From Clostridia bacterium (GTDB taxonomy: Bacteria; Bacillota; Clostridia; Oscillospirales; QAKW01), in the NCBI GenBank assembly GCA_017560905.1, contig JAFZEA010000029.1, forward strand, positions 1 through 49,848: 49,848 bases of DNA. The letters are read 5' to 3'. The translations under genes and the position numbers were made by a program. Under the pieces are notes generated by a model. The model had not been told where the DNA came from. It made no database searches and saw only the letters and a program-made list of their open reading frames with translations. Positions 1 through 49,848 of the stretch are shown here, in pieces. Every line of letters starts with the position of its first letter. Positions within the stretch are counted from its first letter, which is position 1.

Positions 1-117
1 ACCCATGGCAAGCAGTACGATGGCACCGAGCAACAGAGCCGCAACAACTGCCAAAAGATAAAAACAGCAACGCTTCCACAGCGGACAATAGTCACGCTTG
101 ACTATATGAAATCCCAT
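1..117 (-). CDS. ABC transporter permease, N-terminal part (BMP-type importer)
   Basis: Only the first 39 codons are in the window; the gene runs off the left edge. It starts at an ATG (117-115) behind a strong AGGAGG site lying inside the 3-prime end of the ATPase gene, whose stop is at 122-124, so the two are translationally coupled. The visible residues are a short basic cytoplasmic start followed by a hydrophobic run (YLLAVVAALLLGAIVLLAMG), the first membrane helix expected of a BmpC/NupP-type permease. The family call depends on position: a permease follows the double ATPase and BMP lipoprotein in this importer class. Confidence 0.75.
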   Translation of the reverse strand, partial: MGFHIVKRDYCPLWKRCCFYLLAVVAALLLGAIVLLAMG

Positions 118-121
118 ATGC

Positions 122-1702
122 TCACGCCTCCTTTTCATCCTGCGGGTTAAACAGTGAATCCTTAGCAATGCCGGCAGGAACATCGTTGTGATCACTCAGA
201 TCCAGTGAACCGGTCATCATAAGACCCAGTTGCTCTTTGGTCGTTTTGTGAGCGTGAACAACGCCCATTACCTTGCCGTGGCAAAGTACAAGAATTTTGT
301 CACACAGCGCCATCATAACGTCCAGATCCTCGCCGACAAACAGAATGCCGACTCCGTCGACTTTTTGTTTATTCAGGATGCCGTAGATGGCATAAGAGGA
401 ATTGATATCCAGACCGCGTACAGGATAGGCGGTGATGATGACGTTGGGGCCTGCCTTGATCTCTCGTCCCAACAAAACTTTCTGGACGTTGCCTCCCGAG
501 AGACGGCGCACAGGCGTTTCCGTCGAGGGTGTGACGACCTCGAGTTCTTCAATCACCTGCTCTGCATCTGCCCGACCGCGCTTGCGGTCAACAAAAGGAG
601 AGCGCCCCATTTTATAGTTTTTAAGAAGCATATTATCGGTAATGGACATTGACGGTGCCAGTCCCATACCCAGTCGGTCCTCGGGAATAAAGGACATGGA
701 AATACCCTTATCCAGAATGGCCTGCGGAGACAAGCCGACAATATTATCGCCCTTGTGGATCATCTGACCCGACTCAATGGGACGAAGACCGGCAACAGCT
801 TCGCAAAGTTCCTTTTGTCCGCAACCTGCAATTCCTGCAACACCGAGAATTTCTCCGCCGCGGATATAGAAATTGACGTTATCAATGGCAACCGCTCCCT
901 CATCATTTCGAATGACAAGGTCACGTACCTCCAGCAACGGTTTGGTTTTTTCCACAACGGGACGATCGATGTTCAGATCAACCTTACGTCCCACCATCCA
1001 TTCGGTCAATTCCTGCTCGTTGGTCGTGGCGGTATCAACGGTGGTGATGTACTCACCTTTTCTCAAAATGGCCACACGGTCGGAGATCTCCATAACCTCA
1101 TTGAGCTTATGAGTGATAATGATGATCGCGTGTCCTTCTTCCTTCATACGGCGCAACACACCAAACAGCTTATCGATCTCCTGCACGGTAAGAACGGCCG
1201 TCGGCTCGTCGAGAATAATGATCTTCGCACCGTAATAGAGTACCTTGATGATCTCCAGTGTTTGCTTTTCGGAGACAGCCATATTGTACACCTTTTTCTT
1301 CGGGTCAATATCAAAGCCGAATTTGCGCGCGATCCCACCGATCTCATCATAGCGATCGGATTTCAAAATCCAGCCGGGCTTTTCACGACCGAGCCAGATG
1401 TTATCAGCCGCCGAAAACACGTCGACCAGCTTAAAATGCTGATGCACCATACCGATTCCCAATTTTTTAGAGTCCTCGGGAGAGTCGATGGAAACTTCCT
1501 TACCATCTACAAAAATACTGCCACCATCCGGTTTATAAATACCGGAAAGCATATTCATCAGGGTCGTTTTGCCCGAACCGTTTTCACCAAGCAGTGCGAG
1601 GATCTCGCCCTGTTTGACGTTCAGATTGATGTTTTTGTTGGCAACAATGCTTCCGAAAGTCTTGGTAATGTTTTTCATTTCAATGGCAAATTGTTCTGAC
1701 AC
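122..1702 (-). CDS. ABC transporter ATP-binding protein, BMP/nucleoside-sugar type
   Basis: This 526-residue protein has two fused nucleotide-binding domains, as in NupO, BmpB and sugar-importer ATPases. The N-terminal domain has Walker A GENGSGKT (39-46), a degenerate signature (VSEKQ) and Walker B IIILDEP. The C-terminal domain has a degenerate P-loop (GIAGCGQKE), a good signature (LSGGN) and an altered Walker B (VIITAYPVRGLD). One competent and one degenerate site is normal for the family. It probably energises uptake of nucleosides or a related small solute at the inner face of the membrane. The start codon is GTG, with GGAGGG upstream. It lies between the binding lipoprotein and the permease genes; the substrate cannot be read from the sequence. 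Confidence 0.9.
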   Translation of the reverse strand: MSEQFAIEMKNITKTFGSIVANKNINLNVKQGEILALLGENGSGKTTLMNMLSGIYKPDGGSIFVDGKEVSIDSPEDSKKLGIGMVHQHFKLVDVFSAADNIWLGREKPGWILKSDRYDEIGGIARKFGFDIDPKKKVYNMAVSEKQTLEIIKVLYYGAKIIILDEPTAVLTVQEIDKLFGVLRRMKEEGHAIIIITHKLNEVMEISDRVAILRKGEYITTVDTATTNEQELTEWMVGRKVDLNIDRPVVEKTKPLLEVRDLVIRNDEGAVAIDNVNFYIRGGEILGVAGIAGCGQKELCEAVAGLRPIESGQMIHKGDNIVGLSPQAILDKGISMSFIPEDRLGMGLAPSMSITDNMLLKNYKMGRSPFVDRKRGRADAEQVIEELEVVTPSTETPVRRLSGGNVQKVLLGREIKAGPNVIITAYPVRGLDINSSYAIYGILNKQKVDGVGILFVGEDLDVMMALCDKILVLCHGKVMGVVHAHKTTKEQLGLMMTGSLDLSDHNDVPAGIAKDSLFNPQDEKEA

Positions 1703-1780
1703 AAAGTTCCCTCCGTTTCATATTTTTTTCCAAAACACAAGATAACAAACAATTCTCTTATTTGCTGTCTGCTGTCTTAG

Positions 1781-1823
1781 AAAAAAGAAGCGGGCCGGTC
1801 GGAAATAATTCCGGCCGGCCCGG
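1781..1823 (-). terminator. intra-operon rho-independent terminator after the BMP lipoprotein gene
   Basis: Read on the minus strand, a long GC-rich hairpin (arms CCGGGCCGG and CCGGCCCG) is followed by TTCTTTTTT. It sits just after the lipoprotein stop and before the ATPase gene, so partial termination would give more binding protein than ATPase and permease, a common arrangement in binding-protein importers. Confidence 0.85.
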
Positions 1824-1840
1824 ATAACTTATTTTACAAA

Positions 1841-3025
1841 TTAAGCAACCTCAACGCCTGCTACAAAGTAATTCATCGTACCGGTGATAACACTGTCTTC
1901 TACAGACTCACCGCCGGCAGCAACGATCACGTTACCTGCATTGTCAACCAAGTCTGCATCAGCCTTGGCAACAGTACCGTCAGCAGCAATGCTGAGCTTA
2001 ACGCCGGAGAATACGTCCCACTCGCCGTCTACAATCATCTTGCGAACAGCTTCGATGGCTTCCTTGGTGCCCTCAGCACAGTTATCACTGAGAGGAGATA
2101 CGTCAACGAAGTTCTCCTTCAGACCGCCGTAATAAGCGGAGGAGCCCATGGTAGAAACGAACTGATCGGCAGTGCCGCAGTCCATAGCTGCCTTGATGGC
2201 GGTAGCATAATAAACGTTCCAGTTCCAGATGGCAGCAGTCAGATGGCCCTTAGGAGCATCGGGGGTCATATCGGAGTTGTAACCGCAGCCGAATACGCCT
2301 GCATTCTCAGCAGCGATCTGAGGCTGAGCGGAGTCACAGTGCTGGGAGATAACACCGCACTTGTAGGAATCGATCAGTTCTTTGGCAAATGCAGATTCGT
2401 TAACCTCGTCTGCCCAAGCGCCCAGAGTCTTAACATAAAGCTTTGCGTCGGGGTTAACAGCCTGTACACCCAGAGCAAAACCGTTGATACCGGAAGCGGT
2501 CTCAGCGTACTCGGTGCCGTATGCGGCAACATAACCTACGTTGTTGTTACCGATCTCAAGACTCTTCAGACCGGCAGCGATACCGGCCAGATAACGTGCC
2601 TGATAGGCGCGGCCGAAATAGTTGTTGAAGTTGGTGTCATTGCTCTTGTAACCGGTGGCATGGGAGAAAATAACGTCGGGATATTCACCGGCAGCCTCTT
2701 CCAGAGCATCAATATAACCAAAGGAAATACCGAAAACAATGTCAACGCCCTTACCAACAAGAGTATCTACAGCAGACAGTACCTGCTCTTTGTCTTCCGG
2801 AACTTCGTCAACGATGAACAACTGAGTTTCAACGTCCAGTCCCAATTCTTCCATAGCCTTGGTAATACCGTTGTGATGAGCAAAGGTATAACCGGCGGTG
2901 TCGTTCTTGCTGTTGATGTAGATGGCGCCGATCTTGATATCGGCATCTGCATTTCCACCCTCGCTACAAGCAGCGAAGCTGACGAGCATCAGTACGGCAA
3001 GAAGAAGTGCGATAAGTCTTTTCAT
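1841..3025 (-). CDS. BMP family ABC transporter substrate-binding lipoprotein
   Basis: The protein begins MKRLIALLLAVLMLVSF and ends its signal peptide at a lipobox-like FAAC, so it should be lipid-anchored outside the membrane. The mature part (IKIGAIYINSKNDTAGYTFAHHNGI...) matches the BMP/Med family of periplasmic-binding-like proteins that bind nucleosides or related solutes, including the GVDIVFGISFGY region and the later GYNSDM-type hinge segment. A start five codons upstream (3040) is possible, but the GGAGG ribosome site overlaps that codon, so 3025 is preferred. The ATPase and permease genes follow. The ligand is not determinable here. Confidence 0.92.
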   Translation of the reverse strand: MKRLIALLLAVLMLVSFAACSEGGNADADIKIGAIYINSKNDTAGYTFAHHNGITKAMEELGLDVETQLFIVDEVPEDKEQVLSAVDTLVGKGVDIVFGISFGYIDALEEAAGEYPDVIFSHATGYKSNDTNFNNYFGRAYQARYLAGIAAGLKSLEIGNNNVGYVAAYGTEYAETASGINGFALGVQAVNPDAKLYVKTLGAWADEVNESAFAKELIDSYKCGVISQHCDSAQPQIAAENAGVFGCGYNSDMTPDAPKGHLTAAIWNWNVYYATAIKAAMDCGTADQFVSTMGSSAYYGGLKENFVDVSPLSDNCAEGTKEAIEAVRKMIVDGEWDVFSGVKLSIAADGTVAKADADLVDNAGNVIVAAGGESVEDSVITGTMNYFVAGVEVA

Positions 3026-3067
3026 GTTTTTTTCCTCCATATTTTTTATTGGGGTTGTCCCCTTTTT

Positions 3068-3095
3068 TGTGACAAAATACTCTTGTCACATTATA
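3068..3095 (-). promoter_or_regulatory. promoter -10 with palindromic operator upstream of the BMP importer
   Basis: On the minus strand a perfect TATAAT (3095-3090) runs directly into TGTGACAA-N7-TTGTCACA (3090-3068), an 8-bp perfect inverted repeat covering the expected transcription start. No good -35 is visible. The position is typical of a repressor operator; the RNA could also fold as a 5-prime hairpin. Confidence 0.6.
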
Positions 3096-3133
3096 TCTTA
3101 ATTTTACATAAAACCATATAAAAAGGCAATAGT

Positions 3134-3163
3134 TTTTTAAAAAATACTTTTTTAAAAGTATTC
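3134..3163 (-). terminator. AT-rich terminator downstream of the MBL hydrolase gene
   Basis: On the minus strand AATACTT and AAGTATT form a 7-bp stem followed by a T-rich tract. It lies between the hydrolase stop and the importer promoter. It is weak because the stem is AT-only. Confidence 0.45.
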
Positions 3164-3400
3164 CATTTTTGCAAAAATCCTCGTCGCATCATACCGAAGC
3201 TTTGCAACCCCAAATACGCTATACGCTCCGCCTCGGCGGAAATTGAAAGGCTAAGAACACCGTCGCGGGATAATATATCCGTCTCCGTCGCAAAGGTGAG
3301 TATGAACGTGAACGTCCACTCTCTGAGACGATCGCAGAATATCTGCAATTTCTTCTTCCTCAAACCAAACAGGTCGGTTCTCTTTTTAAAAGTACGATTT
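3164..3400. other. intergenic stretch without a convincing gene
   Basis: This is 237 bases of mixed composition. A minus-strand reading frame crosses it but has no ribosome site or recognisable domain. The sequence CGCCTCGGCGG forms a small hairpin. I see no further feature. Confidence 0.5.
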
Positions 3401-5005
3401 TCAGCTTTTCCACTTTTCGCAAAGCTCGCGGATCTGCGAAGTGAGTCTGGCATTTTCTTTGTTGGGGTGTCCCTGCTGTCCCTTGGCAATGGCCAGCAAT
3501 CGCTCGGCTTCTGCCACCAGCTCCTGATAGATCATATCGGCACGGCTCTTTTCTCTGGTCACCTTTACACGGTCGATCATCTTGCCCTCGGTGTATACCG
3601 TCATTTTGCCCGTAGCCAAATCGTACTCTGTTCCGCTGTAAGGCGCCTCGGCACGGTAACCCTTGTCATTGAGAAGATTTTTAAAATCTTCGCAAGCATC
3701 GTTGTCACCGTGGTTGACAAAGACCTGCTCGGGTTTTGTCTTGAAACTTTCCAGCCAGCGCACCAGACCGTCACGGTCAGCGTGACCGCTGGTACCCTGC
3801 AGAGAACAGATCTCGGCGTTTACGGTGATCTGCTCGCCAAAGAGAGTAACGGTCTTTTCTCCCTCCAGCAGACGTCTGCCCAAAGAGCCTACCGCCTGGT
3901 AGCCTACAAACAGTATGATATTTTCGCTCTTCCAGAGATTGTGCTTAAGATGATGACGGATCCGTCCCGCCTCGCACATACCGCTGGCAGAAATAATGAC
4001 CTTGGGACGGGGATCCATATTGATCAGTCGGGATTCCTCGGGTGTAACGGAAATATTGATATCGTCAAACCATATGGGGTTAATGCCCTGATCGATCAGT
4101 GCCATAGTTTCCTCATCAAAGCAGATGGGATTGCACTGCATAAAAATAGCCGTTGCCTCGGCCGCCAAGGGGCTGTCAACATATACGGGGAAATTATCTC
4201 CCGTAACCAAGCCCTGCTGCTTGATCTCACGGATGGCGTACAGCATTTCTTGCGTACGTCCCACGGCAAAAGCGGGAATGATGACACTGCCGCCTCGATC
4301 CATCGCTCTTTGAATATGGGCAGCCAATTCCTTGACCGTATCCTTTCTCTCGCCCTCGTGTAGGCGGTTGCCGTAGGTGGATTCGATCACCAGATAGTCG
4401 GTCTGCTCTACGGTCTGCGGATCCTTGATGATCCTCTGTCCCGTGTTACCAACGTCTCCGCTGAAAACGATCTTTTTCTCTTCGCTTCCCTCTCTCAGCC
4501 ACATCTCGATGCAGGCCGAGCCAAGCAGATGTCCGATATCGGTAAAGCGTATTTCAATGCCTTCGGCGGCATAGATAAGCTCTCCGTATTCACAGCGTCT
4601 GAAACGGGAGATGGCGCCCAGCGCATCCTGAAGTGTGTAGACGGGTTCCGGCGGCTCCAAGCCTGCACGTTCCGCTTTTCTCTGCCGCCACTTGGCCTCG
4701 GATTCCTGAATGTGGGCAGAATCCTTAAGCATAATATTACAAAGATCACTTGTTACATCCGTAGCATAAATAGATCCGCGGAAGCCGTCCTTGTACAGTT
4801 TGGGCAGCATACCCGAATGGTCAATATGGGCGTGGGTCAGAAAAACGGCCTCGATCTGTCCGGCGGCCACCGGCAAAGCGATGTTCTGAAACACGTCTTT
4901 TCCCTGCTCCATACCGCAGTCGACCAGATAATATTTTTGATTGACCTCCAGCAACGTACAGCTGCCGGTCACCTCGTGAGTCGCTCCAATAAATTGAATT
5001 TTCAT
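3401..5005 (-). CDS. beta-CASP metallo-beta-lactamase fold hydrolase (CPSF/YSH1-like RNase family)
   Basis: This 534-residue cytoplasmic protein has the metallo-beta-lactamase zinc motif HAHIDH (about 58-63), a second metal region with GDVGNTGQR, and the beta-CASP hallmarks VIESTYGNR, the ASGMCEAGR segment and SGHADRDG (motif C); VNHGD follows near the end. Members are zinc-dependent nucleases acting on RNA, related to the archaeal/eukaryotic cleavage and polyadenylation factor and distinct from RNase J. The C-terminal tail after about residue 460 is charged and helical. The start has an excellent GGGAGGTG site. It appears monocistronic. The RNA substrate is unknown. Confidence 0.9.
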   Translation of the reverse strand: MKIQFIGATHEVTGSCTLLEVNQKYYLVDCGMEQGKDVFQNIALPVAAGQIEAVFLTHAHIDHSGMLPKLYKDGFRGSIYATDVTSDLCNIMLKDSAHIQESEAKWRQRKAERAGLEPPEPVYTLQDALGAISRFRRCEYGELIYAAEGIEIRFTDIGHLLGSACIEMWLREGSEEKKIVFSGDVGNTGQRIIKDPQTVEQTDYLVIESTYGNRLHEGERKDTVKELAAHIQRAMDRGGSVIIPAFAVGRTQEMLYAIREIKQQGLVTGDNFPVYVDSPLAAEATAIFMQCNPICFDEETMALIDQGINPIWFDDINISVTPEESRLINMDPRPKVIISASGMCEAGRIRHHLKHNLWKSENIILFVGYQAVGSLGRRLLEGEKTVTLFGEQITVNAEICSLQGTSGHADRDGLVRWLESFKTKPEQVFVNHGDNDACEDFKNLLNDKGYRAEAPYSGTEYDLATGKMTVYTEGKMIDRVKVTREKSRADMIYQELVAEAERLLAIAKGQQGHPNKENARLTSQIRELCEKWKS

Positions 5006-5051
5006 AAAAACACCTCCCTATAGTTTTTATTATACAAGCTTAATTCCGATA

Positions 5052-5627
5052 TTACAATACACCTGTAATAAAAATTTCAAATCCGATAAAGATCAGAATA
5101 CATCCGCCCAATATACCCGCTTTGCCTGCCAGCCCCGTACCGAACTTTTTCCCCACAAACAGACCGCCCATACAGATCATAAAGGTAACAGCCGCGATCA
5201 GCAGGCAACTGCCCAGCGCCTGCAGGCTGTTAAAGTCCGCTATGGTAAAGCCTACCGACAGTGCATCTATCGACGTGGCCACCCCTTGCAGCAGTAGGGC
5301 ATTCCAACCGATAACCTTGGAGGGCGATGTTTTTTTACAGATACCGTCCCACAGCATTTTGCCTCCGATATAGCTGAGCAATGCCAGTGCGATCCACGGC
5401 ACAAACTGTTCAAATGCGGAAAAATACCGCACCACCGTATGTACGCACACCCAACCGACCAGGGGCATTAAAAACTGAAAAAAGGAAAATACACCTGCCA
5501 CACAGCACATTCGCGCCCCTTTCATATTTGTTTCGCTGAGTCCGTTGGCAAGGGATACGGAAAAAGCATCCATCGCCAACCCCACTCCCAGCAAAATACT
5601 GTTAAAGAAAAACGAAAAATCAAACAT
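5052..5627 (-). CDS. mntP: manganese efflux pump MntP
   Basis: This 191-residue, six-helix membrane protein has the two MntP repeats marked by conserved Asp-containing motifs: GLAMDAFSVSLANG near the N-terminus and TSIDALSVGF in the second half. The family exports Mn(II) from the cytoplasm. The start is supported by GGAGGAATGGT-ATG. No yybP-ykoY manganese riboswitch is visible in the short upstream gap, so any metal control must act elsewhere. The gene is divergent from a 29-codon membrane ORF 82 bases away. Confidence 0.93.
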   Translation of the reverse strand: MFDFSFFFNSILLGVGLAMDAFSVSLANGLSETNMKGARMCCVAGVFSFFQFLMPLVGWVCVHTVVRYFSAFEQFVPWIALALLSYIGGKMLWDGICKKTSPSKVIGWNALLLQGVATSIDALSVGFTIADFNSLQALGSCLLIAAVTFMICMGGLFVGKKFGTGLAGKAGILGGCILIFIGFEIFITGVL

Positions 5628-5709
5628 ACCATTCCTCCGAAAACCACCGTTTTTTCTCCGTTTTTCGACAGCCGCGCCGTATACAATAAAATAAAAAAGG
5701 AGAAAAAAT

Positions 5710-5799
5710 ATGAATCAATTTATCAGCGTGCTGGTCATCCTTGCCTGCCTGCTCGGTCTGCTGGCCGTATTGGGCGCAGTGCTGCTACTCGTTTTGTAA
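5710..5799 (+). CDS. 29-residue hydrophobic single-pass membrane peptide
   Basis: A complete ORF starts at ATG 5710 with AAGGAG seven bases upstream and ends at TAA 5797-5799. The peptide begins MNQFISVLVILACLLGLL and is hydrophobic throughout, enough for one membrane helix. It is divergent from mntP and upstream of the LTA-synthase-like gene. No family is recognised. Small membrane peptides often regulate transporters, but that link is a guess from proximity only. Confidence 0.5.
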   Translation: MNQFISVLVILACLLGLLAVLGAVLLLVL

Positions 5800-5919
5800 A
5801 ATATTGAAAAAAGCGAAAAAACATGGTAAAATATCAGCAGAACAACACAGTAGTATATATAATTTCTTAGAGAAAAATATCACGTTTTTGTCAAAACTTT
5901 AAACTTTGGGGCAACCCGA

Positions 5920-5948
5920 TTGACTAGCCAAAAGCTTTGTGCTATCAT
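5920..5948 (+). promoter_or_regulatory. sigma-A promoter of the LTA-synthase-like gene
   Basis: TTGACT, a 17-base spacer and TATCAT. The start codon lies 34 bases downstream behind AGAGGAA. Confidence 0.7.
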
Positions 5949-5981
5949 AATGAACGGATTTTAAAAAAAGAGGAACAAAAA

Positions 5982-8519
5982 ATGAACAAAACAAAATCCC
6001 CCTTTCAAAACATAAACCTTAATATCAAAGATACTCTCGTCGACAAACTGTGGGCGCTGCTCTTTTGTGTATCTGTCTTTGTATACCTGGAGCTTGCCTT
6101 GCATCTTTTTGTTTACAAAAGCATCTCTTTTGACATCGTTTTCCCCCTGCTGTTTGCAACGATCGCGGGCAGTGTGCTGTTTTTCATCAGTTCTCTCTTT
6201 CCGACAAAGGCCAACCGTATTATTGGGCTGATACTCATTGCCATTACCGTCATTTACTATGAGGTGCAGTTGGTGTACCACGGCATTTTCGGCACCTTTA
6301 TGTCGGTATACCAGATGTTGATGGGCGCCGAAGCGGTCACCAACTTTTTCTCTCAGATGATGCACGCCATTCTGGTCAATATTCTCCCCATACTGGTGCT
6401 GCTGATTCCGTTGATTGCCGCAGCCGTTTTGCTGTTTACCAAAAAGATGCAGTTTTGCCGCATCACACTCATTCAGGTACTGCCGACACTGCTGCTGACT
6501 GCGGTGTTTTCTCTCATAACGGTGCTGACCCTGTACCTGACCAATACCTCTGCGGTTTCCGCCTATGCCGTACTGGTCAACCCCAATACCACCAGTGAGT
6601 CCTCCATCCGCACGCTGGGTCTGGTGGCCACGACGGTGCAGGAAACAAGCAGTTTACTGGCCGCACAAAACGGTCAGAGCATTGCCTTTGCGCAGACGCC
6701 GCTGGATGACGTACAGCAAACCGACGATGCGGTCAATGCTATGGATATAAACTTTGCGGAGCTTAGCGATTCCACCGACAGCGAAGCCCTCAAAGCCATT
6801 GATAACTACCTTTCCGAAACCGCCCCCTCCTCCAAAAACGAGTACACAGGCATCGCCGAAGGGTACAACGTCGTCACCATTTGCGCCGAGGCGTTTTCGC
6901 CGCTGGTCATCAGTGAGGATCTGACCCCCACGCTTTACAAACTGTCCAACAGCGGCTTTGTATTCAACAATTTTTACAATTCCTTCCCCAACACCACCAC
7001 CAACGGTGAATATACCTTCTGTATGGGTCTTTTGCCCAATATGTCCCGCAAGAAAATCGACTCCAGCTTTAACCTTGCGGCCGACAATTATTTACCCTAC
7101 TGTCTGGGCAATGCGCTGGGAGAGGTCGGTTATGAGACCTACGCCTATCACAACTATTACGCCACCTTCTACGACCGCCACATCACCCACCCCAACATGG
7201 GTTATGATTTCAAGGCCATTGCGCAGGGGCTGGACATTCCCGTGGAAAACCCTTGCTCCGACCACGAAATGATGCTGGAGTCTATGGATGATTTTATAAA
7301 CTCCGACAAGCCCTTCCACGCTTACTATATGACCTACAGCGGTCACTATCAGTATGACTGGAACAACAGCATGAGCGCCAAGCACCGTGACAAGGTCGAA
7401 CACCTCCCCTATTCGGATACCGTAAAGGCCTATATCGCCTGCAACCTGGAGGTCGAGTATGCCCTTGAAGCGCTGATGAAAAAGCTCGAAGAGGCAGGCA
7501 AGGCAGACAACACGGTAATCGTACTGACCACCGATCACTACCCCTATGGTCTGCCGGACGAATTTTACGACGAGTTGGCGGGTCACACCGTCGACAAGGT
7601 GTATGAAAAATACAGCAATTCCTTTATCTGCTACGTTCCCGGTATTACGGTAGAGGTAGATAAATATTGCAGCAGTGCCGACATTCTGCCCACCGTCCTC
7701 AACCTGCTGGGCGTGAAATATGATTCCCGATTGCTGGCAGGCCGCGACGTGCTCTCCGATTCTATGAGCATCGCCATTCTGGCCGACCAGAGCTTTATCA
7801 CCGACGACTTCAGATACGATGCCGCCACCGGCACCGTTTTGTCCAATGACGGCACCGCCGTAGATGCCGCACTACTGCAGGAATATATAAACTTTGTGGC
7901 CAATCGCTTTACGCTGTCCACCGCAATACTTGACTATGACTATTATGCCCACGTATTCGACCGCACCTCACAGGCCCCCTCCAATCAGGTGGTCAACTAT
8001 GAGGACATCCAGAACCCCTATATAGAGAGCGCAGTTACCTTTATGGTGATGAAGGGCTATATGGAGGCCGTCAGCGACAGCGAATTCGGGCTGGCCACAC
8101 AAGAGGGCAATAACGCCAGAGAATTTCTGCAAGTCCTCTACAAAATGGCAGGCAGCCCCGAAATCGAAGCTGCCGAAGGCACCCACGCGGCTCTTTCCTG
8201 GGCGCTGAGTGTGGGACTGACAGAAGACAAGGCCATATGGGACACCGATGTCACCTATGCTTCTGCGGCCAAGCTGATTTACCGTTTCACCGCACTGCAC
8301 AACGGCACTGACCCCCAGGTCAATGCAGAAAACCTGGCGCAGCGTGCGGCGGAATATCCGGACGTTCCCGAAGATATCTTGTCTTGTCTGAGTTGGTGCA
8401 CCGACAATAAGATCATCACCGGTGCCACGCTGACAATGCCCTATGAGGCAAGCAACACGGTACTCACCCGCCATCAGATTGCCACCTACCTGCAGAGAAT
8501 GTATCTGATGCTCAACTAA
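5982..8519 (+). CDS. LTA synthase-like sulfatase-fold phosphotransferase with C-terminal SLH-like repeats
   Basis: The 845-residue protein has about five N-terminal membrane helices (roughly 15-210), then an extracellular alkaline-phosphatase/sulfatase domain. Conserved elements are the metal-binding start (VVTICAEAFSPL), the nucleophile region FPNTTTNGEYTF with the expected catalytic Thr, the YHNYYATFYDR segment and TVIVLTTDHYPYG with the late metal ligands. LtaS-type enzymes transfer glycerol-phosphate from phosphatidylglycerol to a growing polymer or lipid. The last 180 residues are atypical: three units ending like SLH repeats (NNAREFLQVLYKMAG; SAAKLIYRF; YPDVPED...LTRHQIATYLQRMY). Start 5982 is chosen over 5937 because AGAGGAA precedes it. 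Confidence 0.88.
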   Translation: MNKTKSPFQNINLNIKDTLVDKLWALLFCVSVFVYLELALHLFVYKSISFDIVFPLLFATIAGSVLFFISSLFPTKANRIIGLILIAITVIYYEVQLVYHGIFGTFMSVYQMLMGAEAVTNFFSQMMHAILVNILPILVLLIPLIAAAVLLFTKKMQFCRITLIQVLPTLLLTAVFSLITVLTLYLTNTSAVSAYAVLVNPNTTSESSIRTLGLVATTVQETSSLLAAQNGQSIAFAQTPLDDVQQTDDAVNAMDINFAELSDSTDSEALKAIDNYLSETAPSSKNEYTGIAEGYNVVTICAEAFSPLVISEDLTPTLYKLSNSGFVFNNFYNSFPNTTTNGEYTFCMGLLPNMSRKKIDSSFNLAADNYLPYCLGNALGEVGYETYAYHNYYATFYDRHITHPNMGYDFKAIAQGLDIPVENPCSDHEMMLESMDDFINSDKPFHAYYMTYSGHYQYDWNNSMSAKHRDKVEHLPYSDTVKAYIACNLEVEYALEALMKKLEEAGKADNTVIVLTTDHYPYGLPDEFYDELAGHTVDKVYEKYSNSFICYVPGITVEVDKYCSSADILPTVLNLLGVKYDSRLLAGRDVLSDSMSIAILADQSFITDDFRYDAATGTVLSNDGTAVDAALLQEYINFVANRFTLSTAILDYDYYAHVFDRTSQAPSNQVVNYEDIQNPYIESAVTFMVMKGYMEAVSDSEFGLATQEGNNAREFLQVLYKMAGSPEIEAAEGTHAALSWALSVGLTEDKAIWDTDVTYASAAKLIYRFTALHNGTDPQVNAENLAQRAAEYPDVPEDILSCLSWCTDNKIITGATLTMPYEASNTVLTRHQIATYLQRMYLMLN

Positions 8520-8539
8520 CGACAAACCGGAGAACAACA

Positions 8540-8770
8540 ATGAAAATAGCCATTATCGGTTACAGCGGCAGCGGCAAAAGCAGCCCCTCTATGACAAGGG
8601 GCTGTGATGAAAAGATGGATCTTGAATTTATTTTTTGGATTTTGCATAGTGGGCGCACTTGCGAACACACGAAACGCTACAAGGACACCCTTGCCGACTA
8701 CCCCGACAAATGCACCGTGATCAGAAATCAACGGCAACTGACTCAATTTATCAACCGGAATATCTTCTAA
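8540..8770 (+). pseudogene. internally deleted P-loop kinase (DNA topology modulation/FlaR-like) remnant
   Basis: The 76-codon ORF has a GGAG site and an intact stop. Residues 1-14 (MKIAIIGYSGSGKS) are the start and P-loop of small adenylate-kinase-like topology modulation proteins. The rest (RGCDEKMDLEFIFWILHSGR ... YPDKCTVIRNQRQLTQF) matches the C-terminal end of the same family. About 90-100 central residues are missing with the frame preserved. An 8-bp inverted repeat (CAGCCCCT / AGGGGCTG) lies at the junction. The product cannot be a working kinase: lid and core are absent. A real deletion and an assembly collapse are both possible. Confidence 0.75.
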
Positions 8771-8775
8771 ACACA

Positions 8776-8810
8776 TAAAAAAAGAGATGCTTGCAGCATC
8801 TCTTTTTTAT
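8776..8810. terminator. bidirectional terminator between convergent genes
   Basis: AAGAGATGCT and AGCATCTCTT form a strong stem flanked by A and T runs on both sides, serving the kinase remnant (plus) and the symporter (minus). Confidence 0.92.
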
Positions 8811-8817
8811 GCGTTTT

Positions 8818-10368
8818 TTAGTCCTCGGCAATTTCTTTTTCGTGGACTTCCTGAATTTCGGAATCATAGGAGAGGATGGGTTTAACATCCTTCTTACCCT
8901 TAACCTTACGATCAACATAGTTTTGAGTAATCTTCATAACCAGCGGGAAGAGCACAACAACACCAATCAAGTTGGGAATCATCATCAGACCGTTGAAGGT
9001 ATCGGAAACATCCCAAGCAATGGAAGAAGTCATCATTGCGCCACCCATAATGGTGCAAACGTGAATAACCTTAAAGACAGCGGTGCTCTTGGTACCGAAA
9101 AGATACTCCCAAGCCTTGGTACCGTAGTGAGACCAGCCCAGAACGGTGGTAAAGGCAAACAGGAACATGGCCACAGCGATAAATTTGGCGCCGATACCGC
9201 CCCAAGGGAATACACTGTTAAATGCGGCGCCAACCAGAGTAGCATCGGTAACGCCGGTGGGCATAATACCGGTCTGCACATCAAATACGCCGGAGGTCAG
9301 AACGATAAGAGCTGTCATGGTACAAACTACCATAGTATCGGCAAATACCTCAAAGATACCCCACATACCCTGCTTAACGGGCTCCTTAACGTTGGAGTTG
9401 GAGTGAACCATAACGGAAGAACCCAGACCTGCTTCGTTGGAGAACACACCTCTCTTGAAGCCCTGCGTTACAACCTTGCTGATGATGGCACCGATACCGC
9501 CGCCGACAAAAGCTTCGGGAGAGAAAGCGTTGACAAAGATTGCCTTAAAGGCAGGCAGAATCGCATCGTAGTTGATACCGATAATGATAAGACCGCCGAC
9601 CACATACAAAACAACCATAGTAGGAACGATCTTTTCGGCAACGTTTGCAATTCTCTTCAGACCGCCAAGTACGATCAAGGCGGTGAGAGCCATAATTACA
9701 ATACCGATCACCAGATGATACAGAGTAATGGGATTGCCGGGGCCACCGTACAGGGCAACGTCGGACAACGCTTTGATATCAAATGCGCTGACAACATTGG
9801 CAACGATCTTATTGACCTGACCCATGCTGCCGATACCGAAGGCCGCCAGCATAGTAAAGATGGAAAACAGAACGGCAAGTGTCTTACCGACCCACTTGCA
9901 GTTTTTCATTCTGCCCAGACCGTCCTGCAGGTAATACATAGCACCGCCGGACCACTCGCCGTTTCTGTTTCTGCGGCGGAAATACATACCCAAAACGTTT
10001 TCGGAGAAGTTAGTCATCATACCGAAGAAAGCGGCAATCCACATCCAGAACACCGCACCTGCACCACCGATGGCGATTGCAGCGGCAACACCGGCGATAT
10101 TACCGGTACCGACCGTTGCGGCCAGTGCGGTACACAATGCCTGGAATGCAGAGATAGAACCCTTTTCCTTGGTGTGACCCATAACCTTTTTACTGAACAT
10201 ACTGCCAATGGTATTTTTCCACCAGTGTCCCAATCTTGACACCTGGAATACCTTGGTACACAGTGTCATCAGAATACCGGTACCGATCAGCAGGATCAGT
10301 CCGGGCATACCCCATACAACACCGTTGACATCGGAGTTAAGATTCTCCAACCACTTCAAAAATTCCAC
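8818..10368 (-). CDS. sodium:alanine/glycine symporter (AGCS family)
   Basis: This 516-residue membrane protein with about ten to eleven helices shows AGCS features: the N-terminal LNSDVNGVVWGMPGLILLIG, the TVGTGNIAGVAAAIAIGGAG motif, GPGNPITLYH and SNEAGLGSS. It imports alanine or glycine with Na+. The start is GTG at 10368 with AAGGAG ten bases upstream. A tandem glycine riboswitch lies directly upstream on the same strand, strongly supporting glycine as a substrate or as the regulated pool. A bidirectional terminator follows. Confidence 0.95.
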   Translation of the reverse strand: MEFLKWLENLNSDVNGVVWGMPGLILLIGTGILMTLCTKVFQVSRLGHWWKNTIGSMFSKKVMGHTKEKGSISAFQALCTALAATVGTGNIAGVAAAIAIGGAGAVFWMWIAAFFGMMTNFSENVLGMYFRRRNRNGEWSGGAMYYLQDGLGRMKNCKWVGKTLAVLFSIFTMLAAFGIGSMGQVNKIVANVVSAFDIKALSDVALYGGPGNPITLYHLVIGIVIMALTALIVLGGLKRIANVAEKIVPTMVVLYVVGGLIIIGINYDAILPAFKAIFVNAFSPEAFVGGGIGAIISKVVTQGFKRGVFSNEAGLGSSVMVHSNSNVKEPVKQGMWGIFEVFADTMVVCTMTALIVLTSGVFDVQTGIMPTGVTDATLVGAAFNSVFPWGGIGAKFIAVAMFLFAFTTVLGWSHYGTKAWEYLFGTKSTAVFKVIHVCTIMGGAMMTSSIAWDVSDTFNGLMMIPNLIGVVVLFPLVMKITQNYVDRKVKGKKDVKPILSYDSEIQEVHEKEIAED

Positions 10369-10395
10369 TGTAAATCATCTCCTTAAAATAATAAT

Positions 10396-10455
10396 GCAGA
10401 CTGCGGTGGAAAACACAGTCTGCAAAAAACAAAATTAACCCCTATAAGGGGATTT
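10396..10455 (-). terminator. expression platform of the glycine riboswitch (terminator-like hairpin plus second stem)
   Basis: Just after the second aptamer, CCCC-TTATA-GGGG is followed by an interrupted U tract (TTAATTTTGTTTTTT), giving a terminator-like hairpin. A second stem (GCAGACTG / CAGTCTGC, 10396-10423) lies between it and the ribosome site. Either could carry the genetic decision; the direction of control is not read from sequence. Confidence 0.55.
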
Positions 10456-10457
10456 TT

Positions 10458-10615
10458 GACTTTGTCCTTTTGCCTGAGAGATTAGCGCTATGCGCTTTGC
10501 ACCTTCGGCACCTGCAAGCAGGATTCTCCAAAGTTCTATCCGTTTACAGTCCCCATCCTGACGGACACCTGAGAGTGTTACTCCTTCGGCAGCGACAATC
10601 GCTCTTTCCTGCAAA
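10458..10615 (-). promoter_or_regulatory. tandem glycine riboswitch (gcvT element, two aptamers)
   Basis: On the minus strand the 5-prime aptamer has GGAAAGAGC, GCTGCCGAAGGAGTAAC, CTCTCAGG and GGGGACTG. The 3-prime aptamer has TTTGGAGAA, GTGCCGAAGGTGCAAAG, ATCTCTCAGGCAAAAGGAC and a closing ACTTTG/CAAAGT stem. GCCGAAGG, CTCTCAGG and AAAAGGAC are the conserved glycine-binding core segments. The linker between aptamers is short, as in cooperative tandem elements. It precedes the AGCS symporter. Confidence 0.95.
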
Positions 10616-10770
10616 CATCATATAGAAATATTCGGTTTTAAAAAACAATGGACACAGTATATCACAGCCAGTTATAAAAAGCAAGACTATTTTAAAAAAT
10701 TGTTCAAAAATGTCGACGGCAGGTGTATTATTGTCTTCCACAAATTGACAAAAAAATACTTTGAGAGTTA

Positions 10771-10799
10771 TTGACAGCATATATAAATTGTGATAAAAT
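10771..10799 (+). promoter_or_regulatory. strong sigma-A promoter of the structured RNA and pot leader
   Basis: TTGACA, exactly 17 bases, TAAAAT. It is the only strong promoter between the riboswitch and potA. Confidence 0.8.
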
Positions 10800-10805
10800 T
10801 TCAAT

Positions 10806-11115
10806 ATCGATACTTAGAAAGCGCAAAATGGGTCTTTCTCAAGCAAGATAATACGACCGCTGTGTTTCACAGCCGAGGCCATACGGACAGCCGGGTCAAA
10901 TGCCGATCATTGTACCTTTGGGTGCAGTTGGCAACCTTAGTTGCCTTATTGATTGAGTTAAAAGCTCAAATTTTACTAGTTGGTTACTTTACAACCAAGT
11001 GTCGCGGACACTACAACTTGTGAAACGGTCAATAAGAGTGGTAAAAGTATTTTGCTATATAGACTCTGACAATGTGTTTTTTCAGCCCCTTCGGGCAGAA
11101 AGTATCGCTTTTTTA
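10806..11115 (+). ncRNA. structured noncoding RNA of about 310 nt upstream of potA
   Basis: From the promoter's expected start to a T run there is no ORF with a ribosome site, but there are many local hairpins: GCTGTG/CACAGC, GGCAAC/GTTGCC, TTGGTT/AACCAA, GTGTC/GACAC and GCCC/GGGC. The 5-prime end CGATACTT (10808-10815) is the perfect complement of AAGTATCG (11100-11107), immediately before CTTTTTT, so a long-range stem closes the whole RNA and doubles as a terminator. It lacks the signature sequences of tmRNA, SRP RNA and RNase P RNA and is not a simple 6S-like rod. It may belong to a known Clostridial class such as the raiA motif; I cannot confirm that. Confidence 0.65.
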
Positions 11116-11126
11116 TTTTAACCGCC

Positions 11127-11155
11127 AAGCAAGTCAGTAAAGACTTGCTTTTTTT
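11127..11155 (+). terminator. terminator or attenuator directly upstream of potA
   Basis: AAGCAAGTC and GACTTGCTT form a perfect 9-bp stem followed by TTTTT, ending 27 bases before the potA start. No promoter fits between it and potA, so the operon probably depends on readthrough here. Confidence 0.85.
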
Positions 11156-11181
11156 ATTCTGCAAAACGGGAGAGAACGGCT

Positions 11182-12300
11182 ATGAAAAGAATCATCGAAC
11201 TGCAAAACATCAGCAAAGCCTTTGACGGCGAAACGGTACTGGACAACATATCACTGGAGATCTACGACGGAGAGTTTATCACACTGCTCGGTCCCTCCGG
11301 CTGTGGTAAGACCACCACGTTGCGTCTGATCGGCGGCTTTGAAACGGCAGACGAGGGCAACGTATATTTTAAAGGTAAGCGCATCAACGATGTGCCTGCT
11401 CACAAGCGCCACGTCAACACCGTATTCCAGAAATACGCCCTGTTCCCCCACCTCAACGTATTTGAAAACATTGCCTTTTCCCTGCGCCTGCAGAAGGTCG
11501 AGAAAAAAGAGATCATCAGCCGTGTCAAGGAAATTCTGGAGATGGTCTCGCTCAAGGGATTTGAACACAAAAACGTCACCCTGCTCTCCGGCGGTCAGCA
11601 GCAGCGAGTGGCAATAGCCAGAGCGCTTATCAGCCATCCCAAGGTATTGTTGCTTGACGAGCCGCTTGGCGCACTTGACCTCAAGCTGCGCAAAGATATG
11701 CAAAACGAACTCAAAAACATTCAAAAGCAGACCGGCATCACCTTTATCTACGTTACCCACGATCAGGAAGAGGCGCTGTCCATGTCCGACCGCGTGGTGG
11801 TTATGAGTGACGGTCGCATCCAGCAGATCGGTACGCCTACCGATATATATAATGAACCGGTCAATGCTTTTGTAGCCGACTTTATCGGTGAGAGTAACAT
11901 CGTAGACGGTGTGATGCCCGAGGACCAAAAAGTACGTTTTGCCGGTCATACCTTTGAGTGTGTGGACAGCGGCTTTGCCCCCGGCGAAGCCGTAGACGTG
12001 GTGGTACGTCCCGAAGACGTAGATGTCGTTTCCCCTGAAAAAGGTCATTTGAAGGGCACGGTGACCGCTGTCACCTTTAAGGGTGTACACTACGAGATCA
12101 TCGTGGATATCGGCGGCTTCAAATGGATGATCCAAAGCACCGACTATGCCGCCGAGGGCGACCATATCGGTCTGTTCATCGAGCCGGAAGCCATTCACAT
12201 TATGAAGAAATCCGAATACAGCGGTCTGTACGGCGACTACAGCTCCTTCTCTGACGAACTGGAAGAGCTGAGTGATGCGGACAGTGTGGAGGAAGATTGA
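11182..12300 (+). CDS. potA: spermidine/putrescine ABC transporter ATP-binding protein PotA
   Basis: This 372-residue ATPase has Walker A GPSGCGKT (37-44), Q-loop region [10 protein letters not shown], signature LSGGQQQR, Walker [13 protein letters not shown] and the switch His in [11 protein letters not shown]-terminal TOBE domain (about 290-345) is typical of PotA/MalK-type importers. The final 25 residues are very acidic. It drives polyamine uptake with the two permeases and binding protein that follow in one overlapping operon. GGGAGAG precedes the start. Its TGA overlaps the next start by one base. Confidence 0.95.
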
Positions 12301-13124
12301 TGATAAAAAAGAATCTTCTGCGCTCTGCCGCAGCCGCGCCCCATATCGTATGGAGCGTACTGTTTATTGTCTTTCCCCTGCTGTTTGTGGCCTACTTTGC
12401 CTTTACAGACGGAGCAGGCGCTTTCACACTGGAAAACATCACCTCTCTGGGCGAGCATACCCAGACCTTTGTGTTGTCCATTGCACTGAGCATCATCGCC
12501 ACCTTCATCTGTTTTCTGATCGGTTATCCGTTGGCTTATATCATCACCACAGCCCCCGAATCCCATCAGAAGTTCTATATGCTACTGCTGATGCTCCCTA
12601 TGTGGACTAACCTTTTGATCCGCACCTACTCCATGATGGCCATTATGGACGACGGTGGACTGATCAACAATATTCTTGCCGCTCTGGACTGGGGTCAGAT
12701 TCACCTCATCGGTACCAAGGGTGCGGTGGTATTCGGTATGGTCTACGACTTTTTGCCCTATATGGTGCTGCCCATCTACACCGTAATGAGCAAAATTGAC
12801 CGCAGATTGCTGGAAGCCGCCAGAGACCTTGGCTGCAGTCCCGTACAGGTATTACTCAAAGTTATCGTTCCCCTGTCTATGTCCGGTGTCATCAGCGGTA
12901 TTACGATGGTTTTCGTCCCCTCCATTTCCACCTTCTATATTTCTCAGAAGCTGGGCGGCGGTACCTTTGAACTGCTGGGTGATACCATTGAACGGCAATT
13001 TCAAAACGAAGCCACCTACAACGTCGGCGCCGCCATTGCACTGGTGATGATGGTGCTGATCCTGATTTCTTTAGCGGTAATGAACCGCTTCGGCGATGAC
13101 GATGAGGGAGGTGTGGTACTGTGA
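12300..13124 (+). CDS. potB: spermidine/putrescine ABC transporter permease PotB
   Basis: This 274-residue inner-membrane permease has six predicted helices and the binding-protein-dependent transport motif EAARDLGCSPVQVLLKVIVP that couples to PotA. The ATG at 12300 overlaps the potA stop by one base, with GGAGGA upstream; a TTG one codon earlier is less likely. It pairs with PotC to form the translocation channel. Confidence 0.94.
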   Translation: MIKKNLLRSAAAAPHIVWSVLFIVFPLLFVAYFAFTDGAGAFTLENITSLGEHTQTFVLSIALSIIATFICFLIGYPLAYIITTAPESHQKFYMLLLMLPMWTNLLIRTYSMMAIMDDGGLINNILAALDWGQIHLIGTKGAVVFGMVYDFLPYMVLPIYTVMSKIDRRLLEAARDLGCSPVQVLLKVIVPLSMSGVISGITMVFVPSISTFYISQKLGGGTFELLGDTIERQFQNEATYNVGAAIALVMMVLILISLAVMNRFGDDDEGGVVL

Positions 13125-13930
13125 AGCTGTTTTCCCGACTGTATCTTATCCTCATCTTTGCACTGCTCTACATCCCCATCGGTGTGCTGATCCTCTTTTC
13201 CTTCAATTCTACCGCCAATACCGGTATGTTAACAGGGCTTTCTCTGTACTGGTACAAGGAGTTATTCAGTTCACCCGACACCTTCGTCGCACTCAAAAAC
13301 ACACTGGTGCTGGCGCTTTCTGCCGCCTGCATCTCAACTGTCATCGGCACGGCTGCCGCCGTGGGCATATCCCGAATGAAAAGCAAATGGGCCAAAAAGA
13401 GCGTCCAGTCCGTCACCAATATCCCGATGATGAACCCCGATATCGTCACAGGCGTCTCGATGATGCTGTTGTTCGTTTTCGTGGGCGGTATGTTGGGATT
13501 GACGGAAAAACTCAGTTTTATCACCCTGCTGATCGCACACGTCACCTTTTGCCTGCCCTATGTCATTTTGTCCATTCAACCCCGTCTGCGCCAGATGGAC
13601 AAATCCTTGCCCGAAGCGGCCAGAGATCTGGGCTGTACCCCACTACAATCCTTTTTTAAGGTAGAGCTGCCCACCATTATGGGCGGTGTGGTCAGCGGAT
13701 TTTTGATGGCATTTACGTTGTCGCTGGATGATTTCGTCATCAGTTATTTCACCACCGGCAGTTCTTATCAGACCCTGCCGCTGATGATCTACTCTATGAC
13801 CAAAAAAGAAGTAAAGCCCGACATTTATGCCCTGTCCACACTGATCATCTTATCGGTACTGGTACTGCTGATCATCACCAACGTTATCTCCGCTCGCAAT
13901 GAAAAGCGCAGCAGAAAGGAGAAAAAATGA
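13121..13930 (+). CDS. potC: spermidine/putrescine ABC transporter permease PotC
   Basis: This 269-residue permease has six helices and the coupling motif EAARDLGCTPLQSFFKVELP. LYWYKELFSS near the N-terminus and SLDDFVISYFTTG near the C-terminus are characteristic of PotC/PotI proteins. It starts at a GTG overlapping the potB stop by four bases behind GGGAGGTG, and its own stop overlaps potD by four bases (ATGA), indicating tight translational coupling. Confidence 0.94.
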   Translation: MKLFSRLYLILIFALLYIPIGVLILFSFNSTANTGMLTGLSLYWYKELFSSPDTFVALKNTLVLALSAACISTVIGTAAAVGISRMKSKWAKKSVQSVTNIPMMNPDIVTGVSMMLLFVFVGGMLGLTEKLSFITLLIAHVTFCLPYVILSIQPRLRQMDKSLPEAARDLGCTPLQSFFKVELPTIMGGVVSGFLMAFTLSLDDFVISYFTTGSSYQTLPLMIYSMTKKEVKPDIYALSTLIILSVLVLLIITNVISARNEKRSRKEKK

Positions 13931-15135
13931 AAAGACTTTTTTCCTTTCTCTTTATTTTGATCCTCTGCCTTTCTATGGTCGGCACTGTCAGTGCCGCACC
14001 CGAAACCATCGTCCTCAACGTATACAACTGGGGTGAGTATATCTCGGATGGCAGTGAAGGGACTATGAACGTCAATGCGGAATTTGAAAAGTATTATGAG
14101 CGTTCCTTCGGACAAAAGGTACGGGTCAATTACACCACCTATGCCAGCAACGAGGATATGTACAACAAGCTCAGCAGCGGCGCCGCCGTTTACGATGTGA
14201 TCATCCCCTCGGACTATATGATCCAGCGCATGATCACTGAGGATATGCTCCGCCCCCTGGACTTTTCCAACATCCCCAATTACCGCTACATTGACCCCAA
14301 TTATACCAATCTTTATTACGATCCCGACAATCTTTATTCTATCCCCTACACCTACGGTATGGTCGGCATTATCTACAATACCTCTATGGTGGATGCCGAG
14401 GACATCACTGACTGGGACTGTATGTGGAACAAAAAGTATGCGGGCAAAATCCTGCAGTTTAACAACCCCCGTGACGGTATGGCCACCGCTATGTTCAAGC
14501 TGGGTGTGGACATCAACACCACAGACAAATCCGAGCTTCGCGCCGTCACCGAGGAGCTTAAAAAGCAAAAGCCGCTGATTCAAAGCTACGTTATGGACGA
14601 GATCTTTAACAAAATGAAGACCGGCTCTGCCGCCATCGCCCCCTACTATGCCGGTGACTTTCTGGCGATGTATGAGAGCAACGAAGCGCTGGCCTTTGTC
14701 TACCCCGAAAGCGGTACCAACGTATTTGTCGATGCCTTCTGCATCCCCAAAATCAGCCGCTATCCCGATGTAGCGGAAGCCTATATCAACTTTATGCTTT
14801 CCAAGGAACCCGCCATTGCCAACGCAGAATATCTCTACTATGCCAGTCCCAACACTCTGGTCACCCACGACGAGGGTTATATGGAGACTATGAACGACAT
14901 CCACCCCGATGCGATGGATATTCTCTATCCGAAGGACACAGACTTTAAGACGCAATACTATCACAACTTAGATGCCGATACACTGGCCTATTCCAACGAG
15001 CTGTGGGAGGAGCTGAAAATTCAGAACTCCATCGAGCCATGGATCCTCTGGACGGCAGGTATTATACTGGCATTCGTGGTGGGACTGCTGCTCTTTAAAA
15101 CCATTCGCTCGGCCTATCGAGAAAAGCAATACTAA
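13927..15135 (+). CDS. potD: polyamine-binding protein PotD with C-terminal membrane anchor
   Basis: The 402-residue protein has a secretory signal (ILCLSMVGTVSA, cleavage after SA) and then NVYNWGEYIS, the standard PotD/PotF start. VNYTTYASNEDMYNKL, VIIPSDYMI, SIPYTYGMVGIIYN and the NNPRDGMATAMFKLG segment fit the polyamine-binding fold. There is no lipobox Cys. Instead residues about 374-395 (EPWILWTAGIILAFVVGLLL) form a membrane helix followed by a basic tail, so the protein is probably held at the outer face by its C-terminus. It is last in the pot operon and followed by a strong terminator. Confidence 0.93.
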   Translation: MKRLFSFLFILILCLSMVGTVSAAPETIVLNVYNWGEYISDGSEGTMNVNAEFEKYYERSFGQKVRVNYTTYASNEDMYNKLSSGAAVYDVIIPSDYMIQRMITEDMLRPLDFSNIPNYRYIDPNYTNLYYDPDNLYSIPYTYGMVGIIYNTSMVDAEDITDWDCMWNKKYAGKILQFNNPRDGMATAMFKLGVDINTTDKSELRAVTEELKKQKPLIQSYVMDEIFNKMKTGSAAIAPYYAGDFLAMYESNEALAFVYPESGTNVFVDAFCIPKISRYPDVAEAYINFMLSKEPAIANAEYLYYASPNTLVTHDEGYMETMNDIHPDAMDILYPKDTDFKTQYYHNLDADTLAYSNELWEELKIQNSIEPWILWTAGIILAFVVGLLLFKTIRSAYREKQY

Positions 15136-15197
15136 AAGAAAATCCAAAACAAATGCATCGGACAGTAAAAAGCTGTGTGGAATTTTTGCACACGTAA

Positions 15198-15252
15198 TAA
15201 AAAAAGAGACCTCCTATGGTAGATTAAAACAACTACCATAGGAGGATTTTTT
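15198..15252. terminator. bidirectional terminator of the pot operon and PHP gene
   Basis: A 13-bp perfect stem (CCTCCTATGGTAG / CTACCATAGGAGG) is flanked by an A run on the left and a T run on the right, between convergent genes. Confidence 0.93.
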
Positions 15253-15294
15253 CTATAACACAATAGAACCGATTCTTAACTTGAAACGGAAGTA

Positions 15295-15990
15295 TCATTT
15301 CATCACTTTTCTACCGTCGATTATAAGCTGATAGTCTCCGGATTTTAAAACCTCAACAAGTTCTTTAGAAGATTTTATCCGAATCGGTGTTGCAATTCCT
15401 GTCGTACCTAAATCGCCAACAGAATGGACATCTCCACCAGAAATGGTAGAAACACCCTTTTGCTTGGCATATTCGGCGGCATATTGATTATCTTCTTTGG
15501 TGTTTCCATGGTTATAAACTTCAATGCCATCAAGGTAATTTAAATCAGGCTCCTGTCTTGGGTTAGCAATATAATGCCTCTGCCTGAAAGGATGGGCTGC
15601 GTATATGACACCACCATTTTTATGGACAAAATCGGAAAGCATCTTCAAATCCATAGCGGCAAAATTCGGCTCACCAGCAATAACGTCGGCTTCAATGCCA
15701 TATATTAAAACCTCTTTTCCTTTCCCCATTCCTTCCTCGATGCCGAAAATCACATCTATTCCTATTTTGTTACCGCGTTCTTTTGCTATTAAATAATCTT
15801 GTTTATAAGCTTCAACAAAATCTTTCCATGGTAAATTTCGGTCTATGCTTGTATTTCCTCTATAAAAGTGATTTGTGAAAACAATTCCTGCATATCCTTT
15901 TTCTTTAGCAGCGTCGACAATCTCAGTGCATTCCGCAATAGCGCATGCACTACAGCCGCGACTGTGAGTATGTAATTCATATTTATACAT
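15295..15990 (-). CDS. PHP-domain metal-dependent phosphoesterase
   Basis: The 231-residue protein opens with the PHP motif YELHTHS and continues with TNHF, the GIEEGMG region, AAHPFRQR and the late GGDVHS, the metal-binding His/Asp set of the polymerase-and-histidinol-phosphatase fold. A metal-dependent phosphoesterase role is likely; the substrate is unknown. A Cys pair (CSACA) follows the first motif. The gene is visibly more AT-rich than its neighbours, suggesting possible acquisition. Promoter TTGAAA-N17-TATAAT and a GGGGAG site support the start. Confidence 0.88.
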   Translation of the reverse strand: MYKYELHTHSRGCSACAIAECTEIVDAAKEKGYAGIVFTNHFYRGNTSIDRNLPWKDFVEAYKQDYLIAKERGNKIGIDVIFGIEEGMGKGKEVLIYGIEADVIAGEPNFAAMDLKMLSDFVHKNGGVIYAAHPFRQRHYIANPRQEPDLNYLDGIEVYNHGNTKEDNQYAAEYAKQKGVSTISGGDVHSVGDLGTTGIATPIRIKSSKELVEVLKSGDYQLIIDGRKVMK

Positions 15991-16061
15991 AAACCGTATT
16001 CTCCCCTAAATAGTAAAGCTATATTTTTAAGTAACGTATATTATATATCGCCTCTAAATTT

Positions 16062-16090
16062 ATTATATAAAAAATAAAAGTGATTTTCAA
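16062..16090 (-). promoter_or_regulatory. sigma-A promoter of the PHP gene
   Basis: TTGAAA (16090-16085), 17 bases, TATAAT (16067-16062) on the minus strand. Confidence 0.75.
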
Positions 16091-16102
16091 GTTATATTCC
16101 GA

Positions 16103-16174
16103 CTATCGTCGGAGCGATATTAAAATCGGCCAAGTAGCCTTGTGCGAATGACTGATAAATACTGTTTTTTCCAT
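16103..16174 (-). pseudogene. 23-codon micro-ORF, possible TIR-like N-terminal stub
   Basis: A complete expression unit surrounds this tiny ORF: TTGACA-N17-TATAAT promoter, AAGGGG site, ATG at 16174 and TAG at 16103. The peptide starts MEKTVFISHSHKA, resembling the first strand of TIR-domain proteins (VFISHS), then ends after ten unrelated residues, so it may be the start of a lost longer gene. An 11-bp inverted repeat encloses its ribosome site and start codon. A functional micro-peptide cannot be excluded. Confidence 0.4.
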
Positions 16175-16212
16175 AAAGTTCCCCTTATCAGAAATAATTT
16201 TCAGTATTTATC
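16154..16212. repeat. 11-bp inverted repeat enclosing a start codon
   Basis: GATAAATACTG (16154-16164) and CAGTATTTATC (16202-16212) are perfect inverted copies separated by 37 bases holding the ribosome site and start of the micro-ORF. In RNA this would place the initiation region in a hairpin loop. Confidence 0.7.
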
Positions 16213-16214
16213 TC

Positions 16215-16243
16215 ATTATAGTACATCATCCGAAAATTGTCAA
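16215..16243 (-). promoter_or_regulatory. consensus sigma-A promoter of the 23-codon micro-ORF
   Basis: Perfect TTGACA (16243-16238), 17 bases and perfect TATAAT (16220-16215) on the minus strand. Confidence 0.8.
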
Positions 16244-16251
16244 ATATCATA

Positions 16252-16282
16252 AAAGCGGAACGGCCAAAAGTCGTTCCGCTTT
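16252..16282. terminator. 11-bp hairpin, terminator-like
   Basis: AAAGCGGAACG and CGTTCCGCTTT form a perfect stem. Only short T tracts flank it, so termination would be modest. It separates the micro-ORF promoter from the AT-rich region to the right. Confidence 0.5.
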
Positions 16283-16629
16283 ATATATGTAATTTTTTAA
16301 ATTTACAAAACTCATCTATATTAAATTGTTCCGATAATGGGTTGTACCTCTCTACTTACTATTCCCATAACTTTTTAAATCTTTCGATTGATGCGCTCAC
16401 ACAAAATAAAGTAATTTAAAATATTTTACTTTTCCTCAGTTGATCCGCACGCTTATTTTGAGACTTTACCTTTCAAGGGATACGGTAAACTTTATGTTTT
16501 ATCCGGCACAGAACTTACCACTTGTCTGCCCGGAGAAACCTTCTTTCTTTACAAAAGACTTCCACAAAGTCGAGAGCCACTCTTTCTTCACAAAGTTCTC
16601 TCTTTTGTATTTTTGCTGCCTTTTGGGTA
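16283..16629. other. AT-rich intergenic stretch without a convincing gene
   Basis: About 350 bases lie between two hairpins. Short open frames exist on both strands, but none has a ribosome site or recognisable product. Confidence 0.5.
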
Positions 16630-16674
16630 GCAAAATAAAACGCACAGAAGAGCTTATCGGCTACTCTTCTGTGC
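16630..16674 (-). terminator. terminator of the 28-codon transcription unit
   Basis: GCACAGAAGAG and CTCTTCTGTGC form an 11-bp stem followed on the minus strand by GTTTTATTTTG. The hairpin begins at the stop codon of the small ORF. Confidence 0.75.
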
Positions 16675-16760
16675 TATCTTAGAGGAAACTTTAAATGTTT
16701 TCTGACACTAAGCGGACGTAAAATTTCACCGGTATGAATACTGAATTTTGTAATTCTCAC
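16674..16760 (-). CDS. 28-residue basic peptide in its own small transcription unit
   Basis: The ORF starts at GTG 16760 behind AAAGGGGG, has 28 residues (begins MRITKFSIHTGEILRPLS, ends in an Arg/Lys-rich tail) and stops at 16674. A TTGCAA-N17-TATAAT promoter lies about 60 bases upstream and a terminator begins at the stop, giving a transcript near 180 nt. The leader contains GATCC/GGATC and a GGC-GTAA-GCC tetraloop hairpin, so the unit could instead be a small structured RNA. No family is recognised. Confidence 0.4.
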   Translation of the reverse strand: MRITKFSIHTGEILRPLSVRKHLKFPLR

Positions 16761-16818
16761 GGCTTACGCCCCCTTTCGTTCAGGTGATCCGTTTACTGGA
16801 TCTTCCTTTGTTGTCTAT

Positions 16819-16847
16819 ATTATATCACATGTATGTTTCATTTGCAA
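16819..16847 (-). promoter_or_regulatory. sigma-A promoter of the 28-codon unit
   Basis: TTGCAA (16847-16842), 17 bases, TATAAT (16824-16819) on the minus strand. Confidence 0.75.
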
Positions 16848-16951
16848 TATGGCAAAACCAACATAATTTTACCCCTTTGTTTTCCACAAAGTGAATATTT
16901 TTTATGCAATATAAATAAGAAAGCGTAAGTTGGAACTTATCCTTCTCTATT

Positions 16952-17797
16952 TTATATCTTCTTTTCAAAGCCTACCAGCAAGCCGCCTTTTTCGGCATAA
17001 AAACTGCACAGACCTCCCAGACGATAAATTTCTATAGGGGCATCCGGAAAAACTGCCAGAATGCGATTTTTAAGTTCCTTGGCTGCAGTCGAATTAAAGC
17101 AATGCGCAATATGTATCTTGCCGCCGCCATAGCCCAGTTCTTTAAGCCTGGTCATCAATGCGGCCAGCGCCTTCTGCGCACCACGAGGCTTTTCCAGCGG
17201 TTCCAGCGTTCCTTGATCGCTGGCCTTGCCCACCACACGGATGCCCAATACGCCCGCAAGCTTCGCCACCAAGGGGCTGACGCGCCCGTTGTTGGCCAGA
17301 TTGCGCATACTCTCCAGCATAAAGAGGAGACCGGTATGCTTTTGATACTCGACAATCTCCGTCTTGATCTCGTCAAAGGTCTTACCCACCGCAATAAGCT
17401 CCCGCAGTTTTTCTACGATCAAGCGCAGCTCGGGACCGGCAGACAGGGAGTCCACCACCATTGCCTTGCGACCCAGATGATGAGCCTCATAATTGAGGCA
17501 AGCATTTCTCGCCGCATTACAGCTGCCGGACAGACCACTGGTAATAGCAACGCAAAATACCTCATCAGCGTCCTCAAATTGCGACTCCCAATCATCCATG
17601 CCGGGGCAAGCAGTGCTCGACTTGCCCTTATAATCCGCCAGATCCGATACCATTGCCATTACATCCAGCTCTGCATCATCTATATATTCTTTATCTGCCG
17701 TAATGATCTTCAGTGTAGCTCTGCCGATATCCTCCCCTGCCCAAGCTGCAGGATCCGCAGAGGAATCCACCACGATCCGTCTTTTAACTTCTTTCAT
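16952..17797 (-). CDS. DegV family fatty-acid-binding protein
   Basis: The 281-residue protein has the DegV layout: an N-terminal VVDSSAD motif, a KSSTACPG segment, the CVAITSGLSGSCNAA region that contacts the ligand, then VVDSLSAG and a C-terminal domain ending GGLCSFYAEKGGLLVGF. DegV/FakB proteins bind a fatty acid and present it to the FakA kinase. No fakA-like gene is nearby. An AGGTG site precedes the ATG. Confidence 0.9.
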   Translation of the reverse strand: MKEVKRRIVVDSSADPAAWAGEDIGRATLKIITADKEYIDDAELDVMAMVSDLADYKGKSSTACPGMDDWESQFEDADEVFCVAITSGLSGSCNAARNACLNYEAHHLGRKAMVVDSLSAGPELRLIVEKLRELIAVGKTFDEIKTEIVEYQKHTGLLFMLESMRNLANNGRVSPLVAKLAGVLGIRVVGKASDQGTLEPLEKPRGAQKALAALMTRLKELGYGGGKIHIAHCFNSTAAKELKNRILAVFPDAPIEIYRLGGLCSFYAEKGGLLVGFEKKI

Positions 17798-17909
17798 AAT
17801 CGCACCTCGTTTCTTTCCTATCTATAGCATAGCAAAAAATGGATAAGAAAACCATTAAAAACAGATTAAAAAATCAAGTTTACGTTTTCTTCATAAATTT
17901 CAGCATAAT

Positions 17910-17944
17910 CAAAAAGACTCGTTCTGCGGAACGAGCCTTTTTTG
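17910..17944. terminator. terminator near the mini-flavoprotein gene
   Basis: CTCGTTC and GAACGAG form a stem around a four-base loop with A/T runs on both sides. On the minus strand it follows the 46-codon ORF. Confidence 0.8.
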
Positions 17945-17952
17945 ATATGAAT

Positions 17953-18093
17953 TTACTTAACTTCGCCGGTGGCTACGATGTCAACGCCGGTGGTCTCAGC
18001 GCCTACAACCTTGTCACCCTCCATCTTAATGTCGGTAACTTCGGTGTTCAGCAGGAATCCGGCACCGATGACCAATACATCAGTCTTCAACAT
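17953..18093 (-). pseudogene. 46-residue remnant of an FAD-dependent oxidoreductase
   Basis: The ORF begins MLKTDVLVIGAG, the start of a Rossmann FAD-binding domain, then jumps to LLNTEVTDIKMEGDKVVGAE, which resembles an internal strand-pair from flavoprotein reductases, and ends DIVATGEVK. At least one large in-frame deletion is implied. It keeps a promoter (TTGACT-N16-CATAAT), a TGGAGA ribosome site, a stop and a terminator, so it may still be expressed. It cannot bind FAD as a full domain. Confidence 0.6.
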
Positions 18094-18136
18094 AAAAATC
18101 TCCAATATAGTGATTTATAAAAGTCCATATGTCATC

Positions 18137-18164
18137 ATTATGCAACATTAAAACAAATAGTCAA
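18137..18164 (-). promoter_or_regulatory. promoter of the mini-flavoprotein gene
   Basis: TTGACT (18164-18159), 16 bases, CATAAT (18142-18137) on the minus strand, divergent from the DeoR-family promoter. Confidence 0.5.
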
Positions 18165-18182
18165 CATATCCAATAAAATTAA

Positions 18183-18211
18183 TTGACATTTTTGTATAGT
18201 TACGCTATAGT
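18183..18211 (+). promoter_or_regulatory. promoter of the DeoR-family gene with inverted repeat
   Basis: TTGACA, 17 bases, TATAGT. TATAG-TTACG-CTATA (18195-18209) is an inverted repeat inside the spacer and -10, a plausible autoregulatory operator. Confidence 0.65.
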
Positions 18212-18249
18212 ATATAATGCATAAGTATTGAAAAAAAGCGGGTGATAAA

Positions 18250-19035
18250 ATGCTTACAAACGCCAGACAAAAAATGATTGAAAGCATCGCGTTGAGAGAC
18301 GGCGAGGTCATCATCAGTCGAGTGGCCAGAGAGCTGGGCGTTTCCATCGAAACCATACGCCGTGACATCAATGCCATGTGCGCCCAGAATCTGCTGATCA
18401 AAGTGCACGGCGGCGCAGTACCGGCGCAAGCTCCCATTTCGGAAGCCGCCTATTCCCAAAGAAAAAAGACCAACAACGCTGTTAAAGGTCGCATCGGTAA
18501 AAAAGCAGCCTCCCTCATCAAAAGTAATCAGGTCGTTGCCATCTCCACCGGAAGCACGCTGGAGGCCGTAGCCTCCCACATAAAAGGCGTGCACAATCTG
18601 ACCGTACTGACCAATTCCCTGCCCATCGGCGAAGCCCTCAGCGAGATGTACGAGCGGGGCGAGTTTGACGGAAAGGTAGTTTTGTTCGGCGGACAGCTGC
18701 ACCCCACCGAGCGTCTCACCTTCGGTGCTGCGGTAGCTGAGCAGATCCAAAACTATTTTGCAGACATCGTATTCATCAGTGCCGCTGCCGTATCCGAAAA
18801 CGGATTGATGAGCACCAACACCGAGGAGGGCAACATCATTACCCAGCTGATGTCAAGCGGCTCCAGAATCGTTTTGGTCATCGAGAGCAAAAAGCTGGGC
18901 AAGCGTTCGGTCTACCGTTACGGCGTCCTTGAAAGCATCCACGCCATCGTAACCGATGATGAGCAGGAGATCAGCGAAGATATGCTCGCACTCTTTAAAG
19001 AAAACAATATCGAACTGATCATCGCAAACCGCTAA
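18250..19035 (+). CDS. DeoR/GlpR family transcriptional regulator
   Basis: The 261-residue protein has an N-terminal winged helix-turn-helix with the DeoR signature (ISRVARELGVSIETIRRDI, about 22-40), the VHGGAV linker and a C-terminal sugar-phosphate sensor domain with STGSTLEAVA, the TNSLPI segment and the FGAAVAEQI region. Such proteins repress sugar or nucleoside catabolism genes until a phosphorylated sugar binds. No carbohydrate operon adjoins it, so its target is not evident. It is followed by a bidirectional terminator. Confidence 0.92.
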   Translation: MLTNARQKMIESIALRDGEVIISRVARELGVSIETIRRDINAMCAQNLLIKVHGGAVPAQAPISEAAYSQRKKTNNAVKGRIGKKAASLIKSNQVVAISTGSTLEAVASHIKGVHNLTVLTNSLPIGEALSEMYERGEFDGKVVLFGGQLHPTERLTFGAAVAEQIQNYFADIVFISAAAVSENGLMSTNTEEGNIITQLMSSGSRIVLVIESKKLGKRSVYRYGVLESIHAIVTDDEQEISEDMLALFKENNIELIIANR

Positions 19036-19036
19036 T

Positions 19037-19075
19037 AAAAACGGTGTTTGTTAAAAAACAAACACCGTTTTTTTA
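19037..19075. terminator. bidirectional terminator between convergent genes
   Basis: ACGGTGTTTGTT and AACAAACACCGT pair perfectly with A and T runs outside, serving the DeoR gene (plus) and the ABC importer (minus). Confidence 0.93.
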
Positions 19076-19831
19076 TATCGTTTCCAGACTTTTGGCTAGG
19101 AAGGCTTTGATCTTTTCGCTTTTGGGGTTTCCAAAGATCTCGTCGGGTGTTCCTTCCTCCTCAATGACACCGTCCGCCATAAAGATGATGCGGTCTGCCA
19201 CATTTTTTGCAAACTCCATCTCGTGCGTGACGATGATCATAGTGGAATCTCCACCCTTAAGCCCCTTGATAACCTTAAGCACCTCACCGGTCAGCTCCGG
19301 ATCCAAAGCGCTGGTCGGCTCGTCAAAGCAGAGAATATCGGGATGCAGTGCCAGTGCTCTGGCGATAGCAACACGCTGCTGCTGACCGCCCGACAACTGA
19401 CAGGGATAGAAGTCCATCTTGTTCTCCAGTCCCACTTTTTTAAGCAAGCTTTTGCCGAGAGCATCGATTTCCTCGGCGCTCTGCTTTTTTTGCAAAGAGG
19501 GTGCGAGAGTGACGTTCTGGAGCGCTGTGTACTGCGGAAACAGATTAAAAGACTGAAAGACCATACCGAAGTGCAGTCGCTTTTTCCGTTGCTCTTCATC
19601 AGAGATTGCGTGGTACGTTTCACCGTCAAACAGAACCTCGTCATTTAAAACGATCTGTCCGCTACCGGGCGTTTCCAAAAAATTCAGGCACCGCAACAGT
19701 GTTGTTTTTCCGCTGCCGGAGGAGCCGATGATGGCAAGCACCTGCCCTTTTTCCATAGAAAAGGAGATATTTTCCAACACCTTGGTGCTGCCGAAATGCT
19801 TTTCAATATGATTCACCTGTAAAAAAGCCAT
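19073..19831 (-). CDS. polar amino acid ABC transporter ATP-binding protein (GlnQ/ArtM-like)
   Basis: This 252-residue single-domain ATPase has Walker A GSSGSGKT, Q-loop MVFQSFNLFPQYTAL, signature LSGGQQQR and Walker B ILCFDEPTSALDPELTGEV, a pattern characteristic of the polar amino acid importer family. It is third in an operon (binding protein, permease, ATPase), starting 14 bases after the permease gene behind GGAGGGG. Confidence 0.94.
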   Translation of the reverse strand: MAFLQVNHIEKHFGSTKVLENISFSMEKGQVLAIIGSSGSGKTTLLRCLNFLETPGSGQIVLNDEVLFDGETYHAISDEEQRKKRLHFGMVFQSFNLFPQYTALQNVTLAPSLQKKQSAEEIDALGKSLLKKVGLENKMDFYPCQLSGGQQQRVAIARALALHPDILCFDEPTSALDPELTGEVLKVIKGLKGGDSTMIIVTHEMEFAKNVADRIIFMADGVIEEEGTPDEIFGNPKSEKIKAFLAKSLETI

Positions 19832-19845
19832 TTACTCTCCCCTCC

Positions 19846-20535
19846 TTAAATCTTAAAGTAATCGAGTTTTTTCTCCAGTTTACTGAACAGGATGGTCAGT
19901 ATACCGTTGAACGCCAGATAGTACACGCCGGTAAAGAACAGCGGCCACACCTGCCCCGAAATGCCGTGAGAAGTGGTGGTAAACGCCTCTCCTGCCCAGA
20001 TGATCTCCTGCAGAGCGATGATACGGGCAAGGGAGGTATCCTTGACCAGTGTGATGATCTCGTTGCTCATAGGAGGCACGATGCGCTTGACCATCTGCAG
20101 TAACGTAACCTTAAAGAATATCTGACGCTTGGTCATTCCCAGCACCTGTCCCGCTTCATATTGACCGTGCGGAATGGATTCGATGCCGCTGCGATAGATC
20201 TCGGAAAAATAGCAAGCGTAATTTATGATAAATGCCACTGCCGCGGCCGTAAATCTGCCGCTCTCGCCGCCGCCCCAGATGGGTACCCCGAACAACAGTC
20301 CCGGTCCAAAAAAGATAATGAGCAGCTGCAGCATCAACGGACTGCCGCGAACAATCCAGATGATCATACGCGTAAGCTTTTGCAAAGGAGCAAATTTGCT
20401 CATTGAGCAAAAGGAGATCAACAGACCCAGGGGCAATGCACCCAAAAGAGTTATAAAAAACAGTTTCAGTGTCTGCACAAACCCCTCGTTCAGTGCACTG
20501 AAAACGATGGGAAATTGTTCCCAGAATGTCAGCAT
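19846..20535 (-). CDS. polar amino acid ABC transporter permease (HisMQ type)
   Basis: The 229-residue membrane protein has about five helices and the coupling segment EAGQVLGMTKRQIFFKVTLLQ typical of His/Glu/Gln importer permeases. IVRGSPLMLQLLIIFFGPG near residue 75 and VKDTSLARIIALQEI in the second half are also family features. It follows the binding-protein gene after an internal terminator. Confidence 0.94.
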   Translation of the reverse strand: MLTFWEQFPIVFSALNEGFVQTLKLFFITLLGALPLGLLISFCSMSKFAPLQKLTRMIIWIVRGSPLMLQLLIIFFGPGLLFGVPIWGGGESGRFTAAAVAFIINYACYFSEIYRSGIESIPHGQYEAGQVLGMTKRQIFFKVTLLQMVKRIVPPMSNEIITLVKDTSLARIIALQEIIWAGEAFTTTSHGISGQVWPLFFTGVYYLAFNGILTILFSKLEKKLDYFKI

Positions 20536-20566
20536 ATGTTTTACCGCCTTTTACACTATAAACAGC

Positions 20567-20600
20567 CCAAAAGCAGAGCGGCTGTTTTGCCGCCCTGCTT
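20567..20600 (-). terminator. intra-operon terminator between binding protein and permease
   Basis: On the minus strand GCAGGGCGGC and GCCGCTCTGC form a 10-bp stem with a short loop, then TTTT. Readthrough would give excess binding protein. Confidence 0.75.
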
Positions 20601-20622
20601 TAAAGCGTTTATTTTAGATGTA

Positions 20623-21414
20623 TTATTTCTGCTCGATGATGTTATTGGCAATACCATAGGTCTTGGCAAGATCCTCAATGGTACCGTCCTCATATGCCTC
20701 TACAAAGAAAGCATTGAGCTTTTCAACCAGATCACTGCCTTGACGGAAGCCGACACCGTACTCCTCGCTGTTGAGCTCGATAGAGAATACCAGATCTTCA
20801 TAGCTGGTGCCCTCACCGATCATAGCACCTGCCATCAGCAGATCGATGATCGCGGCATCACAGGTACCGGAAGCTACTTCCATCAGTGCCTTTGCCTGCT
20901 TATCAACTGCGGTAACCTCAAATTCATTTGCCTCAGCCATCTCAGCACCTGCAGAACCCTGCTCTACGGCAAAGCGCAGATCCTTCATGCTCTCGGCAGT
21001 AGTATACTTATCAGCAGCATCCTTCTTCATAACAACGACCTGCGCATTTTTGCAATAAGCATTGGAGCAATCCATCAGCGCCTTAACATCGTCGGTAAGT
21101 GTCATACCGTTCCATACTACGTCAATGTTTTTGGTTTTCAGCTCATTGGCTTTTTGTGCCCAAGTGATCTCTACAAACTCAGCCTCAACACCCAAAGACT
21201 CAGCAAAAGCCTTGGCAAGGTCAGCATCAAAGCCGATCCAGTTGCCCTCTGCATCCTTGTAATCCATAGGAGCAAAGTCAGTGATACCGACGATCAACTT
21301 GCCTTTACCCTGAACATACTCTACATCAGAGCCGCTCTGATTACAGCCTGCAAAGCACATCAGTGCAAGTGCTGCTACACACAACAAAGCCAAAATTTGA
21401 GTAAACTTTTTCAT
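20623..21414 (-). CDS. polar amino acid ABC transporter substrate-binding lipoprotein
   Basis: The 263-residue protein has a lipoprotein signal (LALMCFAGC, Cys near residue 24) and a family 3 solute-binding fold: KLIVGITDFAPMDYKDAEGN, WIGFDADLAKAFAESLG, the DVVWNGMTLTD hinge segment and AVEQGSAGAE. It should present a polar or charged amino acid to the permease. Which amino acid cannot be read safely. It has its own promoter with an operator-like palindrome. Confidence 0.94.
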   Translation of the reverse strand: MKKFTQILALLCVAALALMCFAGCNQSGSDVEYVQGKGKLIVGITDFAPMDYKDAEGNWIGFDADLAKAFAESLGVEAEFVEITWAQKANELKTKNIDVVWNGMTLTDDVKALMDCSNAYCKNAQVVVMKKDAADKYTTAESMKDLRFAVEQGSAGAEMAEANEFEVTAVDKQAKALMEVASGTCDAAIIDLLMAGAMIGEGTSYEDLVFSIELNSEEYGVGFRQGSDLVEKLNAFFVEAYEDGTIEDLAKTYGIANNIIEQK

Positions 21415-21453
21415 ACCTATTTTCCTTTCTTTATCGCTTTATCTTGCTAAAGT

Positions 21454-21488
21454 GGTATCATAATACCATGTTTTTTCCTTTTTGTCAA
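21454..21488 (-). promoter_or_regulatory. promoter and palindromic operator of the amino acid importer
   Basis: TTGACA (21488-21483), 17 bases, TATTAT (21465-21460). The -10 is embedded in GGTAT-N4-ATACC (21454-21467), a 5-bp inverted repeat likely bound by a repressor. Confidence 0.75.
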
Positions 21489-21538
21489 TACTTTTATTAA
21501 AAATCCCGTTATTTTATTTATGCGCTCGCCCGGAGGGA

Positions 21539-21575
21539 CAAAAAAATTGAAGCACACTCCGAAATAGTGTGACTC
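21539..21575 (-). terminator. terminator after the ftsK gene
   Basis: CACACT and AGTGTG pair around a seven-base loop, then CTTCAATTTTTTT on the minus strand. Confidence 0.7.
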
Positions 21576-21591
21576 ATGTGTCACTTATTGG

Positions 21592-23994
21592 TTATTCTTC
21601 TTTAGCACCGCGTTGCAGTTTCATCTCCTGCAACTCGGAGGGAGTCATCTTGACACTGCGGGGCTTGGCGCCCTCAAAGGGACCCACAACGCCCATCTCT
21701 TCCATCATATCAATAATACGGGCGGCACGGGAATAGCCCAGCTTGAGCTTACGCTGGAGGAAGGACGTACTGGCCATACCTGCCTCTACAACACACTCGA
21801 TGGCAGGCATAAGCATCTCGTCTTCTTCCTCGCCATCCTCTGCGGCGGCGGCACCGGCACCGCCCTTTGCACCGGCCGCACTGTAATCCTCAATCTTCTG
21901 GATGGTGCTGTCATCATAATCTGCCACACCCACATTATCACGGATGAAGCTGACAACATTTTCTACCTCATCATCGCTGACAAAGCAGCCCTGTATACGG
22001 CGAGCCTTATTTGCGCCCACCGGCTTATACAGCATATCGCCCTTACCCAACAGCTTCTCTGCACCGACGCTATCCATAATAACACGGCTGTCCACACCCG
22101 AAGAAACAGCAAATGCGATTCTTGAGGGAACGTTTGCCTTGATCAGACCGGTAACTACATCTGCGCTGGGTCGCTGGGTCGCCAGAATCAAAAAGATACC
22201 GGCCGCTCTTGCCTTCTGACACAGACGGCAAATATGCTCCTCCACTTCCTTAGCGGCAACCATCATCAAATCGGCAAGCTCATCGATGATGACCACCATC
22301 TTGGGCAGTTTTTCCAGTTCCGGATTGCCACGGCGTGCAATCTCTTCATTATAAGAATTAATATCACGCACATTCATCTGCGCCAGCAGATTGTAACGCC
22401 TGTCCATCTCACTGCACGCCCAGTGCAATGCGCCCGCCGCCTTTTTGGGATCGGTTACCACGGGGATAAACAGATGCGGAATGCCGTTATAAATGCTCAG
22501 CTCCACCACCTTAGGGTCGATCAAAATGAGCTTAACATCCTCGGGAGAGGTCTTATAAAGTAGACTCATCATAATGGAATTGACACACACGCTCTTACCG
22601 CTTCCGGTAGAGCCGGCAATCAGCAAATGGGGCATCTTGGCCAGATCGGCATAAATGTTTTTGCCCGAAATATCCTTACCCAGTGCCACGGTCAGGGGGC
22701 TGATTGATTTGGTGAAATCTTCACTGTCAAGCAGATCGCGGATATATACGGTAGAGCCGGTTTGATTGGGAATCTCAATACCCACCGCGGCCTTGCCGGG
22801 AATGGGTGCCTCAATACGTACCTGCGTTGCCGCCAAAGACAGCGCAATATCGTCTGAGAGACCTGTGATTTTACTAACCTTGATACCCGCTTTGGGCTGC
22901 AGTTCATAACGGGTGACGTTGGGGCCGACACTGACGCCCAACATTTTTGCCTCCACGCCGAAATCACGGAGCGTCTCCAACAGTTTACGAGAATTATATT
23001 CTATCTCATCTCTGCCGGTGCCGCCCATTATTTTGGGCTGTTGCAGCAGTGAAAGCGGCGGAAAAACATACATGGGCATCTGCTCTGCGCTTTTAGGCTC
23101 GGGAATCTCAAAGGGCTCGTCATCTTCCTCCGACTCCTCCCCTTCCACATCCTGCGGTTCTGCCGTACTCAGATCGGAAGGATCCACATTATTCGCAGGA
23201 TCCACATCATCGTATGTAAATATCGCCAGATTGGTTTCCGTCGCCACAGGCGGCTCCGCCACGGCAGGTTCTTCGTATACTTCGGGCAGGGGTTGTCCCT
23301 CAGCGTCCAGACCGTCACTTTCTACCTCGTAGGCATCAATCGGCACGTCTACAGTAGCAGTGATCGGGTACAGTGGAGATGCCTGGGGAGTCACCTCTTC
23401 TGCTTCAGGCTCCTCCTCTTGCTCTCTTTCACGCACAAACAATCCCTTGATCCACACCCACATATCGTAAAGTGTCAGATCAAAAATCGTCAGTGCCGCA
23501 AACAGAGAAACCGCCGCGAGTATAATACCCAAGCCCCAACGGCTGATGCCCATAATCAGCGGTACAGCGATCAATCCCTGAATCAGACCGCCGCACTTAA
23601 GCTCGGCACTGCCGCTCCACAAAAGTCCGAAATCCAGTTTTTCCGTATATATCTTATCACAGAAAATATAGTGAATCATACCCACCACGACCAAAATGGC
23701 AACAGTGGATATTACTTTACGCAAGGTAGGCATGCGCTTTTCCGGCAGGATCACGTTTACGGCAATATAGATCAGCGCTATGGGCAAAAGATAAATACTC
23801 ACACCCATCAAAGCCTTACCGATGCCGGCCAACCAGTGCAGTTGCGGAATCATAAAATAAACACTCAGCGCTATAAACAATGCCACTACAATGAGAATAA
23901 TGGCCGTCAGATTATTTTGTTGTCTTTGCTTTCGCAAGGCGAGTTGTTCGCGCTCCGCCTTAGTCGTTCTTTGCTTTTTTTTCGTCTTTGCCAC
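21592..23994 (-). CDS. ftsK: FtsK/SpoIIIE family DNA translocase
   Basis: The 800-residue protein has a basic N-terminus, four membrane helices (about 28-175), an acidic low-complexity linker (roughly 195-310), the RecA-like motor with Walker A IAGSTGSGKSVCVNS and Walker B MVVIIDELADLMM, and a C-terminal winged-helix gamma domain (TSFLQRKLKLGYSRAARIID) that reads polar chromosome motifs. It pumps DNA through the septum in division or, as SpoIIIE, into the forespore. The start is GTG with AAGGAG. uppP lies 12 bases upstream in the same operon. Confidence 0.95.
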   Translation of the reverse strand: MAKTKKKQRTTKAEREQLALRKQRQQNNLTAIILIVVALFIALSVYFMIPQLHWLAGIGKALMGVSIYLLPIALIYIAVNVILPEKRMPTLRKVISTVAILVVVGMIHYIFCDKIYTEKLDFGLLWSGSAELKCGGLIQGLIAVPLIMGISRWGLGIILAAVSLFAALTIFDLTLYDMWVWIKGLFVREREQEEEPEAEEVTPQASPLYPITATVDVPIDAYEVESDGLDAEGQPLPEVYEEPAVAEPPVATETNLAIFTYDDVDPANNVDPSDLSTAEPQDVEGEESEEDDEPFEIPEPKSAEQMPMYVFPPLSLLQQPKIMGGTGRDEIEYNSRKLLETLRDFGVEAKMLGVSVGPNVTRYELQPKAGIKVSKITGLSDDIALSLAATQVRIEAPIPGKAAVGIEIPNQTGSTVYIRDLLDSEDFTKSISPLTVALGKDISGKNIYADLAKMPHLLIAGSTGSGKSVCVNSIMMSLLYKTSPEDVKLILIDPKVVELSIYNGIPHLFIPVVTDPKKAAGALHWACSEMDRRYNLLAQMNVRDINSYNEEIARRGNPELEKLPKMVVIIDELADLMMVAAKEVEEHICRLCQKARAAGIFLILATQRPSADVVTGLIKANVPSRIAFAVSSGVDSRVIMDSVGAEKLLGKGDMLYKPVGANKARRIQGCFVSDDEVENVVSFIRDNVGVADYDDSTIQKIEDYSAAGAKGGAGAAAAEDGEEEDEMLMPAIECVVEAGMASTSFLQRKLKLGYSRAARIIDMMEEMGVVGPFEGAKPRSVKMTPSELQEMKLQRGAKEE

Positions 23995-24006
23995 GGAAAA
24001 ATCTCC

Positions 24007-24840
24007 TTATCTTACAATATCCAAGACAATGGCCAAAATGCCCACAATCAGGCAGTACCCCATAAACCATCCGAATTTGTTCTTTTTGGCAACCAGCGTG
24101 AGCAATTTGATAGACCCGACGCCTGCCACGGCCGCTACAGCTACGCCGACCAGATACGGCCCGATATTGCTCATTGAAAAGCCGCTGATCATATCATTCA
24201 GATCAAACACCACTGCACCGAGTACCGCAGGAATGCTCATCATAAAGCTCATCTCGACCATCGCCGTTCTATCAAAGCCCATATTGATACCGGCCGCAAT
24301 GGTAGAACCGCTGCGAGAAATGCCCGGCAGAGTGGCCAGTCCCTGAAACAGACCCAGCTTGATGGCCTGCATCAACTTCATATCTCTGACCTGCTTGGTA
24401 CTTATAATCGAGTGGTCCGCCACAAACAGCAAAAAGGACGTGACCAAAAGGCACACACCGACCATCCACAGATTCTCTCCCACAAAAGCCAGACTGTCCT
24501 GTGCCAGTGCAAAGGGAACGAGCATCAGCGTGGTAACGATCACATACAGATCCATAATCTGATATTTATTAGCCTTGCGGAACATAAAGGTGCCGCCCAG
24601 AATGGCCGAACACATTCTGCCAAATTCGATGATCATATTCCAAATTGTTTTATGAAATACGATCACCACCGCTATCAGTGTACCAAAATGCAATAACACG
24701 TCAAATGTCACGTCACTGATCGCCGCATCGCTGGAAGGCATCAGATTGTGCAAAATGGCAAGATGTCCGGAACTGGAGATGGGCAAAAATTCTGCCACAC
24801 CCTGTACAAAACCCAAAATAATTGCCTGCAAATAGGACAT
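24007..24840 (-). CDS. uppP: undecaprenyl-diphosphatase UppP (BacA)
   Basis: This 277-residue membrane enzyme recycles the lipid carrier by dephosphorylating undecaprenyl pyrophosphate. Both signature segments are present: GVAEFLPISSSGHLAIL with the Glu/Ser/His residues and LPGISRSGSTIAAG. About eight helices are predicted. The start at 24840 is preferred over 24867 because GGAGG lies at the right distance. It precedes the ftsK gene by 12 bases. Confidence 0.96.
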   Translation of the reverse strand: MSYLQAIILGFVQGVAEFLPISSSGHLAILHNLMPSSDAAISDVTFDVLLHFGTLIAVVIVFHKTIWNMIIEFGRMCSAILGGTFMFRKANKYQIMDLYVIVTTLMLVPFALAQDSLAFVGENLWMVGVCLLVTSFLLFVADHSIISTKQVRDMKLMQAIKLGLFQGLATLPGISRSGSTIAAGINMGFDRTAMVEMSFMMSIPAVLGAVVFDLNDMISGFSMSNIGPYLVGVAVAAVAGVGSIKLLTLVAKKNKFGWFMGYCLIVGILAIVLDIVR

Positions 24841-24914
24841 TTTGTAGCCTCCTAAACAAAAATACACAATAAATATATAAATTGATTATAACATATATGT
24901 TTTTTTATTTCAAT

Positions 24915-24952
24915 ACAAAAGTTTAAGCGTAAAGCATTTTTGCTTTACGCTT
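24915..24952 (-). terminator. hairpin terminator after the SDR gene
   Basis: AAGCGTAAAGCA and TGCTTTACGCTT form a 12-bp stem with a four-base loop; a modest T tract follows on the minus strand. Confidence 0.65.
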
Positions 24953-24956
24953 AATA

Positions 24957-25685
24957 TCAAATTACCATACCGCCGTTGGGAGAAAAGACCTGCCCTGTAG
25001 TATAGCTTTGCTCAGCAATAAAGAGAATGCTCTCCGCAATCTCCAGCGCATCACCGAAACGTCCTAAAGGAATATCCTCGCAAATACTCTGCTTTTCTTC
25101 GGGTGTAAAGTGAGAAGTCATTTTGCTTTGCACACAACCCGGCGCCACACAGTTGACACGGATACCGCCGCCTGCCATTTCCTTGGCCAGTGCCTTGGTA
25201 AAACCGATCAGTCCCGCCTTTGCCGCAGAATACACCGTTTCGCCCGCGCCGCCCGTCAATCCCCAGACTGAGCTGATATTCACGATTGAGCCGGCGCGTT
25301 TTGACAACATATGCGGCAATACCGCCTGTGTAAACAACATCTGCGCCGTCAGGTCGGTATAGATCAGGCTTTCGATCTCGGCATCACTCTGCTCGGTAAA
25401 CAAGCCGTACAGTGCGCTTCCCGCATTGTTGATCAGCACATCGATACCACCAAAGGTTTCAAGAGCGGTCTGTACAATGGCACTTCTGTCCTCTTTTTTC
25501 GTGATATCGCCCTGCACACATATGACTTTAGCTCCGAAGTTTCCGAGCTGTTGGGCCAGTTCTCGACAATTTTTTTCGCTGGTGCGGTAGTGCATAACGA
25601 TATTATATTTTTTCAGCGCCGCCTTATAAGCCACCATACTGCCGATGGCGCCGCCGGCACCGGTGATCAAAATGGTTTTATTCAC
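24957..25685 (-). CDS. short-chain dehydrogenase/reductase, FabG/YmfI-like
   Basis: The 242-residue protein has TGAGGAIG (10-15 region) for cofactor binding, LINNAGSALYG, the catalytic Ser in VNISSVWG and YSAAK, and ends with the classical GQVFSPNGGMVI segment. It is an NAD(P)-dependent oxidoreductase, probably of the 3-oxoacyl-ACP reductase-like group. Its start is GTG behind AGAGGTG. It is monocistronic, so substrate is unassigned. Confidence 0.9.
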   Translation of the reverse strand: MNKTILITGAGGAIGSMVAYKAALKKYNIVMHYRTSEKNCRELAQQLGNFGAKVICVQGDITKKEDRSAIVQTALETFGGIDVLINNAGSALYGLFTEQSDAEIESLIYTDLTAQMLFTQAVLPHMLSKRAGSIVNISSVWGLTGGAGETVYSAAKAGLIGFTKALAKEMAGGGIRVNCVAPGCVQSKMTSHFTPEEKQSICEDIPLGRFGDALEIAESILFIAEQSYTTGQVFSPNGGMVI

Positions 25686-25785
25686 AAAAAAACACCTCTT
25701 TTTTTAAGTTTATCCTACACTCTTTCAAAAAGCAATTGTTTTTTTACAATAAACAGAGTAAAATAAAGAAAAGGAGGTGACCGTA

Positions 25786-27822
25786 ATGGACTTTTTAACT
25801 ACGGATATACGCTACGTCAAGGGTGTGGGCGAGCAACGCGCCAAAGCACTCAAAAAGTTAGGGATAGAAAATTACCGCAGTTTACTGCACCATTTTCCCC
25901 GTGACTACATTGACCACCGCCAGACCGTCAGTGTTGCCGAGGCTTATGACTATGTGGACCGTTATGTCTCTATGGTCGCCGTTATTGCCTCTGCCGTATC
26001 TCATCACAAAATACGTCAAAACCTCAGCGTCAGCAAAGTGACCGTTGTGGACGAAAGCGGCAAAATGCAACTGACTTTTTTTAACAATCCGTATCTGAAA
26101 AATATGTTTCATATAGGGGAAACCTATCTGTTTTACGGCAAGGTCGAGCAGTTCGGCGCTATGCTTACAATGACCTCTCCCTATTTTGAACCCATACGGG
26201 AAGGTCACTCTCCCGCACTGCGCCCCATCTATCCGCTGTGCGCAGGTGTTACGCAAAAAATGCTTTCTTCCGCCATCGGCTACGTGCTGGAGCAGCTGCC
26301 CGAGGACTATGAGCCGCTACCTGATTACATAGCCGTTCCTCTCAAATTAATGCCCTACGCTGCCGCCTTGCGCAACATTCATATGCCCACAGACGACACT
26401 TGTCTTTCCGCCGCAAAAAAACGGTTGGAATTTGAGGAATTGTTCTATTATCTGTTGGGTTTGGGGCTGTTGCGCCAAAAAGGACAGCAAAAGAGCATAT
26501 TCTCCATTCAAAAAACAGACAATCTATTTGTAAAGCAATCTCCCTTTACGCCGACAAACGCACAAAAACGTGTCATCTCCGAGATCCGCACAGATTTTCA
26601 AAGCGGCAGCCGTATGAATCGATTGTTACAAGGTGACGTGGGAAGCGGTAAAACCTTTGTGGCAGGCGATGCTGCTTGGCAAATGCTCAAAGAGGGTCGG
26701 CAGGTGGCTGTTATGGTTCCTACCGCCATACTGGCCACACAGCACTATCAGTATTTTGCCCCGATTTTTGAAACCTTGGGCAAAAAATGCGCCCTGCTCA
26801 TCAGTGCCATGACCGCCAAAGCAAAGCGTGAGGTCTATGCAGGACTGGCAGACGGCAGTATAGATTTTGTCGTGGGCACCCACGCCCTCATTCAAAAAGA
26901 TGTGGCTTTTCAATCACTGGCGCTGGTGGTCACCGACGAACAACATCGTTTCGGTGTAGGTCAGCGCAGTGAGATCAGCGGAAAAGGAGAGTTACCCCAC
27001 GTGCTTGCGATGAGCGCAACACCCATTCCGCGCACCATGGCACTGATCCTTTACGGCGATCTGGACATTTCTGTCATTGACGAGTTGCCTGCCGGCAGGC
27101 AAAAAATATCCACCTATCTGGTGGACTCGGATTACGAGCAACGACTGTATAATTTTATCGGCAAGCAGCTTGCCTTGGGCGGACAGGTATATTTTGTCTG
27201 TCCGCTGGTAGAGGACAGCGAGATGATGGATCTGACCAGTGTGCAAAAGCAAACCGACACACTCAAAAAGCAGTTCCCCGAAACTGCAATGCTTCACGGC
27301 AAAATGAAACCCGCCGAAAAAGAAGCGGTGATGGCAGATTTTGTCAGCGGCAAGGTCAAGATACTGGTTTCTACCACTGTCATCGAGGTAGGCATCAACG
27401 TCCCCGATGCTACACTGATGATCGTGAGAGATGCGGAACGCTTCGGTCTGTCGCAGTTGCACCAGCTCAGAGGACGAGTTGGCAGAGGAAACAAAAAATC
27501 CTACTGCGTCCTGCTCTCCGACAGTCGCTCGGAGAGCGCAAGAGAGCGTATGCAGTTTTTTACCACCACCACTGATGGATTTGTCATCGCACAAAAAGAT
27601 CTTTCCCTCAGAGGTCCCGGTGATCTGATCGGTATGCGGCAAAGCGGCGAAAGCCAGATGGAAATGCTGTCCCGCGGTTGCGATATGCGACAGCTGGAGC
27701 TGGCACAACGAGCCGCACGCCACGTGCTGTCCCGCGACCCCGATCTCTCCTCCCCTGCCCATCGCAAACTTAAACGATTGATGATGGATAAATTTAAAGA
27801 AAATGGGGATATTTTCAACTAA
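25786..27822 (+). CDS. recG: ATP-dependent DNA helicase RecG
   Basis: The 678-residue enzyme has the N-terminal wedge/OB domain (IRYVKGVGEQRAKALKKLG onward), Walker A LLQGDVGSGKT, the DEQH box VVTDEQHRFGVGQR, AMSATPIPRTMAL and the C-terminal motif VI QLRGRVGRG. RecG remodels stalled forks and Holliday junctions. ATG 25786 is chosen because a full AAGGAGGTGA site ends six bases earlier; an upstream GTG lies within that site. Confidence 0.97.
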   Translation: MDFLTTDIRYVKGVGEQRAKALKKLGIENYRSLLHHFPRDYIDHRQTVSVAEAYDYVDRYVSMVAVIASAVSHHKIRQNLSVSKVTVVDESGKMQLTFFNNPYLKNMFHIGETYLFYGKVEQFGAMLTMTSPYFEPIREGHSPALRPIYPLCAGVTQKMLSSAIGYVLEQLPEDYEPLPDYIAVPLKLMPYAAALRNIHMPTDDTCLSAAKKRLEFEELFYYLLGLGLLRQKGQQKSIFSIQKTDNLFVKQSPFTPTNAQKRVISEIRTDFQSGSRMNRLLQGDVGSGKTFVAGDAAWQMLKEGRQVAVMVPTAILATQHYQYFAPIFETLGKKCALLISAMTAKAKREVYAGLADGSIDFVVGTHALIQKDVAFQSLALVVTDEQHRFGVGQRSEISGKGELPHVLAMSATPIPRTMALILYGDLDISVIDELPAGRQKISTYLVDSDYEQRLYNFIGKQLALGGQVYFVCPLVEDSEMMDLTSVQKQTDTLKKQFPETAMLHGKMKPAEKEAVMADFVSGKVKILVSTTVIEVGINVPDATLMIVRDAERFGLSQLHQLRGRVGRGNKKSYCVLLSDSRSESARERMQFFTTTTDGFVIAQKDLSLRGPGDLIGMRQSGESQMEMLSRGCDMRQLELAQRAARHVLSRDPDLSSPAHRKLKRLMMDKFKENGDIFN

Positions 27823-27829
27823 ATAAGTC

Positions 27830-27859
27830 GAATGTTTTTTCGCCTTCCGGCTCAAAATA
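27830..27859 (+). promoter_or_regulatory. sigma-G (forespore) type promoter of the spore protein gene
   Basis: GAATG, an 18-base spacer and CAAAATA match the sigma-F/G pattern at -35 and at six of seven -10 positions. It is placed 32 bases before the GTG of a small acid-soluble spore protein, a classical sigma-G target. Confidence 0.65.
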
Positions 27860-27891
27860 GGAGTGTACCTGTTACAAAGGAGGTGAAAACA

Positions 27892-28074
27892 GTGAACAAT
27901 AACATTAAGCAGAATGCCAAAGAAGGTCTCAACAATCTGAAGTTTGAGGTTGCTAAGGAGATCGGCGTTAATCTGAAAAACGGTTACAACGGTGACCTGA
28001 CCTCTAAGGAGGCAGGCCATATCGGCGGCAACATGGTCAAGAAACTGATCGAAAAAGGCGAGCAGTCTCTCTAA
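27892..28074 (+). CDS. alpha/beta-type small acid-soluble spore protein
   Basis: The 60-residue product, begun at GTG behind AAAGGAGGTG, has the SASP core: LKFEVAKEIGVNLKNGYNGD around the germination-protease site, then LTSKEAGHIGGNMVKKLIE. These proteins coat forespore DNA and protect it from UV and chemical damage. A sigma-G-like promoter sits upstream and a terminator downstream. It is direct evidence that the host forms, or recently formed, endospores. Confidence 0.95.
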   Translation: MNNNIKQNAKEGLNNLKFEVAKEIGVNLKNGYNGDLTSKEAGHIGGNMVKKLIEKGEQSL

Positions 28075-28096
28075 ACCTTTATATTCACAAAATCGG

Positions 28097-28139
28097 AGCT
28101 TGCGGCAAGTCGACAGGGTTTGCCGCAGGCCCCTTTTTA
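28097..28139 (+). terminator. terminator of the spore protein gene
   Basis: GCTTGCGGCAA and TTGCCGCAGGC pair around an 11-base loop, then CCCTTTTT. Confidence 0.88.
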
Positions 28140-28179
28140 ATTTATCAAAAAATAGTTTTGGCTTGTCTACAAGAATCTA

Positions 28180-28208
28180 TTGAAAAAAACATATGATAGA
28201 TTTATAAT
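28180..28208 (+). promoter_or_regulatory. sigma-A promoter of glgB
   Basis: TTGAAA, 17 bases, TATAAT. The glgB start lies 25 bases downstream behind AAAGGA. Confidence 0.8.
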
Positions 28209-28232
28209 GAAATAAAGAAAGGATGGGTTACT

Positions 28233-30215
28233 ATGGCACTGAAAATGATTAAGATCGATCCCTATCTGAAACCGCACGAGCAGAGCATAAGTTTCTATCT
28301 CGATAATTATAAAGCAAAAAGAAAAGAACTCACCGACAGTTCACTGACCGAGTTTGCCTCGGGACATCTGTATTTTGGCATCCATCGCACCAAAGGCGGC
28401 TGGGTCTATCGTGAATGGGCGCCTGCGGCCGAGCAAATGTATCTGACGGGCGATTTTAATAATTGGGACACTCGCAGCCATCCTATGAAGATGCTGGAGG
28501 GCGGTGTGTTCGAAATCAAACTGCGCGGCAAAAATGCACTGCAACCCGGGCAGAAAATTCAAGCCATCGTTATTCATCAAGACAGAGAGCTGCGCCGTAT
28601 CCCGCTGTATGCCACACGTGTGGTGCAGGACCCCGAAACCTTGCTGTGGTGCGCCGAGGTGGATGACAAAGAGCCGTTTGCCTGGACAGACGGGAACTTT
28701 GTCCCTGCCAAAGTTCCTTTTATCTACGAGTGTCACATCGGTATGGCGCAGGACAAATACGACGTAGGCACTTACAAAGAATTCAGAGAATCCACTCTGC
28801 CTCGTATTCAAAAAGCCGGCTATAACACCATTCAAATCATGGCCATCATGGAGCATCCCTACTACGGTTCGTTCGGCTATCAGGTGAGCAATTTCTTCGC
28901 GCCCTCTTCCCGTTTCGGGCCCTCTTCGGAGCTCAAAGCCCTCATCAATGCCGCTCACGAAATGGGCATCACCGTCCTTTTGGACGTGGTGCACTCCCAC
29001 GCTGTCAAAAATACCAACGAGGGTCTCAACGAATTTGACGGTACGGTATATCAGTTCTTTCACGAGGGCAGCCGTGGCGATCATCCTGCCTGGGATACCA
29101 AGCTTTTTAACTATGACAAAAACGAAGTGCTTCACTTTTTGCTCTCCAACCTGCGTTACTGGATGGAGGAATATCACTTCGACGGCTTCCGCTTTGACGG
29201 AGTCACCTCTATGCTGTACCACGATCACGGACTGGGCAGTGCCTTTACCGATTACGGTATGTATTTCTCTCCCAACACCGACGTGGAAGCACTGACCTAT
29301 CTGCGGCTGGCCAACGAACTCATTCACGAGATCAATCCCAAAGCCGTTACCATTGCCGAAGATATGTCCGGTATGCCCGGAATGTGTCTGAAGATCAAGG
29401 ATGGCGGCATCGGCTTTGATTACCGACTGAGTATGGGTGTGCCGGACCTATGGATCAAAACGCTCAAAGAAGTGCCTGATGAAAACTGGGATATGGGCAA
29501 ACTGTGGTTTGAACTCACAAGCCGACGTCCTATGGAAAAAAGCATCGCTTATACCGAAAGCCACGATCAGGCACTGGTGGGTGACAAAACCATTATGTTC
29601 CGTCTGTGCGATGCAGCCATGTATACCGATATGAGCAAAGAACACGGATCGGTCACCATTGATCGCGGTATGGCCCTGCACAAAATGATCCGTTTGCTCA
29701 CAGCTCCTCTGGCGGGTGAGGGTTACCTCAACTTTATGGGCAATGAATTCGGCCATCCCGAGTGGATCGATTTCCCTCGTGAGGGCAACGGCTGGAGCTA
29801 TCACTATTGCCGCAGGCAGTGGTCACTGGCGGACAACAAATATCTGAGATATCATCAGCTGGGTGATTTTGACAGAGCTATGGTCGCCCTGCTCAGCAAA
29901 GGCCGTACAATGGCCGCACCTGCCAGATTGATGTGGTTACATCAAGATGACAAAGTGCTGGTATTTGAGAAAAAGGGATACATCTTTGCCTTTAACTTCC
30001 ACCCCCACAAATCTTTTGAGGGCTACCCCATTCCCACTTCTGAGGAGGGCAAATACAAAGTCATATTAAGCACCGACGATCCCGCATACGGCGGACAAGG
30101 TCGTATAGATATGCAATACCGCTACACGTCGGAATTGTATCCCGACGGGCGCTCTGCTTTCCCCGTCTATCTCCCCAGCCGAACCGCTATGGTATTTAAA
30201 AAATTACCCAAATAA
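28233..30215 (+). CDS. glgB: 1,4-alpha-glucan branching enzyme (eukaryote-like GH13 type)
   Basis: The 660-residue protein has an N-terminal carbohydrate-binding/beta-sandwich part (GGWVYREWAPAAEQMYLTGD, FNNWD) and a GH13 barrel with VLLDVVHSHA, the nucleophile region GFRFDGVTSMLYHDHG, acid/base IAEDMSGMPG and YTESHDQALVGDK. The arrangement and length resemble the eukaryotic/GH13_8 branching enzymes more than E. coli GlgB. It forms alpha-1,6 branches in glycogen. No other glycogen gene is adjacent and it has its own promoter. Confidence 0.94.
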   Translation: MALKMIKIDPYLKPHEQSISFYLDNYKAKRKELTDSSLTEFASGHLYFGIHRTKGGWVYREWAPAAEQMYLTGDFNNWDTRSHPMKMLEGGVFEIKLRGKNALQPGQKIQAIVIHQDRELRRIPLYATRVVQDPETLLWCAEVDDKEPFAWTDGNFVPAKVPFIYECHIGMAQDKYDVGTYKEFRESTLPRIQKAGYNTIQIMAIMEHPYYGSFGYQVSNFFAPSSRFGPSSELKALINAAHEMGITVLLDVVHSHAVKNTNEGLNEFDGTVYQFFHEGSRGDHPAWDTKLFNYDKNEVLHFLLSNLRYWMEEYHFDGFRFDGVTSMLYHDHGLGSAFTDYGMYFSPNTDVEALTYLRLANELIHEINPKAVTIAEDMSGMPGMCLKIKDGGIGFDYRLSMGVPDLWIKTLKEVPDENWDMGKLWFELTSRRPMEKSIAYTESHDQALVGDKTIMFRLCDAAMYTDMSKEHGSVTIDRGMALHKMIRLLTAPLAGEGYLNFMGNEFGHPEWIDFPREGNGWSYHYCRRQWSLADNKYLRYHQLGDFDRAMVALLSKGRTMAAPARLMWLHQDDKVLVFEKKGYIFAFNFHPHKSFEGYPIPTSEEGKYKVILSTDDPAYGGQGRIDMQYRYTSELYPDGRSAFPVYLPSRTAMVFKKLPK

Positions 30216-30273
30216 TAATTTTCCAAACAAAAATCTGCAACTCCGAATTTGGAGTTGAAATAGTCAATAGTTA

Positions 30274-30367
30274 GTAGACACAAAAAAGAATAAATTTAAG
30301 CTGCCAGTTCAATTCCTTTTTTCTATTCTAACATAAAAAGTGATGGTAGACACTTTTTTGTGTCTAC
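30274..30367. mobile_element. 94-bp MITE-like element with 15-bp terminal inverted repeats
   Basis: GTAGACACAAAAAAG (30274-30288) is the perfect inverted match of CTTTTTTGTGTCTAC (30353-30367). The interior has no ORF. A second, overlapping palindrome (30339-30374, arms AGTGATGGTAGACAC) sits at the right end. It is likely a non-autonomous or decayed insertion-sequence relic in the gap after glgB; no target duplication was verified. Confidence 0.55.
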
Positions 30368-30457
30368 CATCACTATATCACTTCAGTGTATTTGCCACAA
30401 GCTTACTTTCTTTTATTTTGTTATTTCTCTGTGGTGAAACAACTTTTTTGACAGTCT

Positions 30458-30490
30458 GAAAAACCACGATGAATTTCATCGTGGTTTTTA
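30458..30490. terminator. bidirectional terminator downstream of the PrsA-like gene
   Basis: AAAACCACGATGA and TCATCGTGGTTTT pair perfectly with A/T runs on both sides. Confidence 0.9.
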
Positions 30491-30534
30491 TCATCCTTAT
30501 GAGAAGAAGCCTTTGCAAGGATGCTTTTTATTGT

Positions 30535-31644
30535 TTATTGTTGGCTTTGCTCCAGCCCAAGCTGCTCGGCCAGCGCGGCCAGCTGTTCTTCCTCACTGAT
30601 GGCAGACTCCTCGACCGTACCGATGCTGGTACAATCATATTTGCGCACGACACTCTGGTTAATATCGCAGGGCGTCTCATCCATCCAGGCGGAAAACAGC
30701 TCCGATATCTCCACATTCTTGAGCGACATCAGCATCTTTTTGCGGATCTCCTCGGTAAAGACATTCTTATCATCCAGTGTCAGCTTACGGATAACGTGAT
30801 AGCCGTAATCGCTCTGCACCAGACGGGTCTCTCCGACGTCCATATCAAAGGCGGCCTTTTCAAATTCATCTACCATCTCACCGGTGGTAAATACGTATCC
30901 GTCGGGATAAGTAGACACACCCTCGTCGTCATTATATTCCTTGATCAGTGCATCAAAGGCCGCGTCATCGGCATTCTTGGCCATTTCGTATACGCTCTGC
31001 GCCTCTGCCCTGGCATCCTTCATATCATTGCCCGTCAGCGTGGAGCCGGAAGAATCCTGTGTAGAGATCAGTATGTGTTTGCAACGGGCATAGTTATCGG
31101 CAAAATAGTCCTTAATTTCTTGCTCCGGCACAGGCTCCAGACCCGCGGCACCGAAGTAATAGTCCACAACTTTAAGGATCTTTTGTGTATCGTAATACAC
31201 AAGCTCAACAAACTCATCATAGCCTATGCCGTTTTCTTTGAGCGCATTGCGCACGTAATCCTCACCGCCGGAATTTTCGATAAGCTCGGCTATGCTGGCA
31301 TCAATATTGGCCTGCTCCTCCTCTGTAAAGGAAAGTCCCAGACGCTCAAACTGCGCTCTCCAGGTAATGTTAGACACCAGTGACTGCAGAGTCAACAACT
31401 GAATATAATCACCGATGGTATACTCGTCGTCATATTCTTCGTTCCAGATATCATTGCTCTCGGTAAGCGAATTGCTCGAAAGATAATTGCTCTTTTGCTG
31501 CTGCAGCTGGTAGACGAACATACCGGCAGACACCGTGTGCTCTCCGTAGCGCACCGCCCAGGTGTTCTTGTTTACACAGCCGCACAAGCTGATGCTGAGC
31601 ACCGCAATCAATACAAAGCATATAATTCTGATTGTTTTTTTCAT
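30535..31644 (-). CDS. PrsA/SurA-like peptidyl-prolyl isomerase lipoprotein
   Basis: The 369-residue protein has a lipoprotein signal ending SISLCGC, an N-terminal helical chaperone region (about 30-200) and a parvulin-type domain (about 200-310) with RCKHILIST, EMVDEFEKAAFDMDVGETR and the conserved SDYGYHVIRKL. It should fold secreted proteins at the outer face of the membrane. Start 31644 is selected for GGAGGAAGT; the upstream ATG (31680) lacks a site. The C-terminus is acidic and Gln-rich. Confidence 0.9.
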   Translation of the reverse strand: MKKTIRIICFVLIAVLSISLCGCVNKNTWAVRYGEHTVSAGMFVYQLQQQKSNYLSSNSLTESNDIWNEEYDDEYTIGDYIQLLTLQSLVSNITWRAQFERLGLSFTEEEQANIDASIAELIENSGGEDYVRNALKENGIGYDEFVELVYYDTQKILKVVDYYFGAAGLEPVPEQEIKDYFADNYARCKHILISTQDSSGSTLTGNDMKDARAEAQSVYEMAKNADDAAFDALIKEYNDDEGVSTYPDGYVFTTGEMVDEFEKAAFDMDVGETRLVQSDYGYHVIRKLTLDDKNVFTEEIRKKMLMSLKNVEISELFSAWMDETPCDINQSVVRKYDCTSIGTVEESAISEEEQLAALAEQLGLEQSQQ

Positions 31645-31747
31645 ACTTCCTCCAAGCGGATTATTTCTTTCAGTATACAATAAATTATGTCAGTTTGTCT
31701 ATAGGTTAATTTTTTCTTAACAATTTATTCTTTTTTCGGTCAAGCGG

Positions 31748-31776
31748 TTGCAAGAAAGATAGAACTATTGTATAAT
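31748..31776 (+). promoter_or_regulatory. sigma-A promoter of rlmD
   Basis: TTGCAA, 17 bases, TATAAT, 31 bases before the ATG. Confidence 0.8.
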
Positions 31777-31807
31777 ATTTATTTAAGAAAGTAAAGTGTG
31801 AGGGCTT

Positions 31808-33157
31808 ATGATTCGCAAAAATGACCGTTTTAACGTAACAATCGAAGATTATTCGGCTGAAGGACACGGCATTGCCAAAAAAGACGGCTATGTTCTGTTT
31901 ATCCCCGGCGGCGCCGTGGGAGACACAGCAGAGGTACACGTGGTCAAAGCGTTGCGTTCTTTCGGCTACGCCAAAATACTGCGCCTCATCACCCCCTCTC
32001 CCGACAGAATTAGCGCCGACTGTCCCGTCAGCAATCGTTGCGGCGGCTGCGCCTTCCGTCATATAGACTACGCCGCTGAGCTGGCGCACAAGGCAGATAA
32101 AGTCAAAAACGCGCTTTGCCGTATCGGCGGTATTGAAAATCCGCCGATGTTGCCCGCCATAGGAGCCTCCGAAGCAACGGGCTATCGCAACAAAGCGCAG
32201 TATCCCATCCGTCAGCAAGACGGCAAAACCGTAGCCGGCTTTTATGCCACGGGCAGTCACCGCGTAATCGAAACCCAAAGATGCGTTCTGCAGCCCCAAG
32301 TGTTCGACAAGTTGCTTGCCTTTACACTCGAATTTATGCAAACGCACGGACTGGATGCCTACAACGAGGAGACCCATACGGGTCTGGTGCGCCACCTGTA
32401 TCTGCGACGGGGTGAAAAGAGCGGTGAAATAATGGTTTGTCTGGTCATTAACGGCCACCGTTTCCCCGAAGATTTTTTATCCGCCGTCACTGATGATTTT
32501 CCCGAAGTCAAGTGCGTATGTCTCAATGAAAACCGAGAGAAAACCAATGTTATCCTGGGCAAGAACACACGTTTTCTGACCGAGCGCACCTATATCCTTG
32601 ACACACTTTGCGGCAAGGAGTTTGCCATCTCACCCGCCTCGTTTTATCAGGTCAACCCCACTCAGACCGAGCGGCTGTATACCAAAGCCGCGGAGCTTGC
32701 GGGCATTGACAACACTCAGACCGTACTGGATCTTTACTGCGGTATCGGCACGGTCGGCATCTGCGCCGCCTCCGTTGCCAAAACGCTGGTCGGCATTGAG
32801 ATCATTCCCGAAGCGGTGGACAATGCTGCCGCCAATGCCCGACGCAATCACCTGACCAACACCCGCTTTTTGTGTGCGGATGCAGGCAGTGGAACCCAAC
32901 TTCTCATTGATGAGGGCTACCGCCTTGACACAATTTTTGTCGATCCGCCCCGTAAAGGCTGTGACAATGCTACGCTGGAGGCCATCTGCACGCTGGCCCC
33001 CAAAAAACTGGTCTATATTTCCTGCGATCCTGCCACGCTGGCAAGAGATGTAAAATATCTGGCCGATAAAGGCTATAAGCTCATCAGCGCCACCCCCGTC
33101 GATCTCTTCCCCCGCACCGTCCATGTGGAGACAGTGTGTTTGCTGTCAAGGAGATAA
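31808..33157 (+). CDS. rlmD: 23S rRNA (uracil-C5)-methyltransferase, RlmD/TrmA family
   Basis: The 449-residue protein has an N-terminal TRAM-like domain, an Fe-S Cys cluster (CPVSNRCGGCAFRH with a fourth Cys in QRCVLQPQ), AdoMet motif VLDLYCGIGTVG, VDPPRKGC, and the catalytic Cys in YISCDPATLARD. It methylates a 23S rRNA uracil. Its end, VDLFPRTVHVETVCLLSR, is the conserved family tail; similar tails recur just downstream. The exact target (U1939 or another) is not determinable. Confidence 0.94.
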   Translation: MIRKNDRFNVTIEDYSAEGHGIAKKDGYVLFIPGGAVGDTAEVHVVKALRSFGYAKILRLITPSPDRISADCPVSNRCGGCAFRHIDYAAELAHKADKVKNALCRIGGIENPPMLPAIGASEATGYRNKAQYPIRQQDGKTVAGFYATGSHRVIETQRCVLQPQVFDKLLAFTLEFMQTHGLDAYNEETHTGLVRHLYLRRGEKSGEIMVCLVINGHRFPEDFLSAVTDDFPEVKCVCLNENREKTNVILGKNTRFLTERTYILDTLCGKEFAISPASFYQVNPTQTERLYTKAAELAGIDNTQTVLDLYCGIGTVGICAASVAKTLVGIEIIPEAVDNAAANARRNHLTNTRFLCADAGSGTQLLIDEGYRLDTIFVDPPRKGCDNATLEAICTLAPKKLVYISCDPATLARDVKYLADKGYKLISATPVDLFPRTVHVETVCLLSRR

Positions 33158-33224
33158 ATAAGAATTTTGTCTAGTGGCTCTGTAATGATTGTTAGATTAA
33201 TGAAGTAGAAAGGACTATAATACG

Positions 33225-33434
33225 GTGAAAATCAATTGGATAGATGGGTTCTGTATTAAAATTGATGCTAATGAAAATGAAGTTGTGATTTCTGCAAATA
33301 AAGCGGGACTTCTTTCTTTGGCTGAAATATGTAATACATTAGCAAGTAGTGATATTACAGGAGAGCATGTTCATTTAGATCAATATAATGCATTGGAAGA
33401 TGATTCTGTCGAATTAATAATAAGTAAATTATAG
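33225..33434 (+). CDS. Imm32-like small protein, orphan immunity candidate
   Basis: The 69-residue, AT-rich ORF contains GLLSLAEICNTLASS and GEHVHLDQYNALEDDSVELI, closely resembling the Imm32 immunity family of polymorphic toxin systems (conserved His-x-His-Leu-Asp and Leu-Glu-Asp patterns). The start is GTG with a rather distant AAAGGA. No toxin gene adjoins it. It lies between rlmD and displaced rlmD-like tails, as cargo left after an integration event would. Confidence 0.65.
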   Translation: MKINWIDGFCIKIDANENEVVISANKAGLLSLAEICNTLASSDITGEHVHLDQYNALEDDSVELIISKL

Positions 33435-33457
33435 ATTTGAATTTGTTCAATTAGATT

Positions 33458-33568
33458 GTGGATATGTTCCCTACAACAGTCTAGGTGGATATATTCCCGA
33501 TAACCTACGTTAGCAATTCCATTGCTACCACCCACATCGAGACGGTTGCATTGTTGTGCCGCACATAG
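33458..33568 (+). pseudogene. two displaced 3-prime tails of an RlmD-type gene
   Basis: GTGGATATGTTCCC (33458-33471) and GTGGATATATTCCC (33485-33498) both encode the conserved VD[MI]FP of the RlmD/TrmA C-terminus. The second continues in frame to THIETVALLCRT and a stop at 33568, matching the family ending. A near-perfect 9-bp inverted repeat (GTTAGCAAT-TCC-ATTGCTACC) interrupts it. A 7-bp hairpin (GCCGCAC/GTGCGGC) follows. These look like leftover tails rather than a live gene. Confidence 0.6.
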
Positions 33569-33609
33569 TGCGGCAGCGATATATTCGCAATAAAAAATAG
33601 GAAAAAGAT

Positions 33610-34086
33610 ATGGAAAAAACAAACGTAATGCGCCTGTTGGAGCAGAAGAAAATCAAATATACACCCCACTTTTATGACAATACGATGACCGACGGGGAGA
33701 GTATAGCGAGAGTTTTGGGTGAGAGCTGTGAATGCACCTTCAAGACGTTGGTGACCGAGGACGGCAACCGCCACTACTTTGTCTTTGTTATTCCCGTGCA
33801 TCTGGCGCTTGATCTGAAAAAAGCGGCCAAAACGGCAGGCGTCAAAGCCCTTGCTATGTTGCCGCAGAAAAATCTGTTGCCGCTGACGGGCTACATTCAC
33901 GGCGGCTGCAGTCCCATCGGTATGAAAAAGAAATTTCCCACTTATATAGATCAAAGCGTAACGACGATAGACAAAATGTTTTGCTCGGCGGGCAAAGTGG
34001 GCGCACAGATCGAAGTGGCTCCCCGTGACCTGATCAACTACACAGGCGCCAAGACCGCCGACCTGACAAAACCCAAGGAGGCGTAA
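33610..34086 (+). CDS. ybaK: YbaK/EbsC family aminoacyl-tRNA deacylase (Cys-tRNAPro type)
   Basis: The 158-residue protein matches YbaK: N-terminal NVMRLLEQKKIKY, the conserved catalytic-area Lys in CTFKTLV, a HLALDLKKAAK helix, and the GYIHGGCSPIGMKKKFPTYI segment. It hydrolyses mischarged Cys-tRNAPro. It begins the ybaK-lipid kinase-SGNH-Lrp cluster, whose genes abut or overlap. Confidence 0.92.
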   Translation: MEKTNVMRLLEQKKIKYTPHFYDNTMTDGESIARVLGESCECTFKTLVTEDGNRHYFVFVIPVHLALDLKKAAKTAGVKALAMLPQKNLLPLTGYIHGGCSPIGMKKKFPTYIDQSVTTIDKMFCSAGKVGAQIEVAPRDLINYTGAKTADLTKPKEA

Positions 34087-34989
34087 ATGAAACATTTATT
34101 CATTTTCAACCCCCGCTCTCTGTCCGGCCGTAAGAGAAAAGCGCTGGTGACCCGCATCAGCGAGAAATGCAAGGGGCTGGAATACGAGATATACTTTTCC
34201 GCCTCTGCCGAGGATGCGCAGGACAAAACACGAAAGGCCTGTCAAACCGGCGAGGAGCTCTGTGTCTATGCCGGCGGCGGTGACGGCACCATCCGCCAGA
34301 TCGCCGAGGCCCTCTACCCCTATCCCAACGCCGTGCTGAGCGCAATTCCCGTGGGCACCGGCAACGATTTTGTCCGCAACTTCGGCGGCAAAAAGGCATT
34401 TTTGAAGCTGGAGCACATCACCGATGGTGAGGAGCATACCATTGATCTCATTCAGGTAGGCGATAAGATCTGCGCCAATATGATCAACATCGGCTTTGAC
34501 GAAAGTGTGGTCAGCCGACTGGACAAGCTTCGTTCTTTGCCGCTGATGGGGCGCTCGGTTGCCTATACCATCGCACTGGTCATCCAGCTCTTTGAATTTC
34601 CCAAAGAGCAGTTACATATCACATATGCCGACGGCAGCACATACGAAAAGCCGTTTTTACTCACCTTTATTGCCAACGGCAAGTATTGCGGCGGCGGTTA
34701 CAAATCCGCCTCCGAAGCGCAGCTTGATGACGGTCTGCTCGATATGATGACTGTGTATCCCCTGTCCCGTCTTTCCTTTTTTTCTTTGGTGGGCGGTTAC
34801 AAGAACGGAACGCTCATCACCGATCCCAATCACGCACATCTGTTCCGTTTTTGCAAGACCGATACCGTAACGTTAGAAAAAGATACCCCGTTTAACGTCT
34901 GTATTGACGGAGAGGTCTTTTCGACAAATCAACTCAATGTAAAAGCTTTGCCCAGAGCCTTGCGCTTCAGAGCACCCAAGGAGGAATAA
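34087..34989 (+). CDS. diacylglycerol/lipid kinase (DagK/YegS-like)
   Basis: The 300-residue protein has the N-terminal FIFNPRSLSGR strand, the ATP motif AGGGDGTIRQ, IPVGTGNDFVRN and a C-terminal beta-sandwich with the SASEAQLDDGLLDMMTV motif that carries metal-binding acidic residues. It phosphorylates diacylglycerol or a related lipid, feeding phospholipid recycling during lipoteichoic-acid turnover. It starts at the base after the ybaK stop, behind AAGGAGG. Confidence 0.93.
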   Translation: MKHLFIFNPRSLSGRKRKALVTRISEKCKGLEYEIYFSASAEDAQDKTRKACQTGEELCVYAGGGDGTIRQIAEALYPYPNAVLSAIPVGTGNDFVRNFGGKKAFLKLEHITDGEEHTIDLIQVGDKICANMINIGFDESVVSRLDKLRSLPLMGRSVAYTIALVIQLFEFPKEQLHITYADGSTYEKPFLLTFIANGKYCGGGYKSASEAQLDDGLLDMMTVYPLSRLSFFSLVGGYKNGTLITDPNHAHLFRFCKTDTVTLEKDTPFNVCIDGEVFSTNQLNVKALPRALRFRAPKEE

Positions 34990-34992
34990 TTT

Positions 34993-35982
34993 ATGTTACT
35001 CAAGCCCGACCAGATTCTCGACATCGTACACGGCACACTCTTCACCTCGGTCAGCCCCGAGGGAGAGACCCGCTTTTACCGTTTCAGCAGTAAACAACAA
35101 AAGGCCTATGCTGACCGCTCGGAAAGCTTTGGTCTGAAATGCTATGCTTCTTCCGGTGTTATGCTGGACTTTATCACCGACAGCGATACTTTAAGTTTTA
35201 CCGCCGAGTTGTCCAAAGCGACCACCAATGAACTCTCCGCTATAGACCTGCTGATTGACGGTGGGATCTTCCAAACCGTCCGATTTGACGATTACGGCAT
35301 CAAGAAGATCGGCTTTACCCTGCCGATGGGTGAGCATCGCATCACCGTGGTATTGCCCTGGAATTCGGTCACCGTACTGCGGGATATTGCCCTGTCCGAC
35401 GGCGCCTATATCCTGCCCGTTGAAAAAGCCGTCCGTATTCTGGCGCTGGGCGATTCCATCACACAGGGCTACACCGCTTCCTACCCCTCCGCTTCCTACG
35501 TCAGCCGCTACACGCTGGCACTGAACGCCGAGGTACTCAACCAAGGTATCGGCGGATATAAATTCTATGAAGAAAGCATTGACGAAGAACTCGGCTGGCA
35601 ACCCGATATCATTACGCTGGCCTACGGCACCAACGACTACAGTGTCAACGACAGTTTCTCTGACTTTATAAACTACGCAGAAACATACATCGAAAAGCTG
35701 ACCCGTGCCTTCCCCGATACTCCCATTCTCGGCATTACCCCCATCTTCTGCGGCGAGGAAAAAAGAAAGATCAAGGAGCAAACAAAGGACTATACCTTTG
35801 AAGATGCTATACAAAAGCTCGACGAAATCTATGCCCGTTATCCGCAGATCAAGGTGCTGGACGGCATAAGCTTTTATCCGCATCCCATAGACTTCTTTAT
35901 GCCCGACTGGTTGCATCCCAATGATATCGGCTTTTCCTACTATGCCGAGGCGGTCATCAAAGCGTTAAAGGAGATGTTATAA
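34993..35982 (+). CDS. SGNH/GDSL hydrolase with N-terminal beta-sandwich domain
   Basis: The 329-residue, signal-less protein has an N-terminal jelly-roll (about 1-145) and an SGNH domain: block I LALGDSITQGY (Ser), block II QGIGGYKF, block III YGTNDYS and block V DWLHPNDIG (Asp/His). This layout resembles CE2/SsfX3-type esterases. It probably removes acetyl or acyl groups from a small glycan or lipid. The start has GGAGGAA; its stop overlaps the next start by one base. Confidence 0.88.
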   Translation: MLLKPDQILDIVHGTLFTSVSPEGETRFYRFSSKQQKAYADRSESFGLKCYASSGVMLDFITDSDTLSFTAELSKATTNELSAIDLLIDGGIFQTVRFDDYGIKKIGFTLPMGEHRITVVLPWNSVTVLRDIALSDGAYILPVEKAVRILALGDSITQGYTASYPSASYVSRYTLALNAEVLNQGIGGYKFYEESIDEELGWQPDIITLAYGTNDYSVNDSFSDFINYAETYIEKLTRAFPDTPILGITPIFCGEEKRKIKEQTKDYTFEDAIQKLDEIYARYPQIKVLDGISFYPHPIDFFMPDWLHPNDIGFSYYAEAVIKALKEML

Positions 35983-36413
35983 TGGACAGTATCGATCGCG
36001 AAATCATTGCCCTGCTGCAGAGCAATGCCCGCCTGCCGCTCAAAGCGCTGGCCAACGAAGTTCACCTTTCCTCCCCGGCAGTTTCCGCCCGCATTGAGCG
36101 ACTGGAAAACGAAGGCATCATCGAGGGCTACAAGGCTGTCCTCAATCACGAAAAAACGGGTCATCCCATCGTAGCCTTTATCAATTTGGATCTGGATCCC
36201 ACCGACAAAGTGAAATTTTATCCCTATATTGAAAAATGCAAAAACGTACTGGAATGTGCCTGTGTCACGGGACAGTATTCTATGCTTATTAAGGTCTGCT
36301 TTGAAAGCACGGGTGCGCTGGACAGCTTTATCGGAGAGCTGCAGCAATTCGGAAAAACCAATACCCAGATCGTTTTTTCCACACCCATCAAACCCCGCAG
36401 TATACAGTTATAA
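35982..36413 (+). CDS. Lrp/AsnC family transcriptional regulator
   Basis: The 143-residue protein begins MDSIDREIIALLQSNARLPL followed by the helix-turn-helix (LANEVHLSSPAVSARIERLE) and has a C-terminal RAM ligand-binding domain (CVTGQYSMLIKVCFES). These proteins bind amino acids and regulate amino acid metabolism. Start overlaps the SGNH stop (TAATG). Confidence 0.93.
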   Translation: MDSIDREIIALLQSNARLPLKALANEVHLSSPAVSARIERLENEGIIEGYKAVLNHEKTGHPIVAFINLDLDPTDKVKFYPYIEKCKNVLECACVTGQYSMLIKVCFESTGALDSFIGELQQFGKTNTQIVFSTPIKPRSIQL

Positions 36414-36430
36414 CCACAAAAATTTTCTTT

Positions 36431-36476
36431 TGTCGATAAGTTTCGACCAAATTCGACACGGCCGCCCGAATATAAT
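36431..36476 (+). promoter_or_regulatory. spo0A promoter with 0A boxes
   Basis: TATAAT (36471-36476) lacks a clear -35. Around its place lie TGTCGAT (36431), TTCGACC (36442) and the perfect inverse 0A box TTCGACA (36452-36458; consensus TGTCGAA). The array suggests Spo0A binds its own promoter. Confidence 0.7.
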
Positions 36477-36504
36477 GGGGATACCATTTTAAGGAGGAAA
36501 ACCC

Positions 36505-37284
36505 ATGACTGAGCGAAATAAAATCAATCTTATCATCGCCACCAACGATCCGAACAGTCCGGAGGTGGAAAGTATTCGTGCGCTGGGATACCGCATCCAA
36601 TGCGTGTTGTCCGATGGCGAAAGCGCACTGAGATCCATTCTGGAGCACCGCCCCGACGTCGTTCTGTGCGATGCATTTTTGCCGCAGATGGATGCGTTGG
36701 GTATTCTGGAAACATTGCAGAGCAAGGCCTACAGAGGCGTTTTCATTTGTCTGGCCTCTGCCCCCAGTGATATTCTGGCCGCAAAACTTATGGAATACGG
36801 CGCCCGCTATTTTTTGGTGCGGCCCTTCGGTCTTGAATATCTGGGCAAACGCATCGACGCACTGGTCAAGGAACAACAAAACACACTTCCCTTTGGTGCC
36901 AGCAGTTCCCCGATCAAGGTCAGTGATGAATTTGATCTGGAGGGCTGTGTCTCGGAAATGATGCGACAAATCGGTGTGCCGGCCCATATACGCGGTTACC
37001 GCTACATCCGAAAAGCCATTCTGATGTCACTGGAAAACAGTGAGCTTCTCAACGCCATCACCAAAGAGCTCTATCCCGGCATCGCACGTTTTTACAAAAC
37101 CACGCCGTCCCGTGTAGAGCGCGCCATCCGTCACGCCATTGAAGTGGCGTGGACCAGAGGAGATCTGGAAACGCTGACGGCGCTGTTTGGCTATACCATC
37201 AAAACCTCCAAGGGCAAGCCTACCAACGGAGAATTTATTTCTATGCTGACCGACCGCCTGCGCATTAACTTAAAAATCAGTTAA
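36505..37284 (+). CDS. spo0A: sporulation master regulator Spo0A with divergent receiver domain
   Basis: The 259-residue protein has a response-regulator receiver (about 6-118) and the Spo0A DNA-binding domain (about 145-255). The latter is strongly conserved: IGVPAHIRGYRYIRKAI, TKELYPGIARFYKTTPSRVE and RAIRHAIEVAWTRG, TIKTSKGKPTNGEF. The receiver keeps Asp56 (LCDAFLP) but departs elsewhere: TND instead of the acidic pair near residue 14, Ala-Ser at 84-85 and Arg106-Pro-Phe where Lys-Pro-Phe is nearly universal. It controls entry into sporulation. GGAGGA precedes the start. Confidence 0.95.
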   Translation: MTERNKINLIIATNDPNSPEVESIRALGYRIQCVLSDGESALRSILEHRPDVVLCDAFLPQMDALGILETLQSKAYRGVFICLASAPSDILAAKLMEYGARYFLVRPFGLEYLGKRIDALVKEQQNTLPFGASSSPIKVSDEFDLEGCVSEMMRQIGVPAHIRGYRYIRKAILMSLENSELLNAITKELYPGIARFYKTTPSRVERAIRHAIEVAWTRGDLETLTALFGYTIKTSKGKPTNGEFISMLTDRLRINLKIS

Positions 37285-37289
37285 AAGTG

Positions 37290-37318
37290 TTGCACAATTC
37301 TACATCGTTTGCTATAAT
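37290..37318 (+). promoter_or_regulatory. sigma-A promoter of the GT4 gene
   Basis: TTGCAC, 17 bases, TATAAT. The expected start falls inside the following palindrome. Confidence 0.75.
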
Positions 37319-37351
37319 ATACCTAATGATACATCATTAGGTATATTTTTT
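37317..37351 (+). terminator. spo0A terminator overlapping the next transcription start
   Basis: ATACCTAATGA and TCATTAGGTAT form an 11-bp stem followed by ATTTTTT. The hairpin would end spo0A transcripts and form the 5-prime end of the next mRNA. Confidence 0.8.
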
Positions 37352-37370
37352 GTTTTCGGGAGGTGAATGT

Positions 37371-38672
37371 ATGGATCTGAACGTGTGTCTTCTCAACGAC
37401 TCTTTCCCCCCTGCCATAGATGGCGTGGCAAACTCTGTGATCAACTATGCCGGTATCATCCAGCAGGAATTGGGGCGTTGCACCGTTGTTACCCCCAAAT
37501 ATCCTGATGCCGTTGACGACTATATATTCCCCGTTGTGCGCTACCCCAGTATCAATACCACCAAATTGCTGCGCTATCGCACAGGCTTGCCCTTTGACCG
37601 AAAGACGCTCTTTGCGCTGGAACAGGCCAAATTTGACATACTTCATTCTCACTGCCCCTTTGCTTCCGGCCTGCTGGCAAGAACCTTGCGGGAAAGAGTA
37701 GACGTCCCCTATGTATTTACTTATCACACAAAATTTGATATAGACTTTGCCGTCACCATCAATTCCGAGCATCTCCGTCAGCTTTTCACCAAGCTGACCA
37801 TCAACAACATTTCTGCCGTTGATGAGGTCTGGGTGGTCAGCGAAGGCGCCGCGCAAAGCCTGCGCTCTATGGGCTTTGAGGGAGATACCATACTGATGCA
37901 AAACGGTGTGGATCTCCCGCAGGAAAAAACCTCTAAGGAGCGCACCGATGCACTTCGCCACGAGCTGAATCTGCCGCCCGAGGTGCCGGTATTTCTGTTT
38001 GTAGGGCGTATGCTCTGGTACAAAAATTTGCGCATCACGCTGGATGCGCTGAGCGCACTGAGTAAGCTTGGTCACGATTTTCGCTTTATTGCGGTGGGTG
38101 ACGGTGTGGACCGTCAGGAAATGATCGAATACGCCGCATCATTGGGACTGGGCAAGCGCTGTAACTTTGTAGGCAGCGTGCGGGACAGAGAAAAGATCAG
38201 AGATTATTTCTCTATGGCAGATCTCTTTTTATTCCCCTCCACATACGATACCAACGGACTGGTAGTCAGAGAGGCCGCCGCCTGCGCTCTGCCCAGTATT
38301 ATTGTTGAAAAGAGCTGTGCGGCCGAAGGAATCACCGACGGTAAAAACGGTCTTTTGATTGAAGAAAGCTGTCCCTCCATGGCGCAAAAATTAGTGTGGG
38401 CCTGTACCCACATTGATCAGATTCATCAAATCGGCATCGATGCGCAAAAAAGCATCTATATGTCCTGGCAGGATGCAGTATACAATGCCTACCATCGCTA
38501 TGAGCTGCTGATAGATAAAAAGCAGCGTGGCCTGCTTGCGCACAAAGAAGTGCGGGGAGACACTATGTTTGAACTGGTGTCCGACTGGAATGCTGCGGTC
38601 AGCAAGCTTGCTTCCGTCCCCCGTGTCGTTTTGGACAAAACAAACTCTATCTACGAAAAATTCAAAAGATAA
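37371..38672 (+). CDS. GT4 family glycosyltransferase
   Basis: The 433-residue protein has a GT-B fold: N-terminal LNDSFPPAIDGVANSVINYA, the HSHCPFASGLLAR acceptor-side region and TYHTKFD, then the C-terminal VFLFVGRMLWYKNLRITLDAL, FLFPSTYDTNGLVVREAAAC motif. It is close to processive lipid glucosyltransferases that use UDP- or GDP-sugars and could glycosylate a membrane lipid. A GGGAGGTGA site supports 37371 over 37350. About 90 C-terminal residues form a helical extension. Confidence 0.9.
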   Translation: MDLNVCLLNDSFPPAIDGVANSVINYAGIIQQELGRCTVVTPKYPDAVDDYIFPVVRYPSINTTKLLRYRTGLPFDRKTLFALEQAKFDILHSHCPFASGLLARTLRERVDVPYVFTYHTKFDIDFAVTINSEHLRQLFTKLTINNISAVDEVWVVSEGAAQSLRSMGFEGDTILMQNGVDLPQEKTSKERTDALRHELNLPPEVPVFLFVGRMLWYKNLRITLDALSALSKLGHDFRFIAVGDGVDRQEMIEYAASLGLGKRCNFVGSVRDREKIRDYFSMADLFLFPSTYDTNGLVVREAAACALPSIIVEKSCAAEGITDGKNGLLIEESCPSMAQKLVWACTHIDQIHQIGIDAQKSIYMSWQDAVYNAYHRYELLIDKKQRGLLAHKEVRGDTMFELVSDWNAAVSKLASVPRVVLDKTNSIYEKFKR

Positions 38673-38716
38673 AAAATTTAACGTTAGGGGTCAGACCCCT
38701 AACGTTAAATTTTTTT
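38671..38716. terminator. long palindromic terminator with GGGGTCAGACCCC core
   Basis: A perfect 20-bp stem (outer AAATTTAACGTT) with a five-base loop and A/T runs on both sides lies between convergent genes. Its GGGGTCAGACCCC centre resembles common extragenic palindromes. Confidence 0.9.
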
Positions 38717-38750
38717 GAATTTGAAACGAAAGTTCGGTTTCTTTTTGTAT

Positions 38751-39284
38751 TTATTCTTGCAAAAGTGACATCAGCTGCTCAGGAGTGTCCGCTACCATAT
38801 AGTAGCCTCTGGCTTCCTTTTCCAAAAATTTTCCGCGGATGGCGTGTTCCATCAACTCAATCAGCGGATCGTAGTAACCCTCTGTATTGAGAATGATAAT
38901 CGGCTTTGTATGCTGAGATAACTGCCGCAACGTGATCATTTCAAAAAATTCCTCCCACGTCCCCAGTCCTCCCGGACTCATAACAAAAGCATCGCTTTCC
39001 TCTTCCATGATCTGCTTACGTTCCCGCATAGTTTCGGTGAACACAAAGCGATCACACTGCTGATACAGTACGCCCTCTTTATCAAAGAACTTGGGCGCCA
39101 CACCCAGAATATATCCGCCGCCGTTATGAACACCTCTTGCTACGGCGCCCATCATACCGGTAGCGCCGCCGCCGAACACCAGCGAATGTCCGCCCTCGGC
39201 GATCAGCTGACCCAGACGTTCGCCCTGAACAAGATATTTTTCGTCAATCTCTTTGCTGGCTGCGCCGTACACACAAATGTTCAT
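38751..39284 (-). CDS. LOG/TIGR00730 family Rossmann protein
   Basis: The 177-residue protein has VFGGGATGMMGAVARG, ETMRERKQIM and PGGLGTWEEFFEM, the binding set of LOG-family nucleoside-5-monophosphate phosphoribohydrolases. In bacteria these hydrolyse AMP-like nucleotides. It is the last gene of a three-gene minus-strand cluster, with the stop of a small frameshifted ORF just upstream and AGAGG at the start. Confidence 0.93.
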   Translation of the reverse strand: MNICVYGAASKEIDEKYLVQGERLGQLIAEGGHSLVFGGGATGMMGAVARGVHNGGGYILGVAPKFFDKEGVLYQQCDRFVFTETMRERKQIMEEESDAFVMSPGGLGTWEEFFEMITLRQLSQHTKPIIILNTEGYYDPLIELMEHAIRGKFLEKEARGYYMVADTPEQLMSLLQE

Positions 39285-39295
39285 AAAAAACCTCT

Positions 39296-39471
39296 TTACT
39301 TATAGTTATTATAAAAGTTCATATAGTAACCGAATCCGTTCTTGATGACCGTATAAAAATCATTTATGGGTGAATTGTCGGCATCAAGCGTAGTATATTT
39401 TACATACCACAGTTGGGACGAATCATCGCCCTCGACACTCAGCTTGCCCCGACCTTTTCAAATCTTTCCAT
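39296..39471 (-). pseudogene. small ORF (about 58 codons) broken by a one-base frameshift
   Basis: A GAGGT site and ATG (39471) start MERFEKVGAS, then a stop. Adding one base in the GGGG run continues into a protein-like frame (KLSVEGDDSSQLWYVKYTT ... NDFYTVIKNGFGYYMNFYN) that ends at TAA 39296-39298, just before the LOG gene. The length is one base short of a whole number of codons. It could be a real mutation, a sequencing error or programmed slippage. No family recognised. Confidence 0.6.
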
Positions 39472-39475
39472 ATTG

Positions 39476-39988
39476 TTACCTCGCCCGGAGTTCTTTTACG
39501 TATTTTTTATAATCGGGCATATACTTAGCGATCAAGCGATAAAATTCTTTGCCGTGGTTTTTGTGTCGGATGTGGGCCAGCTCGTGCAGCACCACATAGT
39601 CCACCGCCCCTGCGGAATAGAGCATAAGATAGAGCGAAAAATTGACGCTGTTTTTACCCGAGCAGCTGCCAAATCTCGTTTTGGCGGAGGTGATATGCAC
39701 CGCTTTGGGTGTAAGTCCCGTCAACGCCGAAAAGTACGCCACTCGCAGCGGTATAATCTCCTTTGCCTTGCGCCGCAAGGCTTCCACGTTTTCTTCAGAC
39801 AAATGATACTTGTCCTGACGGGCCGCCTGCCTTGCCATATGCTTTTGGATCCAGTCACGGTGACTTGCCACAAACTGCTCCGCTTTTTGCTGCGGATAGC
39901 CAAGGGGCAAACGTACTACGATATTCAATTCTTTTGTAATTTCCAGCGCAAGTGTTTTTCTGGCACTGCGTTTATAAATAATATTCAT
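39476..39988 (-). CDS. YgjP-like metallopeptidase domain protein
   Basis: The 170-residue protein ends with the YgjP/M48-like active site: TRFGSCSGKNSVNFSLYLML, then VVLHELAHIRHKNHGKEFY carrying HExxH and a third ligand His. The N-terminal half is a short beta domain with a helical connector. It is predicted to be a zinc protease; the substrate is unknown. No ribosome site is visible, and the promoter places transcription start at the ATG. Confidence 0.88.
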   Translation of the reverse strand: MNIIYKRSARKTLALEITKELNIVVRLPLGYPQQKAEQFVASHRDWIQKHMARQAARQDKYHLSEENVEALRRKAKEIIPLRVAYFSALTGLTPKAVHITSAKTRFGSCSGKNSVNFSLYLMLYSAGAVDYVVLHELAHIRHKNHGKEFYRLIAKYMPDYKKYVKELRAR

Positions 39989-39994
39989 AGTATA

Positions 39995-40023
39995 ATCATA
40001 TAGTATTGTATATCTTTCTGCAA
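39995..40023 (-). promoter_or_regulatory. promoter of the YgjP-like gene, probable leaderless start
   Basis: TTGCAG (40023-40018), 17 bases, TATGAT (40000-39995). The ATG is seven bases after the -10, so the mRNA probably begins at the start codon. Confidence 0.6.
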
Positions 40024-40024
40024 C

Positions 40025-40068
40025 AAAAAAAGAGATGACAATTTCACCAAAATCGTCATCTCTTTTTT
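40025..40068. terminator. terminator of htpG
   Basis: AAAGAGATGAC and GTCATCTCTTT pair around a 15-base loop with A/T runs outside. On the minus strand it ends htpG. Its edge abuts the promoter of the next gene. Confidence 0.88.
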
Positions 40069-40076
40069 GTTTATTT

Positions 40077-41927
40077 TTACTTAATCAAGTTGCAAACGTC
40101 GTTGGCATAACCCACCGGATCTTCGGGAGTCAGGCCCTCGATCAGCAGTGCCTGTGCATACAAAACGCGGACGATCGCCGCCGCCTTTTCCTCATCGGAA
40201 AGGGATGCTTTCAGCACTTCCAGAATGTCGTGAGAAGCGTTGATTTCCAGCACTTTTTCCGCCTTGGGAGCGCCGCCCTGCGGCATCTGCGAAAGCGTTT
40301 TTTCCATTTCGATGCTCAGTTCGCCTCTGGCTCTCAGACACACGGGATGACCGCTCAATCGGTCACTGACCGTAATGTCGGAAACCTTGCCGCCCAAGGT
40401 TTTCTTTGCAAATTCCAGCAACTCTGCAAAAGGTGTCTGATCCAGTGTATTTTCCGCAGGATCCACTTCGGAAACGTTGCGGAAAGTCTTGCCCGCATAT
40501 TCGCCCAGTACCTTTATGGCAAACTCATCCACTTGCTCTGTAAAGAACAACACATCCTTACCCTCGGCCAGCACGCTCTCCGTCTGCGGCATTTTGCCGA
40601 TACGGGCCACGCTCTCGCCGGTGGCGTAATAGATGACCTTGTCCTCCTCTTTCATTCCTTGCGTGTATTCAGCCAGCGTGATCAGCTTGTCCTGTTTTCC
40701 GGAATGGAACAACAGCAAATCCTGCAAAAGCGTCTTATTTTGTCCCCAACTCTCGTAGAGACCGAATTTGAGCTGTCTGCCAAACTCAGCAAAGAACTTT
40801 TCGTATCCTTCGCGGTCGTTTTTGAGCAAGTTGTCCAGCTCTTTTTTGATCTTTTTCTCAATGTTTTTGGCGATCAGTTTGAGCGTTCTGTCCTGCTGCA
40901 AAATCTCACGGGAAATGTTCAGACTGATGTCGGAAGAATCTACCAGACCCTGCACAAAACCAAAGCAATCCGGCAGCAATTCTCCGCATTTTTCCATAAT
41001 CATAACACCGCTTGAATACAGCGCAAGGCCCTTTTCAAAGTCCTTGGAATAGTAGTTAAATGGTGCCGCCGAGGGAATGTAGAGCAGTGCGGTATAGGAA
41101 AACTCACCGTCCACTCCCGTGTGGATATATTTAAGCGGTTTTTGCCAGCCGTAGCGGCGCTCCATATAGAAATTTTCATAGTCTTCCGCTGTGAGTTCAT
41201 TCTTGTTTTTGCGCCAAATGGGAACCATGGAATTGAGGATGCGATCCTGCAGAACGGTCTCTGTTTCCCCCTCTTTTCCCTCTACGGGGCGGGTCTCCTC
41301 ACAGAGCATTTTAATGGGGTACTTGATAAAGTCGGAATGCTTGCGTACCAAGGCTTGCAGGCGATATGTGTCCAGATACTGAGAATAGTCTTCCTCCGCC
41401 GTATCCTCCTTAATATGAAGGGTAATGAGCGTACCGACCGTGTCTTTTTCGGCGGGTGTCACGGTGTAGCCATCAGCCCCCTTGGAATACCACTGACAGG
41501 CTTCGGCACCTGCTCGTTTTGTCAAAACCGTTACCTCATCGGCCACCATAAATGCAGAATAAAATCCCACGCCGAACTGACCGATAATATCCACGCCCTC
41601 CTGCTCGTCGCTTTCCTTACGGAAAGCAAAGGAACCACTCTCGGCAATGGTGCCCAGATTTTTTTCCAGTTCCTCAGCGCTCATACCGATACCGGTATCC
41701 TCCACCGTCAACAATCTCTTGTCGGTGTCGACGCTCAGACGGATATAAAAATCGTCTTTATCAAAAGAAATATTCTCATTTTGCAGGGCATAGTAATAGC
41801 TTTTGTCAATGGCATCGCTGGCATTGGAGATGAGCTCGCGAAGAAAGATCTCTTTCTGTGAGTAAATAGAATGAATCATCATTTCCAACAATCGCTTACT
41901 CTGTGCTTTAAATTGCTTTTTTGCCAT
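40077..41927 (-). CDS. htpG: chaperone HtpG (Hsp90)
   Basis: The 616-residue protein has the GHKL ATPase domain with FLRELISNASDAIDK, VEDTGIGMSAEEL, SGSFAFRK and IGQFGVGFYSAFMVAD, then the middle domain (VDSSDISLNISREILQQ) and a C-terminal dimerisation part. It is a stress chaperone. ATG 41927 follows an AGAGG site by ten bases. A perfect CIRCE operator and sigma-A promoter sit upstream, placing it under HrcA control. Confidence 0.96.
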   Translation of the reverse strand: MAKKQFKAQSKRLLEMMIHSIYSQKEIFLRELISNASDAIDKSYYYALQNENISFDKDDFYIRLSVDTDKRLLTVEDTGIGMSAEELEKNLGTIAESGSFAFRKESDEQEGVDIIGQFGVGFYSAFMVADEVTVLTKRAGAEACQWYSKGADGYTVTPAEKDTVGTLITLHIKEDTAEEDYSQYLDTYRLQALVRKHSDFIKYPIKMLCEETRPVEGKEGETETVLQDRILNSMVPIWRKNKNELTAEDYENFYMERRYGWQKPLKYIHTGVDGEFSYTALLYIPSAAPFNYYSKDFEKGLALYSSGVMIMEKCGELLPDCFGFVQGLVDSSDISLNISREILQQDRTLKLIAKNIEKKIKKELDNLLKNDREGYEKFFAEFGRQLKFGLYESWGQNKTLLQDLLLFHSGKQDKLITLAEYTQGMKEEDKVIYYATGESVARIGKMPQTESVLAEGKDVLFFTEQVDEFAIKVLGEYAGKTFRNVSEVDPAENTLDQTPFAELLEFAKKTLGGKVSDITVSDRLSGHPVCLRARGELSIEMEKTLSQMPQGGAPKAEKVLEINASHDILEVLKASLSDEEKAAAIVRVLYAQALLIEGLTPEDPVGYANDVCNLIK

Positions 41928-41954
41928 AAAAAACAAACCTCTTTTTTTGTAAAT

Positions 41955-41981
41955 TTAGCACTCTGCTTGCACGAGTGCTAA
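41955..41981 (-). promoter_or_regulatory. CIRCE element (HrcA operator)
   Basis: TTAGCACTC-N9-GAGTGCTAA is a perfect match to the CIRCE consensus. It lies just downstream of the htpG -10, at the expected transcription start. Confidence 0.97.
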
Positions 41982-41985
41982 TATC

Positions 41986-42014
41986 AGTGTACACCAAATT
42001 CCCGTTTTTGTCAA
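41986..42014 (-). promoter_or_regulatory. sigma-A promoter of htpG
   Basis: TTGACA (42014-42009), 17 bases, TACACT (41991-41986) on the minus strand. Confidence 0.88.
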
Positions 42015-42104
42015 CCAAAACCGCCGTTTTTGCGCCGTTTATGGACAATCGCTATATTTATTACACAATTCGTTAAAATTATTTGTTAATTTCATATAAA
42101 ATAC

Positions 42105-42133
42105 TTGTATTTATAATAAAAGTATGTTATTAT
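42105..42133 (+). promoter_or_regulatory. promoter of the large surface protein gene
   Basis: TTGTAT, 17 bases, TATTAT, 36 bases before the ATG, which follows GAGGTGG. Confidence 0.6.
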
Positions 42134-42168
42134 TTAGTAGTATCAAAATATTTTTTTGAGGTGGTAAC

Positions 42169-45100
42169 ATGAAAACTATCAGAAAAACCAAGATCGTCTC
42201 TTTTCTGTGCATCATAGCCATGCTTTTCAGTATGTGCTCTATGTTTGCGCTGGCAGAGGCAACCTACTCCAATCCTATCGTTGTAAACGGCTCTTCCTAC
42301 GACAACGATAAGACCCCGCCTGCCCATGACATTTCTGTTATGAGCTTTAACATTCTGCAGTCCGGCGCAGGCACATATGACAAGCCTGCCAACCGTCTGA
42401 ATTATGTTATGACCACCATCCAAACCTTTGAACCCGACGTAATCGGTGTGCAGGAAGCCTCCGACACCAAGGTAAACGGCTTTACCTGGTCTACTTCTCT
42501 TGTTCAGAGAATGTCTGCCCTCGGCTACACCGCCGTCACCCTCAACAATGATGCTCTGTACAATGACGGTGTTAGATGCGGCAGCACTGACATTTCCAAC
42601 GGTTTGATCATCTTCTACAAGACCGACCGTTTCACGGCCACCGCCTATGGTCGTAAGAATATGGTCGTTACAGCCAATTATACCGAAACCATTTTGGGCT
42701 CCATCACGCGGCCCGCAACCAAGACCGATGACGGTCGCTGGTATCAGTGGGTCAAGCTGACCGATAACGAGAAGAACACCGAGTTCTACATGTACAACAC
42801 CCATCTGAGCGTCAACGGCGGTGCTGATGATGAAGGATGGGGACAGTACGATGAAGAGCAGGCCGCTTCTATCGGTGAGCAGTGCCGTACCCAGCAGATC
42901 AAGATGATCTTTGACAGCATCAACTCCGTTGCCGCCGATCAGCCCTTCTTCGTTACAGGTGACTTTAACACAGGCAACAATTCTGCCACCTCCGACGAAT
43001 CCACCGGTCAGTTAGGTCTTCTTGCCAACTATCCCTATGTAGGCGATTCTGCCGAGATTGCCGACAGCAACATTTCTGCGCATCCCAACGGCCGTATCGA
43101 CCACATCTATGTCAATGCCGATCTGACCAAGGTAATTGAGCACCGTGCCGCACAGGAAAACGTTGACGGCCGCGCCCCTTCCGACCACTATGCTCTGGTA
43201 TCATACAACAACTACTCCCCCAACGTCACCTTCGGCGACGGCGAATATGACAGAGTCAACGGTATTTTCACCACAACCTCTGACAGCAGTTCCTATACCT
43301 TTGACATCACCGACAATACCACTGCCGAAAATCTGAGTTGGAGCATCAGCGGTGCCAACGGCAATACCGTCGCTCTGAACGACGCTTACAATACCTACAC
43401 CATCAACTTTACTTCCGGCGGCAAAAACCTCGGTTCCGTCAAGGCAACCATCAAGTACACCGGTGCCGCCACCGCTACCGTTACCGCGTCTCAGGCGCTC
43501 AACAGCTATTTTGCCAACGACGCTTATCACGTAATCGTTAACAATACCACCGATTCGATCAAACTGAACGTCGCAGGCGGCACGCTGTACAACGGCAGCT
43601 CTTCTTTGGGCACTGCCTATACCGTAAACGGTATTGCCGGTGGCAGAACGGAGTATTCCGTTTCCACCGCAGGTCATACCTATCCCCTCTACATCTATAA
43701 AGAAACTGCCTCCGCAGCAAGCAACACCATCTACATTGACAACAATTTTGCCGGCGAGACCGGTACCGTTGCATTCTATGACGGCACCGACGTTATCCTG
43801 GCAAAGGGTCAGGTCACTGCACTGAGCACACTGGAAGCCTTTGCGAAGAAATATTCCTCCAGCAACGGATATACCGCACGTGTTGCCGCCGGTACCTATG
43901 AAGGAAACACCACCGCTTTCAAAGCCAACGTTACCATCTTGGGTATCAACGCTGACAAGCCCGCCATCGACGGCAACTGGAATCTCAATGCCGCCAGAGG
44001 TGAGGAAACCGTCATTCTCGGCCGTTTGTACTTCTCTGCTCCCGGCAACCGCACCTATACCGTTAAGGGCTTTACCTTCAGCGGATACTGGGCCGATACC
44101 GCCGCTATCTACCTTTCTTCCAGCGGCTCCACCGAAGACCAGCTCAAGAACACCTTGACCATGGATATTGAGAACAATATCTTTGACGGTTACGGTGATG
44201 CGTACAACGATGCTGCCATCCGTGGTAACAACGCCATCCAGAAGTCCGGTATCATCGCAGGAAACTACTTCAAATACAACGGTAACGAGGGTACCCGCGA
44301 CAACCGCAGCATCTTCTTCCGTAACATCAAGGGTCTGACCATTGAAAACAACCGCTTTGTCAACGTTCCTCTCCCCATGTGGTTGACCAGTGAATATACC
44401 AACGATGGTGCTTCTTATCCCGGTTGGGCCGTATACACCGTTCAGTCCAATCGTTTTGAAGCCTGCAAATATATTTCCAACAACATCACCAACATCGGCA
44501 GCAACACTGCCGCCGACATCAAGTACCTCGACAACGACTTTATCCGCTGCGCATACTTCACCAGCAACTATGCTATCATTGATGTGCAGATCACAGATAC
44601 CACCTACAAGAATGTATTTGAAAACGTTTCTTTCACTGCCGAAGGAAACCGCTTTATTGGAACCAATCGTTCTATCGCCGTTCGCCGTGCAAGCAACAAA
44701 GATACCAACGCAGAGAATATGAACGATATGAGCAAAATGACGGTTAAGATCAACCGCAATATGTTCTACAAGGCACACGAGCATCATTCACAGGCCTCCA
44801 ACCTGCGTGTCAACCTGCGCTTCAGCTTCCTGCCGGACAGCACACTGACCCCCGACAAAGCGCTCAGCACTAACAACTGGGATTTCCGTTACAATTACTT
44901 TGAATCCGACGTATACAACACCAATGGTGACAGCACCTACGGTGTCAAAACTGACAACATTGCCAACCCCGCCAACTACATGAATATCAATGTAGACAAA
45001 ACAGTTGATTCCAAGACCACCACCGTCAACAGTTTTGCTTTAAATTCCGCAATGTATACGCCCTACTACGTTGACGAGGCTATGACTACCCTGAGCAACG

Positions 45101-46782
45101 GCAGCACCCCCACACTGAACATTACCGCCGCCGACAGCACCGTCACCTATGACGGCGCACCCCATAGCATCGAGGTCACTGCCGACAATTACGCTACCGT
45201 CCTGTACGGTACCGTAAACGGCACTTACGACCTGACCGAAGCTCCCGCCTATACCGAGGCAGGTAAATACAACATTTACTACAAGGTTTCCCGTCAGGGC
45301 TATACCACGGTTACCGGCACCGTAAAACTGACCATTCAGCCCCTTACCGACCGTGTCATCGCCATAAATGATATGGTTAAGCTGTACACAGGCGAAGCCT
45401 ACGCGCTTAGCTTTACTCCCATAGCAGGCGATATCGTTACCTACACCGTTAACGGTGCTACCTACAGCACAATGCCCGCCTTCACCGAGATCGGCACCTA
45501 CGACATCACCGTCACAGTTGTCAACAACAATATGGGCGGCGGCACCTGCAATGCAAAGCTGATCATCATCGACCCCTCCTTGTCCGACGTAGTCGTTACA
45601 GGTTATCACGGTTTCTATGACGGCAAGGCGCACGGTGTAACCGTTTCCGGTATCATTCCCGATGATATGAGCATTTCCTATTCCGTAAACGGCGGTGCGT
45701 ACACCGCAACTGCGCCCACCTTCACAAGCGTGGGCGAATACACTGTAAATGTCAAGTTCGGCGGCGCACAGTATACCGACATCATCCGCACCGCCACCGT
45801 CACCATCTCCCCCGTTATGATCACAGGTATTGAGGTAGCAGGTTATCACGATTTCTATGACGGCAAGGCGCACGGTGTAACCATTACCGGTATCATTCCC
45901 GACGATATGAGCATTTCCTATTCCGTGAACGGCGGTGCGTATACCGCAACTGCACCCACCTTCACAAACGTGGGCGAATACACTGTAAATGTCAAGTTTG
46001 GCGGCGCACGGTATGCCGAAATCATCCGCACCGCCACCGTCACCATCTCCCCCGTTATGATCACAGGTGTTGAGGTAGCAGGTTATGAGGGTATCGTAGA
46101 CGGAGCGGCTCACGGCTTGACCATCAGCGGCACACAGAAGGGTGACACCGTTACCTACACCGTTAACGGCCGTGTGACCACCCAAGCCCCCACCTTCACA
46201 AACGAAGGCACCTACGTTATCACCGTTACCATCAGCCGTGCAAACCACGTTGACAGACTGTTTGCCACAACGGTTATTCTGACCGGTACTGATGATCTCT
46301 ATGATTTCTTCAATCTGACCACCGGAGAGATCACCGTAGTCGATCAGCAAACCAAGTTGTCCAATCTGACATGGGCCTCCGAGCTGTCTTTGACCGCTGA
46401 CGGCCAGAGATTCTTGGCCATCGGTAACATCTCGGTTATCTCCTACGGCGTCAAGTATGCCGCCAACATCAATGACCTTATCGACTATGCCCATGATCGC
46501 AAGAACGGCCTGACCACACTCGACTCCACCGACACTGTCATTGAAATGGAAAGCGCCGAGAACAACGAAGGCCTCAACCCCCTCTACCGCACTACCAATT
46601 ACACCATCACCAATCTTCAGCCCCTGCGCGAGAGATACGCTATGGCCTATATCCGCTATGTAGTTGACGGTGTGGTTTACGAAGAATACGGCACCATCAC
46701 TGCCGCTTCCACTTACCTTGACAACGGTTTGATTGGCGGCATCGGCGGTACCGAAGACAGAGAAGACATTCTTGATGACTAA
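42169..46782 (+). CDS. secreted endonuclease/exonuclease/phosphatase-fold surface protein with repeats
   Basis: The 1,537-residue protein has a signal peptide (cleavage near MFALAEA). Residues about 52-350 form an EEP/DNase I-like domain with SVMSFNILQ, VIGVQEA, YNTHLSVN, VTGDFNTG, GRIDHIYVN and the PSDHYALV end; the metal and catalytic residues are present. It may cleave nucleic acid, sphingomyelin or inositol phosphates. Then come an Ig-like region, a parallel beta-helix (about 540-1000), and MBG/Ig-like repeats (about 985-1365), two almost identical. No LPXTG or SLH motif is seen. A VYEEYG-type C-terminal Ig-like domain closes it. Confidence 0.85.
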   Translation: MKTIRKTKIVSFLCIIAMLFSMCSMFALAEATYSNPIVVNGSSYDNDKTPPAHDISVMSFNILQSGAGTYDKPANRLNYVMTTIQTFEPDVIGVQEASDTKVNGFTWSTSLVQRMSALGYTAVTLNNDALYNDGVRCGSTDISNGLIIFYKTDRFTATAYGRKNMVVTANYTETILGSITRPATKTDDGRWYQWVKLTDNEKNTEFYMYNTHLSVNGGADDEGWGQYDEEQAASIGEQCRTQQIKMIFDSINSVAADQPFFVTGDFNTGNNSATSDESTGQLGLLANYPYVGDSAEIADSNISAHPNGRIDHIYVNADLTKVIEHRAAQENVDGRAPSDHYALVSYNNYSPNVTFGDGEYDRVNGIFTTTSDSSSYTFDITDNTTAENLSWSISGANGNTVALNDAYNTYTINFTSGGKNLGSVKATIKYTGAATATVTASQALNSYFANDAYHVIVNNTTDSIKLNVAGGTLYNGSSSLGTAYTVNGIAGGRTEYSVSTAGHTYPLYIYKETASAASNTIYIDNNFAGETGTVAFYDGTDVILAKGQVTALSTLEAFAKKYSSSNGYTARVAAGTYEGNTTAFKANVTILGINADKPAIDGNWNLNAARGEETVILGRLYFSAPGNRTYTVKGFTFSGYWADTAAIYLSSSGSTEDQLKNTLTMDIENNIFDGYGDAYNDAAIRGNNAIQKSGIIAGNYFKYNGNEGTRDNRSIFFRNIKGLTIENNRFVNVPLPMWLTSEYTNDGASYPGWAVYTVQSNRFEACKYISNNITNIGSNTAADIKYLDNDFIRCAYFTSNYAIIDVQITDTTYKNVFENVSFTAEGNRFIGTNRSIAVRRASNKDTNAENMNDMSKMTVKINRNMFYKAHEHHSQASNLRVNLRFSFLPDSTLTPDKALSTNNWDFRYNYFESDVYNTNGDSTYGVKTDNIANPANYMNINVDKTVDSKTTTVNSFALNSAMYTPYYVDEAMTTLSNGSTPTLNITAADSTVTYDGAPHSIEVTADNYATVLYGTVNGTYDLTEAPAYTEAGKYNIYYKVSRQGYTTVTGTVKLTIQPLTDRVIAINDMVKLYTGEAYALSFTPIAGDIVTYTVNGATYSTMPAFTEIGTYDITVTVVNNNMGGGTCNAKLIIIDPSLSDVVVTGYHGFYDGKAHGVTVSGIIPDDMSISYSVNGGAYTATAPTFTSVGEYTVNVKFGGAQYTDIIRTATVTISPVMITGIEVAGYHDFYDGKAHGVTITGIIPDDMSISYSVNGGAYTATAPTFTNVGEYTVNVKFGGARYAEIIRTATVTISPVMITGVEVAGYEGIVDGAAHGLTISGTQKGDTVTYTVNGRVTTQAPTFTNEGTYVITVTISRANHVDRLFATTVILTGTDDLYDFFNLTTGEITVVDQQTKLSNLTWASELSLTADGQRFLAIGNISVISYGVKYAANINDLIDYAHDRKNGLTTLDSTDTVIEMESAENNEGLNPLYRTTNYTITNLQPLRERYAMAYIRYVVDGVVYEEYGTITAASTYLDNGLIGGIGGTEDREDILDD
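45601..46080 (+). repeat. two 240-bp tandem repeats within the surface protein gene
   Basis: 45601-45840 and 45841-46080 are nearly identical with exact 240-base period, each encoding an 80-residue domain (GYH[GD]FYDGKAHGVT ... NGGAYTATAPTFT). A third, diverged copy follows from 46081. Confidence 0.95.
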
Positions 46783-46785
46783 TTA

Positions 46786-46836
46786 AAAAAATAAAGCGTT
46801 TGTTTAACAGTTTGTTAAACAAACGCTTTATTTTTT
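46786..46836. terminator. long bidirectional terminator
   Basis: A perfect 24-bp stem (inner arm GCGTTTGTTTAACA) with a three-base loop and T runs both ways. The tcdA stop lies inside it. Confidence 0.93.
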
Positions 46837-47525
46837 ATTATTAAATCTTTGATGACCTCACCGGCCATGATCATCCCCATCACACCGGGAACATAAGACA
46901 TACTGCCGGGGGTTGCTCGCCGCTCACCCGCTTCGGGTTGCAGTTTTATGGGCGGCTCTTGGGAATAGACCACCTTCAAATGCGTAATCCCCCGCTTGCG
47001 CAGTTCGGTACGCATTACTTTGGCCAGCGGGCATACCGACGTTTTGGCAAGGTCGGCCACCTCAAAGGCAGACGCATCCAACTTATTGCCCGCCCCCATT
47101 GCCGCAATCAGTGGCACACCTTGGGCTGCGCAGCGTACAGCCAGCTCAATTTTTCCGCTGACAGAATCAATGCAGTCGAGTACGTAATCATACTCAGAGA
47201 AATCCATCTCGCTCTCCGGCACAAAAAACATTTGTCGGGCCTCCACCTGCACGCCGGGTGCCGCCAATGCAAGCCGCTTTGCCGCCACTTCAACCTTAGG
47301 CTCGCCCACCGTATCCGCGGTAGCAAACAACTGACGATTGAGATTGCTCAGTGCGATTTCATCACTGTCGATCAATGTGAGATGTCCCACACCGCCTCTG
47401 GCCAGTGCCTCCGCCGCATAAGAACCCACACCGCCGATGCCGAATACCGCCACCTTGGCGTGCTCCAGCCGATCGAGCGCCTCCTGCCCGACCAGTCGGG
47501 CGGAGCGTTGCAAATACTCTCTCAT
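46815..47525 (-). CDS. tcdA: tRNA threonylcarbamoyladenosine dehydratase TcdA (ThiF/HesA fold)
   Basis: The 236-residue E1-like protein has the Rossmann nucleotide motif FGIGGVGSYAAEALARGG, LIDSDEIALSNLNRQ, and DCIDSVSGKIEL, and ends with GSMSYVPGVMGMIMAGEVIK. It uses ATP to cyclise t6A37 in tRNA. It overlaps the asnA stop by one base (TAATG), so it is probably co-translated. Confidence 0.93.
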   Translation of the reverse strand: MREYLQRSARLVGQEALDRLEHAKVAVFGIGGVGSYAAEALARGGVGHLTLIDSDEIALSNLNRQLFATADTVGEPKVEVAAKRLALAAPGVQVEARQMFFVPESEMDFSEYDYVLDCIDSVSGKIELAVRCAAQGVPLIAAMGAGNKLDASAFEVADLAKTSVCPLAKVMRTELRKRGITHLKVVYSQEPPIKLQPEAGERRATPGSMSYVPGVMGMIMAGEVIKDLIIKNKAFV

Positions 47526-48532
47526 TATAGTAAGGACACGCCGTGAGCGGCGGCCTCCTCTAAAATCTCGTCGCTCCAGATAGAAGCCTGCACTTCACCG
47601 ATATGTAGCTTTTCCAGCAAAAACAGGCACAATCTGGACTGTCCGATACCGCCACCGATGGTCAGCGGCAACTTATCTGTCAGAATACCCTGATGATAGG
47701 GAAACTTTTCTCTGTCGGTGGCGCCACAGATCTCAAGCTGCGCCTTGAGCGTATCCGCATTAACACGGATACCCATGCTGGACAGTTCTATAGGTTGCTC
47801 CATAATTTCATTCCAGACCAACAGATCACCGTTGAGTGACCAGTCATCATAATCGGGCGCTCTGCCGTCGTGCTTTTGTCCATCGGCCAGCACACCGCCG
47901 ATCTGCTCAATAAATACCGTCTTTTTCTCCCGAACGATAGCGGCTTCTCTCTCCTTGGGAGTAAGGTCGGGATATTTCTCCTGCAATTTAGAAGAAGTGA
48001 TAAAGTATACACTTTTTTCCACGGGACGGGCAAGCTCCGGATATCGCTCGGACACCTTCTTTTTCGTTTCCCACAAGGCGTTAACGATCTTGATGACCAC
48101 GTCTTCCAAAAAGAAACGATTGCGATCCTCAGCGGTAATAACTCTCTCCCAGTCCCACTGGTCAACGTAAATGGAGTGCACATTGTCCATATCGTCATCT
48201 CTGCGAATGGCACACATATCGGTATACAAGCCCTCACCGGGAGCAAAACCATAGCGATATAGGGCCATACGCTTCCACTTGGCCAATGACTGCACCACCT
48301 CAGCCTGCACACCGCAAGCCTTGATATCAAACTCTACCTTGCGCTCAAAACCATTGAGGTCATCGTTGATACCGCTGCCTCGGGACACAAACAACGGCGC
48401 ACTGATGCGCTCAAGCCGCAGTGCCAGCGACAACTCTTTTTGAAAAGTATCCTTAACAAATTTAATGGCTTTTTGCGTTTCTCTGAGTGACAACGGAGAA
48501 GCATAGCCCTCCGCCCATATAAATCCTTTCAT
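47525..48532 (-). CDS. asnA: aspartate-ammonia ligase AsnA
   Basis: The 335-residue enzyme matches AsnA: FVKDTFQKELSLALRLERI, APLFVSRGSGINDDLNGFER, the VVQSLAKWKRMALYRYGF segment, YTDMCAIRRDDDMDN-like block and the C-terminal GGGIGQSRLCLFLL. It makes asparagine from aspartate and ammonia with ATP, using a class II aminoacyl-tRNA synthetase-like fold. Confidence 0.97.
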   Translation of the reverse strand: MKGFIWAEGYASPLSLRETQKAIKFVKDTFQKELSLALRLERISAPLFVSRGSGINDDLNGFERKVEFDIKACGVQAEVVQSLAKWKRMALYRYGFAPGEGLYTDMCAIRRDDDMDNVHSIYVDQWDWERVITAEDRNRFFLEDVVIKIVNALWETKKKVSERYPELARPVEKSVYFITSSKLQEKYPDLTPKEREAAIVREKKTVFIEQIGGVLADGQKHDGRAPDYDDWSLNGDLLVWNEIMEQPIELSSMGIRVNADTLKAQLEICGATDREKFPYHQGILTDKLPLTIGGGIGQSRLCLFLLEKLHIGEVQASIWSDEILEEAAAHGVSLL

Positions 48533-48546
48533 AAGTCCAACCTTTC

Positions 48547-49488
48547 TCAGAATGTTGCAATCGGTTTCTTGGGCGCAGAGGTAACGGCAATTTCCTTTAC
48601 TGAAAGAACCGGTCCTTTCTGCCTGTAAACCGAGTGATATTTAAACTGCAGCTCTGCGGTCACATATCCCCAGCTCTGATTGCGCAGGTGTGCCGTATTC
48701 TTGTACTCACACATAAATCCGGCAAACTGTATATCCTCCACACAGCAGGTCATCACCTGTCTGCCGCAGATAAAGTTGCCCTCGGGAATTTCTGCCGCAC
48801 CGCAGATCAACATTCCCTTGATCTTAAATTTCTTGCCCACATAAAGCTCCGGGCTTTCGCTGACCTCACGGTACCAGACCGCATAGTCCTCATCCTTAAT
48901 AACGATCAGATCGGCATTCACGTCAAAGGGCAGGGGATCCTCAATGGTATCAGGCACCACGCTACCATCCTCGTATTCATAGAGAATGTCACATCTGCGA
49001 TTAAGCGCCCGCACCAAACGGTGAAACTGCTCTATATCCATATCCGGACGGGAACGGTTAAAAACGATCATTTCCGCCCCTGCGATCTTATCCACGGTCT
49101 GCTGGCGCATATTGCCGTTATACACCAAAAACGTAGTGGCATCAATAAAGGTATACTGTTGATACACCACCCAGTTATTCGGCAAATTCTGTATCAGCAT
49201 GCTCAGCGGCCACATACCGTTATATTCCACCATAACACGCTGAATACCATATTTTTTCTCAAAGCGGGACAGCAAAAAGGGACTGATATCCTCCGGTTCC
49301 TCCAGCATTTCTACAAAGACGTTCTGAGAGGAAAACCGATCTCTCTGCAATTCAATCTCGCCTTCCTCGCACATCAACACCAAGGTCTTCTCGCCGTCGT
49401 TAAAACGTTCATCCTCCAAGGCGCCTTGAATAAAGGTGGTTTTGCCGGCATCCAAAAAGCCGGAAAATATATATACGGGAATTTCCAT
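48547..49488 (-). CDS. CobW/COG0523-like GTPase fused to a C-terminal OB-like domain
   Basis: The 313-residue protein begins VYIFSGFLDAGKTTFIQ, the COG0523 P-loop, but lacks a clear CxCC metal motif; CEEGEIELQ sits where switch I is expected and FNRSRPD replaces the NKxD guanine motif. The C-terminal third (from about 215: YVGKKFKIKGMLICGA, FICGRQVMTCC) resembles the OB-like domain of YcgQ/TIGR03943 proteins that partner COG0523 GTPases. A metal-related role is plausible. It follows the next CobW gene by one base. Confidence 0.75.
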   Translation of the reverse strand: MEIPVYIFSGFLDAGKTTFIQGALEDERFNDGEKTLVLMCEEGEIELQRDRFSSQNVFVEMLEEPEDISPFLLSRFEKKYGIQRVMVEYNGMWPLSMLIQNLPNNWVVYQQYTFIDATTFLVYNGNMRQQTVDKIAGAEMIVFNRSRPDMDIEQFHRLVRALNRRCDILYEYEDGSVVPDTIEDPLPFDVNADLIVIKDEDYAVWYREVSESPELYVGKKFKIKGMLICGAAEIPEGNFICGRQVMTCCVEDIQFAGFMCEYKNTAHLRNQSWGYVTAELQFKYHSVYRQKGPVLSVKEIAVTSAPKKPIATF

Positions 49489-49489
49489 A

Positions 49490-49848
49490 TTACTCTACTC
49501 CGAACAGTTTGCAAAGTTCATTTTCGTCAAGGCCGCTGCCGATGACACAAATCTTGCCGATGACCTGCGGCGCACCGACTCTCACGTTGCTCTCGCCAGG
49601 AACGTAATCAAAATAGATCCACTCGCCGTTTACATCGGCCACCATACCCTTGGCACGGAGCACCTGTCCGAAACGGTGCGTATCAAGCAACGCTTCCAGT
49701 GCCTCACCAATGGATTCTTTGCTGTATTTTGCGGTCGTTTCTCTGCCGAAGCTGACAAATACATCGTCTGCGTGATGGTGATGATCATGACATCCGCAGG
49801 AACATTCTTCATCGTGGTGATGATGCTCGTGATGCTCGTGATCGTGAC
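49490..49848 (-). CDS. CobW/COG0523 family protein, C-terminal part with His/Cys-rich run
   Basis: The gene enters from the right edge; 118 C-terminal residues are visible. The first part is a His-rich run (HHEHHHHDEECSCGCHDHHH) with a CxCxC motif. It is followed by a small C-terminal domain (VFVSFGRETTAKYS ... RAKGMVADVNGEWIYFDYVP) as in CobW_C. Such proteins are GTP-dependent metallochaperones or metal stores for Zn, Co or Ni. It is one base upstream of the second GTPase gene, so the two form an operon. Confidence 0.8.
   Translation of the reverse strand, partial: HDHEHHEHHHHDEECSCGCHDHHHHADDVFVSFGRETTAKYSKESIGEALEALLDTHRFGQVLRAKGMVADVNGEWIYFDYVPGESNVRVGAPQVIGKICVIGSGLDENELCKLFGVE

Follow-up and report, generated by a model that had tools for sequence, protein, structure and literature searches.

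SLH domains are known as anchors of surface proteins, and the locus described here raises the question of what such a module does when it is built into a membrane enzyme of a family that makes or decorates wall polymers. The gene lies in a window of 49,848 nucleotides (the whole stretch of DNA that was analyzed) from a Clostridia bacterium. A preliminary description, made from the letters alone, had read it as an LTA-synthase-like sulfatase with SLH-like repeats that might tether the enzyme to secondary wall polymer. Judged by sequence comparison and predicted structure, the protein is an LtaS-like transferase carrying an SLH-derived module. As the best explanation, to which we give an even chance, we suggest a membrane-anchored LtaS-type enzyme with an SLH trimer that has drifted from classical binding and is now a docking module.

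An LtaS-type enzyme with a C-terminal extension

The open reading frame at 5982..8519 on the + strand is open and complete and encodes 845 residues, which we annotate as an LtaS-like sulfatase with a divergent SLH-trimer tail. GAGG stands upstream of the ATG start at 5982, and an alternative TTG start at 5937, taken from the list of open reading frames, is less likely. An AF2 model of the full-length protein, based on an alignment of 43 LtaS-like proteins, has a whole-model pLDDT of 90.4 and a pTM of 0.86. In its secondary structure, the N-terminal part (residues 15-186; 6024..6539, +) consists of about five long helices (15-45, 50-70, 75-103, 109-152, which is broken, and 163-186) that presumably span the membrane. 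The LtaS-type sulfatase-fold domain follows at residues about 266-655 (6777..7946, +), as delimited by Pfam, NCBIfam and PDB sequence and structure matches, and a linker of about 16 residues leads from it to a tail of about 180 residues.

Pfam Sulfatase (PF00884) matches residues 296-578 with an E-value of 1.1e-26. The nearest solved structures are those of LtaS (S. aureus LtaS and further LtaS entries; phmmer 4.2e-21), and the PDB sequence matches to LtaS entries stop at or before residue 653. A weak Pfam phosphodiesterase match overlaps the sulfatase domain. When the catalytic domain of the full-length model is compared with solved structures, Z is 36-37 for LtaS (37.4 over 387 residues), 34.8 for LtaP and 25.4 over 344 residues for GacH, so that the fold is closest to that of LtaS; we have hardly any doubt that the catalytic part is LtaS-like. 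The score with the NCBIfam LtaS equivalog NF053595 is 101.9 bits and lies far below the cut-off of 970 bits.

In the PDB alignment, the LtaS-type metal ligands E255, T300, D475 and H476 (S. aureus numbering) are all present. E255 aligns with E303 (6888..6890, +), T300 with T339 (6996..6998, +) and the DH pair D475 and H476 with D518-H519 (7533..7538, +). Moreover, H416 of LtaS aligns with H455 (7344..7346, +), H347 with H390 and R356 with R399. E303, T339, H390, R399, H455, D518 and H519 are invariant in 43 aligned proteins, a set that comprises the window protein, three further loci and 39 of the 80 best relatives and omits the other 41 of these 80, including the tailed L090. With these catalytic positions invariant, it is very likely that the protein is catalytically active, as a metal-dependent transferase or hydrolase of the LtaS family. 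In the part of the LtaS literature available to us, the metal ligands are given as E255, T300 and H476 and the glycerophosphate site as H347, D349, F353, W354, R356 and H416, with H347, D349, W354 and R356 being important for activity (PMC4973235). Of this site, the window protein keeps H390, R399 and H455 and has tyrosines (Y392 and Y397) at the positions of D349 and W354. Because of these two replacements, the substrate and the polymerizing activity are uncertain, and the label “polyglycerolphosphate polymerase” is not justified. The five helices and the sulfatase domain with a catalytic Thr of the preliminary description find their counterparts in the predicted N-terminal helices, the PF00884 match and T339.

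Tailed relatives fall into two clades

A scan of genome contigs yielded at least 590 stretches and at least 411 relatives, and the best 80 were kept. Among these best 80 of at least 411 relatives, 53 stop 5-33 residues beyond a conserved DYY, as expected from the earlier remark that a typical LtaS ends after the sulfatase domain, and 25 have a tail of at least 170 residues beyond it. The remaining two are L081, with an 85-residue low-complexity extension, and L097, which is cut by the end of its contig. The tailed loci among the best 80 are labelled as Oscillospiraceae, Clostridia, Ruminococcaceae and Peptococcaceae MAGs; their hosts include goat, water buffalo, roe deer and sheep, and some names point to poultry. 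Database relatives of the window organism are largely from animal guts. The window's own genome encodes a second tailed paralogue (C27, 44% identical) and an untailed one (C9), and G001, a genome of the same genus, has two relatives, both without a tail.

In trees of the sulfatase domain, the tailed proteins fall into two clades. A tree of 99 rows (the 80 best relatives, 18 of 28 further ORFs and the window protein, with L097 and L081 entered as untailed) places the 19 window-type tails in one group (95, starred) and 11 other tails in another (99, starred), with two changes. In a tree of 45 rows, a chosen part of the 99, support is 85/79 for the window clade and 100/99 (the 99 starred) for the sister clade. 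The trees ask for two tail changes, and a single origin followed by losses, with all tailed proteins in one clade, is not rejected (AU p 0.227, 45-row tree). By these sequence comparisons, the tail is maintained across the 19-row window clade. The sister-clade members with a recognizable SLH tail are L088-L092, L102, L107, L122, L130 and L141.

The tail is related to SLH triplets

A search limited to Pfam and NCBIfam would overlook the tail, since neither reports SLH there. The SLH model PF00395, which had been proposed as a check on the tail, finds no match in it at E 10 (whole protein) or E 1 (tail alone), and the window tail does not reach the gathering score. At E<=1, the same model finds 5 of the 19 window-clade tails (best 0.017) and 9 of the 10 sister-clade tails (best 5.7e-15).

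More sensitive comparisons point to SLH throughout the tail. Searched alone, it has matches in 55 of 295 genomes of the same order. An alignment of 31 members was made from the window tail, four LtaS-type tails and 26 other matches, and Pfam SLH is found in 26 of the 31; here, the window tail is in register with SLH triplets across all three units, over about 170 residues. An HMM of 26 SLH triplets scores the window protein at 70.9 bits, a value that is inflated because these triplets were picked by their match to the tail, and no other stop-to-stop ORF of at least 100 codons in the window exceeds 1 bit with it. A second HMM was built on six Pfam-found SLH triplets (from eight loci) of the genome to which the window belongs; these were not picked for likeness to the tail. 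It gives 13.4 bits for the tail alone, and 950 shuffled clade tails reach no more than 6.1, which is a clear but modest margin; the full-length window protein obtains only 7.5 bits, and the 19 window-clade tails range from 6.2 to 23.9 bits, with the lowest at the noise edge of 6.1. In profile-profile comparison, the window-clade tails score 217.6 with the 26 triplets, which were chosen by similarity, against at most 22.6 in 50 column-shuffled controls. Among PDB chain sequences, SbsB, an S-layer protein, is the top match of a profile of the 19 tails (E 7e-4); this match is composed of two stretches, each weak when taken singly (i-E 1.3 and 6.7), and neither Sap nor SpaA occurs among the five matches of the profile at E<=10. 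With the sister-clade profile, both the Sap SLH domain (1.5e-21) and SpaA are found. A scan of viral contigs for the tail gave five pattern matches, none of which was confirmed. As computed from sequence, the tail shares common descent with SLH triplets, with its three units in register: unit 1 at residues about 672-724 (7995..8153, +), unit 2 at about 728-774 (8163..8303, +) and unit 3 at about 781-843 (8322..8510, +). The three C-terminal units of the preliminary description are thus confirmed as a triplet; the TR motif, however, is kept in unit 3 only (LTRHQ) and is lost from units 1 and 2.

Structure prediction agrees with this assignment. The AF2 model of the tail alone (pLDDT 90.1, pTM 0.87) was built with 26 SLH triplets in the alignment, which favors an SLH answer. 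The alignment for the full-length model was free of stand-alone SLH proteins but contained nine tailed sister-clade proteins. The tail helices of both models agree within one residue (offset 663), and the full-length model adds a short helix at 819-822. The tail model matches the Sap SLH domain 3pyw (Foldseek E 2.3e-4; Z 16.6 and rmsd 2.9 over 162 residues) and the SpaA structures (Z 13.7-15.1). The top 13 rows of this comparison are Sap and SpaA chains with Z 13.7-16.6, followed by an S-layer cytochrome at Z 10.0 and then the next chain at Z 3.9; the tail is 12-15% identical to the Sap and SpaA domains of known structure. With the full-length model, SLH chains are absent among the 50 rows listed against the PDB (Foldseek, VIA-align) because the sulfatase fills the list, and this has no weight for or against. 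The tail is predicted as a three-pronged, three-unit SLH trimer and not as part of the sulfatase fold, so that, of the two outcomes named beforehand as speaking against an SLH tail, only the mismatch with Pfam SLH did occur. Judged from the models, the tail almost certainly has the SLH fold.

The published binding grooves are incomplete in the window clade

According to the part of Blackler et al. 2018 available to us (PMC6081394), an SLH groove is able to bind when unit n contributes Gly29, unit n+1 Trp13 and unit n+2 Arg43, and the exchange Gly29Ala disrupts binding in the SpaA groove. We counted grooves on a MAFFT alignment, accepting Tyr for Trp13. By this rule, none of the three grooves of the window tail is complete: the Trp13, Gly29 and Arg43 positions are occupied by Y, A and A in unit 1 and by G, D and Y in unit 2, and in unit 3 the Trp13 position is D while Gly29 and Arg43 are kept as G and R. 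Among the 19 proteins of the window clade, none has any complete groove, and groove 3 of L078 becomes the sole exception if Phe is accepted for Trp13. Gly29 of unit 1 is found in 0/19, being replaced by A, P or L; Arg43 is present in 0/19 in unit 1, 3/19 in unit 2 and 19/19 in unit 3, and Trp13 in 0/18 in unit 2 and 0/19 in unit 3. By contrast, 7 of the 10 sister-clade proteins have a complete groove, which is always groove 1, and L089 additionally has groove 2; the alignment of unit 3 in this clade is shaky (gaps), and the repeat-3 Arg and the positions of groove 1 seem reliably aligned. A complete groove is present in at least 23 of 26 ordinary SLH triplets, a non-random set drawn from matches to the tail. 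This count is a lower bound because the alignment is blank at Arg43 of unit 3 in five triplets and at Trp13 of unit 1 in six.

R830 (8469..8471, +), which corresponds to Arg43 in unit 3, is invariant in its own clade (19/19), where it is the only groove residue of which this is true, and in the sister clade (10/10). The invariant tail positions D675, Y720 and W740 are also SLH core positions, and P793 (18/19) and G703 (19/19) are specific to the window clade. From the groove positions, we conclude that classical pyruvyl-ManNAc binding has probably been lost in the window tail. As for the tether to secondary wall polymer first proposed for this protein, its classical mode is unsupported, given that the window protein and its 18 clade mates all lack a complete groove of the published kind.

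Genome content and gene neighbors

CsaB is the pyruvyl-transferase tied to the usual SLH ligand. It is above the cut-off in 7 of 10 genomes, including the tail-bearing G005, G146 and G046 (3 of the 5 tail-bearing genomes tested), and for this reason several of these bacteria probably produce the classical ligand. There is no CsaB match in the window's genome or in G030, a tail-bearing genome (98% complete) whose protein belongs to the window clade; the window's genome is 60% complete, and missing pathways therefore carry little weight. Since the evidence is mixed across the tail-bearing genomes, we do not use CsaB as proof of the tail ligand. Ordinary SLH matches are present in all seven genomes tested, with 48 at E<=0.001 in the window's incomplete genome. 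DltB-like matches, sought because D-alanylation is a pointer to a glycerolphosphate polymer, are likewise present in 7/7 genomes, with none above the family cut-off.

In the window, the gene has as neighbors a MntP-like pump, a beta-CASP metallo-hydrolase and a Na/alanine symporter family protein. Pfam was run on ten window neighbors and on ten genes of other loci, two of which are tandem LtaS-like copies. By our reading, none of the neighbor groups described next is a wall-polymer gene, and a pathway could not be derived from the neighbors. When the neighbors in these 25 loci and the window are grouped, the gene's own group covers 22 loci, long opposite-strand ORFs that lie mostly over the gene cover five, and all further groups cover at most four. 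The four-locus groups, glutamate-synthase-like and GMP-synthase-like by eye, flank the tailed gene in the sister-clade loci L092, L107, L122 and L141, and the symporter group is common to the window, L069 and L070. At L069, an ordinary SLH protein is encoded two genes downstream. LtaS-like copies stand side by side in tandem at L071, L082, L122 and L141.

A model for the function of the tail

In the model that we suggest, an outward-facing, membrane-anchored LtaS-type enzyme, phosphoglycerol-transferase-like in its chemistry, would be joined by a short linker to an SLH trimer. The enzyme would transfer alditol phosphate, probably from a lipid donor, onto an envelope polymer. The tail would no longer be a strong wall tether and would instead act as a docking or positioning module close to the catalytic domain. 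R830, which by homology would be threaded into groove 1, could contact an anionic group, e.g. a phosphodiester in the polymer that serves as acceptor or product. We favor the idea that the tail has been repurposed to dock on another anionic envelope polymer, which may be the acceptor or the product; the chance that its role is glycan or polyol-phosphate docking, rather than only structural or one of contact with proteins, we put somewhat short of even. A module that binds the product, the second option named in the preliminary description, is part of this reading. In a more specific version, which we consider unlikely as a whole, the SLH trimer was fused to the transferase and lost its pyruvyl-ManNAc pockets, and the groove-1 Arg holds a polyol-phosphate acceptor or product while the enzyme measures, extends or decorates the docked polymer. 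The sister clade with its one intact groove would then be a parallel or intermediate form acting on pyruvylated wall polymer.

Alternatively, the tail could be an SLH trimer without a glycan ligand, either a structural relic or a protein-protein module that serves stability, dimerization or contact with a partner. This would fit the loss of all published pockets and the fact that D675, Y720 and W740, among the invariant positions, are core residues; the tandem LtaS-like copies could pair, and R830 could owe its conservation to the fold alone. However, R830 occupies a position that reaches into the groove in SpaA, and its conservation throughout both clades seems to go beyond the needs of the fold, while P793 and G703 suggest a selected site. 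We regard this alternative as doubtful.

The original proposal, in which the tail has retained its binding to pyruvylated secondary wall polymer and keeps the synthase at the wall, draws on the SLH fold of the tail, on the wealth of ordinary SLH matches in this genome and the tested relatives, on CsaB in three of the five tail-bearing genomes and on the groove 1 kept by most of the sister clade. Against this, no window-clade protein has a complete groove, and all 19 lack Arg43 of unit 1 and have a replacement at Gly29 of unit 1. Gly29Ala is reported, in the available part of PMC6081394, to disrupt binding in the SpaA groove. In addition, CsaB has no match in the window's partial genome or G030, and with presumed membrane helices already present a tether would be superfluous. 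Classical tethering is improbable for the window protein. That the tail is an unrelated helical bundle merely resembling SLH is highly improbable: the silence of Pfam SLH on the window tail, the low identity to Sap and SpaA, the failure of the 19-tail profile to find them by sequence and the lowest clade tail at the noise edge are outweighed by the in-register alignment, the gap in Z between the 13 SLH chains and all others, the profile-profile score (even with triplets chosen by similarity), the match to SbsB and the Pfam SLH matches in the sister clade.

Among LtaS-like proteins, there is a graded series of forms with one intact groove, with a single arginine and with no tail. Provided that the tail binds the polymer on which the enzyme works, this series would trace the conversion of an anchoring module into the substrate-binding part of an enzyme, and it would connect the biology of SLH domains with synthesis of the teichoic-acid type in gut Clostridia. 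Also, there is a clade of SLH-type folds that the Pfam SLH model largely misses, even at E<=1.

Comparison with known systems

In the portions of the open-licence literature available to us, we found no description of a fusion of SLH with LtaS, sulfatase or wall-polymer enzymes; apparent LtaS matches in the accessible text of PMC5817068 and PMC6801904 are the plural “LTAs”. This is weak evidence of novelty because the search covered open-licence papers only. The enzyme family and the fold are known, and on this evidence their combination with an eroded binding site may be new.

With LtaS and LtaP of S. aureus, L. monocytogenes and B. subtilis (2w5q, 4uor, 4uop, 2w8d), the window protein shares a sulfatase-fold domain after N-terminal helices, the metal-ligand Glu, Thr and Asp-His, and the His and Arg of the glycerophosphate site. 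It differs in having Tyr in place of W354 and D349, in missing the equivalog cut-off and in its extra SLH-type tail. GacH of S. pyogenes (6dgm, 5u9z), a phosphoglycerol transferase, shares the catalytic fold and is farther off than LtaS. GacH is a precedent for the decoration of a wall polysaccharide. The SLH trimers of Sap from B. anthracis (3pyw, 6bt4) and SpaA from P. alvei (6cwc series) have the three-unit fold of the predicted tail model, whereas the Gly29/Trp13/Arg43 grooves are incomplete in the window tail. The sister clade has the same architecture and the repeat-3 Arg in 10/10 proteins, and it differs from the window clade in that Pfam SLH recognizes 9/10 of its tails at E<=1 and groove 1 is complete in 7/10.

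Results and discussion

Tandem pairs of tailed LtaS-like genes are present at four of the 25 tailed loci found among the best 80 of 411 LtaS-like relatives, i.e. at L071 (1-4193, where the contig end truncates the first copy), L082 (4971-9985), L122 (4995-10709) and L141 (2206-7304), and every copy in these pairs carries its own SLH-type tail. Four loci of the sister clade (L092, L107, L122 and L141) share the pair of genes that flank the tailed gene or tandem; by eye, one of the pair resembles glutamate synthase and the other GMP synthase.

Two untailed LtaS-like genes, L120 and L114, come from records titled Candidatus Nomurabacteria and Patescibacteria (CPR bacteria). In the sulfatase-domain tree (99 rows), they cluster with each other amid clostridial sequences, a placement that may reflect transfer or mis-binning.

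Elsewhere in the window, positions 42169-46782 of the forward strand encode a protein of 1537 residues in which Pfam recognises an endonuclease/exonuclease/phosphatase domain. By eye, its C-terminal side has repeated units; an SLH-triplet HMM scan of the window ORFs returned no SLH match for it.

L043, L051 and L052 are surface enzymes, 5'-nucleotidase-like by eye, with C-terminal SLH triplets. In the alignment, Gly29 of unit 1 is replaced by Thr and Trp13 of unit 3 by Glu in these triplets, a partial erosion on an enzyme other than an LtaS-like one.

In the tails of the window's own clade, Glu is the commonest residue at the Trp13 position of unit 2 (10/18) and of unit 3 (12/19) in alignment column counts, and would there repel an anionic sugar. 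In SpaA of P. alvei, these are the ManNAc-stacking positions.

Follow-up and report, generated by a model that had tools for sequence, protein, structure and literature searches.

The rare SAM-I variants that control ldcC, speE, and speB are a validated spermidine riboswitch (Salvail et al. 2023, PMC10853860). Salvail et al. call them the first definitive spermidine riboswitch and hold that further polyamine classes must exist (PMC10853860). Other candidate RNA regulators near polyamine genes are the odc1 motif and a Veillonella potE-associated candidate, the only two reported under polyamine terms in the genome-wide motif surveys consulted here (PMC8632094). In Streptococcus pneumoniae, an RNA named F59, SN20, srn235, or Spd_sr49 sits between SP0915 and SP0916 in the same orientation as SP0916. 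Two reports give its length first as 82 nt and later as 327 nt and, in the passages on this RNA, treat it as an sRNA (PMC3395615, PMC12323649); polyamines go unmentioned in PMC12323649. The corresponding Rfam family, RF02440 (SpF59 sRNA / ldcC RNA), is a 54-nt model with a gathering cut-off of 37.2 bits. The label "ldcC RNA" shows that someone had tied this RNA to a lysine decarboxylase gene. In a search of open-access journal papers, neither "ldcC RNA" nor "ldcC motif" occurred in any paper found, nor did a description of the RNA as a riboswitch; earlier recognition elsewhere is possible.

The window analyzed here is a 49,848-nt stretch of DNA from a Clostridia bacterium (contig JAFZEA010000029.1). 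It contains a structured RNA on the plus strand at about 10806–11118, judged real (fold z = −3.8), that is most likely the 5′ leader of a potABCD polyamine-import operon. The RNA is likely to be a member of a widespread, mostly uncatalogued class of transcription-terminating OFF riboswitches for Bacillota polyamine genes.

An Rfam scan of the window returned two matches, the glycine riboswitch aptamer RF00504 on the minus strand (10452–10541) and RF02440 on the plus strand (10854–10906; cmscan, 64.3 bits), and a permissive-mode scan added nothing further credible. The RF02440 region contains covarying pairs, and its model spans about one sixth of the window RNA. Searched against Rfam, the universal core of the RNA (TTATTGATT...CTTGTGAAACGGTCAATAA) gave zero matches. 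A sequence-only reading of this DNA had put the element forward as possibly undescribed unless a confident Rfam match made it known. Such a match exists at 10854–10906, and in the strict sense "undescribed" is wrong, yet the match covers only that sixth, carries an sRNA label, and is missing in some homologs. At the gathering threshold, RF02440 is absent in 8 of 14 scanned loci, and a search for the side-domain motif CGGACAG did not find it in 28 of 120 loci among the matches listed. Some of these CGGACAG-negative loci have a diverged side domain, and several (among them L013, L024, L025, L045, and L069) lack the domain by eye. The core, and not the SpF59 domain, is the universal part of the RNA. 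RF02440 amounts to no more than an optional side domain within a conserved RNA of far greater size, and its model contains neither the universal core nor the terminator, antiterminator, or leader function. What Rfam lists as an sRNA family can, as this case shows, be one piece of a more extensive regulatory leader.

Comparison with the other described systems sets the window RNA further apart. It resembles the SAM-I-variant spermidine riboswitch in the genes concerned and in termination ahead of polyamine genes, but its core sequence and architecture are unrelated and its distribution is far broader; neither SAM-I nor any other riboswitch family matched it, permissive mode included. The odc1 and potE candidates have been reported from alpha-proteobacteria and Veillonella only, where they precede odc1 and potE. 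The raiA motif RNA (RF03072, ModT), which the sequence-only reading had offered as a possible identity, shares with the window RNA its large size, structured fold, occurrence in Clostridia, and separate promoter, but it is a free-standing ncRNA. That identity falls away, as RF03072 gave no match in the window genome even at E 10. The same reading correctly set the element apart from tmRNA, SRP, RNase P, and glycine aptamers; RF00504 does not match the plus strand of the element and occurs only on the minus strand. This minus-strand aptamer (62 bits) precedes a gene of the sodium:alanine symporter family (8818–10368, minus strand; Pfam PF01235), and a stretch at about 10545–10625 has the look of a second glycine aptamer by eye, below threshold.

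Transcription of the leader is predicted to start from a sigma-A type promoter at 10771–10799 on the plus strand, with TTGACA at 10771–10776, a 17-nt spacer, and TAAAAT at 10794–10799. A TTGACN-15..19-TANNNT promoter occurs in the matching region of 73 of 120 homologs among the matches listed, compared with 2 of 120 shuffled sequences. Folding of 10790–11125 gives −99.4 kcal/mol, whereas shuffled versions average −78.2; the z-score is −3.84, and 0 of 100 shuffles fold as low. Sequence homologous to the whole element is conserved in dozens of genomes with significant covariation, so the structure goes beyond chance. The sequence-only reading was thus right in seeing an RNA that is large, structured, and transcribed from a promoter of its own, and its further view that the element holds no credible open reading frame agrees with a scan of the plus strand, which found none of at least 80 aa. 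It was also right that a long-range stem closes the RNA. An 8-bp perfect pairing does join CGATACTT (10808–10815) to AAGTATCG (11100–11107), followed by CTTTTTT, but comparison of own with swapped duplexes, in which 392 of 5000 permutations reached an energy as low, indicates no family-wide conservation, and the conserved long-range stem is a different helix, P1.

The P1 5′ strand (10830–10854) comprises GGGTC at 10830–10834 and AGCAAGATAATAC at 10842–10854, and the 3′ strand (11047–11068) comprises GTATTTTGCT at 11047–11056 and GACTC at 11062–11066. The segment 10842–10854 pairs with 11047–11056, and 10830–10834 pairs with 11062–11066. In the inner part of P1, own duplexes have −7.9 kcal/mol against −5.2 for swapped ones (0 of 5000 permutations). 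A local hairpin, AGAGT 11035–11039 with ACTCT 11063–11067, competes with P1. Hairpin B (GGCAAC/GTTGCC, 10930–10945), which is supported by covariation, is followed by the universal core at 10946–11035. The core is supported by a covariance-model match, near-invariant strands, and an excess of standard pairs, and includes the stretch CTTGTGAAACGG. Its outer pairing joins TTATTGA (10946–10952) to TCAATAA (11029–11035), its inner pairing joins TTTTACTAGTT (10971–10981) to AACTTGTGAAA (11015–11025), and internal hairpins lie at 10953–10969, 10982–10996, and 10999–11011.

Helices of the RNA covary across the collected homologs. The RNAalifold structure of a 60-sequence alignment has 44 pairs, 21 of them with two-sided changes. 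Against a tree-based null of 20 simulations, produced with our own R-scape-like script, seven pairs reached E ≤1, every one inside predicted helices; the GACC/GGGTC closing pair scored 79.5 against a null maximum of 49.6, and hairpins A and B also covary. In a 64-sequence core alignment, 88.8% of pairs are standard compared with 33–47% in slid controls, and covariation exceeds that of all shuffles (0 of 500). Since the core strands are nearly invariant, their pairing is supported mainly by complementarity and one-sided changes, such as GGTCAATAA becoming GATCAATAA or AATCAATAA opposite TTATTGATT, where a G-U pair becomes A-U. A pseudoknot between GCCG (in CTGCCGA) and the CGG of ACGGTCAATAA was considered and set aside, as covariation support was absent.

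Conservation around RF02440 matches in related genomes extends over ~300 nt, well past the Rfam model, and the most conserved stretch, the 18-mer TTGTGAAACGGTCAATAA, lies outside that model. Genome contigs searched for this 18-mer yielded at least 118 loci, which among the matches listed span Streptococcus, Bacillus, Paenibacillus, Lachnospiraceae, Oscillospiraceae, Acidaminococcus, and others; viral contigs scanned for the same 18-mer gave no match. A covariance model of the core, R1, was built to avoid exact-pattern bias. It returned 20 matches in 398 genomes of the phylum, 39 in 291 of the class, 27 in 300 of a second class, and 6 in 46 of a third. Its match in the window, which was among its source sequences, covers 10920–11039 (E 2.2e-24). 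The window genome (60.5% complete) holds a single copy of the RNA, and in a same-genus genome the RNA also precedes a potA gene. The link between S. pneumoniae F59 and this family runs through the Rfam name and streptococcal homologs in S. suis (L087), S. taonis (L026), and S. entericus (L079). The 54-nt SpF59 motif is present in the window (64 bits), and the larger RNA occurs in streptococci, S. suis among them, before a decarboxylase-speE-carboxynorspermidine synthase operon.

Downstream genes were typed by tblastn with reference proteins named through NCBIfam and Pfam. A polyamine gene comes next on the same strand in 119 of 122 pattern-found loci (among the matches listed, with enough sequence) and in 74 of 74 distinct model-found loci, two sets that share species and in which related genomes are not independent. 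The first gene in the pattern-found loci among the matches listed is an Orn/Lys/Arg decarboxylase (66), a carboxy(nor)spermidine synthase (25), speD (19), or potA (9), and in the model-found loci the corresponding counts are 20, 29, 12, and 13. These four families are mutually unrelated. Common operons are decarboxylase-speE-speB, decarboxylase-speE-carboxynorspermidine synthase, and carboxynorspermidine synthase-nspC. On the upstream sides, the same references matched in only 4 loci among the matches listed, all PotA-like. As is generally expected of a metabolite riboswitch, a structured domain is thus conserved in the 5′ UTRs of genes linked by function. Three loci among the matches listed depart from the polyamine context. 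One (L052) is a chance occurrence of the 18-mer inside a Mangrovimonas coding gene and was discarded, and the other two are real copies, which count against the polyamine reading. In one of these (L128), core and terminator stand ahead of a gene for a 715-aa exported protein; in the other (L116), a core-like sequence without a clear terminator precedes a 208-aa protein.

In the window, potA (polyamine ABC transporter ATPase; 11182–12300, plus strand) matches NCBIfam NF043075 at 560 bits (cut-off 550) and TIGR01187 at 368 (cut-off 355.6), and has a ribosome-binding site, GGGAG, at 11168–11172. It is followed on the same strand by the permease genes potB (12297–13124) and potC (13121–13930) and the substrate-binding protein gene potD (13927–15135), for which the NCBIfam PotB, PotC, and PotD models are the best matches (E 6e-58, 3e-70, and 4e-46, respectively), each under its equivalog cut-off.

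This context bears directly on the proposal that the RNA is a free-standing, trans-acting sRNA merely adjoining polyamine genes, as SpF59/F59/SN20/srn235 has been catalogued and as the family type of RF02440 implies. The S. pneumoniae catalogue entries of 82 to 327 nt (PMC3395615, PMC12323649) and the RNA's own promoter and terminator would fit such an sRNA. An attenuated leader also yields short transcripts, however, and the position of the RNA directly before a same-strand gene from one of the four polyamine families, together with the coupling of terminator arm sequence to the RNA core, speaks for an mRNA leader. A free-standing ncRNA, which the sequence-only reading had preferred over a leader, is rejected because a co-directional polyamine gene follows in essentially every homolog, and the trans-acting sRNA is accordingly very improbable. 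Transposon mutants of srn235/SN20 have a lung fitness of 0.05 (PMC3395615), a value that may reflect disturbance of the polyamine operon downstream instead of loss of an sRNA.

The strong intrinsic terminator of the window leader (AAGCAAGTC/GACTTGCTT plus a U-run; −11.7 kcal/mol) occupies 11127–11155 on the plus strand. Its hairpin follows the end stem, directly ahead of the potA ribosome-binding site and about 27 nt upstream of the potA start. Among the matches listed, an intrinsic terminator lies between core and gene in 117 of 121 leaders, compared with 38 shuffled and 34 antisense sequences, and the leader terminators have a median of −19 kcal/mol. Complementarity links the terminator 5′ arm to the core-closing strand of the RNA, which is the arm's best partner in 54 of 117 loci among the matches listed. 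In the same matches, the core-arm duplex reaches −13.42 kcal/mol for own sequences, −10.38 for swapped ones, and −6.66 for shuffled ones (0 of 5000 permutations), and 37 divergent loci taken separately led to the same outcome. Most control RNA segments gave no signal; weak signals came from the P1 3′ strand, with 9 to 58 of 5000 permutations, and from a segment around +20. Compensatory pairs can be seen by eye, including TACACAGC/GCTGTGTA in L004, ATCATC/GATGAT in L046 and L055, and AAGGTC/GACCTT in L069. Locus-specific complementarity of this kind would be expected if an antiterminator competed with the core. In the window, the putative antiterminator strand ACTTGT (11016–11021, plus strand) could pair with GCAAGT at 11129–11134 in the terminator 5′ arm, a weak duplex of about 6 bp (−6.7 kcal/mol). 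An expression platform coupled by mutually exclusive pairing is thus found at the family level and is weak in the window copy. The motif AAGCAAG occurs twice in the window, in the P1 5′ strand (10841–10847) and in the terminator 5′ arm (11127–11133), so that the P1 3′ strand (TTTTGCT) could pair with either.

Counting against the switch, equilibrium folding of transcripts ending before the terminator 3′ arm favored the closed core, and the antiterminator formed at just 5 of 109 loci. Either the model of the switch lacks something, or kinetics, a ligand, or a protein influences the outcome. One rival reading takes the RNA to be a cis-acting attenuator of the same genes that works through a protein, such as an RNA-binding regulator or ribosomal protein, or through the general influence of polyamines and Mg2+ on folding, with no dedicated small-molecule aptamer. 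Gene context, terminators, and core-arm coupling fit this arrangement equally, and polyamines bind RNA broadly (PMC10853860). Dozens of near-invariant core positions across distant Bacillota are typical of ligand aptamers, though, and no partner gene is linked to every locus, making an attenuator of this kind rather unlikely. The terminator and competing pairings would also suit a ribosome-mediated attenuator with a leader peptide, or a T-box. Against these, the Rfam scans contain no T-box match, the search for leader frames of at least 80 aa came back empty, a 5′-side ATG is present in some homologs (CATGCAAATAT) and missing in others (CAAGCAGATAA), and the invariant parts are structured RNA, so that both are highly improbable.

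The riboswitch reading is built on homology, gene association, orientation, terminator position, covariation, and locus-specific core-arm complementarity, all of which have computational support; from these we infer direct ligand binding, the identity of the ligand, and the direction of the response. RNA polymerase would start just past 10771–10799 and produce a sensor of ~240 nt containing P1, the optional SpF59 domain, hairpin B, and the invariant core. With polyamine plentiful, most likely spermidine, the core would be stabilized with AACUUGUGAAA (11015–11025) paired to UUUUACUAGUU (10971–10981), the terminator at 11127–11155 would form, and potABCD would be off. With polyamine scarce, the AACUUGU strand and its flank would pair with the terminator 5′ arm, and transcription would continue into potABCD. 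An OFF switch is suggested by this geometry, in which a stable core is predicted to free the terminator.

Spermidine is the common end product or cargo of the decarboxylase, SpeD, SpeE, the carboxyspermidine route, and PotABCD. Because these share spermidine, feedback by spermidine is the simplest reading, and it is probably the polyamine sensed; arginine, lysine, or SAM as the ligand would leave potABCD unexplained. The RNA is a strong candidate for a further polyamine riboswitch class, broadly distributed, consistent in its gene context, and with a visible expression platform, features that make the prediction directly testable. The evidence leans toward a new, widespread, natural polyamine (spermidine) riboswitch class with a large, nearly invariant core, serving biosynthesis and import in Bacilli, Clostridia, and Negativicutes and long filed as a Streptococcus sRNA. 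In one locus (L022, about 755–870), a strongly reduced version of the RNA, TTATTGATTATTATACATCAGCTTGTGAAACGGTCAATAA, lies ahead of speD without most of the helices, and may be a minimal form in which GATGTAT could pair with ATACATC.
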